This document shows, piece after piece, positions 1 to 64,000 of a stretch of DNA of 64,000 nt. The stretch spans positions 23,843 to 87,842 of the IMG/VR virus record IMGVR_UViG_3300027917_000033. One strand, given 5' to 3'. Positions within the stretch are counted from its first letter, which is position 1, and each line of letters starts with the position of its first letter. Both the position numbers and the translations under genes were made by a program. The DNA is from a virus. A model generated the notes under the pieces. That model was not told the DNA's origin, ran no database searches, and saw only the letters and a program-made list of their open reading frames with translations.

Positions 1-650
1 TTGTCCGAATCCAAAAACTTTTGTCTCTTCTTGGGGTCTTCTGCCATCTCTCTTGATCTGACTTCACCTACATTGTAATAACCAATTAGATTGTCGGACT
101 TGTCGCCCATTAGTGCCTTAGTTACAATGACATCGATGGACGGCTTTGGCAACACTTGTTGGTCTTTTGATAACGGATTATATATTGAAACATGGCCGTA
201 TTTGTATGGAATCTGCTGGAAGTCCCCGTCACTTGATACAATTACAGTTTTTCCATTGTTTATCGAGCAGAATGCATATATTAAATCGTCTGCTTCCATA
301 GCAGGCACGTAGTATTGTCTACAATTCATGTCCTGGAAAAACAGAATAGCTAAACTTAATTGGCGTTTCAATTCTTCGCGTATATTGAACCCTAGATCCT
401 TGTACTTATCAACCCTGTGCTCTTTATAATATGGCAGTATGCCTCTGCGCCATACTTCGTTTCTTGGGGCATCCCAAAAGACATGCACGGCTTTGGGTTT
501 TAGTAGATTAATATAATTGCTTAGAAACCTTATCAGTATTACCGCATAATCATGCCCAGTACTCTTAAAATAAGAGTCGTAATAGCCAGCAAAAATTGCT
601 CGATATATCGAGTTTTTGCCATCAATTAGTAGGTGTTCAACATCTTCCAT
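1..650 (-). CDS. 5'-3' exonuclease / RNase H of the FEN-1 family, partial
   Basis: About 216 residues are visible; the C-terminal part lies beyond base 1. The protein opens with LLIDGKNSIYRAIF, the first metal-binding aspartate block of the 5' nuclease family (T4 RNase H, T5 exonuclease, Pol I 5' domain). EADD (119-122) and SSDGDF (139-144) are the next acidic clusters and MGDKSDN (181-187) leads into the helix-hairpin-helix. Family members remove RNA primers and 5' flaps at the fork. It is the last visible gene of the minus-strand replication block and is separated from the SSB gene by a strong hairpin. Start ATG at 650, without a clear Shine-Dalgarno (SD) sequence. Confidence 0.85.
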   Translation of the reverse strand, partial: MEDVEHLLIDGKNSIYRAIFAGYYDSYFKSTGHDYAVILIRFLSNYINLLKPKAVHVFWDAPRNEVWRRGILPYYKEHRVDKYKDLGFNIREELKRQLSLAILFFQDMNCRQYYVPAMEADDLIYAFCSINNGKTVIVSSDGDFQQIPYKYGHVSIYNPLSKDQQVLPKPSIDVIVTKALMGDKSDNLIGYYNVGEVRSREMAEDPKKRQKFLDSD

Positions 651-658
651 ATAAGGAA

Positions 659-682
659 TGGGGGCAGGTTTCCCTGCCCCCA
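659..682 (-). terminator. 10-bp hairpin with GAAA loop between SSB and nuclease genes
   Basis: Bases 659-668 pair perfectly with 673-682; read on the minus strand the loop is GAAA, a GNRA tetraloop. It lies 28 bases past the stop of the SSB gene and 9 bases before the nuclease start. There is no U-run after it, so it may be an mRNA processing or stability element rather than an intrinsic terminator. Confidence 0.6.
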
Positions 683-709
683 CCCGCACTACCATGAGCA
701 CCGGAGAGG

Positions 710-1753
710 TTAGATATTATCGTCCTTAATTTGCCCCATTAGTTTTTGTAACTCAGGATCATCGATTTCACTAACTGAAGATTGTGGCTCTGGCGCTGAT
801 TTTGGTGCTGGCGCTGACGCCTTCTCTGGTTGCGTCGATTTGGTGCTGCTTGGCATACACTCCTCTTCGTCTTCGTCACTCTTTGGCGTGCTTTTCTTTG
901 GTGCATCCTTAGGCGTTTCAAGGGCATCTGTGCTTCCGGTGCCGACTTTACTCAGCATTTCGGTCAGAGCAGCAACATCTCTAGGTGGCACCTTATCCCA
1001 GATATCAAAACGCTGGTCAAGAATCGTTTGAATTTCATCGCTTGAATCTGCCAACTGGTATTTGCTGGTCAAAAACTTGGACTTTTCGTAGTTATTGTAC
1101 CCGCCCTTGTGCGTTATTTCAAGCTGGAAGATCAAGCATTCGTGTGGATCATAGAAGATGCCCCATGGAAGCGGATCCTCAGCATCTCCTGGTCCACTAC
1201 GCATTAATACTTCTTCAGTCTTATCAAAGACTGTTTTTGGCATATTGTACCACATCACCTTACCATGTAGGTCAGTTGGGTTAACTTTCGACGGTGGGAA
1301 GTAAATGTTGACATTGAATGATGGCCTCGGCAGATATAGCTTGCTGATCCTCCTGCGTTCTTCTTCAATGTCAGTCTGGTTTCTGAGCTCGAAGCCCAGC
1401 TCACACCATGGGCATTGCTCGTCGTCAAATAGCCTTGGGCATCCGTATGGCCTAGTATTGATCCAATGCAGCCCGCCATTTACCGAGAAAGATACTTCTA
1501 CAAGTCGTCTCTCTTCGATGGTTTCGGCTGATGGTTCTTGCCCGGCAACTTTATACATGGTTTTTGTTACTGTGCCCCCAGCGCACTTCTCCCCCTTTAT
1601 CAGCCCAGGCAATATGATAAATCTGAATTTAGCTGTTTCATCAGGTTTTACGTTAGGGGGCCTAAATTGATTTGGGTCTCTACTCCCACTTTTCTGTTCT
1701 TTCATTCCCTTTTGAATTTTAGCTAACAATTTTTGCCTCTGTTCTGAATCCAT
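710..1753 (-). CDS. single-stranded DNA-binding protein, T4 gp32-like
   Basis: 347 residues. It has the gp32 layout: a basic N-terminus, an OB-fold core with a cysteine cluster (INTRPYGCP ... CPWC, about 105-125) in the place of the gp32 zinc site, and a C-terminal third rich in Lys, Pro, Ser, Asp and Glu ending in an acidic tail (DDPELQKLMGQIKDD), the part that in T4 recruits partners. Role in the family: coats single strands during replication and recombination. ATG at 1753 is chosen because AGGAGG lies just upstream. It is followed by the nuclease and preceded by the UvsY-like gene, the set of proteins gp32 works with. Confidence 0.8.
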   Translation of the reverse strand: MDSEQRQKLLAKIQKGMKEQKSGSRDPNQFRPPNVKPDETAKFRFIILPGLIKGEKCAGGTVTKTMYKVAGQEPSAETIEERRLVEVSFSVNGGLHWINTRPYGCPRLFDDEQCPWCELGFELRNQTDIEEERRRISKLYLPRPSFNVNIYFPPSKVNPTDLHGKVMWYNMPKTVFDKTEEVLMRSGPGDAEDPLPWGIFYDPHECLIFQLEITHKGGYNNYEKSKFLTSKYQLADSSDEIQTILDQRFDIWDKVPPRDVAALTEMLSKVGTGSTDALETPKDAPKKSTPKSDEDEEECMPSSTKSTQPEKASAPAPKSAPEPQSSVSEIDDPELQKLMGQIKDDNI

Positions 1754-1761
1754 CACTCCTC

Positions 1762-2247
1762 CTAAGTCGATTCTCTCTGCTCTTGGCGCTTAAATCCAGC
1801 TAATGACCGGAGATGGTCAGATTTCATCTTGATTGCGTCAACTATGTTGTATAACTTACCCATAGTTCTATTCGCAAGGATAAGTTGAGTCTCTATCCTT
1901 AATAGCTCATCATCCTTTTCGACCAATTCCCTAAATACCTTTTCCGGGATTTTTGGCCAATCTTCTTTTCTCGATTCCTGTATGATCATTTCATAGGCTA
2001 TAGCTCTTCTCCTTTTTGCTTTTCTATCTAAACTTGCTACTGTCGCTTTCTGTTCGCTATATACAGCAGCCCAAAATGCAAACTCTTGCGGAGTTGTAGT
2101 TAGGTCTTCCTCCAATGTTTCGTAGTCAATCTTTAAATCGGGTCTGAAGTCTCTTTCTACGATATTCTTTTCACCCATATCGACTCTGATTCTGATAACC
2201 CGCTTTATTAAATCTTCACTCAGATTCTCTGAGAACCAGTCCTTCAT
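1762..2247 (-). CDS. UvsY-like recombination mediator
   Basis: 161 residues, nearly all helical and charged. The spacing of segments follows T4 UvsY: a central run of Lys/Arg-rich helix (KRRRAIAYEMI), then a segment resembling the UvsY D-T-S-L-Q stretch (LRIETQLILANRTMGKLYNIVDAIKMK, given here in parts: LRIETQL at about 117) and a closing LRSLAGF. UvsY loads the recombinase onto gp32-coated DNA; here the partners would be the gp32-like protein next door and the RecA at 5.3-6.4 kb. The call rests on pattern similarity and on position between SSB and polymerase, so it is moderate. It overlaps the next gene by 4 bases. Confidence 0.5.
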   Translation of the reverse strand: MKDWFSENLSEDLIKRVIRIRVDMGEKNIVERDFRPDLKIDYETLEEDLTTTPQEFAFWAAVYSEQKATVASLDRKAKRRRAIAYEMIIQESRKEDWPKIPEKVFRELVEKDDELLRIETQLILANRTMGKLYNIVDAIKMKSDHLRSLAGFKRQEQREST

Positions 2248-3353
2248 CTGAAATCCCTATAAAATTTCCATTCTTTCCAAACCTTCCCGATATATACTCT
2301 CAACGGGAATCTTGGGAACTCATCTAGCGGCTTTATCATGATATCAGATGCGGCTTTTATGATATGTGGAACCAATCCGGGCCTGCTAGCAAATACGACC
2401 GAATCATGTGTTTCAGTCACCAGATACTTCTTTAATTCAGGTGCCATGCGTATCAAGCTTGATTGCATAGCATGCGCAACCGTTCCCTGCAGCACAGCAT
2501 TAAATACACTTTTTTCGTCTCTGTCACCAATTTTAAATCGTCTACCTAGCAAAGAACTCAGGTAGCCATCCTTTGCCAACTTTTGTGCCTGTTTGATCAT
2601 CCACTCTCTTAATTCAGGAAATACTTCCAATATTGGTGACTCCAAATCTATCGAGTATATTGTTCTAAGATATAGTCTTTTGCATTCATCACGAGGTATG
2701 TCTAATGCTTCGCTCAGCATCGTGTGTGGGTCTGACTTCTGAAAGCTCTCATTTAGGTATTCGTCATTAGAAAACGCTGCGGCAGCTCTAATGTCAGCTG
2801 CTATCCAATCAAGACAGACTAATACGTCTTCGTCATTGCCGGTGTTTATTGGCGTACCATTCGTTATGCCTTGCATGTTATATCTAGTACATCTAGACCT
2901 ACCTGTAAACGTATCCAATTCATAGCTAGGGTAGACACGTTGCTCATCTAGGTACAATTCTCTGCTTTCCATAACCTTATAGACTTCAGCGCTTCTGCCA
3001 AGCAAGTTCCGCCATTTGGTCGGTTGTGGGTTGGCGCTGATGATTGTTTGGAATAACATCGCAAGTTGCTTGTCGCTTGCTCCGTTCGGTACGTGAATAT
3101 TTAACTGGTTAAGCTTGCTGGTATCGAGTATGTTGAAAGCGTAGAGATGTGCTTTAGGGTTGTTTAGTAGAACCTGTGTTTTGCTTGATGTAATTATTTC
3201 TGATATCTGACTGATAGTTTTGTTAACTTCATACAAAGTTTTCCCGGTCCCCTTAGCATACAATGGGTATGTGCTATTGTGCTCGCCATCGTTTATAAAT
3301 GTAACTAGCGGCTTTGGTGGCGTGTTGCTATCGAATGCCGTAAAGATGATCAT
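2244..3353 (-). CDS. short family A DNA polymerase-like protein
   Basis: 369 residues, far shorter than Pol I or T7 polymerase; only the palm and fingers region is recognisable. Seen in order: TGRSRCTRYNMQGI (150-163, the T-G-R and N-x-Q block), motif A around CLDWIAADIRA (Asp182), SDPHTMLSEAL, an O-helix-like RDECKRLYLRTIY (221-233) and motif C THDSVVF. Two catalytic aspartates are in place, but motif C reads H-D-S where Pol I has H-D-E. There is no 3'-5' exonuclease domain. A second polymerase (split DnaE) lies at 11.6-16.5 kb, so this may act in repair or gap filling, or on an unusual template. ATGA-type overlaps join it to both neighbours. Confidence 0.7.
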   Translation of the reverse strand: MIIFTAFDSNTPPKPLVTFINDGEHNSTYPLYAKGTGKTLYEVNKTISQISEIITSSKTQVLLNNPKAHLYAFNILDTSKLNQLNIHVPNGASDKQLAMLFQTIISANPQPTKWRNLLGRSAEVYKVMESRELYLDEQRVYPSYELDTFTGRSRCTRYNMQGITNGTPINTGNDEDVLVCLDWIAADIRAAAAFSNDEYLNESFQKSDPHTMLSEALDIPRDECKRLYLRTIYSIDLESPILEVFPELREWMIKQAQKLAKDGYLSSLLGRRFKIGDRDEKSVFNAVLQGTVAHAMQSSLIRMAPELKKYLVTETHDSVVFASRPGLVPHIIKAASDIMIKPLDEFPRFPLRVYIGKVWKEWKFYRDFR

Positions 3354-3742
3354 GTATAATATTGGCGCTTCTTCTTCGGCTTTCGTAGATTGTTTTTTAT
3401 CTCGTCAACTTCTCCGGGTTGCCTAAGACTTGCGTATGGGTCTTCTCCTTTGTCTAGCTTGTATAGATCCATGTCTCTTTGACAACCTTTTCTGTCGAGA
3501 TAGCCATATCCACGAATGTAAGATACTGGTGCGCCAATGCCCTCAAGAGTTTTGATGGCTTCTCCGTTGCATAGAGGGCACTTGATAGGTGGGTCCAATA
3601 ACATCCGATGTCTTTCTTCCCATACTAAATCACCGCTCTTTACAGCGACAATTGTATTTTTTATGGTATTCTTTTTGCCTGTTTGTTTCTTAAGATCATC
3701 AAATTTACACCCCTTAGCACATCTATAATGATATGTTGGCAT
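3350..3742 (-). CDS. zinc-ribbon protein, FmdB-like N-terminus
   Basis: 130 residues. It starts MPTYHYRCAKGC and has a second pair CPLC at about 76-79, the layout of FmdB-type zinc ribbons, followed by a charged C-terminus (RKPKKKRQYY). It sits between helicase and polymerase genes, with a 4-base overlap to the polymerase, so a replication accessory role is plausible but not shown. Confidence 0.6.
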   Translation of the reverse strand: MPTYHYRCAKGCKFDDLKKQTGKKNTIKNTIVAVKSGDLVWEERHRMLLDPPIKCPLCNGEAIKTLEGIGAPVSYIRGYGYLDRKGCQRDMDLYKLDKGEDPYASLRQPGEVDEIKNNLRKPKKKRQYYT

Positions 3743-5065
3743 TTAACCTCCTATGGCTTTGTATGGATCTACCTGGACAACCATTGTATCATAATTTACT
3801 TTAGCGCTCAATGTTCTGAATCTCGGCCCATTCCTGTTTTTGGCTATATAAAATCTGATACGATTCTGCTTGTATTCGTCAGGAGTTTGGTTTAGACTAA
3901 CCACATAATCTGAAGGCATCATTTTGCCATATGATTCTGCTGCGCGATTGACGTCGATCAAATTGCCGCCATCACCAGGTCCGTTCTTGCCTTTGTCTTT
4001 CTTGACTTCCCTATTTGTCTGTGTTGCAGTAAACAGCAATACATTTTCCTTCTTGGCCAACCCACGCAACTCAGTAGATACGCTCTTTTGCTTTATATAA
4101 TCTTCCTTATTATATGCGGACCGCCTTGAAACCATCAGCTCCAAATAATCGATGATAACCACATCAGGGTTCCAGCCCTTCGTCCTCTTTAACCACTTTA
4201 TGACCTGGTGTATAGTATCGACACTAATTTCATCTGGCGGAAACTCATAAATTATTATATCACCGCTAGACCCGGCACGTTCTCTATCAATTCGTTCAAC
4301 CATTCTGTCTTTGTTTGAATATCTTTGTGAAATCGGCATTCTAGTAAAGACACCGCTGTACCTCAATTTAGTCTTGTGTGTTGAGATCTCCAATGTTATG
4401 TGCAGGACTTTCTGGTTTGCTCTGAAGCACATAGCACCGGTATTGACTAGTATCATAGTTTTCCCAATACCGGTTGGTGCCATCCAGACAAAAACATCGC
4501 CCTTTGTTGGCCCACCCTCATTGATCCATCTATCAAGATCTTTAAAGCCGGTCGTAAGTTTTACCTCTGTGCTTGTATCAAATATCGTTTGATATGTCTT
4601 AAAGAATTGATCACCAGTCTGTGATACATCTACTATCCTTTGGGCATTTTCTACTATGTCGCCCAATGAGTCAAAATCGCCTCTGTCATATGCATCCATT
4701 GCGTCTTTGCTGTATAGTAAACCGTAAGCTTTTTCTCTTGCCCATCCGATAAGAGTGTCTTTGACAACCGGGATCTCCCTTGGATCAGATTCGCGGTCGA
4801 TTATGTCTATGACGTCCTGGTATTCGTCATCTACTGTAAGCCTTTTTAATGCTATATCTTTAACCATCTCCCGTGTTGGTACGATTTCGTGCTGCTCATA
4901 CAACATATCTATGATTGCGAACACGTATTGTACGGCAGGATTGTTGAAATATTTTACGTCGAGGTGTTGGCCAACTGAACTATAAAATTCTGGTGAGGAG
5001 AATGCTAATGATATTATTGCTTTTTCTTCATTTGGTCCAAATGGTTGGTTAAGACTCTGATCCAT
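3743..5065 (-). CDS. replicative DNA helicase, DnaB / gp41 type
   Basis: About 440 residues from ATG 5065 (an upstream in-frame start at 5083 would overlap the neighbour more). N-terminal helical domain (PNEEKAIISLAF), then a RecA-like motor: Walker A APTGIGKT, an H-x-T-L-E block (VLHITLEIS), Walker B VVIIDYLEL, the sensor TATQTNREV and a C-terminal arginine region (IAKNRNGPR). The family forms a hexameric ring that unwinds the fork 5' to 3'. No primase gene is recognised in the window. It ends one base before the zinc-ribbon gene begins. Confidence 0.9.
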   Translation of the reverse strand: MDQSLNQPFGPNEEKAIISLAFSSPEFYSSVGQHLDVKYFNNPAVQYVFAIIDMLYEQHEIVPTREMVKDIALKRLTVDDEYQDVIDIIDRESDPREIPVVKDTLIGWAREKAYGLLYSKDAMDAYDRGDFDSLGDIVENAQRIVDVSQTGDQFFKTYQTIFDTSTEVKLTTGFKDLDRWINEGGPTKGDVFVWMAPTGIGKTMILVNTGAMCFRANQKVLHITLEISTHKTKLRYSGVFTRMPISQRYSNKDRMVERIDRERAGSSGDIIIYEFPPDEISVDTIHQVIKWLKRTKGWNPDVVIIDYLELMVSRRSAYNKEDYIKQKSVSTELRGLAKKENVLLFTATQTNREVKKDKGKNGPGDGGNLIDVNRAAESYGKMMPSDYVVSLNQTPDEYKQNRIRFYIAKNRNGPRFRTLSAKVNYDTMVVQVDPYKAIGG

Positions 5066-5384
5066 TAGGAAAATGCTTATCAATCAGTTCATTGATTTTG
5101 TTTAGTTTTCTGGTTAGGGCAGCTCTAACCAGAAGAAAGGCTTCCTCCATGCCTATCAGTTCTCTTTCATCAAAATACATCGTCCTTGGGTTCTTGAGAT
5201 CTACCATGTCCATGACAGTAGCTTCAGATGGCAATCTCTGAGCAACGTCTATTGTGTAAAGCCATTTGCCCCTTATCCTGGTGACCCCTGTAATTTGATA
5301 CGCTTCTAAATGACCGATTTTGGCCGATGCTAGAAGATATACTATATCAGTTATGCTCCACGTCGGCGCAGGCGTCGTCGTCAT
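5049..5384 (-). CDS. hypothetical protein between RecA and helicase
   Basis: 111 residues, not recognised. Mixed alpha/beta with an amphipathic C-terminal helix ([17 protein letters not shown]). Its start lies 38 bases inside the RecA gene and its end overlaps the helicase start, so it is translationally coupled to both. By position a helicase loader or recombination accessory is conceivable; nothing in the sequence proves it. Confidence 0.6.
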
Positions 5385-6396
5385 TCTTGATTCTCCTAAG
5401 CGGCATCATTTCATCTAGAACTGCTTCCATCAGCTCGTCATAGATTTCCTGGTTATTTTTGAGGAATTCTACAGCCGCTTGTTTTCCATTGCCGACTCTA
5501 AAATCATTGTAACTATACCATGATCCTGACTTGTCAAGCTTTTTGCTCTTCACGCCAAGATCAATAATTTCCGATTCCCTACATATTCCTTCACTAAAAA
5601 CGATGTCGAATTCTGCTTTCCTGAATGGTGGTGCTACTTTATTCTTAATGACATTGGCTCTTACCCTGTTGCCTATTTTGTCTTTACCGTCTCCACTGTC
5701 TCCACCTCCCTTGGGTGCATCGATAGATGACACACGCCTCAAATCGATTCGCACGGAGGCATAAAATTTCAATGCACGCCCACCGGGAGTGGTTTCTGGG
5801 CTGCCAAACATCACGCCTATTTTCTCCCTCAATTGGTTGATAAAAACTAGCGCGGTCTTGCTTTTATTAACGATACCTTTAAGCCTACGACAGGCTTTCG
5901 ACATCAATTTAGCCTGGGCACCGATATTCGCATCCTTGTACTCACCGTCTAATTCAGCCTGTGGAACCAATGCGGCCACCGAGTCAATTATTACAATGTC
6001 TATTTTGTTTGATTTACACAGGATCTCAGCTATTTCAAGAGCCTCTTCGCCACTATCTGGCTGTGAAATCATCAACTCATCGATATTAACGCCGATATTT
6101 CTGGCGTATTGAAAATCCAATGCGTGTTCTACGTCAACAAACGCTGCCGTACCACCTCGTTTTTGGGCTTGTGCTATGGTTTCTAGCGCGAGGGTCGTCT
6201 TGCCGCTTGCTTCTGGGCCGAATACCTCGCATATGCGCCCCCTCGGGATTCCGCCAACGCCAAGAGCTATATCTAAATTAATAGACCCGCTTGGAATTGA
6301 TTCAATGTTCTTGTTGACGACTGTATCACCACGGATAATTGCGCCTTCGCCAAATTTCTTGCGTATTTCTTCAAAAGGATCAATCTGATCTACCAC
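5347..6396 (-). CDS. recA: RecA recombinase, bacterial type
   Basis: 349 residues, close to the 350 of bacterial RecA. Walker [10 protein letters not shown] (~60-68), the IDSVAALVP Walker B block, [14 protein letters not shown] (loop L1/L2 region with [12 protein letters not shown]) and the acidic C-terminus are all present. It promotes strand exchange on single strands coated by SSB. A Gly/Asp-rich insert ([14 protein letters not shown], ~225-240) lengthens the region before [12 protein letters not shown]4-like phages usually carry UvsX instead, so a bacterial-type RecA beside gp32- and UvsY-like genes is a mixed set. Confidence 0.95.
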
Positions 6397-6634
6397 TTTT
6401 GTGCTCCTTAATCTTCCGGTTTATATAGCTTTGTGGGCTGTAAGACGCGACTAGTCTTATCGCGTTCAATGGCGCTCTCACTATTGTTTCGTCTTTGGCT
6501 ATCATCACATCATATCCGACTATAGCTACTATTGACCAGTCGCCGTCTGGTGTGGCTGCTCTGCCACGTGGGCCAGATACGAATTTAATATTCTTAGCAG
6601 AGATAATTCTAACTATGTCAAATTGCTTTAGCAA
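6380..6634 (-). CDS. hypothetical small protein upstream of recA
   Basis: 84 residues, not recognised. Predominantly beta ([15 protein letters not shown] ... [14 protein letters not shown]) with a basic tail, like a small SH3/KOW-type barrel. It overlaps the recA start by 17 bases and is the first gene of the minus-strand recA-helicase-polymerase operon, divergent from the plus-strand gene at 6687. Confidence 0.6.
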
Positions 6635-6649
6635 TTTCTCAGCATCCTA

Positions 6650-6660
6650 ATCAAATGTAA
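6650..6660 (+). promoter_or_regulatory. candidate phage promoter box ATCAAATGTAA
   Basis: The 11-mer matches a motif, TTCAAATATAA, seen upstream of two minus-strand genes (18960-18970 and 20089-20099). Here 26 bases separate it from the ATG at 6687; in the other two the gap is 25. The fixed distance suggests a promoter or -10 element. Confidence 0.4.
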
Positions 6661-6686
6661 ATATAGATAAGGTATAGGAGGAAAGA

Positions 6687-7379
6687 ATGGCTCTCACCGA
6701 TAAAGAAAAAGCTTTACTAGAAGCAATTTCTACCATGCTTAAGCAGGACGCAAAGCTTGGGTTGCCCATTTCTAGCGAGACCTCACATACTTCTCAGTTT
6801 AGGTGGGAAGGTATTGATGACGCTTTCGCGCTGAAAGTATCTAAGTCTCCATTTGCTGAATCTATCAGCTCGGCTTTCTTTGCTGTGCATAGCCACAAAT
6901 ATATTGACAATCCGACGTTCAAATTATCTTTTGACAGAGAGATGTCCGCCAGGGCTGTACCGACGCCAGAGAAAGAACGTGCATTCAAATACTTAGAAGA
7001 AATGACAAAGGAACTATCCGGCACCAAACTATCTGAACATGATGCTGGATGGAATCCTAATATAGCAGATATTGCCGATATGACAAGGAATGCTGATAAT
7101 AGGGATTCAGAACAGAGCAAGCCATTCACTGGTGGTGGGCCCGCCCCAGATGGTGAAAGGGGCGGGAAGGGTGGAATCTACATGGAAGGATTCGAAGACG
7201 AAATCAAACACGACGGCTGGACGATAACATATAAGGTCACACCGGCTGATGATTCCATGAAACTCACGTTGGTAGAGGCCAAAAACGAGTCTGAATCGGT
7301 GGTTGATCAAGAAGAGATCCTCAAAAAACTCGATATGGCTGAAGAAGAATTCTGGAAATTAATTGCTAATGGTAATTGA
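6687..7379 (+). CDS. hypothetical acidic protein
   Basis: 230 residues, not recognised. Helical N-terminal half, a Gly-rich linker (FTGGGPAPDGERGGKGG, ~142-158), then a small beta domain (GWTITYKVTPADDSMKLTLVEAKN) and an acidic C-terminal helix. A good SD (GGAGGAAAG) stands just before the ATG and a candidate promoter box 26 bases further up. It begins a short plus-strand run of three genes. Confidence 0.7.
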   Translation: MALTDKEKALLEAISTMLKQDAKLGLPISSETSHTSQFRWEGIDDAFALKVSKSPFAESISSAFFAVHSHKYIDNPTFKLSFDREMSARAVPTPEKERAFKYLEEMTKELSGTKLSEHDAGWNPNIADIADMTRNADNRDSEQSKPFTGGGPAPDGERGGKGGIYMEGFEDEIKHDGWTITYKVTPADDSMKLTLVEAKNESESVVDQEEILKKLDMAEEEFWKLIANGN

Positions 7380-7686
7380 TGAGCAATCACTCCAAACAAT
7401 ATCTAGCAGGCTAAGAAACCCGCTCGAAAGAATATGTCTAACCGGTATTGATGAATGGAATCCCATATTCTCAAATGGATATGGGTTTGGCAGTGATAAA
7501 TTAGTCATACGGATGAAACCTGTCCACGATATCGACACAGATATAATTGGAATAGATACCAATCACATATTAGAAGTATTGCGTATAATGATCGGTGACA
7601 TATGCTCCATTGAAGATCTAGAAGTTGTGCAGAGAGATGGATGCACAGGATTCTTTATTGTAGTAGATCTTAATGAACTTATCTAA
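7369..7686 (+). CDS. hypothetical protein
   Basis: 105 residues from the ATG at 7369, which lies inside the end of the previous gene (11-base overlap, so coupled translation). Short alpha/beta protein with the pattern LVIRMKPVHDIDTDIIGID. No family recognised. Confidence 0.6.
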   Translation: MVIDEQSLQTISSRLRNPLERICLTGIDEWNPIFSNGYGFGSDKLVIRMKPVHDIDTDIIGIDTNHILEVLRIMIGDICSIEDLEVVQRDGCTGFFIVVDLNELI

Positions 7687-7696
7687 TTTACACACG

Positions 7697-7990
7697 ATGA
7701 GAATAGCTTTTGACAAATACAAAGCTTTGCTAACTAAAGAACTAGACCCCAATAGCCCAGAATTAACCGGGCAGCCAGCAGAGCCAACACTAGGCCTGCC
7801 ATCACAACCAGCTAGAAGTGGTGTACAGGACACCCCGCTTAAAACGCGCCACAGGAAATATTTCGGCGCATATACAAATCAACCAGCCACTGATAAGATT
7901 GGGTACCCAGATCAGGTGTGGAGCAACATCAAATCATTAAGCCCTAGCAGCAAGAAAATCAGACCATACAACGTCAACAGCCATCATTGA
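7697..7990 (+). CDS. hypothetical Pro-rich protein
   Basis: 97 residues. N-terminal helix then a Pro/Gln/Ser-rich, probably disordered segment and a basic Tyr-containing tail. Its end overlaps the convergent zinc-finger gene by 7 bases. Not recognised; the call as a gene rests on tight packing behind 7369-7686. Confidence 0.5.
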   Translation: MRIAFDKYKALLTKELDPNSPELTGQPAEPTLGLPSQPARSGVQDTPLKTRHRKYFGAYTNQPATDKIGYPDQVWSNIKSLSPSSKKIRPYNVNSHH

Positions 7991-8748
7991 CGTTCAAAAA
8001 TACCGCCACCATTACACTTTGGGCATGTTTGCTTTGGGTCTGTGCGAGCCTTGCCGCTGCCGCCGCATGCAGGGCAATCATTGATATTGTATCCACTTTT
8101 GCCGAAATGGTGAGAGTTGTCATTGGCCTTCGATGCTGCTGCCATAGATTCAAACCTTCTCTGTAGTTCGCGATTTCCAGTCTTAACAATTCTTATGTCG
8201 GTATTTCCGCCTTCGTTGTCAAATATCCTCTTTGGTAGCGGAATTGGTCCTCTGGTTGATGTCTCGACTACTTGATTCTCTTTGGCAGTAGTTTGTATTT
8301 TGCAATATGCGAGATCCTTTTGGCTGTATCCTGAGTGGCTTTCGACGCCGCTTGGCGGTTGTGTTGTTGGCTCTACTGGTGTGGGGCTCTCTGCTATCGG
8401 CTCAGCAATTGGCTGCTTTGTTTGCCTGTTTTTCTGGGGCACCAGCTTATGTGGTTTTGTGCTTATTGGTGCTGGTTTATGAACTGGTGGTTGCTTGCTT
8501 ATAACTGGTATATTGTTGATATCAACCCCAAGCTCAGCAGCAAGTTCCTGGAGCTGTTTCATTTTCTGCTGTCGCTTCTGTTCTTCAAGCCTATTCTTAC
8601 TATCTCTTTCGAGTTGCTGTCTGATAGACTTTGGGGTCTGGTCTTCGCAATTCTCACACAAAGCTACAGTATGTGGTTGTCCATCAACTTTAACGGTCAG
8701 GGTAGTATTTAAATTGACAGAACCACAAAACAAACATTTACCGGCCAT
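7984..8748 (-). CDS. protein with N-terminal zinc knuckle and C-terminal DnaJ-type zinc finger
   Basis: 254 residues. CLFCG and CENC (about 5-8 and 31-34) form one zinc site; a charged coiled coil and a long Pro/Gln/Thr linker follow; the C-terminus has CPACGGSGKA and CPKCNGGG, the repeat of DnaJ cysteine-rich domains. No J domain is present, so it is not a DnaJ. Possible scaffold or nucleic-acid binding role. GGAGG stands before the ATG and overlaps, on the other strand, the SD of the divergent gene at 8760. Confidence 0.65.
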   Translation of the reverse strand: MAGKCLFCGSVNLNTTLTVKVDGQPHTVALCENCEDQTPKSIRQQLERDSKNRLEEQKRQQKMKQLQELAAELGVDINNIPVISKQPPVHKPAPISTKPHKLVPQKNRQTKQPIAEPIAESPTPVEPTTQPPSGVESHSGYSQKDLAYCKIQTTAKENQVVETSTRGPIPLPKRIFDNEGGNTDIRIVKTGNRELQRRFESMAAASKANDNSHHFGKSGYNINDCPACGGSGKARTDPKQTCPKCNGGGIFERQ

Positions 8749-8759
8749 GGAGACCTCCG

Positions 8760-9161
8760 ATGGAAGATAAGATAGAAATCATCGAACTTGGATTGGACGA
8801 AGATCTTAAGAAGGATATTGAGGATTCGGCTAAATTGTCAGACGACATACAAATTAAATTGAAAAACCAAGTACAAGGTATGACCAAACAAATGATAAAT
8901 AAGAAAGCCCAAGAAAAGAAAAAATGGGAAGGAAAGTTAGATATTATATATGAAATTCTGTTAGAATCATACGAACGTGATCCACAGAAGCATGTTCCCA
9001 AAACTACCATAATAGAAGCCATATCGTGTAGTGACAAAGAACTATCAAGTACGATCTTGCGGTTTAAGCGTTATTTAAGAACCACCAAGGAAGACAAGTG
9101 GACATTGATGCGTAAAAAGGTTAGGGGCATAACTAGTTACGCACTTGCTCCCTTTGCCTAA
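8760..9161 (+). CDS. hypothetical helical protein
   Basis: 133 residues, highly charged and helical. The C-terminal part (YERDPQKHVPKTTIIEAI ... LRFKRYLRTT) reads like a winged helix-turn-helix, but no family was recognised. It starts 11 bases from the divergent gene at 8748, and its last 29 bases overlap the end of the uracil-DNA glycosylase gene. Confidence 0.55.
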   Translation: MEDKIEIIELGLDEDLKKDIEDSAKLSDDIQIKLKNQVQGMTKQMINKKAQEKKKWEGKLDIIYEILLESYERDPQKHVPKTTIIEAISCSDKELSSTILRFKRYLRTTKEDKWTLMRKKVRGITSYALAPFA

Positions 9162-9858
9162 GCCCAACAATCAATCTGCACAGCAAGCTAACCTGTCTAC
9201 TAAAAGCCTCTTTTCTAACTTTGTCGGCTAAATTTCTAGGAGATGGATGATATATTGCAAATATTTTCTTGCCAGCCAATTCTGAGTGAGTTAGCTTCCC
9301 AAGGGCTTTTGCGTATATTGCGTCCGGGCAGAAATGGTTGAATGAAATAGCTCCAAGCGTAATCAAAAAATCTGGGTTTAATATGGCAAGTTCCATTTGC
9401 AAGAACGGGTGGCATTTCTGGATACTATCATACTCTGGCTTAGCATTATTTTCTGTATAGCATTTGCAAATGTTGGTTATGTAAAAATCCTTCCGTTCTA
9501 AACCATTCTTTTCTATTTCTCTGTTGAAATTTATGCCAGCTTGCCCCACGAATGGTTCATCCTGATGGCACTCATTGACTCCTGGATTTTGCCCGACTAT
9601 CATATACTTACTAGGTGTCATAGTGCTAAATACATGCTGGTCATACCCGTAGTGTTTTCTGCCGAGATGGCACATGATGCAATCTTTACAAGTGTCTCTT
9701 AGCGATCTCAGCATTGTTATTCTGTCGTCGTTCACTGGTTTCCAATCGAAGTGTCTGATCTCCCTAACAATTCTATCTTCTTCACTGTTGTACACTAAAT
9801 AATTTCCGAATCGAAGTGGCAATATCATAAAAATAATCCCATCTAGCATTACTACCAA
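9133..9858 (-). CDS. uracil-DNA glycosylase, family 4/5-like
   Basis: 241 residues at most. Diagnostic blocks: VGQNPG followed by EPFVGQAG (water-activating and uracil-binding loops), NICKC, LGAIS and the closing HPSPRN. Cysteines in TCKDCIMC, NICKC and KCHPF fit the four ligands of the Fe-S cluster of family 4 enzymes. It removes uracil from DNA and starts base excision repair. The real start is uncertain: the longest frame overlaps the flavoprotein gene by 77 bases, and a start at about 9714 would remove the overlap but trim the N-terminus. Confidence 0.85.
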   Translation of the reverse strand: MVVMLDGIIFMILPLRFGNYLVYNSEEDRIVREIRHFDWKPVNDDRITMLRSLRDTCKDCIMCHLGRKHYGYDQHVFSTMTPSKYMIVGQNPGVNECHQDEPFVGQAGINFNREIEKNGLERKDFYITNICKCYTENNAKPEYDSIQKCHPFLQMELAILNPDFLITLGAISFNHFCPDAIYAKALGKLTHSELAGKKIFAIYHPSPRNLADKVRKEAFSRQVSLLCRLIVGLRQREQVRN

Positions 9859-10684
9859 TACATGTTATGCCATCTTCTTCTAAGCGCGATAGGATTCCAG
9901 CCGGTGGAGCGCCAAGTGGGAAAGCTTCCTTGATGCTTGTTTCGGCTATTATTTTATATCTATTCTTCGTCATACGTGAAAATAACTCTTCGGCGAATGG
10001 GACCGATTCATTTGAAAAGAATTGATATAGCCCATCACCAATCATATTAACTTTCCAAAATGGGATTTGTTTGTCACCTATGAATACTCTTTGAGCGCCT
10101 TCTAAATTGAAGAAATTAGTATTTATCAAGAATAAGTAGTAATCGGAGGATTCCAGATCAGCCTGCATTCCACAGATATTCATCAAAGCGTTTAGTGGTA
10201 TAGTGCTGATGATAGAGTCGTACTGGGTTGGTTTGTCATTTATTACGATGTAATGGTCTTTAATTGACGATACAACGGTATTAATATTTCTTTTAATTTC
10301 GTCGCTATACTTGTCAAGCAGCAAATCGTGCAAGAATTTTGCGGCAATGAACGCAGAACCCTCATTGCAAAGAAGGTGCGATGCTAACGGGTGTGGATTG
10401 TCACCATAAATCTTATCTATAACCGGCCCAATCCAGGCTTTCTTGTTAAATAGTAACTCCCCACCGAGCGACACCGCCACTGGGAAATACAGTGGGATTG
10501 CATTGATGGCCAAGTCGTCTAATAGTTTTGTTGTCTCATCAGTGCGTTTTATTTCAGCGTCTGCTGTCGGTATGTTGAACGAATAGTATCGTGACTTTTT
10601 AAATGGAATAATCTTATAACTCGGCCCAAGAACATGGCGAGCTATAAGGCCGTTTATACCGCTGCCCAATACGAACTTATTCAA
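9782..10684 (-). CDS. FAD/NAD(P)-binding oxidoreductase-like protein
   Basis: 300 residues. The N-terminus FVLGSGINGLIAR is a dinucleotide-binding beta-alpha-beta turn as in amine oxidases and UDP-galactopyranose mutases, and the end (CIGSNARWDYFYDIATSIRKL) matches the closing FAD contact of that superfamily. The middle is too diverged to name a substrate. In phages such proteins are rare and may act in sugar or base modification, but no partner is adjacent. Confidence 0.6.
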   Translation of the reverse strand: MNKFVLGSGINGLIARHVLGPSYKIIPFKKSRYYSFNIPTADAEIKRTDETTKLLDDLAINAIPLYFPVAVSLGGELLFNKKAWIGPVIDKIYGDNPHPLASHLLCNEGSAFIAAKFLHDLLLDKYSDEIKRNINTVVSSIKDHYIVINDKPTQYDSIISTIPLNALMNICGMQADLESSDYYLFLINTNFFNLEGAQRVFIGDKQIPFWKVNMIGDGLYQFFSNESVPFAEELFSRMTKNRYKIIAETSIKEAFPLGAPPAGILSRLEEDGITCIGSNARWDYFYDIATSIRKLFSVQQ

Positions 10685-11198
10685 CCTTCATTTCCCCGGA
10701 TGCGATTGGATCTTCAAACCAATCAATGTCATCGCCTTCAATCTTTGGTTCGATTGTCTTTGGTTCTGGCTCTGGTGGCTCTGGTGGCTCTACAATTTCT
10801 GGCACTTCCTTTGCCTCTTCCAGTTTTTGCTTTTGCGGCACATCGAGATATGCGTTTTCTATTTCCTTCTTCAACCCTTCTGCTCGCTTCAACTGTTCAA
10901 CAGCACTAAGTTTAATCATTTCAATTTCTTTTTCACCAGCCCTGCAATTCGTACATATTACCCTTTCTTTGTCCTCTTCCTTGATTATGTCCTTGACGGT
11001 AAATTGAATCATTTGGGCGCATTTTGGACACACTGTAATGTACACTGTTGGCAATATCAAATTGCCATCTTTATCGCGTCCTTGACCAGTATAATCCTTC
11101 CCATCCCATTGGGTCGGCCTAGCGTCAACAAATTCATCGCCTATACAAATGTTGCGCAGCTCAAAGGCTGGAATCGAATTTTCTCCTTTCACGACCAT
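10677..11198 (-). CDS. zinc-ribbon protein with acidic Pro/Glu tail
   Basis: 173 residues. Two CxxC pairs (CPKC ~58, CTNC ~83) form a ribbon; a Lys/Glu coiled stretch and a tail rich in Pro and Glu follow, ending DIDWFEDPIASGEMKVE. Lies between the DnaE C-half side of the operon and the flavoprotein; overlaps both neighbours by 8-10 bases. Function unknown. Confidence 0.6.
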   Translation of the reverse strand: MVVKGENSIPAFELRNICIGDEFVDARPTQWDGKDYTGQGRDKDGNLILPTVYITVCPKCAQMIQFTVKDIIKEEDKERVICTNCRAGEKEIEMIKLSAVEQLKRAEGLKKEIENAYLDVPQKQKLEEAKEVPEIVEPPEPPEPEPKTIEPKIEGDDIDWFEDPIASGEMKVE

Positions 11199-11632
11199 CC
11201 CCCTTTCTTATCGCGGTTTTGTCTAGATTCAAGAAGGTGCTTCTTCCATTTTTCGCCACATTCGAAACACATATTGAAGTCCATATGCTTGGGAATTACT
11301 TCAGATGGTCCCTCTTCTTTTTTGTTTTTATCTACTACCACCTTGGTTACAATTAATTGGTAGTACGTGAAAGACGCTCCCTTGCTGTACTTCGGGCACG
11401 AATCACATTTTATCTGTAAAGGGGTGATAGGGCCAAGGTTTTCAATACACTTATTCTTGATGTTAGCAAAGCATGATTCACATATATCACATGAATCAAT
11501 CATTTTGGGCGGCGATGAAAACCCACCGTTAACTGAAATTTCTACTCTGTCGAACGAATAATACGTGAAATCATTTCTATATGCCGACGTACAGATATCA
11601 CACTCTATACCATCCTTTGATTTAAGAAGCAT
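11189..11632 (-). CDS. cysteine-rich protein with repeated zinc sites
   Basis: 147 residues with CDIC, CDICESC, CDSC and CFEC. The two halves look like internal repeats: FTYYSFDRVEISVNGG and FTYYQLIVTKVVVDKN follow a Cys pair in each. Probably two zinc-stabilised domains arisen by duplication. Directly follows the polymerase C-half with an 11-base overlap, so it may be a polymerase accessory. Confidence 0.6.
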   Translation of the reverse strand: MLLKSKDGIECDICTSAYRNDFTYYSFDRVEISVNGGFSSPPKMIDSCDICESCFANIKNKCIENLGPITPLQIKCDSCPKYSKGASFTYYQLIVTKVVVDKNKKEEGPSEVIPKHMDFNMCFECGEKWKKHLLESRQNRDKKGGWS

Positions 11633-13985
11633 CTTTCATCTCCAGTGGAAGGATAATCGACCCAGGCCTTATGTTGAAACTAGAGTATTCTTCCTTCCAT
11701 GCAACCCTGATTCGTATTCCGACTCCTTCCTGAAACAAAGATGGGTCATTAATTGACAATTCGCTATTCCAGACCATGATTTTGGCCAGTTCTACACCAT
11801 CAGTCACCATCATTTGCATGAATTCACCACTAGCGCCTCTGCGCATTTCTAAACTTTCTATTACAGCTTCCAGTATTCCATGTGTTTTGGCGTCTGTTAC
11901 AGTGTGGCCTTCGCAATTGTAGGCATCAAGCGGCGAGTTCCAATAATACCCAAGATACTGTTTCTCAAACGCGAGTTTTTCGGTAAACTTGTAATCGTCA
12001 TATAGTTCTTCTATCTTAGTTAATGTTGGGTTTGGTTTTGGTTTCCAATTTTCTATGCTCTTAGGCACCTTTTTTCTGTTTGGGTATTGCACAAGATACT
12101 CAGCTTTTCTACGCTGTCGTTCCTTTATTATATCAGATTCTTGCCATGCAAGTTTTTCGTTGACTTCTTTCTTGATTTCCTTGTGTTCTTGGCCGGAAGT
12201 AGTATATTTGTAAAGGTACCAATGCCACAAAGCTCGCCGGTTTGGGCATATTTCGTTAAATGCGCCTAGCTTTATTAATCTCTCAAAAACTGTTTTATTC
12301 TTACCCGCTTGGACTATGAACTCATCTATTGAATCTGTGCTTCTTTCGCCAGCTATTTTCTGGGCAGCTTTGATACCTATACCTTTTATGCTTTCAAGCC
12401 CAGGCGTAACCATGTCTCCGTCAACAGAGAAAGTCGGCCCAAGCTTGCGAAAATTAATAGCACCAAACTTAACACCTTCGGCTCTGGCTATACCCATATA
12501 TCTAACTAATTTGTCGTGTTTACAATTAGACATCACCGCAGCCCACCATTCTGCTGGGTAATGTGATTTGAGCCACAAACACCTGTACGAAATAATTACG
12601 TAGGCTATCGCATGGCTAAGGTTGAAACAATACCTAGCAAATGATTCGATTTTGCTCCACCATTCAATTGCCTTTGCGCCCCCTATTGTCTTGGTTGCGC
12701 CATCTATTACTTTGTCTTTAACCTTGGCAAGCTTGTCGGCCCACTTTTTGGCAACGGCTTTGCGTGCTGCTTCAGCTTCTGGGATTGAGAATCCACATAT
12801 GTCGGTGAAGAATCTACTTAATTGTTCTTGGAACACTATAATATTGTATGTGTCTTTTAATATCGCTGTAATCCTTGGGTCCTCGTCGTCCTTCCATGAT
12901 TGGCTGCTTGAATCTCTGCGTTTGATATATTCATCAACTAGAGGCAATGGCCCTGGTCTGCCAAGAGACGTATAAATCACCAGATCATTAAAGTTTTTAA
13001 CACCGCCCTTTTGCAGAATGCTCTTGGCGAGGTCTGTCTCAAACTGAAAAATTGTTTCTACTCGTTTCTGGTCAGCCATTTTGATGGCCAGTGGATCACT
13101 AAACCTTATCGGTTCTCGTTTCCCATCGGCAAATACTTCCCATCCAGCTCGATCTTCTTCCGGGTCCATATTATCCCAATCTATGACCACCCCCCTATTG
13201 CCTTCAATTAATTTCTTGCAGTTCCAAATGTGTAACAAATTGGTTAGGCCAAGTATATCGAATTTGACGAATCCAAATTTTGATAGCTGCGTGCTCCTGC
13301 CTTCTGTCCATGAAGAGGTCCATTGGCCGCCGCTTATTGTCAATGGAATATGGTCTTTGACAGGAACACTAGAGATAATCAGCCCACCAGCATGCCTACC
13401 CTGCGTTTTGATAAGTTTCACAAGTTTGTACGCCAGTGAGACTACGTTCTGGTTTCTGTCGGCATAATCTTTAAATGCCGGATAAGCATCCGCTGCCTCA
13501 TCATAATCCATGTCATCAAACTCATCCGGGAGTGTCTTTGTAAGCTTTTGTATTTCGTCTATGTCTATCCCAAGAGTCCTGCATGTGTCGATTAATGCTA
13601 ACTTTGGCTTGTACGTCTGCCATAAGCCGACACTGCACACCTTATCGACTCCGTATGTATCGGCAGCATACTTCTTAATGTGGTCTCTAGCGATTGGGAG
13701 GAAATCAGAATCAATATCTGGATAATCAGGATGATATTGAATGTTTGGTTTTATGCCAGCTTCTACCGGATCGATATCGGTCAGGCCAAGTAGATGCAGC
13801 AAAACAAGACCGTTTGGATTGTCGTCGAGTTTCTCATTCTTTTCATATAATTCAACCCAGTAATCGGCCATTCCTTGCAATTCTATCTGTTCAAACTCGT
13901 ATGATAGGCGTTTAGAATATGGCTTTGTGTCCGGTTTCTTAGTTAATGCAACGAGTGCAATCTTTTTGAGCTCATTCCAAGTCAT
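11622..13985 (-). CDS. DNA polymerase III alpha (DnaE-type), C-terminal half of a split enzyme
   Basis: 787 residues. The catalytic PDIDSDF (89-95) carries two of the three palm aspartates; the third is in FVKFDILGL. Finger residues (GRHAGGLIIS), the tandem helix-hairpin-helix (IKGIGIKAAQKIAG) and an OB-like C-terminal region follow. The PHP domain and the Gly-Ser loop are missing and are encoded separately at 15100-16476. Before PDIDSDF the protein has its own version of the stretch that ends the N-half (LVLLHLLGLTDIDPVEAG), so the two halves overlap by about 30 residues of homologous sequence. No intein motifs are seen at the ends, so the parts probably assemble non-covalently. Confidence 0.9.
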   Translation of the reverse strand: MTWNELKKIALVALTKKPDTKPYSKRLSYEFEQIELQGMADYWVELYEKNEKLDDNPNGLVLLHLLGLTDIDPVEAGIKPNIQYHPDYPDIDSDFLPIARDHIKKYAADTYGVDKVCSVGLWQTYKPKLALIDTCRTLGIDIDEIQKLTKTLPDEFDDMDYDEAADAYPAFKDYADRNQNVVSLAYKLVKLIKTQGRHAGGLIISSVPVKDHIPLTISGGQWTSSWTEGRSTQLSKFGFVKFDILGLTNLLHIWNCKKLIEGNRGVVIDWDNMDPEEDRAGWEVFADGKREPIRFSDPLAIKMADQKRVETIFQFETDLAKSILQKGGVKNFNDLVIYTSLGRPGPLPLVDEYIKRRDSSSQSWKDDEDPRITAILKDTYNIIVFQEQLSRFFTDICGFSIPEAEAARKAVAKKWADKLAKVKDKVIDGATKTIGGAKAIEWWSKIESFARYCFNLSHAIAYVIISYRCLWLKSHYPAEWWAAVMSNCKHDKLVRYMGIARAEGVKFGAINFRKLGPTFSVDGDMVTPGLESIKGIGIKAAQKIAGERSTDSIDEFIVQAGKNKTVFERLIKLGAFNEICPNRRALWHWYLYKYTTSGQEHKEIKKEVNEKLAWQESDIIKERQRRKAEYLVQYPNRKKVPKSIENWKPKPNPTLTKIEELYDDYKFTEKLAFEKQYLGYYWNSPLDAYNCEGHTVTDAKTHGILEAVIESLEMRRGASGEFMQMMVTDGVELAKIMVWNSELSINDPSLFQEGVGIRIRVAWKEEYSSFNIRPGSIILPLEMKDAS

Positions 13986-14356
13986 TCTTCCCTACATAAT
14001 TGTCTAGCCTCGTCGCTTTTATCAAATACCACCTGTATATCTTTATCAATAATCAGATCTCTTATTTCTTCAACTAGCTCTCTGTTGGATTTCGGCGTAA
14101 GGTCCCATGTAATTTCCTTTCCGTCTGTTTTATATTTCGTCATATTTGCTACATATTGGTTCGGCGTAGTTACTGTGACGTTCTCAATCTTGACACCCAT
14201 TGCGGCAAATTTCATAGCTAATAGTTCAACACTATTAACTGTTGCGTTATCTCCGCCATCATACACAAATGTCTTCTTTTTGTCCTTGTCTTTAACGATC
14301 ACACAGAACTTAGTACCGTATTTGCCACTGACGATACCAGCCGTTTCAATCTTCAT
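13982..14356 (-). CDS. RNase HI-like fold protein, active site probably incompl­ete
   Basis: 124 residues. FVYDGGDNATVNSVELLAMKFA recalls the RNase H block with the catalytic Glu in NSVELLAM, and the C-terminus (VVFDKSDEARQLCREE) the last E-x-x-D-x-x-A helix. The usual D-S-x-Y in the middle reads TPNQYVAN, lacking the Asp, so cleavage activity is doubtful. It may be a nucleic-acid-binding remnant. It sits between the two polymerase halves with 4-base overlaps on both sides. Confidence 0.45.
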   Translation of the reverse strand: MKIETAGIVSGKYGTKFCVIVKDKDKKKTFVYDGGDNATVNSVELLAMKFAAMGVKIENVTVTTPNQYVANMTKYKTDGKEITWDLTPKSNRELVEEIRDLIIDKDIQVVFDKSDEARQLCREE

Positions 14357-14769
14357 GAAAGCATCTCCAAGTGTGGTATCCCAACAGACTTTGCTAATCT
14401 TTTGGCCGTTTTTAATGATGATTTGTGCCAGTCCAGAATGGCATCAACGTCGCCTTTGTCTACATCTGGCATAGTTTTCCCAATTGTCGATATTTCTTCG
14501 GGCCTAAGATTCAATATTTCGCAGAATCCAAACACTAGTGCGCGTAACGTGTGTATGATCATGGCACCAACGTCTTCGACAATTCTTGACTCGTCTCCAT
14601 TTTCATATGCTGCTGCAATCAATGATTCAACAACATCCGGCCATTTAAACATTGAATGTACAGCTATGAATTGGGTTCTACCAGCGCCTACAATCGATAT
14701 ATAGGCTGCTTCTAATTGCTTGGTTTTATTGATTAACTCTTTTAACTGATTTAATTTCGTTGGCGTCAT
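14353..14769 (-). CDS. hypothetical protein between the DNA polymerase halves
   Basis: 138 residues, helical, with the segment TLRALVFGFCEILNLRPEEI. Not recognised. Overlaps the RNase H-like gene by 4 bases and the next gene by 44. Its place inside the split dnaE locus suggests that it was inserted there or came with the splitting event. Confidence 0.55.
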   Translation of the reverse strand: MTPTKLNQLKELINKTKQLEAAYISIVGAGRTQFIAVHSMFKWPDVVESLIAAAYENGDESRIVEDVGAMIIHTLRALVFGFCEILNLRPEEISTIGKTMPDVDKGDVDAILDWHKSSLKTAKRLAKSVGIPHLEMLS

Positions 14770-15103
14770 ATATGTCTAACTTTAATTCTCCTTCGGCTAT
14801 TCTTATGCCCGATTCAGTACCTTGTATCAGTAGGTGATTGTAAGGTAAGATATTCAAAGCTATTCTCTTATTCGATGGTATCCGCCACACCCTACCTATT
14901 TTGTTATCATAAATATTTACAATTGTGGATATCATTTCCTTTAGTTTCGATATGTTGTCCAACCTGGCAAAAAACCTCAATTCGTTTGTGAAGTTTTTGT
15001 GCGTTGTATTCAAATAGCAATCATCACTGTTTCCAGTCGGATCTATCATTATACTAATAGCGCAGAACCCTCTCGACCTTAGTAACTCTATTGCATCGAT
15101 CAT
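14726..15103 (-). CDS. hypothetical protein between the DNA polymerase halves
   Basis: 125 residues, alpha/beta. The order helix, strands, helix (IDAIELLRSRGF ... LRFFARLDNISKLKEMISTI) loosely recalls the small paralogous family of the tRNA region, but the D-P-x-x-F signature is absent, so I do not place it there. Overlaps the N-half of the polymerase by 4 bases. Confidence 0.55.
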   Translation of the reverse strand: MIDAIELLRSRGFCAISIMIDPTGNSDDCYLNTTHKNFTNELRFFARLDNISKLKEMISTIVNIYDNKIGRVWRIPSNKRIALNILPYNHLLIQGTESGIRIAEGELKLDIYDANEIKSVKRVNQ

Positions 15104-16476
15104 TCTGCTTTTACATTCAACAGATAACCACCCCTGCTTGGTGACAAAAACCTATTAAACGACAGCTTCCATTTTAGTGGATTGAGGCTATGAATTCCTA
15201 GCAGATAACATAGCAGTGAGCCGCCCGCTGATCCTCGCGCTGGGCCAACGTCCCATCCATTATCTCTTGAATATTGTACTAAATCCATCATTATCAGGAA
15301 GTATGATGCAAAACCTTTTGATATTATTCTCTTAAGCTCCTTTTCTACCTGTTGTTTGTGAGTTACCATTTCGCCGTCCATATGGTATTTAGTCTCGTCG
15401 TTGAATAAATTGTGCTTTTTTAGTCTGTCAAATGCAAGCAATGTCAGTTTTCTGTCGGCATCTGGTATAGACGGCAATTTTGGCGATAGGTCCGGATCGA
15501 ATCCGTCGCACTTATCTGCTGCGATAATTGTATTGTCACATATCTCTTCGAATTTGTCGATTGTTACACCATTGCTGTAGCCTTCATCATAAAATGTGGT
15601 CCTTAAGTCCGCTCTCGTCTTAAAGAACTGTTCATCCGAATTGACTATAAATAATTCCGGGTTATCCATCGTGGTGTTCTGGTCTATTGCCATCATGCAT
15701 TTTTGAACTTCGAAGTCCTCTCTCTTGATGTAGTGACTATCGTTGGTCAACACACCCTTTATCCTGAATTTATCAGACCAGCCAGCACACATCGCGAACG
15801 CCTCTATAGATCCTTCTAGGTCTTTGCCTGGCATTTGCATTTCAATGTACAAGTCATCTCCGAATATTTCATACATTTTGTGCAACCAATCTTTGGCGAT
15901 GTCCAAATACCTCTTGGCCGCCGATCTGTTTTTTTCTTTCATGGCCAAGTATGCTAACCTGATTTCGTGGCATAGCGGGCCGTTTAGGCAGCCAGTTAAT
16001 ACAAGCAAGCCTTCCCTATGCTTGTCCAGTCTATCGAGCCAAACCCTTGGTTTGTAATAGAATCCTATATCCCACGCAGTTGATGTCATATGAATTAGGT
16101 TACGATACCCAACTTTGTTTTTGGCCAGTACTGTCAAATGTCTTTGCCTCCTCAAGCGTTCATATCTCTCAGGGTCAACCAGCTTCAAGGAGGCCCATTT
16201 TTGTCCACTAGCCTGGAATTCTTTTAATTCATTGTGATAATCATTGTAGTACACTTCGCAACCTGCGATGAATTTCACCTTATGCTTTTTGGCGGCAAAA
16301 TATGCGTCTGGAAATGATGCTAGACTACCATGGTCTGTGATTGCTACGGCTGGCATTCCAAGTTCAACGCATCTTTCCATATAATCGTTTGGTGATGCTA
16401 TTCCGTCCAATGGTGAAAATATTGAATGGGTGTGTAGATGGACGAAATTAGTTGGACCTGGATATTTATCTGCCAT
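15100..16476 (-). CDS. DNA polymerase III alpha (DnaE-type), N-terminal half with PHP domain
   Basis: 458 residues from ATG 16476. The PHP domain is intact by eye: HLHTHSIFS, ITDHGS, AGCEVYY, LTGCLNGPL and NDSHY, the metal ligands that give some DnaE proteins proofreading activity. Near the end lies the Gly-Ser loop VGPARGSAGGS, which in DnaE binds the incoming nucleotide region, then LSFNRFLSPSRGG and a short unrelated end. In one-piece DnaE the sequence P-D-F-D-V-D-F follows at this point; here it is in the other gene, 1.1 kb downstream. Both halves are needed for a complete active site. Confidence 0.9.
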   Translation of the reverse strand: MADKYPGPTNFVHLHTHSIFSPLDGIASPNDYMERCVELGMPAVAITDHGSLASFPDAYFAAKKHKVKFIAGCEVYYNDYHNELKEFQASGQKWASLKLVDPERYERLRRQRHLTVLAKNKVGYRNLIHMTSTAWDIGFYYKPRVWLDRLDKHREGLLVLTGCLNGPLCHEIRLAYLAMKEKNRSAAKRYLDIAKDWLHKMYEIFGDDLYIEMQMPGKDLEGSIEAFAMCAGWSDKFRIKGVLTNDSHYIKREDFEVQKCMMAIDQNTTMDNPELFIVNSDEQFFKTRADLRTTFYDEGYSNGVTIDKFEEICDNTIIAADKCDGFDPDLSPKLPSIPDADRKLTLLAFDRLKKHNLFNDETKYHMDGEMVTHKQQVEKELKRIISKGFASYFLIMMDLVQYSRDNGWDVGPARGSAGGSLLCYLLGIHSLNPLKWKLSFNRFLSPSRGGYLLNVKAE

Positions 16477-16768
16477 CTGGCTCGACGTCACTGACTCTTC
16501 TTAGTCTTTTCCTAGCGGCTAGCAATTTATTTTTTATCTCGTGGAGCAAGTCGTAACGCCCATCAGAATCGTCACTTTCACACAATTCAATGACTTCGCC
16601 AATCATTTCAATTGCATTCTGGACGAGGACGACAACTGCCTGTTTCTTTTTGAACACCTCAGCAGTCTTTAATTTTGGATCGCCAATTATTTTTAGGAAT
16701 ATCTGGCGTTTTGCAAATTTTGCTTCAGTAGCAAGCTCTTCCATGTCCATATTCACCACATCCTCCAT
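16466..16768 (-). CDS. hypothetical helical protein
   Basis: 100 residues, strongly helical and charged (FKKKQAVVVLVQNAIEMIGEVIEL), Arg/Lys-rich near the end. Overlaps the start of the polymerase N-half. First gene of the minus-strand polymerase operon after the hairpin at 16796-16830. Not recognised. Confidence 0.55.
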   Translation of the reverse strand: MEDVVNMDMEELATEAKFAKRQIFLKIIGDPKLKTAEVFKKKQAVVVLVQNAIEMIGEVIELCESDDSDGRYDLLHEIKNKLLAARKRLRRVSDVEPDGR

Positions 16769-16795
16769 TCACCACATATTAAATACTATATATAC

Positions 16796-16830
16796 GCAAC
16801 GAGGCGGAGTCGTCATCTCCGCCTCGTTGC
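16796..16830. terminator. 14-bp perfect hairpin
   Basis: Bases 16796-16809 pair without mismatch with 16817-16830 around a 7-base loop (TCGTCAT). It separates the gene ending at 16859 from the one starting at 16768. No U-run follows on either strand, so it is a terminator-like or processing element rather than a textbook intrinsic terminator. Confidence 0.55.
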
Positions 16831-16834
16831 AGAA

Positions 16835-16860
16835 GGAGCTGCCCGAGTGGACTAAAGGCT
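16835..16860 (+). pseudogene. tRNA-Ser-like 5' half (acceptor/D-arm remnant)
   Basis: The plus strand reads GGAG then CTGCCCGAGTGGACTAAAGG, which matches the 5' end and D-arm of a bacterial tRNA-Ser; no anticodon arm or T-arm follows. It abuts the hairpin at 16796-16830. Possible scar of tRNA-mediated recombination. Confidence 0.35.
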
Positions 16861-17116
16861 ATTCATAGGCGAATTCAGTCGCCAAATCATACAAATCCTC
16901 ATCACTTTGGTCGATTAATGTTGGGATTAAATAATTCCACCATCTTACTAATATAGAACATTCGCTTCCATTTAAAATGATTGGGCGTCCCGATCTTAAT
17001 TTCCTCGCAATTGTTTTATCGGCTTCTATCGTATCCCCTACGAACTGATACCACGTGATGGCTGTCATCACGAGGTTTGGTGGCAATACCACCAATCTTT
17101 TCGTAGTCTCTGCCAT
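16859..17116 (-). CDS. hypothetical protein
   Basis: 85 residues (LVVLPPNLVMTAITWYQFV at the start). Alpha/beta, acidic end. It has an SD (CGGAG) before ATG 17116. Not recognised. Stands alone between two hairpin or gap regions. Confidence 0.55.
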   Translation of the reverse strand: MAETTKRLVVLPPNLVMTAITWYQFVGDTIEADKTIARKLRSGRPIILNGSECSILVRWWNYLIPTLIDQSDEDLYDLATEFAYE

Positions 17117-17179
17117 GTTAAATCTCCGTTTACGCCTATTTACTAAAATACATCTGTAACCACAAGTATATAAGCGAAA

Positions 17180-18934
17180 TTAAGCCGCGACATATGACTC
17201 CACGAATCTAACCGAGCAGGTCCAATCCCATGTCTCTGAATTGTTTCCAGTTATCCTAACCCTTATGCTATCGCCACTAGTATCAAGTGCGGCTTGTAAC
17301 GTAGAGCCAGTTCCAGCCGATTGATTATTTCCAAGCGGCCCGCCAGCAGGAACCAAGACAGCACCGTCAAGAGCTGCATCCAAATACGCCAGTTGATCAT
17401 CATGCCCAAAAGACGCAGCGTCATCTGATGTTCTCTTTTTGGCTGCAATTAGGATCAATAGTGAATATGCCTTCCACGGTTCAAGAGGCATATCCAATAT
17501 TGTCTGTGTTGTATTGGTGGTAGTTTGCAAGTACTTTATGATTTCGCAACTTTGCGAATGGCCAAGACCAGAAGTCCTGTTCGAGCCGAAAGCTTTCTGG
17601 TCAGCTCTGTAAGCATCGGCGTAATATCCCTGGGCGAAGCCACGTGCGGCATATGAACGGCAGTTTTCGCCTTGGCAGAACGACCATTCTGCGTTGTTAA
17701 CTACTGTATTGCTGGAGCCCTGCAGAAATGAGTTGTTCTCATCGGCAGTATTACCATATCCCTGCAACAAATTATAGTCGTTGTTACTCGCTTGTACTGT
17801 ATTAGTATCGCCTTGTATGAAATTGAAATTGTTTCCAGCGCCAGAACAAGTATTATCTGTCCCTTGCATGAAGTTGCCAGAATTGCCAGTGCCAGTGATG
17901 TTGTTACTTAAGCCCTGCAGGAAACAATAGTCGGCCCCGGCAATGCCATTACTCTTACCTTGTATGAAATTGTAATTGTAATACCCATACTCACCGAACA
18001 CACCACCAGTGTAATTGCCATACCCTTGTGTCATACACCCATAACTTTTTCTAGATACAGCATTGCCCTCGCCCTGTGCAAAACTATTCTTGCCACGACC
18101 TGCACCATATGGTCCAACAGCGGCGGCTATGTTGTTTGTGTCACCTTGTGCGAAAGAAGACGCAGAATTGCCGTAGATGGTATTGTTATAACCCTGTGCC
18201 ATACTATTCGGCGATGATGCGTATATTATGTTCGTGTCGCCCTGTGCAAAGCAGTTGTCTGAATATACATCGTTGTCGCTGCCGATTGCAGAGCTATTCG
18301 ATACTGCTGTCGGATAAGCTCCAACTGTATTGCCAGTGCCTTGGGCTATGCCTTGAGAAGCATATACAGAAATCGAGGAGCCCTGCACAAGCATGTCATA
18401 GGTATTAGCACCATAATATCCGACTACCAGGGTTGCGCCTTGAGCGAACGCACGCTGCGTGTAGTTGACGACGACGTTGCCTTGTACCATGGCTATCTGA
18501 CCGTAGCTAAGAGCGCCTTTACCTTGCGCAAACACGTAAGCCGCACCAACTGACCCGGCCCCATAGCCCTGTCCCATCACACAATTTGAATTAGCTATAA
18601 TACCACGCCCCTGCGCTAACGAATAGTTGCCGTTTGCAGACGATGACCAACCTTGGGCAAACGAGCCAACGCCGCTCGCGGATGCAGAGTTGCCTTGCGC
18701 GAACGAATGGTTACCACCGGCAGCCGAAGAGTTTCCCTGAGCAAGCGCGTTGTCACCAGCTGCCGTGGGGGCCACTGCACCCTTACCAATGCCAGCATTC
18801 GTGCCAGCGCCATCAGTGAAGAAGCCTGTGCCATCTGGTGCTGGGATTTCGATAGCACCAATCATCTCCGTGATCATTTCCCATTCACGCTGCATCCCAG
18901 CCCATTTGTCAGGGAATGTGTCTAATACGCTCAT
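17180..18934 (-). CDS. tail fibre or adhesin-like protein with about 25 A-Q-G repeats
   Basis: 584 residues. Residues ~50-440 are a run of degenerate repeats of 12-18 residues, each with F-A-Q-G or a variant (LAQG, FLQG, MVQG), alternating with Ser/Asn/Gly-rich turns. This resembles the head repeats of YadA-type trimeric adhesins and Hep_Hag motifs, which fold as a left-handed beta-roll. The C-terminal 130 residues (KYLQTTTNTTQTILDMPLEPW onward, here split) form a separate beta-rich domain, likely for trimerisation or binding. Probable host-recognition or capsid-decoration fibre. A promoter-like box lies 25 bases before the ATG. Confidence 0.7.
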   Translation of the reverse strand: MSVLDTFPDKWAGMQREWEMITEMIGAIEIPAPDGTGFFTDGAGTNAGIGKGAVAPTAAGDNALAQGNSSAAGGNHSFAQGNSASASGVGSFAQGWSSSANGNYSLAQGRGIIANSNCVMGQGYGAGSVGAAYVFAQGKGALSYGQIAMVQGNVVVNYTQRAFAQGATLVVGYYGANTYDMLVQGSSISVYASQGIAQGTGNTVGAYPTAVSNSSAIGSDNDVYSDNCFAQGDTNIIYASSPNSMAQGYNNTIYGNSASSFAQGDTNNIAAAVGPYGAGRGKNSFAQGEGNAVSRKSYGCMTQGYGNYTGGVFGEYGYYNYNFIQGKSNGIAGADYCFLQGLSNNITGTGNSGNFMQGTDNTCSGAGNNFNFIQGDTNTVQASNNDYNLLQGYGNTADENNSFLQGSSNTVVNNAEWSFCQGENCRSYAARGFAQGYYADAYRADQKAFGSNRTSGLGHSQSCEIIKYLQTTTNTTQTILDMPLEPWKAYSLLILIAAKKRTSDDAASFGHDDQLAYLDAALDGAVLVPAGGPLGNNQSAGTGSTLQAALDTSGDSIRVRITGNNSETWDWTCSVRFVESYVAA

Positions 18935-18959
18935 ATCTCACCTTGTTATCTGGCCTATG

Positions 18960-18970
18960 TTATATTTGAA
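18960..18970 (-). promoter_or_regulatory. candidate late promoter box TTCAAATATAA (fibre gene)
   Basis: The minus strand reads TTCAAATATAA, identical over 11 bases to the box at 20089-20099. In both cases exactly 25 bases separate it from the ATG. It may be the recognition site of the gp55-like sigma factor encoded at 35.2 kb, since both genes look late or structural. Confidence 0.45.
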
Positions 18971-18972
18971 TA

Positions 18973-19776
18973 TTATCTGTATCCGAAGAACTGGTTAAAG
19001 AATGAATGCGATCTCATAATGTGCATTACTACTGTTGGGTTGATTATATTCTTCCATTCGTCCATAGGTGGAGCCTTGACTTCTCCGCATCCCTCGTGCG
19101 GGAATTTATGCAAATAATACGCATCTGGGTCGGTTGAGGTATTTTCTACGTTTTTGAAATCATGTTCGTAGTAGTCTTCTTCCAATATGTCATAAATTTC
19201 GCGCATCATTGCGTCCGGTCGATCTACCAATCTTTCATACCTTACAAAATTAACTGGCAATTTACGATTTATGATATCGTAAATGCCGTTCAGGGGTCCG
19301 CCGACGATCCCCTGATTGCTAAACGCAAATTCTGCCCTTCCCATCATCGTCTTGCGTTCGCTGTTTTGTGCATAATCGAATAGTGGATTTTTACGATGCT
19401 GTTTTTCTATAGACGCGAATACCTCACGTAAATCTCTTATCATAACTAATATTTTGCTGTTTGGGTACACCCGTCTCAGCGGCATAACTAAATGAGTCCA
19501 CCCACGGCTTTTGTCAAATATTACAGCCCTGTCGTCGTTTCTCGCGTGCCAATTATCCGAGAATGCGCGCAAAGAACGTTCGAGGCGATCTTCTGTGCCT
19601 TTACGATCAGCGTCTAGATCACCTTTAACTTCGAAAGCGTTGCTCCACGTGTTTATTATGTTGTTCCATATAAGTGGCAACGCACTGGTGCTAGTCGCCC
19701 AGAATTTTGGGTTTTGGTTCAAGATATTACACAGGAGTGTGCTTCCACTCCTAGGCAGGCCGGTTATGACGTGCAT
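18973..19776 (-). CDS. PAPS-dependent sulfotransferase-like protein
   Basis: 267 residues. TGLPRSGSTLLCNIL at the N-terminus is the 5'-phosphosulfate-binding loop and VMIRDLREVFASI (~123-135) the 3'-phosphate-binding block of sulfotransferases. The family moves a sulfuryl group from PAPS to a hydroxyl or amine. Such genes occur in some environmental phages; the target here may be the neighbouring fibre, a surface glycan or a host metabolite. It overlaps the next gene's end by one base. Confidence 0.8.
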   Translation of the reverse strand: MHVITGLPRSGSTLLCNILNQNPKFWATSTSALPLIWNNIINTWSNAFEVKGDLDADRKGTEDRLERSLRAFSDNWHARNDDRAVIFDKSRGWTHLVMPLRRVYPNSKILVMIRDLREVFASIEKQHRKNPLFDYAQNSERKTMMGRAEFAFSNQGIVGGPLNGIYDIINRKLPVNFVRYERLVDRPDAMMREIYDILEEDYYEHDFKNVENTSTDPDAYYLHKFPHEGCGEVKAPPMDEWKNIINPTVVMHIMRSHSFFNQFFGYR

Positions 19777-20063
19777 CAGACGTTAATATCCTCGTCGCCA
19801 GACATTTTGTGGGTATTGACAAAGGCTCTCATGTTATTTATCATTGAGACAGCTTCGTCTTTGTCAGCCCCCAGCAAATCAAGTATTGCAGCTTTGTTGC
19901 CTGGCGCGGCGGCGACGATGCCTTTGATGTTTTTCAATATTTGCCGTTGAATCCTTACCGAACGACCAAGCGCCCTCCTGATGGTGATTGCTGCTTGTTC
20001 GTTTTTCTGTGTGTTTGTTAGAGAGATTTGGCCCCGTGCTTTTGCGTTGTCTGCTAGGCCCAT
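19776..20063 (-). CDS. small basic helical protein
   Basis: 95 residues from ATG 20063, which has a GGAGAC SD; a longer in-frame start at 20123 lies upstream of the promoter-like box and lacks an SD. N-terminal half rich in Arg and Gln (RRALGRSVRIQRQILKNI), acidic end. Not recognised. Probably late: the box TTCAAATATAA stands 25 bases upstream. Confidence 0.6.
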   Translation of the reverse strand: MGLADNAKARGQISLTNTQKNEQAAITIRRALGRSVRIQRQILKNIKGIVAAAPGNKAAILDLLGADKDEAVSMINNMRAFVNTHKMSGDEDINV

Positions 20064-20088
20064 CGTGTTGTCTCCTGCATAATTTTTA

Positions 20089-20099
20089 TTATATTTGAA
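20089..20099 (-). promoter_or_regulatory. candidate late promoter box TTCAAATATAA
   Basis: Same 11-mer and same 25-base distance to the start codon as at 18960-18970. It lies at the edge of the structured, gene-free region and points away from it. Confidence 0.45.
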
Positions 20100-20540
20100 T
20101 AGGCTGTTTCCCACCAACCGCATCCCACTAACTAAAGAGTTGGTGGTTAGAAGGGCGACTCTAAAAGTTTGGAAGACCGAAATGAAGGTCGGAAAACCAA
20201 TTTCTTAAAGATGCTACCTTCGCGGCGGTACCTAAACGGGTCTACGATTGTTTCCTTCGCTTTCCCGACCCATTGGAGGCTCAACCGCCGGGTGCCTTCA
20301 CACCCGAAGCCCAGAGGCCATCTCACGATGCTGACTGGTCCCAGTTATGAACAGCGAAATTCACTGGGGAGCACTCGGTCCCAATAGGATTTTACGACAT
20401 CTTTTGATGAAGGCCCGACGTGAACTGGTTGTTTAAAGCCTAACCCGCACAAGCGTCCGTGGGTCAAGCGGGCACCACGGAAGAACGTTTTGAACGGCTT
20501 CAACTTAGATACATTTGACTGACGAACGCGCAAAAATAGC
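20100..20540 (+). ncRNA. large structured RNA candidate, about 440 bases
   Basis: No gene fits this stretch, which is GC-richer than its surroundings and full of perfect local hairpins: CCACCAAC/GTTGGTGG (from 20112), TTAGA/TCTAA, GACC/GGTC, CGGGTG/CACCCG, CCCAGT/ACTGGG with a nested GAA/TTC, CATC-TTTT-GATG and CCGTGG/CCACGG. Loops and linkers are A-rich on the plus strand (GAAATGAA, CTAAAAG, GGAAAACC), which favours plus-strand transcription. Size and style recall large phage RNAs such as GOLLD or ROOL, but I cannot match it to either, nor to RNase P RNA, tmRNA or a group I intron. It ends just before the leader cassette. Confidence 0.6.
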
Positions 20541-20545
20541 GTAGA

Positions 20546-21034
20546 ATGAAACTAAAATCATTGTATGAATCTGAGTCTGATGAATCTCGCATAAAACGAC
20601 TTCGGGATTCTGTAACAATACCATCATCTAAAAATATTTATAATGACATGATCGGAGTGTCGGAAAGACTGGCGATAGTTGGGCAATATTTAAGTGATTG
20701 GGGCTTTCCAGTTGACCCAGTAAGTAAACCATCAACTGGTCATCCCCCATTCATACGGGTATGGAATAATGAACACAAAACCGGTGTCGTTGCAATATCT
20801 GTTAGAGCATTGGTATCGGGTTATAAAGTATTTGGGATTCCTACAATTGGCCCATCTGAAGTGTTTATAGAAAAACTTGGTAGCAATATGCGAAGAAAGT
20901 CAGCGAATCTGTGGGCCAAAAAAGTCGATTTGGCTAAACCTAATGCACTGCAAACAATAAAACAAATAGTCGAAGAAATGGTTTTTCTGCCAAACCAAAG
21001 ACGTGATCATTTAGTGGACCCAGATGAATCCTGA
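20546..21034 (+). CDS. probable internal head protein, DPxxF family, LYE leader
   Basis: 162 residues. The N-terminus MKLKSLYE-SESDES has an L-x-E site at residues 6-8, the shape of T4-type capsid-targeting sequences. The body matches the small paralogous family: hydrophobic strands, then LAKPNALQTIKQIVEEM, the D-P-x-x-F position reading K-P-N-A-L. First gene of the plus-strand cassette; it overlaps the next gene by 11 bases. Function unknown. Confidence 0.65.
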   Translation: MKLKSLYESESDESRIKRLRDSVTIPSSKNIYNDMIGVSERLAIVGQYLSDWGFPVDPVSKPSTGHPPFIRVWNNEHKTGVVAISVRALVSGYKVFGIPTIGPSEVFIEKLGSNMRRKSANLWAKKVDLAKPNALQTIKQIVEEMVFLPNQRRDHLVDPDES

Positions 21035-21548
21035 AGAAATAGCCAAGTTGATCACGGAAGATCCCGACGTCTTCGAAGACTGGGATGAAGCTGATATAGG
21101 ATTGGTGGAAACGATGAATCCAGAGGATATAGCCAAGTTGATCACGGAAGATCCGGACACTCCGGACATTCTGGATCTCGTAAGTCAAAAATTATTCGAA
21201 TTAGGCTATAGCCACGAGAACAGGTGGGGCGGATTATTGATTCGCCCTGAGCAGCTGAACATCGAAGGCGTAGAAGACTGCGAAGGGCTTTATATCGAAG
21301 ATAAAGGCCAAGCCAACATTAACATGATCATGATAGACAAGAACGCGCCTGAGGCTTTCGGTCCTGGAGACTTCACGCCATGGTGGTCGGGGACCTTCCT
21401 GAAGAACATCTGGCGTCGACCAACAGGTTACTTTGACTATTGGTATCCATTGAATTTGGCTGATCCCGAAGAATATGAAGAATTTGAAGAAATTCTTAAA
21501 TGGTCGATGGAAGATTGGAGAGGCTATTGGAGACTGGGTCAACTGTGA
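21024..21548 (+). CDS. probable internal head protein with tandem duplicated ITEDPD leader
   Basis: 174 residues. The leader occurs twice: MNPEEIAKLITEDPD at 1-15 and MNPEDIAKLITEDPD at 32-46, so either a duplicated targeting signal or an alternative start. The rest is a DPxxF-family domain ending LADPEEYEEFEEILKWS. If the prohead protease cuts after L-I-T-E, both leader copies would be removed. Ends in a GTGA overlap with the next gene. Confidence 0.75.
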   Translation: MNPEEIAKLITEDPDVFEDWDEADIGLVETMNPEDIAKLITEDPDTPDILDLVSQKLFELGYSHENRWGGLLIRPEQLNIEGVEDCEGLYIEDKGQANINMIMIDKNAPEAFGPGDFTPWWSGTFLKNIWRRPTGYFDYWYPLNLADPEEYEEFEEILKWSMEDWRGYWRLGQL

Positions 21549-22387
21549 ACCCTAAAGATATAGCCCGGATGATTACTGAAGACCCGGATATGACGGAAGA
21601 TATAGACGACCTGACAATATTGGGGTGGTTCAAAGAATATCTTGAAAATAGCCCGATTATTGCGAAGGCTTTTGAACACGGTCGCTTTGGCAAGTTCATC
21701 AGGTACGATTTTGAAAACTTTGGGCCTGTCCAGAGCAAACCGTGGGTGCGTCTCAATATAACGACATCTGCACACAGTGGCGCTGTAATTGTACACAATG
21801 GCAAACTTGAATTATTTAATTATTTCATGCCAAAAACGCGCATCGTAGACTTGGCTGATCCGAACGCATTTGAACGTGCTACAGAGATTATAGTAGAGCT
21901 ATTGTTCGCTGGTCCTGCTCGTCGGGCTTTCCAGACAGAGGAAATGAATCGCCCTGACCCAGAAAATACAATCAGGTTGGTCGAAGAAGACCCGAACGCT
22001 AAGTCTATAGAAGAAATAGCGAGTGAGGTGCGTTTAAAGGCAAGCCAACTAGGGATTGATCTTCCACCGACATCGGTCATGTGGACAGATAAAGACACTA
22101 GTCATTATGATTTTAAAGATATCTATATAAGCCAAAGGGATGCTGATGATGCATTTGCGATTGTGGCGCACGAATATGGACACGTTTTGTATGATATGCT
22201 GTCAAAAGAACAGCAAGACATGTGGTTTGAGTTGGTGAATAAAGAAGTCTTCAATGGCAAATTATATCCTGCCCATGGTGACGAAGTTTTTGCTAGAAGT
22301 TTCCAACACGTGATCGCAAATGAGTCAGAACCAGCTTATGAAGCTGCTAGAGATGCATTTTTTAAAATAATGTCATATGAATCCTAA
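21545..22387 (+). CDS. probable internal head protein: DPxxF domain fused to zinc metallopeptidase
   Basis: 280 residues from GTG 21545 (the GTGA overlap with the upstream stop decides the start). Leader NPKDIARMITEDPDM at 2-16; DPxxF domain to about 125 (VDLADPNAFERATEIIVE); then a second leader-like stretch NTIRLVEEDPN (141-151); then a zincin with HEYGH (209-213) and a candidate third ligand in HGDEVFARSF (Glu247). The zincin family cleaves proteins with one zinc ion. An injected protease could act on a host factor or in the head. No signal peptide. Confidence 0.75.
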   Translation: MNPKDIARMITEDPDMTEDIDDLTILGWFKEYLENSPIIAKAFEHGRFGKFIRYDFENFGPVQSKPWVRLNITTSAHSGAVIVHNGKLELFNYFMPKTRIVDLADPNAFERATEIIVELLFAGPARRAFQTEEMNRPDPENTIRLVEEDPNAKSIEEIASEVRLKASQLGIDLPPTSVMWTDKDTSHYDFKDIYISQRDADDAFAIVAHEYGHVLYDMLSKEQQDMWFELVNKEVFNGKLYPAHGDEVFARSFQHVIANESEPAYEAARDAFFKIMSYES

Positions 22388-23111
22388 AGACATAGCTCGG
22401 CTGATCACTGAAGATCCTGATATCTTTAACGAAGACTGGGAAGAATTAGGCATCGAAGATCCATTTGCTATTGATGAAGACGAAATTAAAAAGAAATGGA
22501 CTGCGGCATTAATGGATGCGATGGGCCAAGAATGGGCGTCAATACTAAATGAGAATGATAAGGAGCAGATCCTTGCTGATCAAGATAAGTTCGTAGAGAT
22601 ATTAAAATATGCTAAGGAGGTGGCAGAGAAAAGATACCCGCAGTATACTGTAGACGAGTATTTGCGTAATGCCGCCATATCTGTGGTGGCTTTCCAGGTG
22701 AACATGAGAACGCCCAAGAAGGCTCCTCCAGAAACTCCGCCAGAGACGAAGTATACGGTTTTCCTCTCAGACCCAGAAATGATGCTGGAATTAACCACCA
22801 ACCCGCAAAACTGGAAGAATTACATAGCGATTATCAAAAGAGAGCTAGGAGACGGTCCTTATTATTGGCAGCAATTTGATTCTGATACTGGAATGTTATA
22901 CAATGGACTTTATGCTTACCCAGTGCCAGACGAGCACGTGCTGGAATATTATGACGTATGGTGGATGTATGTAAATATTATCGAAAAAATAACAGACCCT
23001 GAAGAGATTGCCAATACCATACCAGCAATGGGCGACTATAACCTAGGTGGCATCGTGGTATTCAAAAACATGAATGATTTGCTTACTAGGTGGGAGCCAC
23101 TTAGTTTATAA
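22377..23111 (+). CDS. probable internal head protein with ITEDPD leader
   Basis: 244 residues. Leader MNPKDIARLITEDPDIF, helical acidic domain (WTAALMDAMGQEW), a Pro/Glu hinge (KKAPPETPPETKY ~113-125) and a second alpha/beta domain. No known fold recognised. Start codon lies 11 bases inside the upstream gene. A true intrinsic terminator follows, so transcription from the cassette head ends or is reduced here. Confidence 0.7.
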   Translation: MNPKDIARLITEDPDIFNEDWEELGIEDPFAIDEDEIKKKWTAALMDAMGQEWASILNENDKEQILADQDKFVEILKYAKEVAEKRYPQYTVDEYLRNAAISVVAFQVNMRTPKKAPPETPPETKYTVFLSDPEMMLELTTNPQNWKNYIAIIKRELGDGPYYWQQFDSDTGMLYNGLYAYPVPDEHVLEYYDVWWMYVNIIEKITDPEEIANTIPAMGDYNLGGIVVFKNMNDLLTRWEPLSL

Positions 23112-23135
23112 AGGCCGGGTTATCTGGCCTTTTTA
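23111..23135 (+). terminator. intrinsic terminator
   Basis: AAAGGCC (23111-23117) pairs with GGCCTTT (23127-23133) around a 9-base loop and runs into five Ts on the plus strand. It divides the leader cassette into two transcription segments. Confidence 0.8.
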
Positions 23136-23144
23136 TGAGAGAAT

Positions 23145-23870
23145 ATGGAACCGATAGACATAGCTCGGCTGATTACGGAAGACCCGGATATTGCAGCCGA
23201 TTTCTTTCATGGATACAGATCGTATGGCGACAGAACCAATATGTTGAGGATTTTGGAAAATGGCATAGCCGTCCCAGATACTATGGAAACATATTGGAGT
23301 TGGGATCCTATTCTTTATTATTGGTATAACAAAGACGCAACGCCGGGATATAAGAAAGGGAGACTTGTTGGTAATATCGTAGAGGTAAGGTTCACAGAAA
23401 ATGATCCGAACGTGGGTGGTTTTGGGGATGGCCAGCCTCTATATGCGTATATGGTGGCTAGAGACAAAGAGTGGGTTGACAAACATCATATGGCTAAAGC
23501 GGAAAATCTACTAGACGAATTACCACCTGCAATGAAAAAATCATTCCTAGACCTGCAGCAGCAAATTACAGGAGATCCAAAATGGCGTGGTGATTGGATG
23601 TTTGCTGGCATTTTGCCTGACTACCACAAACAGGCAGCTGTTGATTGGTTTAGAGATGCAAGACGATACTTGTCGGCAGTTGGTACGGCATCTAGTCATG
23701 AATTTAATTATGTTGGCCCTATCATTTCGTTTGGTGACCCAAATAATACTTCAATAGTTGGTATTTACGAATTATACAAAGATACCGGAGAAATCTACAA
23801 GGCATATTATACTTGTGGATTGTCGAAAATCGGATCGGACCTTTTCGCGTCACACAGAAAAACAACATGA
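23145..23870 (+). CDS. probable internal head protein with ITEDPD leader; possibly ADP-ribosyltransferase-like
   Basis: 241 residues. Leader MEPIDIARLITEDPDI. It is followed at once by FFHGYRSYGDRTNMLRILENGI, an H-G ... I-L-x-x-G-I pattern seen at the start of ADP-ribosyltransferase and related folds; the T4 Alt enzyme, also injected, is of that class. The remaining motifs are not clear, so the enzyme call is a guess. Ends in an ATGA overlap with a one-helix membrane protein. Confidence 0.65.
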   Translation: MEPIDIARLITEDPDIAADFFHGYRSYGDRTNMLRILENGIAVPDTMETYWSWDPILYYWYNKDATPGYKKGRLVGNIVEVRFTENDPNVGGFGDGQPLYAYMVARDKEWVDKHHMAKAENLLDELPPAMKKSFLDLQQQITGDPKWRGDWMFAGILPDYHKQAAVDWFRDARRYLSAVGTASSHEFNYVGPIISFGDPNNTSIVGIYELYKDTGEIYKAYYTCGLSKIGSDLFASHRKTT

Positions 23871-23977
23871 AGAAGCCAATTGAAGTTAAGCCGCAGCCAA
23901 TTAGTTATGGCTGTGTAGGATTGGCTTTATTTGCACTGGCGGTTATCATCACAATTGTTATTGGGATTTATCTATGA
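23867..23977 (+). CDS. small single-helix membrane protein
   Basis: 36 residues: a basic, Pro-containing N-terminus (MKKPIEVKPQPISYG) and one hydrophobic helix (LALFALAVIITIVIGIYL). It is joined to both neighbours by ATGA overlaps (starts 23867, ends 23977), which supports it as a real gene. It lacks the leader, so it stands out in the cassette. Could be an inner-membrane partner of an injected protein. Confidence 0.6.
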   Translation: MKKPIEVKPQPISYGCVGLALFALAVIITIVIGIYL

Positions 23978-24405
23978 ATACAAAAGACATAGCCATGTTA
24001 ATCACTGAGGATCCAGATGTGGCCGAATCGCTAAGAATACTCATTTTAGATGATGATCCACATCCTGATGACCCAGACAACTTTTCAAAAGCTGGCCAAT
24101 TCAGAATTAAGGCATTCAAGAAGAAGTTTATCGGGCATGTTGTTAAATGGGTTAGAACCGCTGAACAGGCTATAGATGAACTAGCAAACAACGACTGGGA
24201 TGTGTTGTTCCTGGATCACGATCTTGGTGGCGAAATATATGTAGATTCTGGGCCTGGTACAGGTTACGAAGTGGCCGTGTGGCTTGAGAAAAACCCAGAC
24301 AGACAGCCACCGCAGATATTCTTACACAGCCTAAATTCTGTTGGTAGGCAAAATATGCAAGCGGCCTTACCAAATGCAACGCAAACGCCGTTCGCGTGGA
24401 AATAG
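23974..24405 (+). CDS. probable internal head protein: leader plus receiver-like (cREC) domain
   Basis: 143 residues. Leader MNTKDIAMLITEDPDV, then a receiver-like fold: LRILILDDDPHP, WDVLFLDHDLGG, GTGYEVAVWL and PQIFLHSLNSVGRQNM. The D-H-D-L-G-G block and the H-S-x-N strand match the cyclic-phosphate-processing receiver family, proposed to act on RNA ends; ordinary response regulators lack them. An injected RNA-end processing protein is the inference. Confidence 0.7.
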   Translation: MNTKDIAMLITEDPDVAESLRILILDDDPHPDDPDNFSKAGQFRIKAFKKKFIGHVVKWVRTAEQAIDELANNDWDVLFLDHDLGGEIYVDSGPGTGYEVAVWLEKNPDRQPPQIFLHSLNSVGRQNMQAALPNATQTPFAWK

Positions 24406-24442
24406 AGGCAAAGATAATTTATGAATACATTGTGTGCGAAAC

Positions 24443-24850
24443 ATGAATGATATTAAGAAAATAGCAGGCCTGATCACTGAAGATCCTGATGTGATACAGG
24501 AAACCGGTTTATCAGATTTGTATGAACAAGAAGCAGAATTATTAAAAGCATTATGGGGATACCTTGAGGAAGAAGGGATCCAAATGGAGGCCGGGTCTCA
24601 TCTAACTCGTGGTGTGCCAAAAGGTATGACCAGGCATCCTGAAACTGGGCCGCAATTGTGGAGAAGATCTCCAAATGGTAGGATTGATATCTGGAAAACA
24701 CCAGGGCGACTGGCAAAGAGTGACCACGATTACACTGCATCTTACGATGCCGGGTGGTCATCTAAAGGGCGTTTATATTTTAGATTCAATGTATGTGACC
24801 CGGAATCGTTCCCAAAGGTTAGGGATTTCATTTTAAAGCATACAACATGA
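24443..24850 (+). CDS. probable internal head protein, DPxxF family, ITEDPD leader
   Basis: 135 residues from ATG 24443. Leader KKIAGLITEDPDVIQET; body with charged strands and the C-terminal signature CDPESFPKVRDFILKH of the DPxxF family. The leader DNA is identical over 25 bases to that of the next gene (CACTGAAGATCCTGATGTGA and beyond), which points to recent copying. Ends in an ATGA overlap. Confidence 0.7.
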   Translation: MNDIKKIAGLITEDPDVIQETGLSDLYEQEAELLKALWGYLEEEGIQMEAGSHLTRGVPKGMTRHPETGPQLWRRSPNGRIDIWKTPGRLAKSDHDYTASYDAGWSSKGRLYFRFNVCDPESFPKVRDFILKHTT

Positions 24851-25206
24851 AACCAGAAGACATAGCGAAAAGAATCACTGAAGATCCTGATGTGATACAG
24901 GGAATGCCAGATTTGGTTGTGCCATACACCCTGTTTGACGATGATGATTATGAAGTTGCGGTGTCTGTCGGTGGCGATTTAGACGATACAATGCTCCAGG
25001 ACATACTGTTTGCCAAAGAAAAACGTACTGGCAGACTATTGGATGGTGACGAATTTGCCAGTTTGAACGCTGCTGAGGGCATAGATTATATAGGACAACT
25101 TGAAGATCGGATTAACGAATATTATGCAGATGCTGGGATGATAGACGACGTCGATGCTTATAAACGCACTAAGGAAGACGAATTACTTGGAAGACACGGA
25201 TATTGA
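24847..25206 (+). CDS. probable internal head protein with ITEDPD leader
   Basis: 119 residues. Leader MKPEDIAKRITEDPDVIQ, followed by an acidic protein (LFDDDDYEVAVSVGGDLDD). No DPxxF signature and no known domain recognised. Start overlaps the upstream stop (ATGA); end overlaps the next gene (TTGA). Confidence 0.7.
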   Translation: MKPEDIAKRITEDPDVIQGMPDLVVPYTLFDDDDYEVAVSVGGDLDDTMLQDILFAKEKRTGRLLDGDEFASLNAAEGIDYIGQLEDRINEYYADAGMIDDVDAYKRTKEDELLGRHGY

Positions 25207-25583
25207 AATTGCCGGTGTTATATGAAGAAATAGACAAGGCTAGTTATGATGTAGCAGAACTGCTCGTAAAATTTTTGCAAGATGTTAAACTTCCTGGCAA
25301 CCCTGAAATAGACAGCCACTCTCCCCCGTGGCGGGCTGGCCGATCGAGTGCTGCTGCTGTAATTACAGTTAGAGCACGTATTGCATGGCGTTTTCAATTT
25401 CAAGCACTTGCTAGAATAATTGTGTATGATGATGGAACGATTGACCTGGCAACTGGATTGTGTAAAAAGGGCGATATGGTACCAAGGATTGGCGCGAGTC
25501 ATTGGCAATATAATTATTATGACCCAAAATCATTTGGGAACATAGAGAGACGTCTTAAAGAGTTGTTCGGTAAATATTTTTAA
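25203..25583 (+). CDS. probable internal head protein, DPxxF family, LYE leader
   Basis: 126 residues, probable TTG start at 25203 overlapping the previous stop. N-terminus KLPVLYEEID has an L-Y-E site at the same place as the first gene of the cassette. Body with beta strands rich in Arg and the end YYDPKSFGNIERRLKELF, a clear DPxxF signature. Last gene before the double hairpin. Confidence 0.65.
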   Translation: MKLPVLYEEIDKASYDVAELLVKFLQDVKLPGNPEIDSHSPPWRAGRSSAAAVITVRARIAWRFQFQALARIIVYDDGTIDLATGLCKKGDMVPRIGASHWQYNYYDPKSFGNIERRLKELFGKYF

Positions 25584-25590
25584 TATAGCA

Positions 25591-25648
25591 GGGGCGAAGC
25601 TCACGAAGCTTCGCCCCCTGGTGTTGATCTCCGACGATCAACACCTTT
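25591..25648 (+). terminator. two consecutive 10-bp hairpins
   Basis: 25591-25600 pairs with 25608-25617, and 25620-25629 pairs with 25636-25645, both without mismatch; TTT follows. The tandem arrangement right after the last cassette gene suggests a strong, possibly bidirectional terminator. Confidence 0.7.
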
Positions 25649-25673
25649 AGCACCCCGTTTTAATTTTGATGTT

Positions 25674-25886
25674 ATGATATTATGGGTACTGATGGATCCG
25701 AAGAATATGTCTCCGGTACTTCCGGGCTCAACTTGGATATATCGCGGTCTGATGATCTTTGTTGTCGAAAGTTATGCAATAGATGACGAATGGATCATTA
25801 CTGCGGTAACTAGGGATGGAGATTCGATGGTTATTTCTACAAATATAGAGAAATGGCTTGAAGATGCCGATTATCTGGAGACATAA
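25674..25886 (+). CDS. hypothetical small protein
   Basis: 70 residues (64 if the ATG at 25692 is used). Beta-rich SH3-like pattern: PGSTWIYRGLMIFVVESYAI ... DEWIITAVTRDGDSMV. Ends one base before the ferritin-like gene, so it is likely co-transcribed with it. Not recognised. Confidence 0.5.
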   Translation: MILWVLMDPKNMSPVLPGSTWIYRGLMIFVVESYAIDDEWIITAVTRDGDSMVISTNIEKWLEDADYLET

Positions 25887-25887
25887 G

Positions 25888-26241
25888 ATGGTTGACTTTG
25901 TGCATCCGTTCCCAGGCAAGAAACCAGGTGACAAAATCACGAAGCAAGAGCTGATTAGTGCTCTTCGCCTGTCACTATGTGCTGAAGAAGAAGCAACTCA
26001 TCTTTACGACACAATAGCCGAATATACAGATGACGAAAGAGTCAAAAAAGTCATGAAGGATGTGGCCAATGAAGAACAGGTACACGTTGGCGAATTCCAA
26101 AAATTATTAGATCTCATGGAAGATGACGAAGAGGAGAAAGTAGGGGAGGGTAAGAAAGAAGCCGAAGAGAAAATAGAATCTATACAGAAACAGATAGCAG
26201 ATTTTATCACAGAGGACCCGGATTGGTCCGTTAGTAAATAA
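25888..26241 (+). CDS. ferritin/rubrerythrin-like protein with C-terminal ITEDPD tag
   Basis: 117 residues. Two helices carry ferritin-type Glu/His pairs (AEEEATHLYD ~32-41, NEEQVHVGEFQKL ~61-73). Small ferritin-like proteins are common in phages. After an acidic coil comes IADFITEDPDWSVSK: the cassette tag, at 107-112, at the C-terminus instead of the N-terminus. This is the only member so arranged. It suggests that the tag can act as a docking signal at either end, much as C-terminal cargo peptides direct ferritin-like proteins into encapsulins, which share the phage capsid fold. Confidence 0.7.
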   Translation: MVDFVHPFPGKKPGDKITKQELISALRLSLCAEEEATHLYDTIAEYTDDERVKKVMKDVANEEQVHVGEFQKLLDLMEDDEEEKVGEGKKEAEEKIESIQKQIADFITEDPDWSVSK

Positions 26242-26245
26242 TTAT

Positions 26246-26842
26246 GTGGATCGTACGCTACATATAGTATGCGGCGGACATAACGCCGGTAAATCGGTCT
26301 TTTCAAGATACTTGCAGATAGGTAAGAAAAATATCTATAGGCTGTGTTTTGAAGAAGTTGCATATAGTATAGGTGTTGGCCCAAATCAAGACAAGATTTT
26401 CTATCAAATGCTTATGCTGTTTTTGAACAGTGGTGATGCAATTGTAGAGGGCATCAGATTCAACGACAGGGAAATGAGGGAAAGAGTGATAACAATAGCT
26501 GGTGCGATGTCGCCCAGAATTGTTGCATATGTGATGAAACGACCAGTAGAAGATTGTTACGATGAGTATTATTCCAATGATGAAGTAGAAATTAGCCACA
26601 CACTAGATTACCCTAAATTAGACGAGGGTGTCAATAGAGTTATTTCTGTGTCATGGGTAGACTCAACAGAGCCAGTAGTATACGGTGATGAAGTATTGAT
26701 GGTAAAACCAAAACTGACCACTGTTTATGAAATTGACGACAAAAGCCCAATTGTTGTTAAGCCAAAGAAGAATATAATCAAACGTAAATTGGAACGCAAT
26801 AAACGCAGTTATATTATTGAGAAGCCAAAAAAGAATGGTTGA
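26246..26842 (+). CDS. P-loop NTPase / kinase-like protein
   Basis: 198 residues, GTG start at 26246. Walker A CGGHNAGKSVFSR lies at the very start, then a region like small kinases (AIVEGIRFNDREMRERV, VIAYVMKRPVEDCYDEY here in part). The C-terminal 60 residues are Lys-rich (KPKKNIIKRKLERNKR) and probably bind nucleic acid. Substrate unknown. Overlaps the structural gene that follows by 8 bases. Confidence 0.6.
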   Translation: MDRTLHIVCGGHNAGKSVFSRYLQIGKKNIYRLCFEEVAYSIGVGPNQDKIFYQMLMLFLNSGDAIVEGIRFNDREMRERVITIAGAMSPRIVAYVMKRPVEDCYDEYYSNDEVEISHTLDYPKLDEGVNRVISVSWVDSTEPVVYGDEVLMVKPKLTTVYEIDDKSPIVVKPKKNIIKRKLERNKRSYIIEKPKKNG

Positions 26843-28982
26843 AATTCCGTCACCACCAAGATTGCCTACATATGGTATGACAGATGGCGACCAGGTAATG
26901 GATGGTAATGGAAATATTTATGAATACAATGCTGAGAAAAACGAATGGATTTATCGAGGGCAGATAGAAGTCCCCGCACAGGTATCGTACGAAAATGATG
27001 GTGTGATATATCCGGAAGTATATCGAAGATTGGCTTTAATCCAGGAACTATTAGATCGTGGCATAGACTTTGGGCTATTTAAACTTGATACACCTGGCAG
27101 GATTCCATATTACTACTACTTTTATTCGTCTGACGATTTGATCAGGTTTTACCCACAATCGAACAGCAGGCTTGGTATTGAAATTGATCGCCCCAGGTTG
27201 TATCAGAAACTGCTGAGAAACTGCTGTGTCGGTCCTAAGGGTGAGACTGGAGCAAAAGGCACAACTGGTCGTGCTGGGATACCGGCAGCCGATGAAGAAT
27301 TTAAATCACCGACGACCGTTACGTCTGGTAGTTTCGAATTTTCTACGACAGTTAATACACCAATAGACACTGATATTTCTATTAGGTTGTTCAGGGGCAA
27401 CACGGTCCTTGTTGAATACCTGGTCTCAATTGCCAGTAGCTCTGACATCATCACTGCTGGAGGGGCTCAAAATTTAACAGATATTGAGAAGCAAGCGGCA
27501 GAATTAGAATTTGAAGCGAGAGGTAAAGTTGAAGAAGGCAAAATTGAAGACGCTATCGATAAGTATCAACAAATTGTTGGTTTGGGGGTTGGTGTAGAAC
27601 GCGTACAACTGATAATCGATTCTCTACAAGAGACGAACCAAGTGCCAGATGAGCAGATACCATTGACTATCATTATTTATGATGATGACATAAATGTAGA
27701 CATAACGAACACTGAAATTAATTTTGATCCTGACAATAACAGATTGTGGGGGATGCTATCGTTTACAGCTGGCGACGGTGATATCGCTAGCTGGCAGTAT
27801 AAGGCAAGACAGAGAGGACCAAAGGGGTCAGCTGGCAGTGATGGGTCGGCCTTTCTTGAAGTTACCTCTCAGACGATAGGCGATTCATCAGTCACTAGTG
27901 GTTCTGCGGTAGTGTCGGTCAGGAAATCTGATTTAACAAATAACATAGTATATCTATCAAGCGATTTACCAACGGATGTATGTGTTAGTAATCTGGCACT
28001 AAGTGCGAGCACTTTGCCAATCGGAGACATTCTGTCATCAAAATATGTTTCGGCCAAAGTGACTACTAGGCGTTGTAAAGACATTGGATCATATGAATAT
28101 AAGCAGCCTGAATACAGCACACCACCATTAGAACTACCTGCATGGGAGCCAACACCAGATTGTGTTTCGGCAGCTAGGTATAGTTCTTACAAATTTGAAT
28201 GGTGGGACTCGACAGATCCTAAGTATCCATTTAGGATAGTAACTCCGCCGAGGCCAAATGACCAATGTTGTCAAGAACCGTTCTTCTGGTGTCCAAATGT
28301 AGGAGATAACCCCTGTGGCGTCAACCATTGGAGGTGTGGTGGTCTTGAGAAACTTCCAAGTGGTGCTGCAAATGCGCAGGGCCTGTCCTGTGATGGGACT
28401 GCTATGGAGCCAATCATAAAAGCTCCACAACCACACCCACCTGATTGTGATTGCGACTGTGACAGCCCTATTGCTTTTGAATTGCAAGATGGTGGTTTGT
28501 TAATAGGGACTGTTATTCTGGGGCCAACTGGCGAAGACAGCCATTCGCTCGTCGAATATAGTGTAATAGATGGTAGAACTGACACCTACAAAATCAATTT
28601 TAAATCGTCTGGATCAATGCAGGCGACTATTAGTTTAGATTGGAAGCCGGAAATTTGTGGGGGTAAAGATAAAGAAGAAAAGAATTGTCAATTTATTGAA
28701 GAATGTGAAGTTCATACTACGGTGGTGTTTGAAGACAATAATCAGAATGCAGAAATAGATGGTGGAGGTGCTTCTGAAATCACGACTCTTCCTGGCTATG
28801 CTACATTTAATATTACACCATTGTCAGGGACTGAAGTCGATGTGAACATGAGCATCATGGTTAATGATACTAGATCGCAGTGCTGCAGAGGCTATTCGAT
28901 CAGGATTGGCGGTAGTTATACAGGAACGCCAGTTCAGAGTACTGGTGATGTTCAAATTGTTGATATGAACTGGACACCATGA
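26835..28982 (+). CDS. large structural/adhesin-like protein with collagen-like segments
   Basis: 715 residues. An N-terminal small domain (DGDQVMDGNGNIYEYNAEK), a Tyr-rich stretch, short collagen-like G-x-y runs (GPKGETGAKGTTGRAG ~135-150 and RGPKGSAGSDGSA ~330-342), an acidic helical repeat, a cysteine-rich central part (CCQEPFFWCPNVGDNPCG) and a beta-sandwich C-terminus. Likely a virion surface or fibre protein. The many cysteines are unusual for a phage fibre and could bind metal. Overlaps the next start (ATGA). Confidence 0.6.
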   Translation: MVEIPSPPRLPTYGMTDGDQVMDGNGNIYEYNAEKNEWIYRGQIEVPAQVSYENDGVIYPEVYRRLALIQELLDRGIDFGLFKLDTPGRIPYYYYFYSSDDLIRFYPQSNSRLGIEIDRPRLYQKLLRNCCVGPKGETGAKGTTGRAGIPAADEEFKSPTTVTSGSFEFSTTVNTPIDTDISIRLFRGNTVLVEYLVSIASSSDIITAGGAQNLTDIEKQAAELEFEARGKVEEGKIEDAIDKYQQIVGLGVGVERVQLIIDSLQETNQVPDEQIPLTIIIYDDDINVDITNTEINFDPDNNRLWGMLSFTAGDGDIASWQYKARQRGPKGSAGSDGSAFLEVTSQTIGDSSVTSGSAVVSVRKSDLTNNIVYLSSDLPTDVCVSNLALSASTLPIGDILSSKYVSAKVTTRRCKDIGSYEYKQPEYSTPPLELPAWEPTPDCVSAARYSSYKFEWWDSTDPKYPFRIVTPPRPNDQCCQEPFFWCPNVGDNPCGVNHWRCGGLEKLPSGAANAQGLSCDGTAMEPIIKAPQPHPPDCDCDCDSPIAFELQDGGLLIGTVILGPTGEDSHSLVEYSVIDGRTDTYKINFKSSGSMQATISLDWKPEICGGKDKEEKNCQFIEECEVHTTVVFEDNNQNAEIDGGGASEITTLPGYATFNITPLSGTEVDVNMSIMVNDTRSQCCRGYSIRIGGSYTGTPVQSTGDVQIVDMNWTP

Positions 28983-29335
28983 GACTGTGCGACCTACATG
29001 AAGCAGCCGATAAAATGGCTGCTATAAAGAGAAAAGTTAGAAAAAGAATAATGAAGGGCGATAGTAGGCTCAAGAAGTTATTAAAATCCACAAATTATAG
29101 TATTGACAATGTGATTTACGCAATCAAGAAGGGTGAATGTATGAGCAACCCGGCTTCCGATGCGAAAGCATTGGGACCAACTTATTTAGAGCAAACCATC
29201 TCTAATATCTTACGTGACATGCTTCAAGATAGAGAATTCCCAATCATGAAGCTAAACAGCATCAGGAAATACTTTGGGTTAGTTAGATTGAACCACAAGG
29301 AATTAAGACTTATATCCTATAAAACTTCTGTTTAA
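28979..29335 (+). CDS. basic protein with L-H-E leader, possible internal head protein
   Basis: 118 residues. The start MRLCDLHEAADK matches the common phage capsid-targeting pattern with L-x-E followed by Ala, the preferred T4-type cleavage context. The next 30 residues are very basic (KRKVRKRIMKGDSRLKKLL), as in DNA-associated head proteins. No further domain recognised. Confidence 0.55.
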   Translation: MRLCDLHEAADKMAAIKRKVRKRIMKGDSRLKKLLKSTNYSIDNVIYAIKKGECMSNPASDAKALGPTYLEQTISNILRDMLQDREFPIMKLNSIRKYFGLVRLNHKELRLISYKTSV

Positions 29336-29382
29336 TTCTCCCACCCTGTTACGTATCGGTATTTGACCTGTATATAAAGCGT

Positions 29383-30441
29383 ATGGACAAGATTATCATA
29401 GCTGCGGACATACACTGTGGTGTCAGAGGCAAGCTTGATGACTGCCTGTGGGCTTTAAAGACCATAAGACAATATGCTAGCGATAATAGCATCGATGTGG
29501 TAGTGATCTTGGGCGACTTATTCCATGACAGGGTTAATTTAAACATCAAAGTGATATCTGGTGTTGCAGATTTTCTCGATGAAGCGAAGTACAAGTACAA
29601 CCAGGAATGGTTGTTATTTCCTGGCAACCATGACATGTTCATGAGGCATTCGTGGAACGTTAATTCGCTCCGTCCGATAAAAAGGCTAGTTACCCTTATT
29701 GATGATGTAGCATTAGTCCGTATAGAAGACAGAAAATTCAGAATTGTGCCATTTATACAAAAAGAAGAAGTGTTCAGCCGTGTTCTAGACAGGATGGAAG
29801 AGAAAATAAGCGGAGATGAGGTATTGTTGACCCATGCCGGTATTTCCGGTGCGAAATATAATTCATGTTTTTTGATGCAGCATTGGGGCATTATAGATTT
29901 CACAAACACCAATTTCTCAAAGGTGTTTGCTGGTCATTTCCACTGCATGCAAGAATATGGGAATGTACACATACCTGGTAGTCCTATTCCATTTAGATTC
30001 GATGAAGGCATGGTTGACCACGGGTTCTTTGAATTTGATCTTAATACTAACCAGACGAAATTCGTTAATATAAATGTCGGCAGAGAGCTGGTAGGCGGTT
30101 CGTTGCCACCAGATTATGTGACTATTCCGATAAATGATTTAAGTGATGTTGATGTATCGAACAACAACATAAGAGTATTTCTTGATCAGGAGAACAAATC
30201 GAGGGATGAATTAGACAGAATCAGGAAAGATTTGATGGATCGTGGCGCTATTAAAGTAGCATGGATGAAGACGAAAGAAGAAGACAGAGAGGTTCCTAGC
30301 GGTACAGCATCTCTGGAGCCATCGTCGTTATTAGAAAAATTCATCGAGTTTGATAAGCCTAAAGGTCTCAATAAGCAATTGCTTCTTTCATTAAACAAGC
30401 AGATTATGGAAGAAGCGTTCGACGCGAACCCAAATGAATAA
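29383..30441 (+). CDS. SbcD / T4 gp47-like nuclease subunit
   Basis: 352 residues. Metallophosphoesterase motifs in order: AADIHCG, ILGDLFHDR, LFPGNHDMF, LLTHAGISG and FAGHFHCM. It forms, with the SbcC-like ATPase encoded next, the Mre11-Rad50-type complex that processes DNA ends for recombination-dependent replication. The two genes overlap by 8 bases, as usual for this pair. C-terminal capping region (ELDRIRKDLMDRG) contacts the ATPase in the family. Confidence 0.92.
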   Translation: MDKIIIAADIHCGVRGKLDDCLWALKTIRQYASDNSIDVVVILGDLFHDRVNLNIKVISGVADFLDEAKYKYNQEWLLFPGNHDMFMRHSWNVNSLRPIKRLVTLIDDVALVRIEDRKFRIVPFIQKEEVFSRVLDRMEEKISGDEVLLTHAGISGAKYNSCFLMQHWGIIDFTNTNFSKVFAGHFHCMQEYGNVHIPGSPIPFRFDEGMVDHGFFEFDLNTNQTKFVNINVGRELVGGSLPPDYVTIPINDLSDVDVSNNNIRVFLDQENKSRDELDRIRKDLMDRGAIKVAWMKTKEEDREVPSGTASLEPSSLLEKFIEFDKPKGLNKQLLLSLNKQIMEEAFDANPNE

Positions 30442-32590
30442 GTTGATCATATCAAGTGTTGAATTCAAAAATTTTCTCAGTTATGGAGACTATGAAACCC
30501 AAGTACGCTTGGAGGATAGCGGCCCAGTCCTGATAGTTGGTGACAAATCAGAAAATGGTTCGAGAGATTTTGGCAATAGTAATGGCGCTGGGAAATCGAC
30601 AATAACGACAGCCATCCTATGGTGTTTGTTTGGCAGGACATTTAACAAGGCGAAGCCAGGCGACAAGGTAGTAAATTGGTATACTGGGAAAAATTGTTAT
30701 GTCACGATTAGAACAGCCGATGGTTGGAAGATCACGAGGACCAGGAAATCTGATAACGATAATGAACTGGCTATAAATTATAACGGCGAAGACAAGACAT
30801 TATCGACACCGACCAATACACAAAAATTTTTAGATAGACAATTTGGGCTTGATTTCGATATATTCACGTCTAGTATGTTCTTCGGGCAGTTTTCAGCACC
30901 ATTCTTAGGGTTGGGCGATCAAAAGAGGAAAGCTGCCCTGGAGAGGTTGTTAAACTTAGATAAACTCAATTTATGGTCATTAATTTCGAAAGATAAGGCT
31001 AAGAAATCAGAATCAGCGATTGGGAAATGTACGATAAAGATAAACGGGTATGAATCTGAGTTAGCTAAGCACCAAGAGCATAAAGACGCCATGGAGAAAC
31101 TTGCCGATGATTATGAAAAAGTCAAAGCTGGTAAACTTGCGCAACTGCGCAAAAATGTAAATCTTAAAGAAAAAGAACGTGATTCAATAATAGTTCCAGA
31201 CGTTGACAGACTTAGGATCAGGTGGGATGCTATCAACAAAATCCACGAGAAATTAAAGGATTATGAAACCAGGAGGAATACTACTTCAAATCAAATTGCA
31301 CAATTGAAATCAAGTATACAGAGAAACATTCAAACGATAGAAAAGCATCAAGATCAACTAAAAGGGTTTGAAAGTTATGATATTGACTCCATACGCTTGC
31401 AGAATGCTGAAAATAATAAGAACGATGACGAGAGAGCTAGGATTAAGTCGGTTATAGATAACCTTAGAAGAAACTTGATAATGAGGCAGGCCACAAAGGA
31501 CGCCAAACTATCATCTATAACCGAATGGGAATCTCAATCTGGCAAAATATGTCCAAACTGTAAACAAAACATAGATCCAGATCATACCAGCCACATCTGT
31601 GACCCCATACAAAAGGAAATCAATGAGATTTCCGAACAAATTGAAAGACTAAACAGAGAAATCGATGAATGGAATGAAAAATTCGGTCAAATAGCAGAAA
31701 ACATCAGGCTTATATCTGTTGAGGAAGCCATTAAAATAAATTCATCATCAACAATGATGAAAGAAGAAGTAAACAGGATGAAGTCTGAGAATGAGGCGTC
31801 TATCGAAACAATAGATAAACTGAGTTCAGAAGTTTCGTCAATCAATGTGTTAATAAGTAAAGTTGGTGAACAAATACAAAAGTCTATCCCGGATATGACA
31901 ATTGACGAAGCTCTTGAAATAAAGCACAGTAGGAAATTGGTTGAGAATGAAATATTAGAACTGAACAACAAAATCAATGAGCTCAACAGGGAAAACAATC
32001 CGCATGAAGCATCATTGAATTTGATAAAGAACCAAATAAAATCAACGACTGATAATATGAACAAAGCGATTGAAGCCAGAGACAGGTTGCAATTGCTATA
32101 TTCGCACCTAACTTATATCCAATCTGCCTATGGCGACAGGAAGAAAATCAAGAAATTTATATTGACTAACCTCATTCCGTCATTGAATCAGAGAGTACAA
32201 TATTACTTGGAATCATTCGAATGTGATTTTGGCATCGAATTTACACCAACATTGTCCATATTGCCGTCTAAATGGGATTATGAATTCTGTTCGGGTGGCG
32301 AACAGAAGAGGATAGATATGGCGATAATGTTCGCGCTGTATGACTTGTACGTTGATATGTATGGTCAGCAGTGTAACGTTATGGTTCTTGACGAAGTAGA
32401 TGGTAGATTAGATAGCACAGGTATCGAATCATTTATATCAATTATAATGAATGACTTCTGCAAGAAGGATGGGATACATCCTGACACAATAATGGTCATT
32501 AGCCACAGACAAGAGATGCTCGATGTGTTTCCATCGAAACTGTTGGTGAGGATGGAAGAGGGATTCTCTTTTATAGAACCTATTATTTAG
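30434..32590 (+). CDS. SbcC / T4 gp46-like ATPase subunit
   Basis: 718 residues. N-terminal Walker A GNSNGAGKSTITT, two long coiled coils around a zinc hook (ICPNCKQNI), signature CSGGEQKRIDMAI and Walker B MVLDEVDGRLDS near the end. With SbcD it tethers and trims DNA ends. The coiled coils are shorter than those of bacterial SbcC, close to T4 gp46. Confidence 0.92.
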   Translation: MNKLIISSVEFKNFLSYGDYETQVRLEDSGPVLIVGDKSENGSRDFGNSNGAGKSTITTAILWCLFGRTFNKAKPGDKVVNWYTGKNCYVTIRTADGWKITRTRKSDNDNELAINYNGEDKTLSTPTNTQKFLDRQFGLDFDIFTSSMFFGQFSAPFLGLGDQKRKAALERLLNLDKLNLWSLISKDKAKKSESAIGKCTIKINGYESELAKHQEHKDAMEKLADDYEKVKAGKLAQLRKNVNLKEKERDSIIVPDVDRLRIRWDAINKIHEKLKDYETRRNTTSNQIAQLKSSIQRNIQTIEKHQDQLKGFESYDIDSIRLQNAENNKNDDERARIKSVIDNLRRNLIMRQATKDAKLSSITEWESQSGKICPNCKQNIDPDHTSHICDPIQKEINEISEQIERLNREIDEWNEKFGQIAENIRLISVEEAIKINSSSTMMKEEVNRMKSENEASIETIDKLSSEVSSINVLISKVGEQIQKSIPDMTIDEALEIKHSRKLVENEILELNNKINELNRENNPHEASLNLIKNQIKSTTDNMNKAIEARDRLQLLYSHLTYIQSAYGDRKKIKKFILTNLIPSLNQRVQYYLESFECDFGIEFTPTLSILPSKWDYEFCSGGEQKRIDMAIMFALYDLYVDMYGQQCNVMVLDEVDGRLDSTGIESFISIIMNDFCKKDGIHPDTIMVISHRQEMLDVFPSKLLVRMEEGFSFIEPII

Positions 32591-32602
32591 CAAATATAAA
32601 CT

Positions 32603-33148
32603 ATGATTAATCCCAAAACACAGAACCGTATTAGAAGATCCATCCAAGAAGAGCTGATAAAGAGATTGCTTGTTAAATATTTTAAAGATAAAGGATTCTC
32701 TGAATCATTCGATAAAATGATATTTCCGCCGATGATATTCGATATGCCATATATGATTCCAGAGTTATTAAATAGTGTCGAAGTTGTTCCGTTTGTCGAA
32801 CAAATGGATCCAATAACTAATGTAGTGACGATAGGATGGAATTTATTTGTACTAGGCACAAACAGGATGTTTCTTGGTACTTCTACGCATCCCAATCTGA
32901 TGGAATTCCGCAGAAGTTTGATGGGTCAGCACGGGCAGAAATTGCCAAGCGAAATGAAAAAGACACCGAAGGCGATTATTGAATTTGTAATGAATATAGT
33001 TGGTCGTAACAAGAATGCAATTACGGAATTCCCACCAAATACTAGGATGCCAACCATAAACAATATGATACCGCCAATTGGTGCTAACAGGCCTAGGATT
33101 GGCCCATCGATGTCTGGTGGGTGGTATGAAAGAAATAGGCCGGTTTAA
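32603..33148 (+). CDS. hypothetical protein
   Basis: 181 residues. Helical basic start (NRIRRSIQEELIKRLLVKYF), hydrophobic middle, and a Pro/Arg/Gly-rich end. Not recognised. Probably in the SbcCD transcription unit (12-base gap). Its end overlaps the convergent gene by 4 bases. Confidence 0.6.
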   Translation: MINPKTQNRIRRSIQEELIKRLLVKYFKDKGFSESFDKMIFPPMIFDMPYMIPELLNSVEVVPFVEQMDPITNVVTIGWNLFVLGTNRMFLGTSTHPNLMEFRRSLMGQHGQKLPSEMKKTPKAIIEFVMNIVGRNKNAITEFPPNTRMPTINNMIPPIGANRPRIGPSMSGGWYERNRPV

Positions 33149-33486
33149 CTAAAATCCATAAGATCTGCTACCTGATCTGCTTCTTTCCCGAATTTTTCTC
33201 TGGGCACTTCTCCGTCGTCTGTATATTCTAAGGTTAGCTGATAAGCACCGCTGTAGCCTTCTGCTGCTGATACTTTATCCATTAGCTCTGAGCGAACGTG
33301 GTCGTCCATTTGCGTCTCTGGCACCCAAACTTTTCTGACTATTTTAACTTTTTTGGCGACCGGACCAGCATGAATATTAATTATGTCGCCAACTCTTATT
33401 TTGTCTTGTAGCTGGAATGTATATGTCTTCTTGCCAGATTTAATATCTTCCGCGTATTTGTCGGGCAATTCGATAGCTAAGCTCAT
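33145..33486 (-). CDS. ASCH/PUA-like small protein
   Basis: 113 residues. YAEDIKSGKKTYTFQLQDKIRVGDIINIH has the order of ASCH domains: helix, G-K-K-T, strands, then V-G-D. ASCH proteins bind RNA or modified nucleotides. Similarity is by pattern only. It lies 16 bases after the regulator gene, read in the same direction. Confidence 0.45.
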   Translation of the reverse strand: MSLAIELPDKYAEDIKSGKKTYTFQLQDKIRVGDIINIHAGPVAKKVKIVRKVWVPETQMDDHVRSELMDKVSAAEGYSGAYQLTLEYTDDGEVPREKFGKEADQVADLMDFS

Positions 33487-33502
33487 TGGTCAATCCTCCG
33501 TT

Positions 33503-35098
33503 TTACATTTGAGGAGAATCTGGCCCCATTCCGAGAGCAAGCATTTGGATTTTAATCATTGATTCGTATCTCTTAACTTGATTGGCGCTGATTCCTAAAT
33601 AGTCAGCAATATCAGCCTTTTTGGGGTTGCTGCCATAGGTCTTCTTGAAGTCGGCTGGCGGGTCCACTTTGATGGCAATATATTTTATGGCCAGATCTGG
33701 CAGTTTTTCAAGTAGTGTACGCATAGCATCCCTACTAAGTAAGGAGTTAAAACTTGCGGACAACATATCCTTGTCTGCTATTTGCGACTCTAGCACATCC
33801 CTAACAGTCTTATCGCTATCATTGCTGTGTGGCTCATCAAACGATCTCGTCTGGTTGAACCTCGTTTCGACAATCTTTCTTGATATTATTGGCTGATCGC
33901 CGTTTGGATATACGTAGATTCCTTCATTTTCTACGGCTTTGACACTAACGTTATAACCAAGAAACTCGCGTTTGATTTCTGCAATTTTGATTGTCATTGC
34001 CCGGGGGAGCAAATTGGTTTCAGTTTTGATCAAATTGTTATCGATTTCAAATTTGATCGAATCTTTGGAGTTTTGTAGCATTGAGGCGATGAGCTGCAAA
34101 GCCACATCCTGGGCTTCACCCTTAACCACTCTCGTTATTTTAGTCATTGGTCTCTTATTCTCCTTTAGTATCTGGCCAAAGAATTCCCACCCGAAAGTCT
34201 TCATCAACTTGAACATCTGTTTATCGTCAAAGATGACCGACAGGTTGGGCGTCTTGGCCCTGATGATCAGATGGATCGGACTAAGGCCTTGGATGACGAT
34301 ATAGTGCGGCTTACCTTGTGACACAGTGAACTTGTCTTTTAATTTGTCATAAGCCAGCTGCATCATTTTGAGATCTGAGCCGATTATTGCTGGTCTAGAA
34401 CCATAACCAAGTTTGATCCCAGATGGGAAGGCTTGTGTTATGGTTACTTTTTTGCCTAAATCTGGTCCGGATACAATTTCGACAACATCGCCTGGCCTAA
34501 TTGGTGTTTTGTCAAACGTCCCGAACGGACCACTAAAAATTTGTCTGTGGCTGTTCCACCATGGCGTCATCGGCCCCAATATTGTGCGACCATCCCTGCT
34601 TATGGTAAACTTGGTCTGATCGTTTGGGTTACATAACAAACCACGATCACTAATAGAGACTGTTTTGGTGCTGTCCGGTGTACAAATATGAATTGTGTGC
34701 TCTGGCGGGATTGGCAAATTTTCGTTAATCAATATCGAGACGTTACCAATCTCGATGATGTTGTTATCATAAATGATCCCCTTTTTCCTGGATTTTTTGC
34801 CATTGACTAAGCATTCACCATATGCACGGTATTCTAGTGGGGTATGGTATGTTACTGAGAGGACTGCTCTCCATGCAGCGATCCAGAATTCAGTTTCTGC
34901 GGCATCTGAAAGATCTCGGTATTCACCCTTTATTGTTCTGGCTAGCTGCTTTTTGAATTCGCTTTTGTGCGGGGCCATTTCCGGGTCATCGATCAGTCTT
35001 TTGGTAATTTGATCGATGTTTATGCTTTGGTCCCGGTTGAGGTTCTTGGAGGTGAAGTTGACGAGACTTCCCCTTACGCAAAGACGGGCTACTTGCAT
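33503..35098 (-). CDS. transcription regulator-like protein with KOW-like and sigma-4-like HTH parts
   Basis: 531 residues from ATG 35098, chosen for its SD (AAGGAGCAGAAG). The middle holds a KOW-type barrel (RPGDVVEIVSGPDLGKKVTI). The last 50 residues (KKADIADYLGISANQVKRYE) form a helix-turn-helix like sigma region 4. The N-terminal part (AAETEFWIAAWRAVLSV) resembles sigma region 2 loosely. It faces away from the gp55-like sigma gene across a 92-base divergent spacer, so the pair may regulate phage transcription together. Confidence 0.45.
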   Translation of the reverse strand: MQVARLCVRGSLVNFTSKNLNRDQSINIDQITKRLIDDPEMAPHKSEFKKQLARTIKGEYRDLSDAAETEFWIAAWRAVLSVTYHTPLEYRAYGECLVNGKKSRKKGIIYDNNIIEIGNVSILINENLPIPPEHTIHICTPDSTKTVSISDRGLLCNPNDQTKFTISRDGRTILGPMTPWWNSHRQIFSGPFGTFDKTPIRPGDVVEIVSGPDLGKKVTITQAFPSGIKLGYGSRPAIIGSDLKMMQLAYDKLKDKFTVSQGKPHYIVIQGLSPIHLIIRAKTPNLSVIFDDKQMFKLMKTFGWEFFGQILKENKRPMTKITRVVKGEAQDVALQLIASMLQNSKDSIKFEIDNNLIKTETNLLPRAMTIKIAEIKREFLGYNVSVKAVENEGIYVYPNGDQPIISRKIVETRFNQTRSFDEPHSNDSDKTVRDVLESQIADKDMLSASFNSLLSRDAMRTLLEKLPDLAIKYIAIKVDPPADFKKTYGSNPKKADIADYLGISANQVKRYESMIKIQMLALGMGPDSPQM

Positions 35099-35190
35099 CT
35101 TCTGCTCCTTCTTTTTTTCTTCCCGAAATGTCAAAATATTTGGCCATTTATCTGGAGTGTATTTTACGCAATAACCTTAAGGAGACAAAA

Positions 35191-35619
35191 ATGTACGTGA
35201 TATCAGAAGAACTGGAATTTGATTGGACACAATGGCAGCAAGATGGTAATCTCTATGCCTGGGAGAGGTTGCAAGAACAAATTTACAAGATGTGCATGGG
35301 TATCGCAATTAAATTTCGCCCCATAAATGAAGAAGAGCACCGAGAACTGGCACACGAATCATTTGTGCTTACTATGGCCAAAATAAGGGATGGACGGCTT
35401 ACTTTCGACGACAGGGCTCCAGTGTTTAATCTGCTGACAACTACAATTTTCAGGCACCTGTACAGCCTAAAGAACAAAGACAGCAGGCGGCGTAACGCGA
35501 TGAATAAATACGCTAAGAAAATCTTGAATAAGTCTCAAACCAAAGAACAATTATCAACCTCGCAATTAAATCACATTTGGGACTCTCTGTCAAGTATTGG
35601 CGTTACATCGCAAAAATAA
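35191..35619 (+). CDS. late sigma factor, T4 gp55-like
   Basis: 142 residues from ATG 35191, which has AAGGAGAC before it. The region EEEHRELAHESFVLTMAKI ... FNLLTTTIFRHLYSLKNKDSRRRN follows sigma region 2, including the helix that binds the polymerase clamp and the one that melts the -10. As in gp55 there is no region 4. It would direct host RNA polymerase to late promoters. The box TTCAAATATAA may be its target. Confidence 0.65.
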   Translation: MYVISEELEFDWTQWQQDGNLYAWERLQEQIYKMCMGIAIKFRPINEEEHRELAHESFVLTMAKIRDGRLTFDDRAPVFNLLTTTIFRHLYSLKNKDSRRRNAMNKYAKKILNKSQTKEQLSTSQLNHIWDSLSSIGVTSQK

Positions 35620-35623
35620 TTAT

Positions 35624-36616
35624 ATGAAACTGAAACCAAATTTACGCCCAAGACCTAATCTACTCAAGACCCCGAAGATACCGGCATCTATATCCGTACA
35701 ACCTAAGAACGCGGTTAAAATACCTACGATTCATTCGAAGCCAATATCTGTTGTTAGAGCTGTTACAAGAAATAGGCCAAAACCGGTGGCTAGGCCAAAA
35801 CCAAGTGGCGTCCAAACAGTTTCGAAGAAAGCTTATGTTGTCAGGAAGCGGTCACTAACTAATGTCCGCCCCAGCCATCTGAGGAAAGCACACGATGCTC
35901 TTCTTGGGAAGCATACCGACAAGATAAGAGAATTGATCGGCTCCGGACATGGTAGAATATTAATTATTATTGCGTGTGGGCCGTCCGTAAATCAAGCAGA
36001 TTTCGAAAAGCTGAAAGAGCATTCAAAAATTGACTTTTTATGTGTGAACAAGCCAGACATGAGGGTTTGGCCATCTAAATATTGGGTATTCTGTGACCAG
36101 TCCCAATACAATAGGAACCAAGAATATTGGCCAGGGTATAAAGGCACCATTATCAATGCATCGTCGGTAAGGGCAAACCACCCAAAGCAGATCCTAATAA
36201 GAACATTGGCTGGTAAAGGATTTTCTAGAGATATGACTAAGGGGTTTCACATAGGTAGATCTACTACATATGCGTCAATGCAAGTGGCACTGTATATGGG
36301 ATACAACAAAATCTACATTTATGGTTGTGACATGAGTGCTGTTGATGGCCAAATGCATAGGTATGGGCAAAACCCTGACGTTTCAAACGAAAATAGGCTG
36401 AAGAGATTCGATAAAGAAGCTGAAAATTATGATTGGGCTCTTCGCGGCATGAAGCAGCATGAAATAGACAAGTTCTTTTTTTGCTCATCACATAATCCTT
36501 ATGGTTTTGCCGATATGTTTGGTAGGCTTGACCAAATAGATGCGCATATAACTATTTTGCGAGAAGCCAATGAATTAATGACCAAGAAAGAAGAATCTGA
36601 GCTAGCAAAAATATAA
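35624..36616 (+). CDS. DUF115/MAF-like protein, glycosyltransferase-related fold
   Basis: 330 residues. A basic, Pro-rich N-terminus (~90 residues) precedes a domain with IIIACGPSVNQADFEKL, a run on page of conserved Asp and Trp (DMRVWPSKYWVFCDQ), GRSTTYASMQVALYMGYNKIYIYGCDMS (in parts). This is the pattern of the DUF115 / motility-accessory-factor family and of related phage proteins, thought to act on sugars. Substrate unknown. Confidence 0.55.
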   Translation: MKLKPNLRPRPNLLKTPKIPASISVQPKNAVKIPTIHSKPISVVRAVTRNRPKPVARPKPSGVQTVSKKAYVVRKRSLTNVRPSHLRKAHDALLGKHTDKIRELIGSGHGRILIIIACGPSVNQADFEKLKEHSKIDFLCVNKPDMRVWPSKYWVFCDQSQYNRNQEYWPGYKGTIINASSVRANHPKQILIRTLAGKGFSRDMTKGFHIGRSTTYASMQVALYMGYNKIYIYGCDMSAVDGQMHRYGQNPDVSNENRLKRFDKEAENYDWALRGMKQHEIDKFFFCSSHNPYGFADMFGRLDQIDAHITILREANELMTKKEESELAKI

Positions 36617-36638
36617 TGGATTTTTAAGGGAACGCATT

Positions 36639-37151
36639 ATGGCCAAAAAGGGTGCGCCAATGGGCAAGGGAAATGTTGGTAAAACTTCTTCAAAGACTTC
36701 GGCCAAGGGTGCCCACGGAGGCGGCATTAAATTTGGCCAGGTTGTGCTTGGCAGTGGATTCAAGACTATTAACAAGGGAATCAATAAAGCAAAATCTGCA
36801 GCAAAGCTACCAAAACCAAAGAATAACATTTCTGAAAGCACAAGCCCGCTAACTAGGCCTCCAGTGTCGCTTGGGAATGGATTTGGAACAAATCCGTATC
36901 TTAGAGCTGAGGCCAAAGCCGTCAGCAAGAAATGGGGGCAGTCTGCGTTAAAGAAAGCTGCCAAGCCGCCCTCGAAAGGTGGTACCAAAGGCTCTCTGCG
37001 CCGCATGATGGGCAAGGGTGAAGGTGAGAAAATAACTAGATCTGAACTTAAGGCGGTGATTGATAACCCAAGAAGTTCTGCCAAAAAGAAGCAAAAAGCA
37101 TTAGCAATATATAATCTTGGTGGTGGGGCGAAGGGCAAAAATGGGAAATAA
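36639..37151 (+). CDS. basic Gly/Lys-rich protein
   Basis: 170 residues with about a quarter Lys. Low-complexity start (KKGAPMGKGNVGKTSSKTSAK), no hydrophobic core in the first half, and a short ordered end (EGEKITRSELKAVIDNPRSSA). Likely a nucleic-acid-binding or DNA-packing protein; not recognised. GGGAAC-type SD before the ATG. Confidence 0.55.
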   Translation: MAKKGAPMGKGNVGKTSSKTSAKGAHGGGIKFGQVVLGSGFKTINKGINKAKSAAKLPKPKNNISESTSPLTRPPVSLGNGFGTNPYLRAEAKAVSKKWGQSALKKAAKPPSKGGTKGSLRRMMGKGEGEKITRSELKAVIDNPRSSAKKKQKALAIYNLGGGAKGKNGK

Positions 37152-37185
37152 ACATTATTTGCCTGTTCATGCGTAGTCGTATTTA

Positions 37186-37809
37186 ATGTGCATGAACCTA
37201 TTAAAAAACACCAGTTGCTATTTGGCAGGCCCGGTTGAGCACGACAAGAAAGCCACATCTTGGAGACAGGATGTGGCTTCTTTCTTATCGGCCAGAAGCG
37301 TCAGATCGTACGACCCGCTAATTAAACCACCATGGTTGGACGACATATGCCATGTTGATCCGTCTTTATATAAAAAAGCACTAGACGGCGAAACGCAGGT
37401 AGACGAAATAAACGGCAAAACGATCGAAATAAAGCCGAGCGACGTTATCGAAGCAAATCATATGATGCGTGTTGCTTGCATGCGTATCGTACACGCGGTT
37501 GATTGGGTGATCTGTTATTTGCCCATCAAATTCACTGTTGGAACGTTCGAAGAAATATTCGAAGCAATCCGAGTCGGCAAACCTGTGTTCTTCTGCTGTC
37601 CTAATGGCATACCGTCAACATGGATCTTGTCTGCTGTTGCACGGAATATGAACGAACGAGAGCGCTATTTCTTTGAAGATTGGGATTCACTAAAAGAGCA
37701 TATTGTTAGCATAGATATGGGTCTTGTAAAGTTGGACCCAGTTAAGTGGATGTTTTTGGCGTGGCTCGACTGGGACAAGTACCCGATAGAAACACCGGCA
37801 TGGAGGTGA
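37186..37809 (+). CDS. nucleoside 2-deoxyribosyltransferase-like protein
   Basis: 207 residues. CYLAGPVEHDKKATSWR and the later VGTFEEIFEAIRVGKPVFF match the strand-turn and catalytic Glu helix of the nucleoside 2-deoxyribosyltransferase superfamily, which exchanges bases on deoxyribose or splits the N-glycosidic bond of deoxynucleotides. It heads a four-gene nucleotide cluster with almost no spacing (3 bases to the next gene). Confidence 0.65.
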   Translation: MCMNLLKNTSCYLAGPVEHDKKATSWRQDVASFLSARSVRSYDPLIKPPWLDDICHVDPSLYKKALDGETQVDEINGKTIEIKPSDVIEANHMMRVACMRIVHAVDWVICYLPIKFTVGTFEEIFEAIRVGKPVFFCCPNGIPSTWILSAVARNMNERERYFFEDWDSLKEHIVSIDMGLVKLDPVKWMFLAWLDWDKYPIETPAWR

Positions 37810-37812
37810 AAA

Positions 37813-38481
37813 ATGTATAATATAACCGGGAAAATGGAAATCAACATGATCACTCCGGAGATTGATCCCGCCGCAACATCGAACTTTGCCATGAAATATA
37901 GATGCCCGGCAATTGTAATGAAGCCAGAATTTGTTCCGGCCATGATTGTTGATAGGTCAGCGAAGAGCGGGCAGTATAAAATTATTTCCGCAATCGATTT
38001 CCCAAACGGTAAGAATTTTGCCCTAGATAAGCTCAAGAACATTGATCCGATGGGGTTGGAAGTTGATGGTATGGATATCCTACTGTCGCAGAGGGCCGAA
38101 ATAGATGTGATGAATGAGCTGAAGACTCTGAAAGAGTTGATCAGGCAGACGATAAACCCGGCCATGAGCATCAGGGTTGTTCTTAGATGTCATAGTTCTG
38201 AATGGAGTAACGTTAAGAACTGTTTTGAAGCAATCAAGAAGCACGCCCCCGATATGATTCGTGTAGACCCACATCTTGAATTGCCTAAAGTCGGTTTGGA
38301 AGAACATATTGAGTGTTATAGGAAACTGCGCGAAGTGATTGCCAAGCCAGTTAAAATCTCTGGTAATGTTGATCTAAAGACCATCGAAGAGATTAGTAAA
38401 ATAGATAAGAATGCCAGATTCGACGTCAATCCGAAGCAGGCATATAATATCGTGAACGAATTAAACAAAAGAGAGGAATAA
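37813..38481 (+). CDS. DeoC-like aldolase (TIM barrel), catalytic Lys not obvious
   Basis: 222 residues. The order of segments follows deoxyribose-phosphate aldolase: PAIVMKPEFVPAM, AIDFPNGKNFALDK, GMDILLSQ, IRVVLRCH, MIRVDPHL, VKISGNVDLKTIEEI. In DeoC the Schiff-base lysine is in V-K-T-S-T; the matching strand here reads IRVDPH, so classical aldolase chemistry is uncertain. The later VKISG keeps a lysine. The role in the cluster is unknown; it could handle deoxyribose from the transferase reaction. Confidence 0.55.
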   Translation: MYNITGKMEINMITPEIDPAATSNFAMKYRCPAIVMKPEFVPAMIVDRSAKSGQYKIISAIDFPNGKNFALDKLKNIDPMGLEVDGMDILLSQRAEIDVMNELKTLKELIRQTINPAMSIRVVLRCHSSEWSNVKNCFEAIKKHAPDMIRVDPHLELPKVGLEEHIECYRKLREVIAKPVKISGNVDLKTIEEISKIDKNARFDVNPKQAYNIVNELNKREE

Positions 38482-39738
38482 ATGTTTAATACTAACGACA
38501 TCTTCCATCCAGGCAAATTGACTATCTGCATGGATGCCAGTGCAGGGAGTTCTGGCAAGGGAAAAGTAGCATCATTCATCTGCGAACACGCAGACAATTG
38601 GCAATTTTGTTGCAACACGTTCTCGGCTCAGGCTGGACATTGGGTGAAATTCGAAGATAAAACATACTTTTATCAGACCTTCAATAGCTGTGCATATTCT
38701 GATAAGTATGAAAAGATGTACATAGGGCCCGGCGCTTCTATGGAATACGAGGCCTTTTTCAACGAGATGGAAGAGAACAATATTGCGCCGGAAAGAATAG
38801 GCATCCACCCGCTATGCGCAATCATTCAAGGCAAAGACGCCGCTTTTGAACGCGGAGAAGTGGATCTGGATGGAAATCCGGCCAAACACACGGGAACTAT
38901 GGAGAAAGGTTCTACTTGCCACGGGGTGGGAGTCTGTCGTGCCAGGCGCGTCCTGCGCAGATCAGATGTCTTGTTGGCCAAAGACGTGCCAGAATTGCAA
39001 AGGTTTGTATGCGATACGACCGAGGAGATCACAGGCCGTTTGGAAGCTGGTCAGGCTGGGCTCCTTGAGATAGCACAAGGATTCCAGTTAAGTCTAATGT
39101 TGGAGAAAATGTACCCGTTTACAACAAGTAGGAATGTTACCGTTGCCGCTGGCTTCGATGATATGATGCTGCCAATAAAGTACGCTGGTGATATCGTCAT
39201 GAATTGCCGCACATATCCGATTAGGATTAACAGCAACAAATACCTTGACCCAGATGACGGCCACCATCTGGTATGGGATGAAATAGAGCAATATAAGAAA
39301 GAGGGCAGGGAGATTACGATATACAAAGGCGATTCAGGACCTGGATACAGTGACCAAAAGGAAATCAGTTGGGATCATCTGACCGAAATCAGCGGGTCGC
39401 CAGAACCCATAATGGAAATGACATCCGTAACCAAGCTTCCTAGGAGGGTGTTCACATTCAGCCAAGAAAATATCAAGCAAGCGATCAAGTACAATGACAC
39501 TGGTTGCACGATTTATTTGTCGGTGAATTTTGCTAACTATGTCGATCATGAAATTACAGGCAAACGTGGCGTGGTGGAACAGCCAGCGCTAATTGGTGAT
39601 AATCTTACTAGCAAATTTAAGGTATGGATACAGCGTAACATATTACCGCTGCTGGGCGATAATGTCAAGTTGCGGTTTGTTGGCACCGGACCCCTTACTG
39701 ATGACATGATTGTGGTTGGCGAAACATGGCCGGAATGA
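38482..39738 (+). CDS. adenylosuccinate synthetase family, PurZ-like (catalytic Asp replaced)
   Basis: 418 residues. PurA signatures are clear: a GTP-binding loop GSSGKGKVAS (22-31), QAGHW, GTMEKGSTCHGVGVCRAR, EIAQGFQLSLML, YPFTTSRNVTVAAG. In PurA the loop reads G-D-E-G-K-G-K, its Asp being the catalytic base; here Ser23 takes that place. Asp-to-Ser is the change reported for phage PurZ, which acts on dGMP on the way to 2-aminoadenine. MazZ and DatZ, the usual partners, are not in this window, so a Z genome is possible but not shown. It begins right at the end of the DeoC-like gene. Confidence 0.75.
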   Translation: MFNTNDIFHPGKLTICMDASAGSSGKGKVASFICEHADNWQFCCNTFSAQAGHWVKFEDKTYFYQTFNSCAYSDKYEKMYIGPGASMEYEAFFNEMEENNIAPERIGIHPLCAIIQGKDAAFERGEVDLDGNPAKHTGTMEKGSTCHGVGVCRARRVLRRSDVLLAKDVPELQRFVCDTTEEITGRLEAGQAGLLEIAQGFQLSLMLEKMYPFTTSRNVTVAAGFDDMMLPIKYAGDIVMNCRTYPIRINSNKYLDPDDGHHLVWDEIEQYKKEGREITIYKGDSGPGYSDQKEISWDHLTEISGSPEPIMEMTSVTKLPRRVFTFSQENIKQAIKYNDTGCTIYLSVNFANYVDHEITGKRGVVEQPALIGDNLTSKFKVWIQRNILPLLGDNVKLRFVGTGPLTDDMIVVGETWPE

Positions 39739-40724
39739 AGAAAATTGTGATCACTGGCGGTGCGGGCTACATCGGGTCGCTTCTCACTGGCAAGTTTATA
39801 GACAGTGGGTATGAAGTCGCGGTCATTGATAAGTTATTGTTCGGTGGCGATCATATGCTGTGCTATAATCGTGACCAATTTTCTTTGCACCCATATGATA
39901 TAATGGATATGCCAGATGGTCTGCTTAGCTCGATATGCAGTGGTGCCGATGCAGTTGTACATTTGGCAGCATTGGTTGGCTTCCCGGCCTGTCAGCAAGT
40001 AGGCCCTTCCGTGTCTAAACGTTACAATGTTGATACCACAAAGAAAATGTTTGATATTGCGAATGCCGAAGGAGTGGAGAGATTCGTTTTTGCATCTACA
40101 TACAGCAATTATGGTAAATCATCAGATGGTAAGCCTGTAACTGAGGAATCGCCTCTAAATCCACAATCAATATATGCCGAAAACAAAATAGAGTCAGAAG
40201 AGCTTCTGTTAAATGCCAATACCGATTGTAAACCTCTTGTTTTGAGGCTATCTACACTGTTCGGCGCTTCACCGAGGACACGATTCGACTTAATAGTAAA
40301 CCAGTTTGTACTCGAAGCCCTGACTCATGGAAAGATAATAATCTACCAGAAAAACTATCGCCGGTCGTTCTGTCATGTGTATGATGTAATCTTATGCATG
40401 CATCAAGCCATTGCTGAATGGGATCTAGACTCGTATGATGATGTATGGAACGTCGGGAGCAATCAGCATAATATGTCTAAAGAAGAGGTCATCAGTTTGA
40501 TCAAATCCAAGATTCCGCTTGAAGTGGAATACAAAGATTTGTCGTTTGGTGGTGATATGAGAGACATCACAGTGTCTTTTGACAAGATTATATCAAAGCA
40601 TGGCTTCGAGCCTAAGATATCAGTTATGGGTGGAATCAGAGAAATCAAACAGATTATACAAACCGGGTTGGTTAAGAATCCGTTTGACGACAAGTATAGA
40701 AATGCTAAGTTTATCGTCAGTTAG
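39726..40724 (+). CDS. NAD-dependent epimerase/dehydratase (extended SDR)
   Basis: 332 residues. KIVITGGAGYIGSLL is the NAD-binding turn; VVHLAALVG, FVFASTYSNYG and the catalytic YAENK (Y-x-x-x-K) complete the extended SDR pattern, and YRRSFCHVYDV the C-terminal substrate region. Family members change nucleotide sugars. In this cluster it may prepare a sugar for DNA or surface modification. Overlaps the PurZ-like gene by 13 bases. Confidence 0.85.
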   Translation: MAGMKKIVITGGAGYIGSLLTGKFIDSGYEVAVIDKLLFGGDHMLCYNRDQFSLHPYDIMDMPDGLLSSICSGADAVVHLAALVGFPACQQVGPSVSKRYNVDTTKKMFDIANAEGVERFVFASTYSNYGKSSDGKPVTEESPLNPQSIYAENKIESEELLLNANTDCKPLVLRLSTLFGASPRTRFDLIVNQFVLEALTHGKIIIYQKNYRRSFCHVYDVILCMHQAIAEWDLDSYDDVWNVGSNQHNMSKEEVISLIKSKIPLEVEYKDLSFGGDMRDITVSFDKIISKHGFEPKISVMGGIREIKQIIQTGLVKNPFDDKYRNAKFIVS

Positions 40725-41272
40725 ATCATAAAGACTGACTTCAATTCAGAAATGAACTTTTCCACTTCTTCGTTGGTGTGTCCCTTCTTCATTCTTTTTA
40801 TGCCGTCGCATATGAGTTGAACATTGGATTTCGTGTAATCCGTCCCACTCTTTAAATCTATCCGCACCGCAAACAAGTCACCCCTTTGGTGCGTCATTTC
40901 TATCCCGCTCATAGCACATCTTCCGTTCTGTTTGCTCCAAAGATCGTCTAGGAAATCTAATGATAAATCATATTTAAGCGAATTTTTCTCACTGATCCTG
41001 CGAATATGAGACATCTGGTCGGTAAGAAACCTTCTTGGGCTCGACTGCTTTGATTTTGAATCCGTATCGGCATTTCTGGTTATGTTTTTCTTGTTTTTCT
41101 TGTACCATTTGCTCCATCTTTCACGTCTTTCTTTTACAAACTTTGGGTCACCCGATCTTTTCTTATTGTAGGCTGATAAGATTGCCAGTGCGCATTCGCG
41201 GCACTTGGCGGAGTTGTAAAAAGGAACATCCTTGTCGTTTGCACCACATATCTTACAAAATCGCATTTTCAA
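40721..41272 (-). CDS. HNH-type endonuclease-like protein
   Basis: 183 residues. N-terminal Cys pairs (CKICGA, CREC), basic linker (RRERWSKWYKKNKKN), then a domain with WSKQNGRCAMSGIEMTH, VRIDLKSGTDYTKSNVQLIC and a closing helix, the layout of stand-alone phage HNH nucleases. The usual first His of HNH is not evident, so activity is uncertain. Free-standing and convergent with the epimerase gene. Confidence 0.6.
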   Translation of the reverse strand: MKMRFCKICGANDKDVPFYNSAKCRECALAILSAYNKKRSGDPKFVKERRERWSKWYKKNKKNITRNADTDSKSKQSSPRRFLTDQMSHIRRISEKNSLKYDLSLDFLDDLWSKQNGRCAMSGIEMTHQRGDLFAVRIDLKSGTDYTKSNVQLICDGIKRMKKGHTNEEVEKFISELKSVFMI

Positions 41273-41301
41273 GCAAACCTAAATTAGACGTTTTGGACAG
41301 C

Positions 41302-41313
41302 TTTCAAATACTT
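41302..41313 (+). promoter_or_regulatory. possible promoter box TTTCAAATACTT
   Basis: A looser match to TTCAAATATAA, 20 bases before ATG 41334 rather than 25-26. Listed because the gene behind it is isolated, has a strong SD and its own terminator. Confidence 0.25.
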
Positions 41314-41333
41314 TTGACTTGAGGAGACAAGAG

Positions 41334-41729
41334 ATGGCCAGTCAGCCAGCAAATGCGAGTATTAGGGTTCACCGCCGGATTCGCTCATACCGGCAGATGA
41401 TCCGGCACAATAATGTGAAGGCCATGGTCAATCGGATGAGGCCGTTGATCATGTCCATGCCGGGTCGTGAGACTCAGATTCTTAGCACTTTCGATGGAGA
41501 TGCCAATATCGTGCAGACCAACCTCACATCTGATCGCCGGGGCCTGCCGATTGTCAGGTACCTCAGGCCTGTGGTGCCGTTCCAGACGGCAGCCGAGAAC
41601 ATCGCCGGGCTTAACTTCCCCGTGGTGATTGGCCAGGACAAGTTCCTGGAGAAGAGCGATGCGAATGTCGCAGACGATCTCCACGAGAATGCCCGGGATA
41701 CGGATGCTGGCCAGGCCAACTTCCGGTAA
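41334..41729 (+). CDS. isolated GC-rich hypothetical protein, probably highly expressed
   Basis: 131 residues from ATG 41334 behind a strong SD (GAGGAGAC). Arg-rich helical start (RVHRRIRSYRQMIR), then a beta-containing part with VRYLRPVVPF. Codon use is GC-rich compared with the genes to its left. It is a single-gene unit closed by a strong terminator. Function unknown. Confidence 0.7.
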   Translation: MASQPANASIRVHRRIRSYRQMIRHNNVKAMVNRMRPLIMSMPGRETQILSTFDGDANIVQTNLTSDRRGLPIVRYLRPVVPFQTAAENIAGLNFPVVIGQDKFLEKSDANVADDLHENARDTDAGQANFR

Positions 41730-41750
41730 TATGGGGAATAGGGAACTCAG

Positions 41751-41790
41751 AAAGGGAGGAGAGATTTTCTCTCCTCCCTTTCATTATTAT
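41751..41790. terminator. strong intrinsic terminator
   Basis: AAAGGGAGGAGAGA (41751-41764) pairs with TCTCTCCTCCCTTT (41769-41782), 14 bp without mismatch, followed by a T-rich stretch. It ends the plus-strand gene and may also stop the long minus-strand region coming from the right. Confidence 0.85.
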
Positions 41791-41891
41791 ACAGATGCAC
41801 ACTGTTGGGACGCATCTAGAAAACGAGTACCCAAATAAGGCGTTTAGTATGACGCTGACTCTTTCCGGCTATTCTGGCCCGCAGAGTTAAG

Positions 41892-42308
41892 TTAAGTCGT
41901 CTCCACCCTGAGCTGCGATGCTGGGCACAAGTATTCACCAGGTCTCTTGTATCCATCAGGCATCTCCCACGACTCTACCCACCAGTAGAATTCTGGTCCC
42001 CAGTGATGCTCACGCGAGATCCTACACTTCTTCCCCTGAAGCTTAGGTGCACATACACTACCTGGCCCGATGCCTGGACAGTCTTCGCAGTTGACATCTA
42101 CGTAGTCACCTACTTTCACAGTTCTCTCCTGAACACTACGTTGCTCGGCGTTAAGGGTATTCCAGAACCCTTGCAGTCGGAGCATTTCTGCCGTTGTCGG
42201 CAGGTGGGCGTCCCTGCATTTCTCGTTGCAGTAATGCCACTCATACCAAGCAAGGCCACAGCTCCCGCAGGAGTGGAACGTCTTGCCACAGCTCTTGCAC
42301 TTGCCCAT
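41892..42308 (-). CDS. cysteine-rich zinc-finger protein
   Basis: 138 residues. CKSCGKTFHSCGSCG and CNEKCRDAH form a compact zinc cluster at the N-terminus; later CEDCPGIGPGSVC gives a second site. GC-rich codon use. Last gene of the long minus-strand accessory region. Function unknown. Confidence 0.65.
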   Translation of the reverse strand: MGKCKSCGKTFHSCGSCGLAWYEWHYCNEKCRDAHLPTTAEMLRLQGFWNTLNAEQRSVQERTVKVGDYVDVNCEDCPGIGPGSVCAPKLQGKKCRISREHHWGPEFYWWVESWEMPDGYKRPGEYLCPASQLRVETT

Positions 42309-42327
42309 GGTTCACCTCACTTCCCGT

Positions 42328-42453
42328 CTAAAGTGCCAATCCAAGAAGCAAACCAACGGCCCCGCCGACAAGGGCGACCAGGACCGCTATACATCCGACG
42401 GCATACATCGCCCTAGTCTCTATGAGAAGCCCTATTATTTGTAGTAAATACAT
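42328..42453 (-). CDS. small membrane protein
   Basis: 41 residues from ATG 42453. Two hydrophobic stretches (YLLQIIGLLI and VGCIAVLVALVGGAVGLLLG) make one or two membrane helices. Tightly placed between two genes of the same strand; no clear SD. Confidence 0.45.
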   Translation of the reverse strand: MYLLQIIGLLIETRAMYAVGCIAVLVALVGGAVGLLLGLAL

Positions 42454-42463
42454 GGCTATCCCC

Positions 42464-42673
42464 CTACTTAGTCTTGTTCTTCAGCCCTTCGAGAAACCGA
42501 TCACGGGCATGCAATTCAAGGACCGCCTGTGCCGCCTTCCCAGCATCTACGCCGAACCCGAAGACTTGGCGCAATATCTTGATCGCCACCTCCCGGCGTA
42601 GTGGGTCGCGCTTCACGTTCATCTCTGACAGAAGGTGCTCTGCCCATCTGTCGAAGTCAGCATCGGTTTCCAT
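42464..42673 (-). CDS. hypothetical small protein
   Basis: 69 residues, helical, charged (DADFDRWAEHLLSEMNVKRD). GC-rich block. Not recognised. Confidence 0.55.
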   Translation of the reverse strand: METDADFDRWAEHLLSEMNVKRDPLRREVAIKILRQVFGFGVDAGKAAQAVLELHARDRFLEGLKNKTK

Positions 42674-42695
42674 TCTTATTCTCCATTAATTCTGT

Positions 42696-43007
42696 TTACT
42701 TGACGATCTTGGCCTTTGTGTCGTCGGGTGCTTCCACCACCAACATTGGGCTATACCCTCGGTCGTGGGTATCGAAGCGCATGGGCCACTCTGGTAGGCA
42801 CTGCCCCTCATCCACCATGCTGACCCCAATCACCCACGCTGCCCCCTTGGTAGGCTCTGGAGCGTAGACCCCGTAGACAATCAACTCGCCCTCTTTGGAC
42901 TTGAGGTGATAGGCTGCGCCTTCCTCGTAACACACGATTTCCTCGCTCTCTGCCCCCTCCATTTCCAAGAGATAGTCGGAGGCCCCATAGAATTTGTAGG
43001 TCTTCAT
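42696..43007 (-). CDS. hypothetical small protein with structured leader RNA
   Basis: 103 residues, mostly beta with many acidic and aromatic residues (YKFYGASDYLLEMEGAE). GGAGAAG SD before the ATG. A three-way-junction sequence lies 32 bases upstream (43039-43099), so the mRNA may be regulated. Not recognised. Confidence 0.6.
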   Translation of the reverse strand: MKTYKFYGASDYLLEMEGAESEEIVCYEEGAAYHLKSKEGELIVYGVYAPEPTKGAAWVIGVSMVDEGQCLPEWPMRFDTHDRGYSPMLVVEAPDDTKAKIVK

Positions 43008-43038
43008 CTCTTCTCCTTCATCTAAAAGTTAAATTATG

Positions 43039-43099
43039 GGGTGCGGGGGGACCTCATCGTTCCCCCTCAGCACTATCCCGTCGATTCGGGACCGCACCC
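43039..43099 (-). promoter_or_regulatory. three-way-junction RNA element
   Basis: Outer stem 43039-43045/43093-43099 (7 bp), inner stems 43046-43051/43061-43066 (6 bp) and 43076-43080/43087-43091 (5 bp), all perfect. It sits in the leader of the gene starting at 43007. It looks like a compact riboswitch-size fold, but no known class is recognised. Confidence 0.5.
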
Positions 43100-43201
43100 G
43101 CAAATGTCCTACAGTTAACGCCTCTGGATGGAGCTGCCAGAAGTCGTATTCGGTGGTCGTGAATTCAACAAACGATACCCGTCTCGGGTCAGTAAGTATA
43201 A

Positions 43202-43753
43202 TCAGATAAATTTTTGCCAGACCGAGTGGTTCCTGATTCTCTTCCGAATTATTTTGGCCATGTTTAGATCTGGGCGATACGGAACATTCCTAAGTGTCAT
43301 TCCGGACTTTTTGAGGTCCTTGTCAGCTTTTGACTTGTTGCATTCCTCGCATGCGCTGACTACGTTTTCCCATACAGTTTCGCCGCCCTTTGATTTGGGG
43401 AGCACATGGTCGATTGTGAGATCACGGCTCTGCTTCCCGCAGTACTGGCATGTGTATCGGTCCCTCTTCAACACGTTCCTCTTGGAAAATGTGCTGATCG
43501 TCGGGACTCTATCATAAGTGTTGAGTACCATCACGTACGGGGCTGCAATCTTTCTCTTTATGGTTTGCACATACCCATTGCCGTTTGATGGTACTGCTAG
43601 CCAGTCGTCAAAGTCGTATGTCTGGAAGGACTCTGGGCACACAGCTTTTGCAACATCCCTATATAGTAGCACAATGGCTTCTCTAACGGTAGAGATGCCA
43701 ATTGGCATCCACATTTTGTTCAGGATTAGAGTCTTTTGATTCAGAGCAGACAT
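43202..43753 (-). CDS. HNH endonuclease
   Basis: 183 residues. CQYCGKQ ... LTIDHVLPKSKGG ... NVVSACEECNKSKAD is a complete HNH domain with two zinc CxxC knuckles. The N-terminal part (LILNKMWMPIGI ... VLLYRDVAKAV) matches bacterial and phage HNH proteins of the same length. Possible roles: mobile nuclease or packaging-associated. Downstream end faces a gene-free 190 bases holding the three-way junction. Confidence 0.85.
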   Translation of the reverse strand: MSALNQKTLILNKMWMPIGISTVREAIVLLYRDVAKAVCPESFQTYDFDDWLAVPSNGNGYVQTIKRKIAAPYVMVLNTYDRVPTISTFSKRNVLKRDRYTCQYCGKQSRDLTIDHVLPKSKGGETVWENVVSACEECNKSKADKDLKKSGMTLRNVPYRPDLNMAKIIRKRIRNHSVWQKFI

Positions 43754-43995
43754 TACTTCCCCCCGACGATTAGGTGATAAAAATCACTATCGTCAAACTC
43801 CTCACAAGTCATTCTTTTGTCTTCTACCATTTTGTTCGGTTCCCAGTCCCATAATCTTACATTATCTGACCCCTTGTCTATTATTTCTAACGGTCTGTTG
43901 CTTGATTTCGAAGCTATCCAATCACCAACGATGGTGTTATTAAACGTTGCCTTTTCTCCAAGAGAATAATTTGTTGGTCTAAGTCTACTATCCAA
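43753..43995 (-). CDS. hypothetical small protein
   Basis: 80 residues, beta-rich, acidic. Overlaps the HNH start by one base. Not recognised. Confidence 0.5.
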   Translation of the reverse strand: MDSRLRPTNYSLGEKATFNNTIVGDWIASKSSNRPLEIIDKGSDNVRLWDWEPNKMVEDKRMTCEEFDDSDFYHLIVGGK

Positions 43996-44019
43996 TGTCG
44001 TATTCCTTAACAGGTTTAG

Positions 44020-44091
44020 TACCCCCGGCAGGATTCGAACCTGCGTACGACCGATTAGGAATCGGTGGCCAATCCATTTGGCGACGGGGGC
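44020..44091 (-). tRNA. tRNA-Arg (anticodon CCU)
   Basis: Cloverleaf closes with stem ACCGA/TCGGT and loop TTCCTAA; reads AGG. Acceptor GCCCCCG/CGGGGGT. No encoded CCA. The 3' end of the coding sequence upstream (44055-44555) runs into it. Confidence 0.9.
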
Positions 44092-44555
44092 TCGTCACCG
44101 GCTTTGTCTTTACTCATACCGTTTGGGTGTAATCCTTGAACTTTCTTTACTCTTGGGCCTATTCTAAAACATTTGTTACATCTTATCACATCATCCAATC
44201 CGGCTGGTACGGTTTCCATATCTCCACCACACGAGCATTTGAAACTAAATATTCTTGTGGGCCTTCCAACACCTTTCTCCCATTCGTCAAATCTGACCTC
44301 TCTACTCCTAACCCATCCCTCATATCGGTCAATTGCTACTGTTGCGCGAGCTTTTCTCTCTTTAAGACAATCATCACATATGAATATGTGTAATGATAAA
44401 CTTTCATTTAGTGGGTCCCAAACCGATGAGGCCCAATTACCAGTTGCTCTAAAATGAACTGCACTTCCTATTTCTATGGATTTACGTCCGTCACAGTGTT
44501 CGTGTGACTCGGCTATGCAGTTTTTACCGCAGATGAGACATTCGTCGCTGTTCAT
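44055..44555 (-). CDS. zinc-binding protein ending inside tRNA-Arg
   Basis: 166 residues. Cys clusters CLICGKNC, CDDC, CSCGG and CNKC make one or two ribbons; the middle is basic and aromatic. The last ~12 residues are encoded by the 5' half of the tRNA-Arg gene, so the stop codon was probably supplied by the tRNA. Function unknown. Confidence 0.6.
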   Translation of the reverse strand: MNSDECLICGKNCIAESHEHCDGRKSIEIGSAVHFRATGNWASSVWDPLNESLSLHIFICDDCLKERKARATVAIDRYEGWVRSREVRFDEWEKGVGRPTRIFSFKCSCGGDMETVPAGLDDVIRCNKCFRIGPRVKKVQGLHPNGMSKDKAGDEPPSPNGLATDS

Positions 44556-45007
44556 TGATCCTCTGTAATCTCACTAATACCCCCGGAAGGAGTCAAACCT
44601 TCGTTTTCAGCTTCGGAAGCTGGTGCTTTATTCGTTAAGCTACGGGGGCTTTTGACAATATGAGTGTGGCCGATGCTACATTCCATCGAATGGCTTGCCA
44701 CCAATAAGCCATGCCAATGATTGTCGAACATGATCGGATTCACTAATATGGGTGAATCTAGCAGATTCATTAATTCTTGGATTGATGCTGGTGCGCACAA
44801 TTCTAAAGTTATCGACTCATGCATATTTCCTGATATTGTAACTTTAGTGCCGTCAAATCTTAACCGGCGCGGAGCAACAATAGAATATTTTCCATTATCA
44901 TCACTGACCCCCATATATGGCTTGTTGTATACGATGGTATTGTCTCGCATCACGACGCCTAAACCAGCATTTTTAAGATGCTTGAAAAGTATGTCTATTG
45001 CTTCCAT
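44552..45007 (-). CDS. DPxxF-family protein with a tRNA inside its 3' end
   Basis: 151 residues. Body: strands and helices with the signature LCAPASIQELMNLL. The final 30 residues read through the whole tRNA-Arg (CCG) gene. Either the tRNA inserted near the end of the gene and the frame stayed open, or the true ending was lost. Start six bases after tRNA-Ile. Overlaps the next gene by 4 bases. Confidence 0.6.
   Translation of the reverse strand: MEAIDILFKHLKNAGLGVVMRDNTIVYNKPYMGVSDDNGKYSIVAPRRLRFDGTKVTISGNMHESITLELCAPASIQELMNLLDSPILVNPIMFDNHWHGLLVASHSMECSIGHTHIVKSPRSLTNKAPASEAENEGLTPSGGISEITEDQ
44578..44649 (-). tRNA. tRNA-Arg (anticodon CCG)
   Basis: Loop TTCCGAA in the stem CAGC/GCTG; reads CGG. 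Acceptor GCCCCCG/CGGGGGT as in the other tRNA-Arg. One anticodon-stem mismatch. It lies entirely inside the reading frame 44552-45007. Confidence 0.85.
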
Positions 45008-45013
45008 TACTCA

Positions 45014-45085
45014 TGAGGGCGGTGGGAATCGAACCCACGACAGGCAACTTATAAGGCTGCTCCTCTGCCACTGAGGTACGCCCCC
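45014..45085 (-). tRNA. tRNA-Ile (anticodon UAU)
   Basis: Stem GCAGC/GTTGC, loop CTTATAA; reads AUA. Seven-pair acceptor with one G-U. Followed six bases later by the start of 44552-45007. Confidence 0.9.
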
Positions 45086-45131
45086 GGTTGAGTAAGGACG
45101 AATCCCCCCCGACCCGCCCTTACTCGTGCCA

Positions 45132-45320
45132 CTACAAGTGGCGAATTCTGTACTGTGTTTTCCTGTACTTCTTCCAGTTTTTGTTGTTGATGAGATCTGA
45201 TCGGCAGATGTCATCCCATGCATCTGGTAAACGCCTTGGGCTTCTCCTAGCTCTACCGCACCATTTGATGTATTTTCTTTTCTCTTGGGTGGTTTTTGGG
45301 TGTCTCAACCATTTACCCAT
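45132..45320 (-). CDS. small basic protein
   Basis: 62 residues from ATG 45320 (SD AAGGAGG). Arg/Lys- and Trp-rich: GKWLRHPKTTQEKRKYIKW and later KNWKKYRKTQYRIRHL. Probably nucleic-acid binding. Not recognised. Confidence 0.6.
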   Translation of the reverse strand: MGKWLRHPKTTQEKRKYIKWCGRARRSPRRLPDAWDDICRSDLINNKNWKKYRKTQYRIRHL

Positions 45321-45395
45321 TTTGGCCTCCTTAATGAAACACATTAAGTGAAGCCTTCTTTCCAATTTGACATGATCTGGTCCTCAAAGGGTTAA

Positions 45396-45466
45396 TAGGC
45401 GCGAGGGGAATCGAACCCCTACAAACAGCGTGTAAAACTGCCACCCTACCATTAGGTTACGCGCCT
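45396..45466 (-). tRNA. tRNA-Val (anticodon UAC)
   Basis: Acceptor AGGCGCG/CGCGCCT; stem GCAGT/GCTGT with two wobble pairs and loop TTTACAC; reads GUA and other GUN. Confidence 0.85.
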
Positions 45467-45471
45467 GTTAA

Positions 45472-45557
45472 TAGCGGGGACGCGAATCGAACGCGCACTC
45501 CCTTTCAGGAACCGGCTTATGAGACCGGTGTGCCTAACCAATATGCACCTCCCCGCT
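45472..45557 (-). tRNA. tRNA-Met-like (anticodon CAU) with a 15-base variable region
   Basis: 86 bases. Acceptor AGCGGGG/CCCCGCT, anticodon stem CCGGT/GCCGG with loop CTCATAA. The variable region is TTCCTGAAAGGGAGT, able to form a short arm, which is class II style and unusual for a CAU tRNA. It may be Met or, if modified, Ile. Confidence 0.75.
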
Positions 45558-45559
45558 GA

Positions 45560-45645
45560 TGCCCAGAGCGGGATTCGAACCCGCACGCGGTTCAGCCGCA
45601 CTAGCTCCTCGGGCTAGCCTGTCTACCAAATTCCAGCACCTGGGC
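45560..45645 (-). tRNA. tRNA-Leu (anticodon GAG)
   Basis: Class II tRNA. Stem CTAGC/GCTAG, loop CCGAGGA; reads CUC/CUU. Base 33 is C instead of the almost universal U. Confidence 0.8.
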
Positions 45646-45654
45646 GCATCCGGG

Positions 45655-45975
45655 CTATTGATTTATTTGTACTTTCTTCTTGGTTACGTCAATGATTAGT
45701 TCGATTACGGACGGTACCAAATTTTTGAGGACGTAATCTTCAACCCATGTTTCAATTGGTTCTGGGACCCAAGGTATATTAGGATTTACTTCTTTGTAGG
45801 CTTGTCTTATGACATCAACCACGAACTGCTTTTTCTGTGGGCCATCTAGTTCAGTTATCGTTTCGGCGATTTCTGCGGCGGTCTTAACAGCATTGATAAT
45901 ATCATCAAATTCGAATCCGTTGCCAAAACATTCAACAACCTTCTTGACAGCAACAACAGTCTGTTCACCGTCCAT
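45655..45975 (-). CDS. hypothetical helical protein
   Basis: 106 residues, helical (IINAVKTAAEIAETITEL ... VPSVIELIIDVTKKK). The end is amphipathic. Overlaps the next gene by 11 bases. Not recognised. Confidence 0.55.
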   Translation of the reverse strand: MDGEQTVVAVKKVVECFGNGFEFDDIINAVKTAAEIAETITELDGPQKKQFVVDVIRQAYKEVNPNIPWVPEPIETWVEDYVLKNLVPSVIELIIDVTKKKVQINQ

Positions 45976-46186
45976 GTTCTTCTCCTTTAATTTGTGAACG
46001 TCGCATCTGAATTTGGGCCGCTACGTTTATACCGTCTGCGTGGATCATTTCCCACCATGAAGCCATCACTTTTATCGCTTCATCGTAAGAGAAATGGCTG
46101 ATATGAACAATATTATCTGAATCCAATTTCTCTACTAGCACAAATCCCTCACCACAATCTGTCTTGATACTGTTGTTTATTTTCAT
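45965..46186 (-). CDS. hypothetical small protein
   Basis: 73 residues, alpha/beta (GFVLVEKLDSDNIVHISHFS). Not recognised. Starts 7 bases after the membrane-protein gene. Confidence 0.55.
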   Translation of the reverse strand: MKINNSIKTDCGEGFVLVEKLDSDNIVHISHFSYDEAIKVMASWWEMIHADGINVAAQIQMRRSQIKGEEHGR

Positions 46187-46193
46187 TGTTGTC

Positions 46194-46571
46194 TCACAGA
46201 ATGCTGAATAGGATCCACATCAACAAGAGGTGCATCCCGTTGTCTACACCGATATAAATGCATGGCACGAATGGTCCTTCAAGTGAATGCCCGTATACCT
46301 GCATCCATTTGTGCCCAAGTGACCATCGATCTATTGGGAAATGTGTTACAAACGCTATCAAAAATGCGACTATAGATGATGCCGCTGGTTCTAGTTTTGA
46401 TTGCCAGTTGCTGGCAATCATCACCACAGTAACCATGCATGCATATATTGTACAGTGAATCAAGCATGCTTTGAGACCAAGATACCCAGGCTTGTGTTTG
46501 CGGTTGGCCATCCAGTCATTCTGAAAGATATAATCGCCAAGCAGATGGCCAATTAGCAATTCAATGTTCAT
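46194..46571 (-). CDS. DUF3307-like membrane protein
   Basis: 125 residues. GHLLGDYIFQNDWMANRKHK is the start pattern of the DUF3307 family (H-x-x-G-D ... Q ... K), followed by three or four membrane helices (CTIYACMVTVVMIAS, IVAFLIAFVTHF, MHLLLMWILFSIL). Biological role of the family is not established. Overlaps the next gene by 11 bases. Confidence 0.65.
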   Translation of the reverse strand: MNIELLIGHLLGDYIFQNDWMANRKHKPGYLGLKACLIHCTIYACMVTVVMIASNWQSKLEPAASSIVAFLIAFVTHFPIDRWSLGHKWMQVYGHSLEGPFVPCIYIGVDNGMHLLLMWILFSIL

Positions 46572-46809
46572 CGTTCAGATATTTGTTCCAGCATTCAAGT
46601 ATCACTATGCCAAGGGCCTTTTTGGTAGTTATCCATAAGATTGAATCTTTTTCTGACCCATCTGGGTACATTTCTTGCAATGCCGACAATGTCGTTTGGA
46701 ACACCAACAAGTATTCTTTAGCTTGAGCCCAAGCTTGATCAAGATTATGAATGCCTTGGCCTTGCATATACTCTTCTAGTTTTCTTTTGTCTTCGTCTGA
46801 TAATTCCAT
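46561..46809 (-). CDS. hypothetical helical protein
   Basis: 82 residues, acidic, helical. Its ATG is preceded by a short in-frame-independent 11-codon frame (46813-46848) that begins directly after the CCA of tRNA-Leu (UAG). Not recognised. Confidence 0.5.
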
Positions 46810-46851
46810 TGGTTAAATACCTCGTGGTGCTCTTTGCAATACGTCCATTGG

Positions 46852-46934
46852 TGCCCGAAGCGGGATTCGAACCCGCACGCCCAAAGGGGCACAAGATCCT
46901 AAATCTTGCGTGTCTGCCATTCCACCATTCGGGC
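46852..46934 (-). tRNA. tRNA-Leu (anticodon UAG)
   Basis: Class II. Stem CAAGA/TCTTG, loop TTTAGGA; reads CUA/CUG. CCA is encoded, and ATG follows it directly (11-codon frame). Confidence 0.9.
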
Positions 46935-46941
46935 AAGCTCC

Positions 46942-47001
46942 CCTCGGCCCTCGCAATGAGGGTTTGAATGGAAGGCCTGTCGCACGGAGGCGGGGCCGAG
47001 G
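46942..47001. other. structured spacer between two Leu-type tRNAs
   Basis: CCTCGGCCC (46942-46950) pairs with GGGCCGAGG (46993-47001) and encloses two small hairpins, CCCTC-GCAAT-GAGGG and GCCT/AGGC. An 18-base segment (46975-46992) is repeated at 47183-47200. Could be a processing element or a small RNA. Confidence 0.4.
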
Positions 47002-47008
47002 AGATTGG

Positions 47009-47091
47009 TGCCGGTGGGGAGATTCGAATTCCCACGCCCTCGGGGAGCACCTACGTAGCGTAGCCTGTCTACCAAGTTCCAGCACACCGGC
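47009..47091 (-). pseudogene. degenerate tRNA-Leu-type gene with a 3-base anticodon loop
   Basis: Acceptor GCCGGTG/CACCGGC, D-arm nearly identical to tRNA-Leu (GAG), variable arm and T-arm present, CCA encoded. The anticodon stem CTACG/CGTAG is perfect but closes a loop of only three bases, CTA. A four-base deletion explains this best, and no normal anticodon can be displayed. Confidence 0.65.
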
Positions 47092-47182
47092 ATTATTCTT
47101 TCCAGTATTTTTCGACAAGTTCATCTAATTCGTTCTGCGGCACTCCGCTATGTCTGCTTTCTGTAATTCACGGCTTCTGCTC

Positions 47183-47200
47183 GCCTGTCGCACGGAGGCG
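47183..47200. repeat. second copy of an 18-base repeat
   Basis: Identical to 46975-46992 (GCCTGTCGCACGGAGGCG). Contains CGCCT/AGGCG around GTCGCACGG, so each copy can form a hairpin. Confidence 0.6.
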
Positions 47201-47215
47201 ATCCTAGAAGGCTCT

Positions 47216-47572
47216 TCATCTTTGGTTGCATTTCCTAAGGATCTCTTCGTCGAGTTCATCTGGGTCATCTATTTCTTTGTCTGAACGGGGATAGTAAATC
47301 CCTCGTTTGTACAATCGATCCTGAACTAATTGTTTGAATGCCTCAAATAAGTAATTTGATGGGTCGAAATCTGGGTTAGCCAGAATATCATGTGCTATTT
47401 TATCGAAGTCGAATTCCTCAGCGATTCCTGTTGGGCCGACTGGCCCTGTTATTCCTGTTACTCCTACTGGACCAGTAGGTCCTGTCAAACCAGTTGGCCC
47501 AACAGGTCCCGAATCACCTGTGAGCCCTCTCACACCTTTAATCAAATCGAATCTAATCTTTTTTACTTTCAT
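47216..47572 (-). CDS. collagen-like protein with LLxNPxFD module
   Basis: 118 residues. A collagen-like G-x-y run with many G-P-T (about 14-50), then a helical module with [17 protein letters not shown]. The same module ends the next two genes. Likely a trimeric decoration or fibre-tip protein. Not otherwise recognised. Confidence 0.6.
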
Positions 47573-47579
47573 TGAATAC

Positions 47580-47939
47580 CTATTTTTCGTTTCCTGGGTT
47601 TAGAGCTTTTTGTATCGCTGGATCTTTAAATACCTCTGGTTTGAATTTATTCCTAGCCAGAAAACGAGCAACCATCTCAAGCATGACTTTACCCAGATCA
47701 AATTCTGGATCGTGTAATAGTTTGATTGCCGTTTTATAATCTTCTTCTGTAGGTTCTATTGTGTATGGCCATGAAGCCCACGTGGCATCTCCGTTGACCA
47801 GGGGTACAGTGCCACTACTTCCATTGATGATATTTCCGCTGCTGGAATAATTCTCCGTTGTTATTGTTCCAGACCATGCAGTGTCGTCACTGCTGATAGT
47901 CCACGTGGTAGCCGAGTTGGAATCAAAGTTGGTGGTCAT
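47580..47939 (-). CDS. Ser/Thr-rich protein with LLxNPxFD module
   Basis: 119 residues from ATG 47939 (the longer frame runs back through tRNA-Leu). N-terminal part of short Ser/Thr/Asn-rich beta repeats ([19 protein letters not shown]), then [20 protein letters not shown]. Middle member of the three-gene set. Confidence 0.55.
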
Positions 47940-47961
47940 CAGAAAATCCTCAAGAGTCTGG

Positions 47962-48044
47962 TACCGGAAGCGGGAGTCGAACCCACACGGGCTAGTGCCC
48001 ACTTGATTTTGAATCAAGCATGTCTACCATTCCATCATTCCGGT
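47962..48044 (-). tRNA. tRNA-Leu (anticodon CAA)
   Basis: Class II. Stem CTTGA/TCAAG, loop TTCAAAA; reads UUG. CCA encoded. The stop codon of 48024-48311 lies in its 5' end. Confidence 0.9.
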
Positions 48045-48311
48045 ATTCGGATTATGCATTAGGTAGTAACCAACTGCTTCAACTAATATTTTATTTACGT
48101 CAAACTTGGGGTTGTGTAGTAACTTTTTAGCCTTTTCAGCCCATTTTACAGTATCTTGGCTAATCATCGGGGGGCCAACGAACGTGCATGATGTCAGGAT
48201 TGCACCAGATATTGTACAATTATCAATTTTTGTATTGGCTATTGTGCTGTTGTGTATTGAGCAATTTGCAATAATAGCTCCGTCAATCATAGTGTATTTT
48301 GTGCTACTCAT
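48024..48311 (-). CDS. pentapeptide-repeat-like protein with LLxNPxFD module
   Basis: 95 residues. N-terminal right-handed-helix pattern (ANCSIHNSTIANTKIDNCTI), then LLHNPKFDVNKILVEAVGYY. Its last seven residues are encoded inside tRNA-Leu (CAA). Third member of the set. Confidence 0.55.
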   Translation of the reverse strand: MSSTKYTMIDGAIIANCSIHNSTIANTKIDNCTISGAILTSCTFVGPPMISQDTVKWAEKAKKLLHNPKFDVNKILVEAVGYYLMHNPNTGMMEW

Positions 48312-48693
48312 TTATCTTCTCCATATTTTTGCAATATTCAATATAGCCACGGACTGGGTTATCTGTTCCTTCATGCTGCCACAACTTCCTGACTATTGGA
48401 GAATTTTCATGCAATAGGGTTCTGGCAACGTACCTGAATTTCGCTATGGTTTTGTTGTCGGTTGGTTCGGATAAGACAACCCAGCAACATATAGATTCAC
48501 ACCAAATAGATTTTGGCATTACTGCTGGGATTATCCATCTATTGGTTTTGCCTTGTTTTACTTTTATTGCTAAATTGAAATTATTTCTAACCTGGTCTTC
48601 TATCAGGCTAGTCAATATATCGTCAGGCATATCACTGAGCCCTAGATCGTTAGCAGATTCAACTGCATGATTTGTTACGAATGTCAGTCTCAT
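48304..48693 (-). CDS. hypothetical protein
   Basis: 129 residues, alpha/beta (RWIIPAVMPKSIWCESICCWV). Overlaps the pentapeptide gene by 8 bases. Not recognised. Confidence 0.55.
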   Translation of the reverse strand: MRLTFVTNHAVESANDLGLSDMPDDILTSLIEDQVRNNFNLAIKVKQGKTNRWIIPAVMPKSIWCESICCWVVLSEPTDNKTIAKFRYVARTLLHENSPIVRKLWQHEGTDNPVRGYIEYCKNMEKINE

Positions 48694-48732
48694 TTGCCAC
48701 TCTCAAAGTTTCTGGCCTACTCTTTGAATTAT

Positions 48733-48806
48733 TGGGCGGCCTGCGACTCGAACGCAGATCTCCTTGGGTAAGAACCAAGTGTGTTATCCAATTACACTAA
48801 CCGCCC
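48733..48806 (-). tRNA. tRNA-Lys (anticodon CUU)
   Basis: Stem CTTGG/CCAAG, loop TTCTTAC; reads AAG. Acceptor GGGCGGT/GCCGCCC. Confidence 0.9.
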
Positions 48807-48811
48807 TGTTA

Positions 48812-48883
48812 TGGGCCCGGTGCGAGTCGAACGCACAATTTCTGCTTTAAAAGAGCAGTGTGATGCCATTTCACTACGGACCC
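48812..48883 (-). tRNA. tRNA-Lys (anticodon UUU)
   Basis: Stem CTGCT/AGCAG, loop CTTTTAA; reads AAA/AAG. Five bases from the other tRNA-Lys. Confidence 0.9.
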
Positions 48884-48960
48884 GAGAGGTCATTTAAGAT
48901 AGAATCAGTCAGCACATTTCTGATCGCATGTAATTCTTCTGCTAAATCTGTTTTATCCAT
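48874..48960 (-). CDS. possible 28-residue helical protein
   Basis: Frame MDKTDLAEELHAIRNVLTDS to stop, starting inside the end of 48953-49309 and ending inside tRNA-Lys (UUU). Position and helical sequence support it; no SD beyond the overlap. Confidence 0.35.
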   Translation of the reverse strand: MDKTDLAEELHAIRNVLTDSILNDLSGP

Positions 48961-49309
48961 CGCATTGTGCCATATAGTCCCATCGAGCCATGTCATGGGC
49001 TCGCTCGTCAATGATTTTGTCAATCCTTTTGGCTATATGTTGGAAGCTGTCTGGATCGTGAACATCGATCTTTTCAGCATCACCTAGGAGGTGCATATTC
49101 TTGACAACCAGTATATGGTCCACGCTTTCAATCAAAGCCACTAAACCATAGAAATGCACCTCGACATGCTTAGTCACCTTGCCAGCAGTATGAAACACCA
49201 CCGTACCACCAGCTGCGCGATGCTCCTGAACTTCTTGTTTGTCGATATACTCCACCTCATAGCGCCTATCTTTTAGGTAGCTGAATATCGCAATCAGTGT
49301 TTCACTCAT
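48953..49309 (-). CDS. DPxxF-family protein
   Basis: 118 residues from ATG 49309 (ATGA overlap with the upstream membrane peptide; a longer frame to 49666 overlaps a better gene). Strand-rich body, then IDVHDPDSFQHIAKRIDKII, the clearest family signature. Acidic/aromatic end. Function unknown. Confidence 0.65.
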   Translation of the reverse strand: MSETLIAIFSYLKDRRYEVEYIDKQEVQEHRAAGGTVVFHTAGKVTKHVEVHFYGLVALIESVDHILVVKNMHLLGDAEKIDVHDPDSFQHIAKRIDKIIDERAHDMARWDYMAQCDG

Positions 49310-49386
49310 CGCAGGACGATAGATAGGACGATGTATCCGACACACAGCAGGACCACTCCGCCCAAAATCCCGCACAAGATGTCCAT
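49306..49386 (-). CDS. 26-residue membrane peptide
   Basis: One hydrophobic helix: DILCGILGGVVLLCVGYIV. Overlaps the next start as ATGA. First of several such peptides in the GC-rich block. Confidence 0.45.
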   Translation of the reverse strand: MDILCGILGGVVLLCVGYIVLSIVLR

Positions 49387-49407
49387 CCATCACCTCAACT
49401 CGTTTGT

Positions 49408-49782
49408 TTAATCGATATCGAAATTCTGGTTCCCGCATGAAGGACACATGGCCTTGTGCTTGTTCTTCTCCCAACCCTTCGCTGTCCACCACCGTTGTTG
49501 CCACGCCACCCTCAACTCCTTCACGAATTCGAGCAGCAACCAGTTCCATGAGAAACACGCCATGCCCTTTTTGGTCTTCCACCGAAGCACGGGCACCCAT
49601 GTAAACCGAATCAGATCGGGAAAGATGTAAGCGTCGAACCGAATGAGCCGGGGACGCCATAGCCACTTGATGTCATCCCACATCTTCGTAAGGGGATTGT
49701 ATCGCCGTGACCAAAAATCATCCTGCGCCCAATCACAGGCGTGGCAGTGTAGATAGGCCACCTTCGTTCCCTCCAAAACCAA
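49408..49782 (-). CDS. zinc-binding aromatic-rich protein
   Basis: 124 residues. Starts with HCHACDWAQDDFW and ends MCPSCGNQNFDID, so one zinc site is formed from both ends. Very rich in Trp, Arg and Lys. Probably nucleic-acid binding. Not recognised. Confidence 0.55.
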   Translation of the reverse strand: MVLEGTKVAYLHCHACDWAQDDFWSRRYNPLTKMWDDIKWLWRPRLIRFDAYIFPDLIRFTWVPVLRWKTKKGMACFSWNWLLLEFVKELRVAWQQRWWTAKGWEKNKHKAMCPSCGNQNFDID

Positions 49783-49785
49783 TCC

Positions 49786-49905
49786 TCAACTCAAAAGCAT
49801 TGCCGCGCCCATAATAGCTGTCCCGACAGATATGGTAATGATCGCCCATGCAACATCGCGGAGAGCAATCTTGCACAGCCAATGGGCCTCTCCTGGAATT
49901 GGCAT
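49786..49905 (-). CDS. small membrane protein
   Basis: 39 residues from ATG 49905, SD GGGAGAGTGAAG. One hydrophobic helix (VAWAIITISVGTAIMGAAML). The SD segment is shared almost unchanged with the gene at 52550. Confidence 0.5.
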   Translation of the reverse strand: MPIPGEAHWLCKIALRDVAWAIITISVGTAIMGAAMLLS

Positions 49906-49919
49906 CTTCACTCTCCCAA

Positions 49920-50525
49920 TCATTTGATTGTGCGGCACTTGATCTCGCCACTTCCTTGGCAATAGGTGCAGGGCTGCGTCCCAATGTCTTCGCCATCCGC
50001 CGTTCGGATGATCTCTGCTCCCCCGCCACCGCAGGCCAAGCACGGCATTTTTGCTATCTCAATTTTCGCTCTCGGCTTCATATCTCCTCGCTTCAATACC
50101 GCCACGATTTCTGAGTGGTTCTCGCCCCACCGGATTGTGATCCGTAGCGCCCTCACCCAAGCCCTCCATGTGGCTGGCTCCGTTGGCGCACTCCAGGCGC
50201 AAAACCATGTCTGCGTGAACGGGAGTCGCCAGTAAATCGGCAGCTTAAAATGATTGCGGAGCCAGTAGGTAAAGCGTCTTCTGGGGGCCCACTCGAATGG
50301 GAGAATGCCGCCCATCTGTGCTATTTTGGCCCATCCGTGGATAACCCCCGCCTCGGTCCCCATGGCCGATGCCGAGAGCTTTTCCACCTCCTTGAGAATC
50401 TTGGCCTCCGACAGGTCTGGGCGACAACTCCGCAGCGCATTCAGCGCCTCTCCTATTTCAATCGCCCGCTTGCAGCCGTATGGCATCATTTGATACTCCT
50501 GTGAAAACTCTTGTGCTTTTTGCAC
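49920..50525 (-). CDS. protein with C-terminal DnaJ-type zinc finger
   Basis: 201 residues. Helical N-terminal part, Trp/Arg-rich centre, then CLACGGGGAEI ... CTYCQGSGEIKC, the same type of knuckle as in 7984-8748. The long frame could be two fused genes, but no internal SD decides it. Confidence 0.5.
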   Translation of the reverse strand: MQKAQEFSQEYQMMPYGCKRAIEIGEALNALRSCRPDLSEAKILKEVEKLSASAMGTEAGVIHGWAKIAQMGGILPFEWAPRRRFTYWLRNHFKLPIYWRLPFTQTWFCAWSAPTEPATWRAWVRALRITIRWGENHSEIVAVLKRGDMKPRAKIEIAKMPCLACGGGGAEIIRTADGEDIGTQPCTYCQGSGEIKCRTIK

Positions 50526-50575
50526 TTCTTCCCCCGCTTACACCTGGCGCATTTTCCCATCAAACTCTTGTCCTC

Positions 50576-50785
50576 TTAAGGCATCTTGACTACGGGTTTG
50601 GGATACAACACGAAATCGGCCCCACACACGGGGCAAGCGGCGTGGGCAAAGTCGCCGGGATCGCGCTGGCACCCATGCTCGACCTTCAACTCTGCGGCCT
50701 TCGCCTCCATGGTCGATTTACAGGCGTGGCATGTGCCCCGGAATGTTCTTTCCTTGGGGGCCGTCCCTCGCTCTACAACTTCCAT
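50576..50785 (-). CDS. zinc-ribbon small protein
   Basis: 69 residues. CHAC and CPVC separated by about 30 residues form a ribbon. Charged and short; GC-rich. Not recognised. Confidence 0.55.
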   Translation of the reverse strand: MEVVERGTAPKERTFRGTCHACKSTMEAKAAELKVEHGCQRDPGDFAHAACPVCGADFVLYPKPVVKMP

Positions 50786-50803
50786 CGTCCTACCTCTTCG
50801 CTC

Positions 50804-50974
50804 TTACTGGTATTTGTCCAACTTGGCGAACCGGATGACGGCCCCAGGCTCCCGGTAGAAGGTCATGGTGTTGGCCTTGGGGTTGCGCCACTGAAAGACC
50901 ATGAAGGCCACCCCGTAGAAGGCCATCACCACGAAGAGAATGACTTGGATTACGATTGCCGCCTTGCTATTCAT
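50804..50974 (-). CDS. small membrane protein
   Basis: 56 residues from ATG 50974 (SD GAGGGGAGTGAAG). One membrane helix AIVIQVILFVVMAFYGVAFM, then a soluble charged tail. Confidence 0.55.
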   Translation of the reverse strand: MNSKAAIVIQVILFVVMAFYGVAFMVFQWRNPKANTMTFYREPGAVIRFAKLDKYQ

Positions 50975-50988
50975 CTTCACTCCCCTCG

Positions 50989-51198
50989 TCATTTGTCCAC
51001 AAACGGATATGTAATCCAAATCACCCGCCTGCAACCACGGCAGCGATACCCCCGCCCCCCCTGAGAATCTACATCGAATGAGAGCCACGCGGCCCCACAC
51101 CGACACGCGCCGCCGTTCCAGTCCCTCTTCTCAAGTGAGCGGGCTGTTACCATAGCGCCCACGAAAACCGCAAAAACCGTAATTGCCACGATCACCAT
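50989..51198 (-). CDS. membrane-anchored zinc-ribbon protein
   Basis: 69 residues. N-terminal helix VIVAITVFAVFVGAMV, then CRCG and CRGC. Its start overlaps the end of the next gene by 68 bases. Confidence 0.5.
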   Translation of the reverse strand: MVIVAITVFAVFVGAMVTARSLEKRDWNGGACRCGAAWLSFDVDSQGGRGYRCRGCRRVIWITYPFVDK

Positions 51199-51346
51199 GC
51201 AACACCTCTATCAGGTCAGAAGAACGTCTATCTACCCGCCCGTACTTTACACACCTGGGACACCATCCCCCCGGCTGGATCACATCCCCGCATCGAGGAC
51301 ACGGCCAGGTGGCGGGGTAGCCGGGGTATAGTCCTGGGAAGTCCAT
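51131..51346 (-). CDS. zinc-ribbon small protein
   Basis: 71 residues. CPRCGDVIQPGGWCPRC is a complete four-Cys knuckle. The last third, overlapping the neighbour, may be non-conserved extension. Not recognised. Confidence 0.5.
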   Translation of the reverse strand: MDFPGLYPGYPATWPCPRCGDVIQPGGWCPRCVKYGRVDRRSSDLIEVLHGDRGNYGFCGFRGRYGNSPLT

Positions 51347-51366
51347 ATTGCTTTCCTAAGATTCTG

Positions 51367-51397
51367 ACCGTGCTAACGCCTTGCGTTAGAGTGGTCG
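51367..51397. terminator. hairpin, terminator-like
   Basis: CTAACGC/GCGTTAG with CTT loop, flanked by GACC/GGTC. Lies in the 85-base gap between two small genes. No U-run. Confidence 0.4.
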
Positions 51398-51432
51398 GAT
51401 GTTCCATTATGTCTTACACATGTTGTTTTGCC

Positions 51433-51582
51433 TCACTGGTTTGGGTAATGGCGCTTGATAGAATCCTGTAGCACCATAATGATGTGATCGCGCTCCAGCG
51501 TATGTGGGCTGTTCTTTTTGAGCCAATCAATGTCCTCATAGACTAATTTCATATAGGCGTCTTTATTCAACTTGGTTCCCAT
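51433..51582 (-). CDS. hypothetical small protein
   Basis: 49 residues from ATG 51582, SD AAGGGGAAG. Helical, charged (MKLVYEDIDWLKKNSPHTLE). Not recognised. Confidence 0.55.
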   Translation of the reverse strand: MGTKLNKDAYMKLVYEDIDWLKKNSPHTLERDHIIMVLQDSIKRHYPNQ

Positions 51583-51603
51583 TTTAACTTCCCCTTTCAT
51601 TTG

Positions 51604-51936
51604 TCATCTTGACTCGATTCTCTCTCCGAATCGGTCTTCTGGGTATACGAGCATCTCGCCCCCTATTGCGATACAGCGCGGCACCTCACTACCAGCCGCA
51701 ATGTAGCCCCGGCAAAACTCGTTTGTGCCTTCGGCAAGAGACACCCACTCCCATCCACCACGAAGTTCATTGTATTGATGCTGCACCACATGATAATTCT
51801 CTGGCCCCCCACCACTGACAGCATTCACGGCAAGGAGGGCATCAAGGGCGAAGTCTGCAATCGACCGGACGGTTTCGGAATCTTTGCCATTTAGGTCAAG
51901 CGCCAGCTTCATCTTGGCTATCTCTGGGCCTCCCAT
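51604..51936 (-). CDS. hypothetical protein
   Basis: 110 residues. Helical start, a Trp/Glu middle (RGGWEWVSLAEGTNEF) and a beta end. GC-rich block. Not recognised. Confidence 0.55.
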   Translation of the reverse strand: MGGPEIAKMKLALDLNGKDSETVRSIADFALDALLAVNAVSGGGPENYHVVQHQYNELRGGWEWVSLAEGTNEFCRGYIAAGSEVPRCIAIGGEMLVYPEDRFGERIESR

Positions 51937-51952
51937 GTTTCCTCCTTACTCC

Positions 51953-52279
51953 TCAACTCGAAAATAAGGTTGCCACCTTTTCCGCACATCGACGGCAAAT
52001 CGTAGCCCACGCGTCCCATCTCTTCTCGTTGTCCACGTAATCCCGTGTTGGGAGATTACAGAAGCTGCACCACCCAGAGATCCATGAGATATTCGCCCCG
52101 GCATCGTCTATGTCTTGTGGGGTGGCATTCTCGACATCCAGGGCCGCAAGGCGGTTATATATCACCTCAGGGTCATTGTGCATAAGCCCGCCCCATTTTC
52201 CCCCGCGCCTATGGAAGTATTGGTCCTTCCACCTCTCGGCCACCCGCCGTATCATGTCACGCTCGGTCACTCGAACCAT
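51953..52279 (-). CDS. hypothetical protein with zinc knuckle
   Basis: 108 residues. WCSFCNLPTRDYV and ICRRCAEK form a four-Cys site in the C-terminal half; N-terminal helix is Arg-rich. Not recognised. Confidence 0.55.
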   Translation of the reverse strand: MVRVTERDMIRRVAERWKDQYFHRRGGKWGGLMHNDPEVIYNRLAALDVENATPQDIDDAGANISWISGWCSFCNLPTRDYVDNEKRWDAWATICRRCAEKVATLFSS

Positions 52280-52295
52280 CTCACTCTCCCAATCC

Positions 52296-52550
52296 TCAAC
52301 TCGTATGTTGGGCCTTCGCTAATGCCCTCTCCACGATCTCCCACACCACTGGGAATCGCCTCAGATGTTCGTCATCGGCAAACCGATTCCTAACGACCAA
52401 AAGGGCATCCCGCATGTCTGGCGCGGCTGATGCGAGATGGGCGTTCTTGCGCCCCTCGGGATCGTTGTTGAAAAACCCGATATGGACCTCTTTCCCGCGT
52501 ATCACCTCGATCTGGTCGTCTGTGTATTCTGCTACTTCCCAATCGTCCAT
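52296..52550 (-). CDS. hypothetical small protein
   Basis: 84 residues from ATG 52550, chosen because the SD stretch GGGAGAGTGAAG is the same as before 49905. Pattern DALLVVRNRFADDEHLRRF. Not recognised. Confidence 0.55.
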   Translation of the reverse strand: MDDWEVAEYTDDQIEVIRGKEVHIGFFNNDPEGRKNAHLASAAPDMRDALLVVRNRFADDEHLRRFPVVWEIVERALAKAQHTS

Positions 52551-52564
52551 CTTCACTCTCCCAA

Positions 52565-52747
52565 TCATTTACACAGTTCCCACCGGAGATCGCCCTCGGG
52601 GTGGGTCCAGTATCGTTTGTGTCGATAGAGATTCCCGTTTTTGTGGACCCCCACGCGCCTGCCGCACTTGGGGCACTCGACAGACTTCTTGGCCTTTGGG
52701 GGCTTCCAGTATGTAGGATAAACCGTGTACCCTCGGTAAACCATCAC
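52565..52747 (-). CDS. zinc-ribbon small protein
   Basis: 60 residues. CPKCGRRVGVHKNGNLYRH suggests a Cys/His site; the end ELCK adds one Cys. Tyr- and Trp-rich. Not recognised. Confidence 0.55.
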   Translation of the reverse strand: MMVYRGYTVYPTYWKPPKAKKSVECPKCGRRVGVHKNGNLYRHKRYWTHPEGDLRWELCK

Positions 52748-52761
52748 AAGTCCTCAACCAA

Positions 52762-53046
52762 TCAACAGCCTGGTTCGTCCATGTCCCGCAAGAGATAATA
52801 GAGATGTTTGACATCCCACCACAAACGAGTCGTCCATGGTATGTCTGGGCTCACCACCCCATCATCCTCAACGGCATGAAAATATACGGTCTTCCCGCAA
52901 GCATCACAGAAAAGAGAATGGTGTTTCGCCTTGTCGTCACCCATGGGGCTGTAACATTCGTCCCAAAGGTGCAATCCGCGTCGGCAAAACCACCTTGGCC
53001 AAACCCATCCCAGTATTCCAATGTAGGTAAATCCGTTGTATTTCAT
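52762..53046 (-). CDS. zinc-binding aromatic-rich protein
   Basis: 94 residues from ATG 53046. Trp-rich start (GILGWVWPRWFCRRGLHLW), then LFCDACGKTVYF. Behind the SD TTGAGGAC of the stereotyped junction. Not recognised. Confidence 0.55.
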   Translation of the reverse strand: MKYNGFTYIGILGWVWPRWFCRRGLHLWDECYSPMGDDKAKHHSLFCDACGKTVYFHAVEDDGVVSPDIPWTTRLWWDVKHLYYLLRDMDEPGC

Positions 53047-53067
53047 CTGACTTTCGTCCTCAACCAA

Positions 53068-53202
53068 TCATTTGCCTTGCTTCTGGCACTCCTTGCACAG
53101 CCTCCGGTATATCCCTGGGTGTCCACTCACCCTCATTACAAACTCCCGCCTGCACCGGATGCAGTTGGCCGTGTGCGTTGTCTTCTTCTTCCCTGGTCGC
53201 AT
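53068..53202 (-). CDS. 44-residue zinc-ribbon protein
   Basis: Basic small protein with CIRCRREF and LCKEC, a compact zinc knuckle. Starts at ATG 53202, SD AGGAC-type. Ends directly in the junction sequence of the next gene. Confidence 0.5.
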   Translation of the reverse strand: MRPGKKKTTHTANCIRCRREFVMRVSGHPGIYRRLCKECQKQGK

Positions 53203-53221
53203 CACTCTTGTCCTCGTTTGA

Positions 53222-53413
53222 TTAACGCCTTTTCACGAAAGATCCGCTGCCATCTGGCTTGACGTATCCTTCGTCGAGAAGCCACGAGGCAAACGAATAG
53301 AGAAGTCCATCGATTCCAGCTTCAAGGATGAATTCCTGCAAGGTCGAGCCCGTTTCCTTCAAGTTGTTTTGAAGCCATTCTTTGTAGAGATTGTCAATGG
53401 ATTCTCCCATCAT
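53222..53413 (-). CDS. hypothetical small protein
   Basis: 63 residues, helical, acidic then basic end (GSFVKRR). Double ATG at the start; either may be used. Not recognised. Confidence 0.5.
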   Translation of the reverse strand: MMGESIDNLYKEWLQNNLKETGSTLQEFILEAGIDGLLYSFASWLLDEGYVKPDGSGSFVKRR

Positions 53414-53432
53414 CGTTGCCTTTCAAAATCGC

Positions 53433-53579
53433 TCATTTGCCTATTCTACGAATAGCCTCGATCACGCATCGCACATCCCCCGGGGAAATCGGCGGAAATT
53501 TGGTCACCTCGTTCGCCCGGAGCATGTTTGCGATCTTGGCGATCTCTTCCATTTCGATCAGGTTGTAATCGTCTTTCAT
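53433..53579 (-). CDS. 48-residue hypothetical protein
   Basis: From ATG 53579 behind GAGGAGTGAAG. Helical (LIEMEEIAKIANMLRANEV). Not recognised. Confidence 0.5.
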   Translation of the reverse strand: MKDDYNLIEMEEIAKIANMLRANEVTKFPPISPGDVRCVIEAIRRIGK

Positions 53580-53593
53580 CTTCACTCCTCTCG

Positions 53594-53956
53594 TCAACTA
53601 TGAATCCACTGCCTTGCGATCTCGCATAGGGCAATAAAGACCTCATCCTTGTCTCGCTCCCGGCTTTCGAGTTGATCATAGGGAACGAGGTCGGGGTGAA
53701 CCTTCTTCTCGCGGTCATAGACCTCCCCGTACACCCACCCCATTTCGATGTAGGCTTGCATCCACCCCCCATGCAGCTCCTCGGGAGACGATGATCGGAG
53801 GTCGCCACACTGCCTGTCGATTACCTCGATGAATTGGGTCTTGAATGCATCTTCCCTGTCTGCCCACAGCGCGGGAACAATAGGGGCCTCGGCTGCTTCT
53901 GCCGCCAGCCTTGCCGCGTTGTATACAAATTCCGCCCTTCGCTCCTTTAGGTCCAT
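53594..53956 (-). CDS. RyR-domain protein
   Basis: 120 residues. The segment ELHGGWMQAYIEMGWVYGE ... KKVHPDLVPYDQL ... RDKDEVF follows the RyR (ryanodine receptor repeat) domain, widespread in phages and bacteria; its ligand there is unknown, adenine nucleotides have been proposed. The N-terminal helix is Ala/Glu-rich. Confidence 0.7.
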   Translation of the reverse strand: MDLKERRAEFVYNAARLAAEAAEAPIVPALWADREDAFKTQFIEVIDRQCGDLRSSSPEELHGGWMQAYIEMGWVYGEVYDREKKVHPDLVPYDQLESRERDKDEVFIALCEIARQWIHS

Positions 53957-53973
53957 GGTTCAACCTTTCAAAT

Positions 53974-54141
53974 CTAAGATTCTGTGCATCGAGTCCACTT
54001 GGACCCCAGGAAGATCCGCGCCCGAAGGCGCATGAGCCAAGACACATCCCTGCTCATGGTCACAAGCAACTCCCCTGAGCCGAACACGTCCCACACCCAG
54101 CCGTTACTATTGATCTTGAATTCGTTTACCACTCTGACCAT
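53974..54141 (-). CDS. 55-residue hypothetical protein
   Basis: Frame from ATG 54141, overlapping the end of the next gene by 16 bases. Beta start (FKINSNGWVWDVF) and Arg-rich end. Not recognised. Confidence 0.45.
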   Translation of the reverse strand: MVRVVNEFKINSNGWVWDVFGSGELLVTMSRDVSWLMRLRARIFLGSKWTRCTES

Positions 54142-54383
54142 TGTTTAGCTCGAACCTGCTCGGCTACCTCCCAAATGTAGTCTCTGGTGGCTACTTTAAA
54201 CCCAAGCCTGCTACTGACTTTCTTCAGCCAAGCCTCTTGACCTTTCTTTATTGGATGAAAATCCCAAATTGAGGATTCATCTGTGACGTAGGCTTCTGGA
54301 TGGCCTACAGCTTCGAGAACAACCATTACATATTCACGTAGCGCATCAATTTTGTTTTTATCTGCAGGAACTATTTTCTTCAT
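54126..54383 (-). CDS. hypothetical protein
   Basis: 85 residues from ATG 54383. Basic helical, Trp-rich (QEAWLKKVSSRLGFKVATRD). AT-rich codon use again. Not recognised. Confidence 0.5.
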   Translation of the reverse strand: MKKIVPADKNKIDALREYVMVVLEAVGHPEAYVTDESSIWDFHPIKKGQEAWLKKVSSRLGFKVATRDYIWEVAEQVRAKQWSEW

Positions 54384-54384
54384 G

Positions 54385-54972
54385 TTATTCCTCTTCTTCA
54401 TCTGATATTAGGCCAATGTCACAGAATTCACACTCTGGCTCATCGCATGTGTGCTCTTGCCACCGACATTCTGCTCTCCTTTTGTTATAATCTACAGCAA
54501 TCCGGCAAATAAATTCTCTGCATGTTTCATGAGGCATTTTCATGCTTGTGTCTTTCCAGCAGAGCCAGGCTGGGCCATCGTAGTTTATGCACCAACGACA
54601 ATTATTTTCATGTGTCTCTTCGCAATGCAAAGTGCAGAATTTATCATGATTAAATCTAGCGCAATCACTGCCACCATAATGCCACAAAGCAAGCGCTCTA
54701 TTCATCACTCTTTCAAACAAGCTTGGGTCATGTATATCGTAATAATGACTAAAATTGTAGGCGTATACACACACTTTGGTGATCGGGCCTTTGTCTGGGA
54801 TGATAATTGATATATTAATGATAGCATGGCTACTACCACTCTGCGCCTGTCGCCAGAACGATCGCTCTTGCCTGCGAATTCCATCTGACAACACGATTTT
54901 TCTCCAACCATTACAATACATATAATCTGCAATGGTGTCCAATATAACTTGGCATTCTTCAGCAGCTGTCAT
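54385..54972 (-). CDS. DPxxF-family protein with cysteine-rich extension
   Basis: 195 residues. Family part to ~105 (YDIHDPSLFERVMNRALAL); then about 90 residues with some 14 Cys and several His (CTLHCEETHENNCRWC, CREFIC, CDEPECEFC), a zinc-rich addition not present in other members. ATG 54972 comes directly after the CCA of tRNA-Glu, and GGAG in the tRNA acceptor can serve as SD. Confidence 0.65.
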   Translation of the reverse strand: MTAAEECQVILDTIADYMYCNGWRKIVLSDGIRRQERSFWRQAQSGSSHAIINISIIIPDKGPITKVCVYAYNFSHYYDIHDPSLFERVMNRALALWHYGGSDCARFNHDKFCTLHCEETHENNCRWCINYDGPAWLCWKDTSMKMPHETCREFICRIAVDYNKRRAECRWQEHTCDEPECEFCDIGLISDEEEE

Positions 54973-54975
54973 TGG

Positions 54976-55048
54976 CGCTCCAGGGGGGAGTCGAACCCAC
55001 CTCTTGCGGTGTGAAAGACCGCCGTCCTAACCGGTAGACTACTGGAGC
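54976..55048 (-). tRNA. tRNA-Glu (anticodon UUC)
   Basis: Stem GCGGT/ACCGC, loop CTTTCAC; reads GAA/GAG. CCA encoded and followed directly by the ATG of 54385-54972. Confidence 0.9.
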
Positions 55049-55089
55049 TATCTGTGGAATGGTTCTGCCGCTTTCTTGTTAATCTCCGG

Positions 55090-55257
55090 TTATTCTGCCT
55101 TGAGCATTCTTGGTCGGACCTCGTTGGGTTCGTCGTCGGACTCGTAGAACTCCTCTTTGATGGTCCCGCACACGCAGCACCAATAAATCCCTATGCTTCC
55201 ATTGGTCCCGGCATGGCCCATGAATCTCCACTCGTGTATGTGCTTTTGCATGTCCAT
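55090..55257 (-). CDS. 55-residue zinc-knuckle protein
   Basis: From ATG 55257, SD GAGGAG. IYWCCVCGTIKEEFY with an N-terminal H-I-H makes a likely Cys/His zinc site. GC-rich. Not recognised. Confidence 0.5.
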   Translation of the reverse strand: MDMQKHIHEWRFMGHAGTNGSIGIYWCCVCGTIKEEFYESDDEPNEVRPRMLKAE

Positions 55258-55264
55258 CTCCTCA

Positions 55265-55558
55265 TTAAAACTGTTGGCCGTGTACCGGGCAGACCCACCC
55301 AGCCGTAAGAGCCCCTGGTCGGTGGTTCATACAGTTACACTTGGGCTTGATTTCGTATTGAGTGTTTGCCTGCGTCGGTGGTTGTTCCTCTCGGACCACT
55401 CTGATAAACACCTGTCCCAGTTCTTTCCGCACAAATGATTCAAACTCCTGAAGCTTGCACCCCAGAGCGTAAACGGCATCATGTGCTTCGGGGTCAGTTA
55501 TGGCGTTGATCTTTTCCCACAACTCCCGGCTTGCCTCTCCAGAGAATATTCTGTCCAT
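55265..55558 (-). CDS. hypothetical protein
   Basis: 97 residues. Helical start (WEKINAITDPEAHDAVYAL), CNCMNH and CPVHG at the end as a zinc site. Not recognised. Confidence 0.55.
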   Translation of the reverse strand: MDRIFSGEASRELWEKINAITDPEAHDAVYALGCKLQEFESFVRKELGQVFIRVVREEQPPTQANTQYEIKPKCNCMNHRPGALTAGWVCPVHGQQF

Positions 55559-55585
55559 GTCTCCCCCTATCTCATCTAAAATTGA

Positions 55586-55657
55586 TGGCGTTGGAGGGAT
55601 TCGAACCCTCGGGCTGTCACCGGCTGGCGGCCCACCTTACGCCGCGTCCCCAATGCC
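55586..55657 (-). pseudogene. tRNA-like gene, anticodon not assignable
   Basis: T-arm GAGGG-TTCGAAT-CCCTC and acceptor strand CAACGCC are intact; GGCATTG 72 bases upstream pairs with it at six of seven positions. The D and anticodon arms do not fold normally; instead GCGGC/GCCGC forms a stem with a 9-base loop. Degenerate tRNA or tRNA-like element. Confidence 0.4.
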
Positions 55658-55719
55658 CTGCGCTCCCGTTGGTGGTCGCCTTCTCTACGCTCTAAATCCC
55701 CTTAATATATTCTTCTTTA

Positions 55720-56013
55720 TTAACCTATGTGCCATATCATCAAATCTTGTGCGTGATAAAGCAAAGTGTTGGATGTTAAGACGTATGTTCCTGGTTGGTG
55801 CGTATTGGTGAATATCACCAATTCATTTGAATGTTTACGTTTTATACCCCAGCATTCGACTCCGAATTTAAATCCATGCCCATTTTCTGGTGGTAGATCG
55901 TCGCCTATCTTGAATTCATATAGTTTGTCCACTACTTCATTTGGATCGTATATCCAGTTTGGTATGGTGTTGGTACGGTGAATATGGAGATGATCGCTGT
56001 TTTCATCAGCCAT
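55720..56013 (-). CDS. hypothetical protein
   Basis: 97 residues from ATG 56013. Beta-rich (GHGFKFGVECWGIKRKHSNE). Overlaps the next gene's end by 8 bases. Not recognised. Confidence 0.5.
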   Translation of the reverse strand: MADENSDHLHIHRTNTIPNWIYDPNEVVDKLYEFKIGDDLPPENGHGFKFGVECWGIKRKHSNELVIFTNTHQPGTYVLTSNTLLYHAQDLMIWHIG

Positions 56014-56629
56014 GTAGCCATCCTTCTGCTTCTTCTGCACATTTTGGGTTTGCTATGCTGGTGGTTCTTAGCTTGTAAGTTTCTTTATTACCGAACTCTA
56101 CGTTGTTGTTGCCCCAGAAAGTGACGTTTTTGTGGTTCCTGCTAAGCATTATGGCCATTCCTTTGTGGTCATTGCTGACACAACTGTAGTTATATATACC
56201 GTCTGGTCTGAACCTGTCCATCACGAACTTTGATATTAACGTAAAATCGCTAAAATTATGTGTAACTGGGCTGCATGAAGCAGATGCCGTTCCGACTATC
56301 TGGTCGTAAATTATGTTAAATTGCTTGTGGTAGCTGCCACGGTTGGTCATACAGTTGCCCCAGGCCCCATAAATTATATAATTAGGCCCCACGATCTGCG
56401 ATTTGTAATCTGTCGGTTCGGAAAGCCTGTGAATACTCAAGAATGCTGAGTTTATAACATTAATAATTGCAGCGTCTGATGTTATTAAAGTAGCTATCGG
56501 ACGCGCAGCGGGTCTTGGCGTTACCGGCCAACCAGCGACATGGGAGCCAGCAAAGGCGCTCCAATTAATGTAAAGCTTTGCGTCCGTAAATATTCCATCG
56601 AACGTGTTAACTATGATTACATCGTGCAT
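56006..56629 (-). CDS. hypothetical protein directly after tRNA-Leu
   Basis: 207 residues from ATG 56629, three bases past the tRNA-Leu (UAA) end. Alpha/beta, with FIGTASASCSPVTHNF-like Ser/Thr stretches and the end ANPKCAEEAEGWLHG. No DPxxF signature. Not recognised. Confidence 0.55.
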   Translation of the reverse strand: MHDVIIVNTFDGIFTDAKLYINWSAFAGSHVAGWPVTPRPAARPIATLITSDAAIINVINSAFLSIHRLSEPTDYKSQIVGPNYIIYGAWGNCMTNRGSYHKQFNIIYDQIVGTASASCSPVTHNFSDFTLISKFVMDRFRPDGIYNYSCVSNDHKGMAIMLSRNHKNVTFWGNNNVEFGNKETYKLRTTSIANPKCAEEAEGWLHG

Positions 56630-56632
56630 TGA

Positions 56633-56716
56633 TGCCCGAGGTGGGATTCGAACCCACACTTCCTTGCGGAAACCACATTTTAAGTGTGGTGAGTCTACCT
56701 ATTCCTCCACTCGGGC
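56633..56716 (-). tRNA. tRNA-Leu (anticodon UAA)
   Basis: Class II. Stem CCACA/TGTGG, loop CTTAAAA; reads UUA/UUG. No encoded CCA; TCA then ATG of the next gene. Confidence 0.9.
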
Positions 56717-56737
56717 AATTGGTAACCTGAATAAAAT

Positions 56738-56769
56738 CGGGCAATGTATACCAATTCCATCACTCGGGC
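56738..56769 (-). pseudogene. tRNA-Leu 5' half remnant
   Basis: The minus strand repeats the acceptor and D-arm of tRNA-Leu (GCCCGAGTGATGGAATTGGT) and then breaks off. The stop codon of 56760-57254 is inside it. Points to repeated insertion or deletion of tRNA genes at this spot. Confidence 0.5.
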
Positions 56770-57254
56770 GGTTTCGTACCAATCATGCCGTCCTTTGGAT
56801 TAATCGACTTAGTAGCCTTGTAATTCAAGAAGAAGGTTTGGCTGCACACTGGCTCATACGGGTTGGCTAACGATACTGGTTTGTCAGTAATATAGGCATT
56901 TTCTGGGCTTACTGTGTATTTCTTAAAAATCTTTCGATCTGTACAAATTATTGGTTTGTGGTTGGCATCATAAATGGCATATCCATTGCCGTTGGTTATG
57001 CCAAAGTGCGGGATGTAATCTGGGCTGTAAAGATCTTTTTTGACACAAGTTTCCCACGTATCAAAGGCGGCACATTTAACCCAATATGTGCCGCCTTTAT
57101 ATAATGCCAATTTGCCCATTGGTTGTACGCTAATTAGGCCTGACGCAATGGTGCTTGGATACACTTTTCTAATGGTAGGCATTGTGAATTTAGTGAAATC
57201 GATATCTTTAATTTTTTCTTGCGCCTTTGGGTTGAATTTGTATTCAGTCGTCAT
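56760..57254 (-). CDS. hypothetical protein
   Basis: 164 residues. Aromatic- and Pro-rich beta protein (LALYKGGTYWVKCAAFDTW). Its final P-P-E and stop codon come from a tRNA-Leu remnant. Overlaps the dehydrogenase end by 11 bases. Not recognised. Confidence 0.5.
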   Translation of the reverse strand: MTTEYKFNPKAQEKIKDIDFTKFTMPTIRKVYPSTIASGLISVQPMGKLALYKGGTYWVKCAAFDTWETCVKKDLYSPDYIPHFGITNGNGYAIYDANHKPIICTDRKIFKKYTVSPENAYITDKPVSLANPYEPVCSQTFFLNYKATKSINPKDGMIGTKPPE

Positions 57255-58227
57255 TTATTTTAATTCCTTCTTTTCTCAAGTCACCAAGAATACCATTTAT
57301 CATTTCTTGTGGCAAATCTTCTGGTGCGTACACTCCTGGTTTTAAGTTGCTGCAAACCAATCTTGCTGCTGCGTATGCTGCTGGGCTGGCTGTGGTCCTG
57401 GCCATCGCCGATTTCCCATTTTCGCCGAAGGCCGTCATTGCCCAGCATTTATTATCAACTTCTACTCTCATTGTAACTACGTCGTCTTGATATCCACAGT
57501 TTAGTATGTTAGCGTCGAGCATGTTCATTTCTTGCAGCAATTTGATCCTGTCTATGTGCCCTGGCCATCTAAGAGTTTTCTCGACCGCACTATCTAGGCA
57601 ATTTATGCCCAATAACGTCCTAAGACCATCAGTTAGGAAAGCTTCTTGTAAGCCAACTCCCTCGAAGAATACAAATTCTCTGTCTGTTAGTGGGTTTACT
57701 GTGATACGCACTCCCCGTGGTTGTATGATCCTGGCTGGTCTTGTATATTCTTCGATGACGTCGTTTGGTGCGAATTGTGCGTTATAATATAGTGGCGGTT
57801 CTGGGTGGATCGGGTTGCCGCCAACGAGTATCTTCACGTTCTTTGGCTCTTTTACCAATCCTACCAACATATTTGTTATGCCAGGTGCTAAACCCATATC
57901 AATCACAATGATTGATCCGCTATGCTCGGCTTTTTCGCTTAGCTCTTCCATTGGGTCTTCTGGCATGAATGTGACATCGACGCAATTTTGGCCACATTCG
58001 ATGATTTTATCTAATACTTGCCACCCTATGGCACTTGGTAATGTGTTGACTATGATGTCCCATTGTTTTTGTAATACTGCGGAAATATTTTCACTCTTTG
58101 AGAGATCAAGCGTAATAGCTTGTTTTGATGGGTCGGCATCAAAGGCTTGTACTTTGACACCCATGCTGCCGAGAATCTTTGTGGCTTCTGTACCCACGTT
58201 GCCCATGCCCAACACTGCAGCATTCAT
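57244..58227 (-). CDS. saccharopine dehydrogenase-like oxidoreductase
   Basis: 327 residues from ATG 58227 (ATGA overlap with the upstream stop). AAVLGMGNVGTEATKIL is the NAD(P)-binding turn; VIDMGLAPGITNMLVGL is the family block after it. Related enzymes act on saccharopine or on carboxynorspermidine. A complete metabolic gene among tRNA and orphan genes is unexpected. No pathway partner is near. Confidence 0.75.
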   Translation of the reverse strand: MNAAVLGMGNVGTEATKILGSMGVKVQAFDADPSKQAITLDLSKSENISAVLQKQWDIIVNTLPSAIGWQVLDKIIECGQNCVDVTFMPEDPMEELSEKAEHSGSIIVIDMGLAPGITNMLVGLVKEPKNVKILVGGNPIHPEPPLYYNAQFAPNDVIEEYTRPARIIQPRGVRITVNPLTDREFVFFEGVGLQEAFLTDGLRTLLGINCLDSAVEKTLRWPGHIDRIKLLQEMNMLDANILNCGYQDDVVTMRVEVDNKCWAMTAFGENGKSAMARTTASPAAYAAARLVCSNLKPGVYAPEDLPQEMINGILGDLRKEGIKINDD

Positions 58228-58547
58228 GCTTCGCCTTTCAACGGACATGCCTGGCACACCGATGGAGTTGCCGATAAACAGTGTTTGATTGCATCTGCTA
58301 ATGTGTCAAGACTATCTGGATCGTGCAACATGATCGTTGCATATTCACAGAATTTAATTAATCCGTTTACTATTCTAAATTCATGATAAAATGACTCCAT
58401 CCATACTCGTAATTCAAATCCACCAGGGATGGCCCACTTTACCTCAGTATTGTTGACACCTCTTGACGCCAACTCATCGGCCAGTGAATTGTAGATATGC
58501 TGTTCCTCAGCGAATCCTGGGTGTGAAATTGTCGCCCTATAATGCAT
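58224..58547 (-). CDS. DPxxF-family protein
   Basis: 107 residues from ATG 58547, three bases after tRNA-Thr; AGGTGG of the tRNA acceptor is a possible SD. Helix (YNSLADELASRG), strands, then LHDPDSLDTLADAIKHCL and a Cys-rich end. Function unknown. Confidence 0.65.
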   Translation of the reverse strand: MHYRATISHPGFAEEQHIYNSLADELASRGVNNTEVKWAIPGGFELRVWMESFYHEFRIVNGLIKFCEYATIMLHDPDSLDTLADAIKHCLSATPSVCQACPLKGEA

Positions 58548-58550
58548 TAG

Positions 58551-58621
58551 AGCCACCTATCGGGATCGAACCGATGTTTCGACTATACCACAGTCGCGTT
58601 CTACCATTGAACTAAGGTGGC
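58551..58621 (-). tRNA. tRNA-Thr (anticodon GGU)
   Basis: Acceptor GCCACCT/AGGTGGC, stem CGACT/AGTCG, loop GTGGTAT; reads ACC/ACU. Discriminator U. CTA then ATG follows. Confidence 0.85.
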
Positions 58622-58905
58622 TATTTTCTTTTCTTCTTGGCCATGCACATCCCGAATCTCTTTTTGCTTTTTACCCAATCAGTCCATTTTCTGACTTGTT
58701 CGTTTGCCAGTATAGCTTCTACAGTATTGTACTGCTTTCTTAATTCTTTGTTTGTGAAGAGTAAATGAAGTTGGTCTCCACAATCAACACAAACCTTGAT
58801 AGTCTTCAGCCCTCTGTTTTTGTTTTTGTCACGTGATTTTGGTACGAGATGGTGCTTTTCTACAAATCCATCTGGTACCTCTCGCTGGCAGATTTTACAT
58901 TTCAT
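58621..58905 (-). CDS. small HNH endonuclease-like protein
   Basis: 94 residues from ATG 58905, three bases after tRNA-Thr (CGU). CKICQREVPDGFVEKHHLVPKS and VCVDCGDQLHLLF give the two zinc knuckles and the HH of a minimal HNH fold. Ends at the first base of the next tRNA. Confidence 0.7.
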   Translation of the reverse strand: MKCKICQREVPDGFVEKHHLVPKSRDKNKNRGLKTIKVCVDCGDQLHLLFTNKELRKQYNTVEAILANEQVRKWTDWVKSKKRFGMCMAKKKRK

Positions 58906-58908
58906 TAA

Positions 58909-58979
58909 AGCCACCGATCGGAATTGAACCGATATTTCCGGCTTACGAAACCGATGCCCTACCATTAGACGACGGTGGC
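58909..58979 (-). tRNA. tRNA-Thr (anticodon CGU)
   Basis: Stem TCGGT/GCCGG (two G-U pairs), loop TTCGTAA; reads ACG. TTA then ATG of the HNH gene follows. Confidence 0.8.
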
Positions 58980-58985
58980 AAATGG

Positions 58986-59057
58986 AGCACCCGGAGGGAG
59001 TCGAACCCTCAACGTCACGCTTTGCAGGCGTGCGCCCAGCCCGCTAGGAACGGGTGC
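58986..59057 (-). tRNA. tRNA-Cys (anticodon GCA)
   Basis: Acceptor GCACCCG/CGGGTGC, stem CACGC/GCGTG, loop CTGCAAA; reads UGC/UGU. Discriminator U as expected for Cys; CCA encoded. Confidence 0.9.
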
Positions 59058-59079
59058 TAATATATTTTGAACCTCTGTT

Positions 59080-59427
59080 TTACTTCTGATTTTGCTGCCT
59101 CAACCAATCTTTCAAAACAGTTTTCCTTGCTGCCTCAACCAATCTTTCAAAACAGTTTTCCTCATATAATGAGAAATCAATATATGAAGTTCTGCCATTA
59201 TGTCTTGTGCACAATATTGTTTGCCCAAAATCTTCGTCTACAACTATCCATGTTGCCTCGTGGACATAGTCTGGGTTTCTATTATACGCCGAAATGTACC
59301 AACCTTTGTTTCCAACCCGCCTACGCCCCTCACTCCAGTATGGGCCATTAAATTGTAAGCACTCGCTACGCAGTATGTCCCTTATCTGGATTAACAACTC
59401 TTTTATAATGTCTGGTTCTTCATCCAT
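59080..59427 (-). CDS. DPxxF-family protein with C-terminus altered by a tandem duplication
   Basis: 115 residues from ATG 59427, right after the CCA of tRNA-Ser (GGA). Family signature LYEENCFERLVEAA. A 35-base perfect tandem repeat (59092-59161) then shifts the frame, giving RKTVLKDWLRQQNQK. With one copy the end would read AAKSEVKQRFKIY. Confidence 0.65.
   Translation of the reverse strand: MDEEPDIIKELLIQIRDILRSECLQFNGPYWSEGRRRVGNKGWYISAYNRNPDYVHEATWIVVDEDFGQTILCTRHNGRTSYIDFSLYEENCFERLVEAARKTVLKDWLRQQNQK
59092..59161. repeat. perfect 35-base tandem duplication
   Basis: 59092-59126 and 59127-59161 are identical. Thirty-five is not a multiple of three, so the coding frame changes inside the repeat. 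Confidence 0.95.
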
Positions 59428-59430
59428 TGG

Positions 59431-59515
59431 CGGCGAGCAGAGGACTCGAACCCCATTCCGGTGGGAACCAACCGCTTTCCAAGCGGCGCTGGGAACCCGT
59501 CCCAGTTTACTCGCC
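59431..59515 (-). tRNA. tRNA-Ser (anticodon GGA)
   Basis: Class II. Stem GCCGC/GCGGT, loop TTGGAAA; reads UCC/UCU. Discriminator G; CCA encoded and directly followed by ATG. Confidence 0.9.
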
Positions 59516-59779
59516 ATATTTGCCGACAAACCCAGCGAGACTATTAAAGCAGTTTGGGTCTGCCAATGAAATTTTAAATACTACACGTTCCAGGAAAATT
59601 GTACTTGTTGCGTGACAAAATATAGTGCAGACAAAGATTGTGGAATCCATTATTTTAATTGCTAGATTTTTGTCGTGGTGAACAACGCTGTTGTCGAATA
59701 TGTAACCTTTGATGCAATTTTCCGCCAGGATTCTTAATATTTCTTTCAGCAAAGAATCTGAGAAATTTGTTTCTATCAT
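59507..59779 (-). CDS. DPxxF-family protein
   Basis: 90 residues. Helix (LLKEILRILAENC), strands, then ISLADPNCFNSLAGFVGKY. Its stop falls 9 bases inside tRNA-Ser (GGA). Starts inside the frame of the family fragment that follows. Confidence 0.6.
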   Translation of the reverse strand: MIETNFSDSLLKEILRILAENCIKGYIFDNSVVHHDKNLAIKIMDSTIFVCTIFCHATSTIFLERVVFKISLADPNCFNSLAGFVGKYGE

Positions 59780-59909
59780 AGATTGCTGACCTGGTAGATG
59801 GTTTCAACAAAATGTCTACTGTAATTTTGTCGAAGCAATCCGGATCAGCCAACGCGTATTGTTTAGATTTTAATGGCGATGAATAATTCATGTACGGTTT
59901 CTTTTTCAT
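59655..59909 (-). pseudogene. fragment of a DPxxF-family gene directly after tRNA-Ser
   Basis: Frame of 84 residues from ATG 59909, directly after an encoded CCA. Only the signature end is family-like (YALADPDCFDKITVDILL, residues ~18-35); the N-terminal helix and strands are missing and the rest, overlapping 59507-59779, is unlike protein. Probably a shortened copy. Confidence 0.45.
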
Positions 59910-59912
59910 TGG

Positions 59913-59996
59913 CGGCGGGTGAGGGAGTCGAGCCCTATCCCTTACGGGACCATCTGCTTTCGAAACAGCGCCGGGACCCTCCCGGTTCTACCCGCC
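59913..59996 (-). tRNA. tRNA-Ser (anticodon CGA)
   Basis: Class II. Loop TTCGAAA; reads UCG. Discriminator G, CCA encoded. Identical to tRNA-Ser (GCU) at 60777-60860 outside the anticodon loop region. Confidence 0.9.
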
Positions 59997-60251
59997 AATA
60001 AGCCAGTCAACATGGGATGTTACATCTGTGATGACTTGGATCGTATACTCGGCCATTTCTGTTTCAATATTGGGCCCCCACACCCTGATAATGACTGTTT
60101 CGTAATTATAGCAATAGAATGTTAGTTTTCTCTTCCGATACCACACTTCGATTATACCGGTCAAATCTTCTTCGCCATTTAAATCTGGTGTGGTATGTGA
60201 TTTTATGTTCCTGCTTTTCAATGTCTGCTGGATTTCTTCTATCGATATCAT
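59988..60251 (-). CDS. probable DPxxF-family protein, diverged
   Basis: 87 residues from ATG 60251. Starts ISIEEIQQTLKSRNI like the family helix, strands follow, and the end GPNIETEMAEYTIQVITD stands where the D-P-x-x-F helix should be, without the Asp-Pro. Ends 9 bases inside tRNA-Ser (CGA). Confidence 0.45.
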   Translation of the reverse strand: MISIEEIQQTLKSRNIKSHTTPDLNGEEDLTGIIEVWYRKRKLTFYCYNYETVIIRVWGPNIETEMAEYTIQVITDVTSHVDWLIGG

Positions 60252-60258
60252 AGCCGCC

Positions 60259-60510
60259 TCATTTGCCGATTTGCTCTTCATGGTCCATTTTGGCTTTTAT
60301 TTCTTGTTTGGTAATCTTCCCAAACCATTTGCGAGGATTTCCACAACAAACGCAAGAGCATAATGTTGGTGTGTCTCTCAGTAACTTCAGCCATCTGTTG
60401 TCATCTTTGTAAGCCTTGAACGATTTGTATCCGGTACAACATCTGTATGCTCTTTTTATTCTTTTCCGTTTGATCGCCTCAGTTCTAGACCTTCTTACTC
60501 TTCTTTTCAC
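60259..60510 (-). CDS. basic zinc-binding small protein
   Basis: 83 residues. Very basic start (KRRVRRSRTEAIKRKRIKR), then CCTGYKSFKAYK and LCSCVCCGNPRKWF. The C-x-C-x-x-C block is likely a metal site. Possibly nucleic-acid binding. Overlaps the next gene by 26 bases. Confidence 0.55.
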   Translation of the reverse strand: MKRRVRRSRTEAIKRKRIKRAYRCCTGYKSFKAYKDDNRWLKLLRDTPTLCSCVCCGNPRKWFGKITKQEIKAKMDHEEQIGK

Positions 60511-60772
60511 CTTGGGAATTCCTTATAAGAGTTTCCATCGTTTCTATCACATGCGGGCATGCCAAAGGTACGGACTCTATTTTATATGCAAGGGTTGGTG
60601 TATTTATAGCATAATCATACCCAACACTCCAGAATACCATTTTGTCGCCGTTTATCCCCATGGCAAATCGGTTGTCTGGAGTGAATAACGTGTCATTGCA
60701 TATTTCCAGTTCAAGTCCTTTGGACTTGAATTCGTGGTATATTTCACTTATTAAGTGGCCTTCAAGGTTCAT
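60485..60772 (-). CDS. DPxxF-family protein
   Basis: 95 residues. LISEIYHEFKSKGLELEI, strands, then VPLACPHVIETMETLIRN, with Cys in place of Asp before Pro. ATG four bases after tRNA-Ser (GCU). With that tRNA it forms the second copy of a tRNA-Ser + family-gene unit. Confidence 0.6.
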   Translation of the reverse strand: MNLEGHLISEIYHEFKSKGLELEICNDTLFTPDNRFAMGINGDKMVFWSVGYDYAINTPTLAYKIESVPLACPHVIETMETLIRNSQGEKKSKKV

Positions 60773-60776
60773 TTGG

Positions 60777-60860
60777 CGGCGGGTGAGGGAGTCGAGCCCT
60801 ATCCCTTACGGGACCATCTGTTTAGCAAACAGCGCCGGGACCCTCCCGGTTCTACCCGCC
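60777..60860 (-). tRNA. tRNA-Ser (anticodon GCU)
   Basis: Class II. Loop TTGCTAA; reads AGC/AGU. CCA encoded. Differs from tRNA-Ser (CGA) only within the anticodon loop and adjacent stem. Confidence 0.9.
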
Positions 60861-60865
60861 AATTT

Positions 60866-61016
60866 CTATTTGGGTTTCTTTCCCAAATTCTGGATGGCCC
60901 AACCGGACTTGGCCTGGACTCTGAAGTCTTCGTCCATCGCTACACCAACGAGTCCACTATCCTCTGGTGATCACCCCGGATGGTGTGTGGCTGTCTACGA
61001 CGAATGTATGGCTCAT
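60866..61016 (-). pseudogene. small gene broken by a frameshift
   Basis: ATG 61016 follows the stop of the peptidase-like gene by two bases and encodes SHTFVVDSHTPSGVITRG before a stop. Another frame continues at once with EDSGLVGVAMDEDFRVQ and on to a stop at 60866. Joined by one base change in length they make a ~50-residue protein. Real inactivation, programmed shift or sequencing error are all possible. Confidence 0.4.
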
Positions 61017-61018
61017 GA

Positions 61019-61309
61019 CTATTCCTTCAAAATTTCTGTCACTTTTCCGAAGACTGCTTTCGTCCACCCATTTATCTTGCCGTGATTGTTCCCGATCAGC
61101 AGCCCTCGTCCATTACTTTTACCTTTCACGAGATGTGTATAATACCGCCCCTTCACTTTGCAATAAACTATATCACCTTTATTGCAATCCTCCCACTTAC
61201 ATGGCGTAAGCTTGACGGGCTGGCGGCTCTTAATAATTGGGATCATACTATTGCCAGGTTCCTTGCTGATGATGGTCTCCCCGGCTTGCAATCTCTGTGC
61301 TTTATTCAT
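61019..61309 (-). CDS. S24/S26 peptidase-like small protein
   Basis: 96 residues from ATG 61309. ISKEPGNSMIPIIKSRQPV has the catalytic Ser block of LexA/signal-peptidase folds; GDIVYCKVKGRYYTHLVKG is the following hairpin with His/Lys where the second catalytic residue sits. No DNA-binding domain. Could be a self-cleaving or processing factor. Confidence 0.5.
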   Translation of the reverse strand: MNKAQRLQAGETIISKEPGNSMIPIIKSRQPVKLTPCKWEDCNKGDIVYCKVKGRYYTHLVKGKSNGRGLLIGNNHGKINGWTKAVFGKVTEILKE

Positions 61310-61333
61310 AGTCCTAAAATACGGAATTAGCAA

Positions 61334-61400
61334 ATGGATTCGAAAGACATAGCTGGATAATCACGGAAGATTCGGATGTACTTTTAGAATCCCTATTTCA
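61334..61400 (+). pseudogene. broken copy of the ITEDPD leader
   Basis: On the plus strand MDSKDIA is followed, after the loss of two or so bases, by IITEDSDVLLESL. This is the leader of the 21-25 kb cassette with Pro changed to Ser and a frameshift. The rest of the gene is not recognisable. It shows that leader genes once stood here, 35 kb from the cassette. The bases to 61575 hold no other gene that I can see. Confidence 0.55.
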
Positions 61401-61575
61401 TCTTACGACCAAGGACAGAGTAGAAGATATTAATTCGATCGGCTGTTCGTTATCACAGGCCCTTTCGCCTATGCAATCCAGAACCCGAAAGGTCATCTCA
61501 GTTTCAATCGGTCATTTTGCGGTCTGCTCCCAATCAAGCAGCCAACAGATCAGGCGTCCCGTCCGGGAGGTCTCG

Positions 61576-61923
61576 TCATTGGTTTTCCCAGACTGGTATC
61601 CCGGCTGCTTTGGCCTGTTTGACCATGTTCGCCGTGCCACGTGATTTCTTCTTATCCGTGTAGAATGCAAACACTTTATCTGGCTTCCCTTCATCAAGCA
61701 TTTGTTTGTTTCTGATTGGGCCAGCGGCTTTGCCATATTTGTTCCATTGTGCTGGGAACTCTAAGATTGTTAATCCTCGCCGTTTGGCCAACCAACCAGC
61801 GATGGTATCTGCTCCCCGTGCGCATCCATGGACTATGATATCGTTAGTATCCAGATTATCCACAACAATTTGGATTGCCTGGATATCATGGAAATCTCTA
61901 GATCCGCAAATTAAAACTCTCAT
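61576..61923 (-). CDS. SLOG/DUF2493-like nucleotide-binding protein
   Basis: 115 residues from ATG 61923, three bases after tRNA-Ser (UGA). RVLICGSRDFHD, IVHGCARGADTIAGWLA and FPAQWNKYGKAAGPIRN are the three blocks of the YspA/DUF2493 group of the SLOG superfamily, which bind nucleotides or related ligands and occur in phage-bacteria conflict genes. Confidence 0.75.
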   Translation of the reverse strand: MRVLICGSRDFHDIQAIQIVVDNLDTNDIIVHGCARGADTIAGWLAKRRGLTILEFPAQWNKYGKAAGPIRNKQMLDEGKPDKVFAFYTDKKKSRGTANMVKQAKAAGIPVWENQ

Positions 61924-61926
61924 TAA

Positions 61927-62011
61927 CGGAAGACGGAGGACTTGAACCCCACACCTTGCGGTGCCCACTGTTTTCAAAACAGGTCCGGTGCGCCTGCCCG
62001 GTTCGTCTTCC
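61927..62011 (-). tRNA. tRNA-Ser (anticodon UGA)
   Basis: Class II. Acceptor GGAAGAC/GTCTTCC, loop TTTGAAA; reads UCA and others. TTA then ATG follows. Confidence 0.9.
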
Positions 62012-62012
62012 A

Positions 62013-62083
62013 TACCGGGAGGGGGAGTTGAACCCCCGACTACGCCGTATGAAAGCGTCGTGTTTCCGTTACACCATCCCGGC
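62013..62083 (-). tRNA. tRNA-Met (anticodon CAU)
   Basis: Stem ACGCT/GGCGT, loop TTCATAC. Acceptor GCCGGGA/TCCCGGT with a G-U first pair. Elongator Met or lysidine-type Ile cannot be told apart. One base from tRNA-Ser (UGA). Confidence 0.85.
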
Positions 62084-62087
62084 TATT

Positions 62088-62489
62088 TCAGTCAACCCAG
62101 ACGTAGCCTTGTCTGGGCACTTGACCAACTCTCTCGCCCTTCTTGATGTCTTTCCTTCTAATGAATAAGACATCTTTCTTGGCTTCATACGCCTTCAGTG
62201 AGATTCCTTTGATTCCATCTCTGGCTGGATATATACCAGTTTTACGTGAGATATTGATTCTGTTTTCCTGCACGCGGTGATACTTAGTTGCTTCTGATAA
62301 TGTCTTGTGCGTACTAATCGCATAATCGTCTCCGCAGCACGTACATGAGACTCGTTCTGGATTATGACCAAATCTGTTGTAGAATATCGTTATAGCTTCG
62401 CTTTTGGGTGCTTCTATATAAATTTTGTCATACGGAGGCTCTTTAGTGTTGCCGCCGCTATGCATATCCCAGAATAGTGTCCAAACCAT
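62088..62489 (-). CDS. conserved phage protein with CTCCG motif
   Basis: 133 residues from ATG 62489. WTLFWDMHSGG, IYIEAPKSEA and VSCTCCGDDYAI followed by a Thr-Leu-rich helix; I have a recollection of this pattern from other phages as an unnamed conserved protein. The two Cys pairs may bind zinc. Function unknown. Confidence 0.6.
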   Translation of the reverse strand: MVWTLFWDMHSGGNTKEPPYDKIYIEAPKSEAITIFYNRFGHNPERVSCTCCGDDYAISTHKTLSEATKYHRVQENRINISRKTGIYPARDGIKGISLKAYEAKKDVLFIRRKDIKKGERVGQVPRQGYVWVD

Positions 62490-62490
62490 C

Positions 62491-62790
62491 TTAGAAATCC
62501 TTGAATGGATTGTCTTCAAGTGGTCCATATTTCTTTCTTATTTCTTCTTTTGTCGGCACTTTCCCTTCATCAGCAATTATATGCAGTTCTGCCGCCCTGG
62601 CCGCTTCGTTTCCCCACATTTTTCTAATCTCTTCTACACCATCCGTATGGTGCCTAATTTGGCGATGGCCTGTCCATGGGAAATAATCTTTTGCTGTTTC
62701 GTCAAGCCACACATGGACTCTGTTCCATCTTCTTCCAAGCTTTAACAAGCATTCTTGACAGTGTTCTTCTCGCTTCATTTTACTATCCAA
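62491..62790 (-). CDS. hypothetical protein after tRNA-Thr
   Basis: 99 residues with a TTG start at 62790, four bases after tRNA-Thr (UGU); an ATG at 62778 is the alternative. HHTDGVEEIRKMWGNEAARAAELH is helical and looks conserved. CQEC near the start. Not recognised. Confidence 0.55.
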   Translation of the reverse strand: MDSKMKREEHCQECLLKLGRRWNRVHVWLDETAKDYFPWTGHRQIRHHTDGVEEIRKMWGNEAARAAELHIIADEGKVPTKEEIRKKYGPLEDNPFKDF

Positions 62791-62794
62791 TTAA

Positions 62795-62866
62795 AGCCAC
62801 CAATCGGACTCGAACCGATGTCTTCTGAGTACAAATCAGATGTTCTGGCCGCTGAACTATGGTGGC
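62795..62866 (-). tRNA. tRNA-Thr (anticodon UGU)
   Basis: Stem TCTGA/TCAGA, loop TTTGTAC; reads ACA and others. Acceptor GCCACCA/TGGTGGC. Confidence 0.9.
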
Positions 62867-62906
62867 ATCTTTAAAATTTGTATCCAGGCTAGAGGCTGAG
62901 TTCTAA

Positions 62907-62977
62907 TGAGCGTGGGGAGAATCGAACTCTCGCTTTCTGGCTGTCATCCAGATGTACTACCATTATACGACACGCTC
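62907..62977 (-). tRNA. tRNA-Val (anticodon GAC)
   Basis: Acceptor GAGCGTG/CACGCTC (with the adjacent C), stem TCTGG/CCAGA, loop ATGACAG; reads GUC/GUU. Confidence 0.85.
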
Positions 62978-62980
62978 ACT

Positions 62981-63030
62981 GGTGGGTATACCAGGGAATC
63001 GAACCTGCTCCTGTTTCTTGATTGGCTTTC
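62981..63030 (-). pseudogene. tRNA 3' half remnant
   Basis: The minus strand shows a T-arm-like CAGG-TTCGATTC-CCTG and an acceptor-like end GTATACCC, but no matching 5' strand or anticodon arm upstream. Confidence 0.4.
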
Positions 63031-63036
63031 CTTCTA

Positions 63037-63360
63037 TCAGGTTTTAGTTTCTTTCGTCACAAGTCTACATTTTTTGCATTCCGAGCATCTTTCTATTGCG
63101 GTAAGCAATAGGTCTAGGCTATCTGGTTGTGCCAAATCGATACCTTTTTGTCGATTAATCGGCGCTATAGTACTCACACATTTTATAATATGTTCATCTG
63201 ATTCTATATGAAGTCTAATTATATGCCGAAGTGGATGCCGAAGTGGGCGGTGGATATCAACATATTCGCCAAAATGTTTATTATAATCGTCGCCATATGA
63301 TCTGGCATCATAACCGTTTTCGACCAGATATGCCGCAATTATATCGGCTGCTATTGTCAT
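63037..63360 (-). CDS. DPxxF-family protein
   Basis: 107 residues from ATG 63360, three bases after tRNA-Glu (CUC); AGGGG in the tRNA acceptor is a possible SD. TIAADIIAAYLVENGYDA, strands with many His and Arg, then IDLAQPDSLDLLLTAIERC and a Cys-Lys-rich tail. Function unknown. Confidence 0.65.
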   Translation of the reverse strand: MTIAADIIAAYLVENGYDARSYGDDYNKHFGEYVDIHRPLRHPLRHIIRLHIESDEHIIKCVSTIAPINRQKGIDLAQPDSLDLLLTAIERCSECKKCRLVTKETKT

Positions 63361-63363
63361 TAG

Positions 63364-63434
63364 TACCCCTACGGGGAGTCGAACCCCGGCCTTCGCGTTG
63401 AGAACGCGATATCCTGCCACTAGACGATGGGGGC
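63364..63434 (-). tRNA. tRNA-Glu (anticodon CUC)
   Basis: Stem TCGCG/CGCGA, loop TTCTCAA; reads GAG. One mismatch in the acceptor. The methyltransferase stop codon lies inside its 5' end and the next ATG three bases after its 3' end. Confidence 0.85.
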
Positions 63435-63953
63435 ACACATATAAAGAGTCGTCCATTGTGCTTCCATTGGCACAACCATGAATCCTGCCGATGTTAATAG
63501 ATCAACGCACTCATCAGTCTGTAAGAGTCCATAATGATGAATTCTTGTGTGGTGTCTTGGTGGCGTCGATAAGAACATGTTCATTTTAACGTATTTAGCG
63601 CATTTTTCCAAAAATCGTTTTCTATCTTCTACTTTGATATGTTCTAACACTTCAACGCATAGAATGTAGTCAGCAACAAACAATTCATTATCACTTAATT
63701 CGAGCCAATCTGCGATGATTGCTTTGTGGTTGCTTTTGTCTTGGATTATTTCGTTTAATTCTGCAATGCCGCCTTTGTGAAGATCCAGGCCCAAATACCT
63801 CGATACGGCATTTTCCTCTATTAATCTGTAATAACCATACCCATTTGAACATCCTATGTCGATTACGTTCGATTTGCTACCATTGATCATCCTTGCTGGT
63901 GCTTCATACATAATTCTGTGGCCACGGGAGACGATCGGTTTATCCCAATTCAT
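63420..63953 (-). CDS. class I SAM-dependent methyltransferase-like protein
   Basis: 177 residues. VIDIGCSNGYGYYRL is the SAM-binding motif I, YLGLDLHKGG the motif II acid, and ADYILCVEVLEHI the motif IV region typical of UbiE/Methyltransf_11-type enzymes. The substrate is not evident. Ends inside tRNA-Glu; starts with an ATGA overlap to the gene that runs off the right edge. Confidence 0.75.
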   Translation of the reverse strand: MNWDKPIVSRGHRIMYEAPARMINGSKSNVIDIGCSNGYGYYRLIEENAVSRYLGLDLHKGGIAELNEIIQDKSNHKAIIADWLELSDNELFVADYILCVEVLEHIKVEDRKRFLEKCAKYVKMNMFLSTPPRHHTRIHHYGLLQTDECVDLLTSAGFMVVPMEAQWTTLYMCAPIV

Positions 63954-64000
63954 AACCCCTCCGCATCCATTATATGATCGACCACTCTGTCAAAGCAGTC
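63950..64000 (-). CDS. C-terminal end of a DPxxF-family gene, runs off right edge
   Basis: Only the last 16 residues are visible, DCFDRVVDHIMDAEGL, which match the family helix (compare ADPDCFDKITVDIL). The start lies beyond the window. Confidence 0.45.
   Translation of the reverse strand, partial: DCFDRVVDHIMDAEGL

What the first reader, a model, noticed from the sequence alone, without database searches (positions are those of the whole stretch)
25888..26241. Ferritin-like protein carries the ITEDPD tag at its C-terminus
FITEDPD at 106-112 ends a small ferritin-like protein. In encapsulins, which share the HK97 capsid fold, ferritin-like cargo is recruited by a short C-terminal peptide. 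A phage capsid loading a ferritin-like protein through the same tag that heads the other cargo proteins would be a direct parallel.
Basis: partly seen in the sequence, partly recalled or inferred. Interest (0 to 1): 0.78.

Follow-up and report, generated by a model that had tools for sequence, protein, structure and literature searches.

The report
Encapsulin-type ferritin retagged for phage capsid
A large T4-like phage carries an iron-handling protein of the kind that bacteria store in virus-derived protein shells (encapsulins), but its shell-address label has been replaced by the label this phage family puts on the proteins it probably packs inside its own head, and that label resembles the tail end of the phage's head-building scaffold.

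Summary
ORF 25888-26241 (+) encodes 117 aa ending KQIADFITEDPDWSVSK. ITEDPD occurs nine times in the 87.8-kb record, all in window 21051-26223. Eight copies sit at N-termini (MNPEDIAKLITEDPD) of seven ORFs; the ninth is this C-terminal one.

The protein is not a generic ferritin. It belongs by homology to the encapsulin-cargo half-ferritins. In 77 cellular homologues a C-terminal GSL-type tag goes with an encapsulin gene: 63 of 63 tagged loci have one within 5 kb, 0 of 14 untagged do. The phage protein nests with tagged ones but lacks that tag.

The leader recurs in about 20 other IMG/VR contigs; those holding head genes have T4-type gp21 protease and gp23. Its core, IAxxhxE, is also the conserved C-terminus of the gp22-position scaffold. 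A profile made from scaffold tails ranks the leaders 1-7 and 11 of 47,789 windows in this record. It also ranks first the C-terminus (DIDKIADEI*) of the only other phage homologue, which lacks TEDPD.

Best reading: a capsid-targeting peptide that mimics the scaffold tail, used mostly N-terminally and here C-terminally, loads the ferritin into the prohead. Packaging, partner and iron activity are untested. The window's own head genes are not on the record.

The parts
25888..26241 (+). Encapsulin-cargo-type half-ferritin, 117 aa
   Evidence: EncB_fam E=5e-23; Pfam Rubrerythrin over its cut-off; 5n5e by sequence and by model (pLDDT 91); E33, E35, Y40, E62, E63, H66 invariant in 31 homologues
26194..26223 (+). 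C-terminal tag IADFITEDPD (residues 103-112); I-T-E is a gp21-type cleavage motif
   Evidence: scaffold-tail profile ranks it 39 of 47,789 windows
21024..21548 (+). ORF with two leader copies (MNPEEIAKLITEDPD... MNPEDIAKLITEDPD)
21545..22387 (+). Leader ORF (GTG start, MNPKDIARMITEDPD) with an HEYGH metallopeptidase-like motif
   Evidence: Peptidase_M78 E=0.02 only
22377..23111 (+). Leader ORF (MNPKDIARLITEDPD)
23145..23870 (+). Leader ORF (MEPIDIARLITEDPD); no family found
23974..24405 (+). Leader ORF (MNTKDIAMLITEDPD) with cREC receiver domain
   Evidence: PF20274 E=3e-19
24434..24850 (+). Leader ORF (MRNMNDIKKIAGLITEDPD)
24847..25206 (+). Leader ORF (MKPEDIAKRITEDPD)
20546..21034 (+). ORF with the second leader class, MKLKSLYE (L-x-E)
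25203..25583 (+). ORF with the second leader class, MKLPVLYE

Best explanation
The protein is an encapsulin-type half-ferritin (ferroxidase) taken up by a T4-like large phage. Its encapsulin address peptide (TVGSL type) has been replaced by the phage's capsid-targeting peptide. That peptide, (D/E)IAxx(I/M)TEDPD, copies the conserved C-terminal tail of the gp22-position scaffold (IAxxhxE/D). During head assembly it occupies the place that scaffold tails occupy, most likely the inner face of the gp23 shell, and so carries cargo into the prohead. The gp21 protease probably cuts at I-T-E. For N-terminal leaders this frees the cargo; for the ferritin it would trim only eight residues. Once inside, the ferritin would oxidise and hold Fe(II), protecting packaged DNA, or be injected with it. 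Shown: the family, the tag, the sharing with leaders, the match to the scaffold tail, and the tag swap relative to cellular homologues. Inferred: packaging, binding partner, cleavage, iron function.
For: Encapsulin-cargo family by sequence and model, with metal-ligand positions intact. 63/63 GSL-tagged cellular homologues have an encapsulin gene within 5 kb, against 0/14 untagged; the phage proteins branch with tagged L095 and L097 at 96/91. No encapsulin in ten phage records searched. 59 distinct motif occurrences, 56 within 20 codons of a start codon. Of 29 records searched, 12 have S77 protease and 15 score over the cut-off for Gp23, nearly all as full-length gp23. A leader ORF lies immediately upstream of gp21-gp22-gp23 in L069. 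Scaffold tails end IAxxhx in 40/43. Scaffold-tail profile: leaders rank 1-7 and 11 in the window's record; the G002 ferritin C-terminus ranks 1 of 10,425. T4 gp21 cuts after L/I-x-E, IPI is matured after S-T-I-T-E, Alt starts MELITE, and Alt is also processed C-terminally (PMC9026906).
Against: No virion data. The window's own gp21, gp22 and gp23 are not on the 87.8-kb record. The G002 homologue lacks TEDPD and has only IADEI. The ferritin tag itself matches the scaffold profile less well (rank 39). Several large phages with IA-type scaffolds show no exact leader on their contigs. The scaffold is identified by position between gp21 and gp23, not by a curated family. Only two phage ferritins are known.
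Confidence: 0.68

Rival explanations
1. The tag is a capsid-targeting signal, but it works by joining the core (binding scaffold, protease or portal) rather than by mimicking the scaffold tail at the shell.
For: T4 internal proteins co-purify with gp22, and the CTS is described as targeting into the core (PMC9026906, PMC9958956). T4's CTS (MKTYQEFIAEA) resembles the N-terminus of T4 gp22 (MLKEQLIAEA), which could mean like-with-like assembly.
Against: In these phages the motif sits at the very end of the scaffold and is conserved while the middle diverges, as expected of a tail that binds something other than itself.
Confidence: 0.2
2. The C-terminal tag is an accident: a leader-coding stretch from the neighbouring cassette was recombined onto the ferritin gene, and the protein works in the infected cell.
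For: The ferritin gene lies at the end of a cassette of leader genes. Only one ferritin carries the full ITEDPD. Untagged cellular relatives exist.
Against: The second phage ferritin also ends in a scaffold-like IA helix, the best such match in its 20-kb locus, and also lies beside leader-type genes. The model runs the tag on as a continuous helix to residue 109. A second protein (L037, 512 aa) has leader copies at both ends.
Confidence: 0.12
3. ITEDPD leaders are not capsid signals but address proteins elsewhere, for example to the host membrane, a degradation system or a replication compartment.
For: No virion proteomics exists; leader proteins are mostly of unknown function.
Against: Match to scaffold tails both ways; gp21-type site; the company of T4-type head genes; ART-like, P-loop kinase, peptidase and cREC domains among leader proteins, reminiscent of injected T4 Alt.
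Confidence: 0.1

Closest known systems
Encapsulin family 1 ferritin-like cargo (EncFtn; NCBIfam EncB_fam; P. furiosus PFC_05175; M. xanthus EncB/EncC)
   Same: Homologous half-ferritin with the same conserved E/Y/E/H positions. Short C-terminal peptide after a flexible or helical extension. HK97-fold shell as the presumed container. Encapsulin systems likewise use the same peptide at C-termini (ferritin) and N-termini (ferredoxin) (PMC8346489).
   Different: No GSL-type peptide and no encapsulin gene in the phage; the peptide belongs to the phage's own leader set; the presumed shell is a gp23 capsid.
T4 internal proteins with capsid-targeting sequences (IPI-III, Alt)
   Same: Short terminal peptide shared by otherwise unrelated proteins; L/I-x-E site for gp21 (IPI STITE|A, Alt MELITE|L); gp21-gp22-gp23 head module.
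   Different: Different sequence; copies the scaffold C-terminus, whereas T4's CTS resembles the N-terminus of gp22; far more cargo genes; in the ferritin the tag is C-terminal.
Giant-phage propeptides (SPN3US, phiKZ ejection proteins)
   Same: Head proteins with propeptides removed by a gp21-related protease.
   Different: Those propeptides are mostly over 100 residues and no shared short motif with a scaffold is described (PMC5694885).

Membership tests
Encapsulin-cargo ferritin-like proteins | Sequence homology to EncFtn/EncB family | tested here: met
   E=5e-23, 81 bits, below the curated 90-bit cut-off; 52% identical to cellular members
Encapsulin-cargo ferritin-like proteins | Half-ferritin helical hairpin with conserved metal-ligand positions | tested here: met
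Encapsulin-cargo ferritin-like proteins | C-terminal GSL-type encapsulin targeting peptide | tested here: not met
   C-terminus is IADFITEDPDWSVSK
Encapsulin-cargo ferritin-like proteins | Encapsulin gene nearby | tested here: not met
   No PF04454 in G000 or G002; both records may be fragments
T4-type CTS cargo | Short terminal peptide shared by unrelated proteins of the phage | tested here: met
   N-terminal in the others, C-terminal in this one
T4-type CTS cargo | gp21-type L/I-x-E cleavage site in the peptide | tested here: met
   I-T-E; T4 precedents IPI and Alt
T4-type CTS cargo | Phage has gp21 protease and gp23 capsid | tested here: inconclusive
   Met in relatives; the window's record lacks that region
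T4-type CTS cargo | Protein present in the mature head | not testable with these tools
   needs virion proteomics
T4-type CTS cargo | Peptide is necessary and sufficient for packaging | not testable with these tools
   needs fusions and mutants

The most novel reading that the evidence does not exclude
A T4-like phage head works as an encapsulin: an encapsulin ferritin, re-addressed with a peptide that mimics the scaffold tail, is loaded into the virion as a working ferroxidase that travels with the DNA. Scaffold-tail mimicry would then be the general cargo code of a large group of T4-like phages, explaining how internal proteins reach the prohead.
Probability: 0.4. Interest if true: 0.92.

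Novelty: new variant of a known kind. Interest (0 to 1): 0.8.

Why it matters
How T4-like phages place internal proteins in the core is described as still mysterious (PMC9958956). Here the same short motif is seen in dozens of cargo leaders and at the scaffold's C-terminus, which makes the question directly testable with peptides and fusions. The ferritin adds a natural experiment: a cargo protein moved from an encapsulin to a phage, two HK97-fold shells, with its address label exchanged. It would also put an iron-oxidising enzyme inside a virion, with consequences for DNA protection and for iron carried by phages.

Tried and rejected
Leader in cultured phages: no match with a 29-aa leader query, and no ferritin match in the phage collection. 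More phage ferritins: three scans of IMG/VR found only one further virus, in two identical records. Chance match: rejected (reversed-pattern controls 0). Encapsulin encoded by the phage: none found. Curated family for the scaffold: none, so its identity rests on position and shape. Two metagenomic huge phages whose gp23 is nearest among annotated phage records (LR756511, LR756508) have neither the leader nor the scaffold tail. Reciprocal leader-profile ranking of scaffold tails is partly inflated by windows that run past the stop; only the 24 IA-anchored ones in the top five count. Papers on phage ferritin in capsids: none found.

Full report
OBSERVATION. ORF 25888-26241 (+) encodes 117 aa ending KQIADFITEDPDWSVSK. 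ITEDPD occurs nine times in the 87,842-bp virus record that holds the window, all on the + strand and all between window 21051 and 26223. The pattern read backwards gives none. Eight copies are within the first residues of seven ORFs, in the form M-N-P-K/E-D-I-A-K/R-L/M-ITEDPD; one ORF (21024-21548) has two in tandem. The ninth is in the ferritin-like protein, about 100 residues from its start and followed by WSVSK and the stop.

THE PROTEIN. Pfam gives Rubrerythrin (2e-7). NCBIfam gives the EncB encapsulin-cargo family (5e-23, 81 bits, cut-off 90) and TIGR04535 encapsulin-associated ferritin-like protein (2e-15). The best PDB relatives are the Pyrococcus encapsulated ferritin 5n5e and M. xanthus EncC. 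An AlphaFold model from 31 homologues (pLDDT 91) has helices 19-46, 50-77 and 81-109, and Foldseek again puts 5n5e first, then EncC, EncB and Rhodospirillum EncFtn. E33, E35, Y40, E62, E63 and H66 are invariant among the 31. That these include the ferroxidase ligands rests on general knowledge of EncFtn.

TAG SWAP. A scan of 84,980 species genomes gave 80 loci with cellular relatives, the nearest about 52% identical. In 77 the gene could be read. Of these, 63 end in a GSL-type peptide (TVGSL, TIGSL, TVGNL) and all 63 have an encapsulin gene within 5 kb; 14 lack the peptide and none has one. Pfam confirms encapsulin next to L095 and L097. In a tree the two phage proteins group with tagged, encapsulin-linked L095 and L097 (96/91; few columns and long branches, so only indicative). 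The phage protein has a C-terminal extension where these have GSL, but carries the phage motif instead. No encapsulin was found in ten phage records, among them the window's record and the 320-kb G002.

THE LEADER ELSEWHERE. An exact scan for IAxxITEDPD in IMG/VR returned 40 stretches, nearly all with the motif a few codons after a start. Over all loci there are 59 distinct occurrences of a slightly loosened motif, 56 within 20 codons of a start codon; position 5-8 is commonest. Two long proteins carry it near the C-terminus: the ferritin, and a 512-aa protein in L037 that also has an N-terminal copy. A third short-tailed occurrence is a 30-aa ORF that is mostly leader. One hit (L057) is probably chance. 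Leader ORFs include a cREC protein (3e-19), a P-loop kinase (AAA_33, 2e-13), a C39-type peptidase (2e-15) and an ART-like protein (PARP, 6e-4). This variety is like a set of injected effectors. Twelve of 29 records searched have the S77 (gp21) protease and 15 score over the cut-off for Gp23, nearly all as full-length gp23. In L069 a 93-aa leader ORF lies directly before gp21, gp22 and gp23, where T4 has core genes 67 and 68.

LINK TO THE SCAFFOLD. The protein between gp21 and gp23 (gp22 position; no curated family) ends in DIASQVDEDLV, DIAEGMDEDLI, KIASEMPE, KIASEMTED and the like. Of 43 distinct full tails, 40 fit IAxx(I/L/M/V) plus an acidic or glycine residue within the last 16 aa. Among other ORFs about five of 680 do, once overlooked scaffolds are removed. 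Two huge phages without leaders have scaffolds without this tail. A profile made only from scaffold tails was run over every ORF of the window's record: the eight leader copies rank 1-7 and 11 of 47,789 windows, and the ferritin tag ranks 39. The leaders share ancestry, so this counts as one match, not eight; the shuffled-sequence maxima show that a single score is not significant by itself, the joint ranking is. In the 20-kb locus of G002, the C-terminus of its ferritin, DIDKIADEI*, ranks first of 10,425 windows (16.8, next 9.1). G002 has no ITEDPD; its scaffold ends PISAIADMVD*, and that tail is one of the 43 in the profile. So the two phage ferritins have different tails, each of scaffold type.

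MECHANISM. T4 gp21 cuts after L/I-x-E, internal proteins enter by a CTS of about 10 residues, and Alt is cut at both ends (PMC9026906). ITE is a proven T4 site: solved mature IPI begins right after S-T-I-T-E, and Alt begins MELITE. The leader IAKLITE|DPD therefore looks like a targeting helix plus a gp21 site. T4's CTS, MKTYQEFIAEA, resembles T4 gp22's own N-terminus, MLKEQLIAEA, a parallel case of a leader that copies a scaffold end. The best reading is that the motif takes the scaffold tail's place, probably on the gp23 shell. For the ferritin, cutting at ITE would leave the helix on the protein. Packaging, partner, cleavage and iron chemistry are inferred.

LIMITS. The window's record lacks its head genes, two phage ferritins is a small sample, and there is no virion proteomics. 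Several large contigs with the scaffold tail show no exact leader. The result is a strong, testable sequence case, not a demonstration.

Noticed in passing
window 56760-57254 (-); L086 463-933, L087 357-848, L088 381-845: Small ORFs of about 155-165 aa that carry a Gp23 segment of about 45 aa (FTKF..P.I...P..I...L..VQPM) fused to unrelated sequence. They may be shell mimics or a second way into the capsid; the window's copy is a weak match (E=0.003).
   Followed up: partly
window 20546, 25203, 28979 and six ORFs left of the window: A second N-terminal leader class, MK(L/I)xx(L)(Y/H)E, on at least nine ORFs; also of L-x-E type, so perhaps a second set of capsid cargo. G002 has a similar MKLxSLYD class.
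   Followed up: partly
L042 3875-5533 (-) and window 21024-21548: ORFs with several leader copies in tandem or spaced within one frame, as if made of cargo modules.
   Followed up: no
L025, L039, L041, L045, L055: A 30-aa ORF, MNPEEIARLITEDPDLNVDIRDNNWWVITV, conserved in several contigs: a leader with almost no cargo.
   Followed up: no
L051 4210-4644 (-): Leader protein with an LYHGTS motif and weak ART/PARP matches, recalling the packaged ADP-ribosyltransferase Alt of T4.
   Followed up: partly
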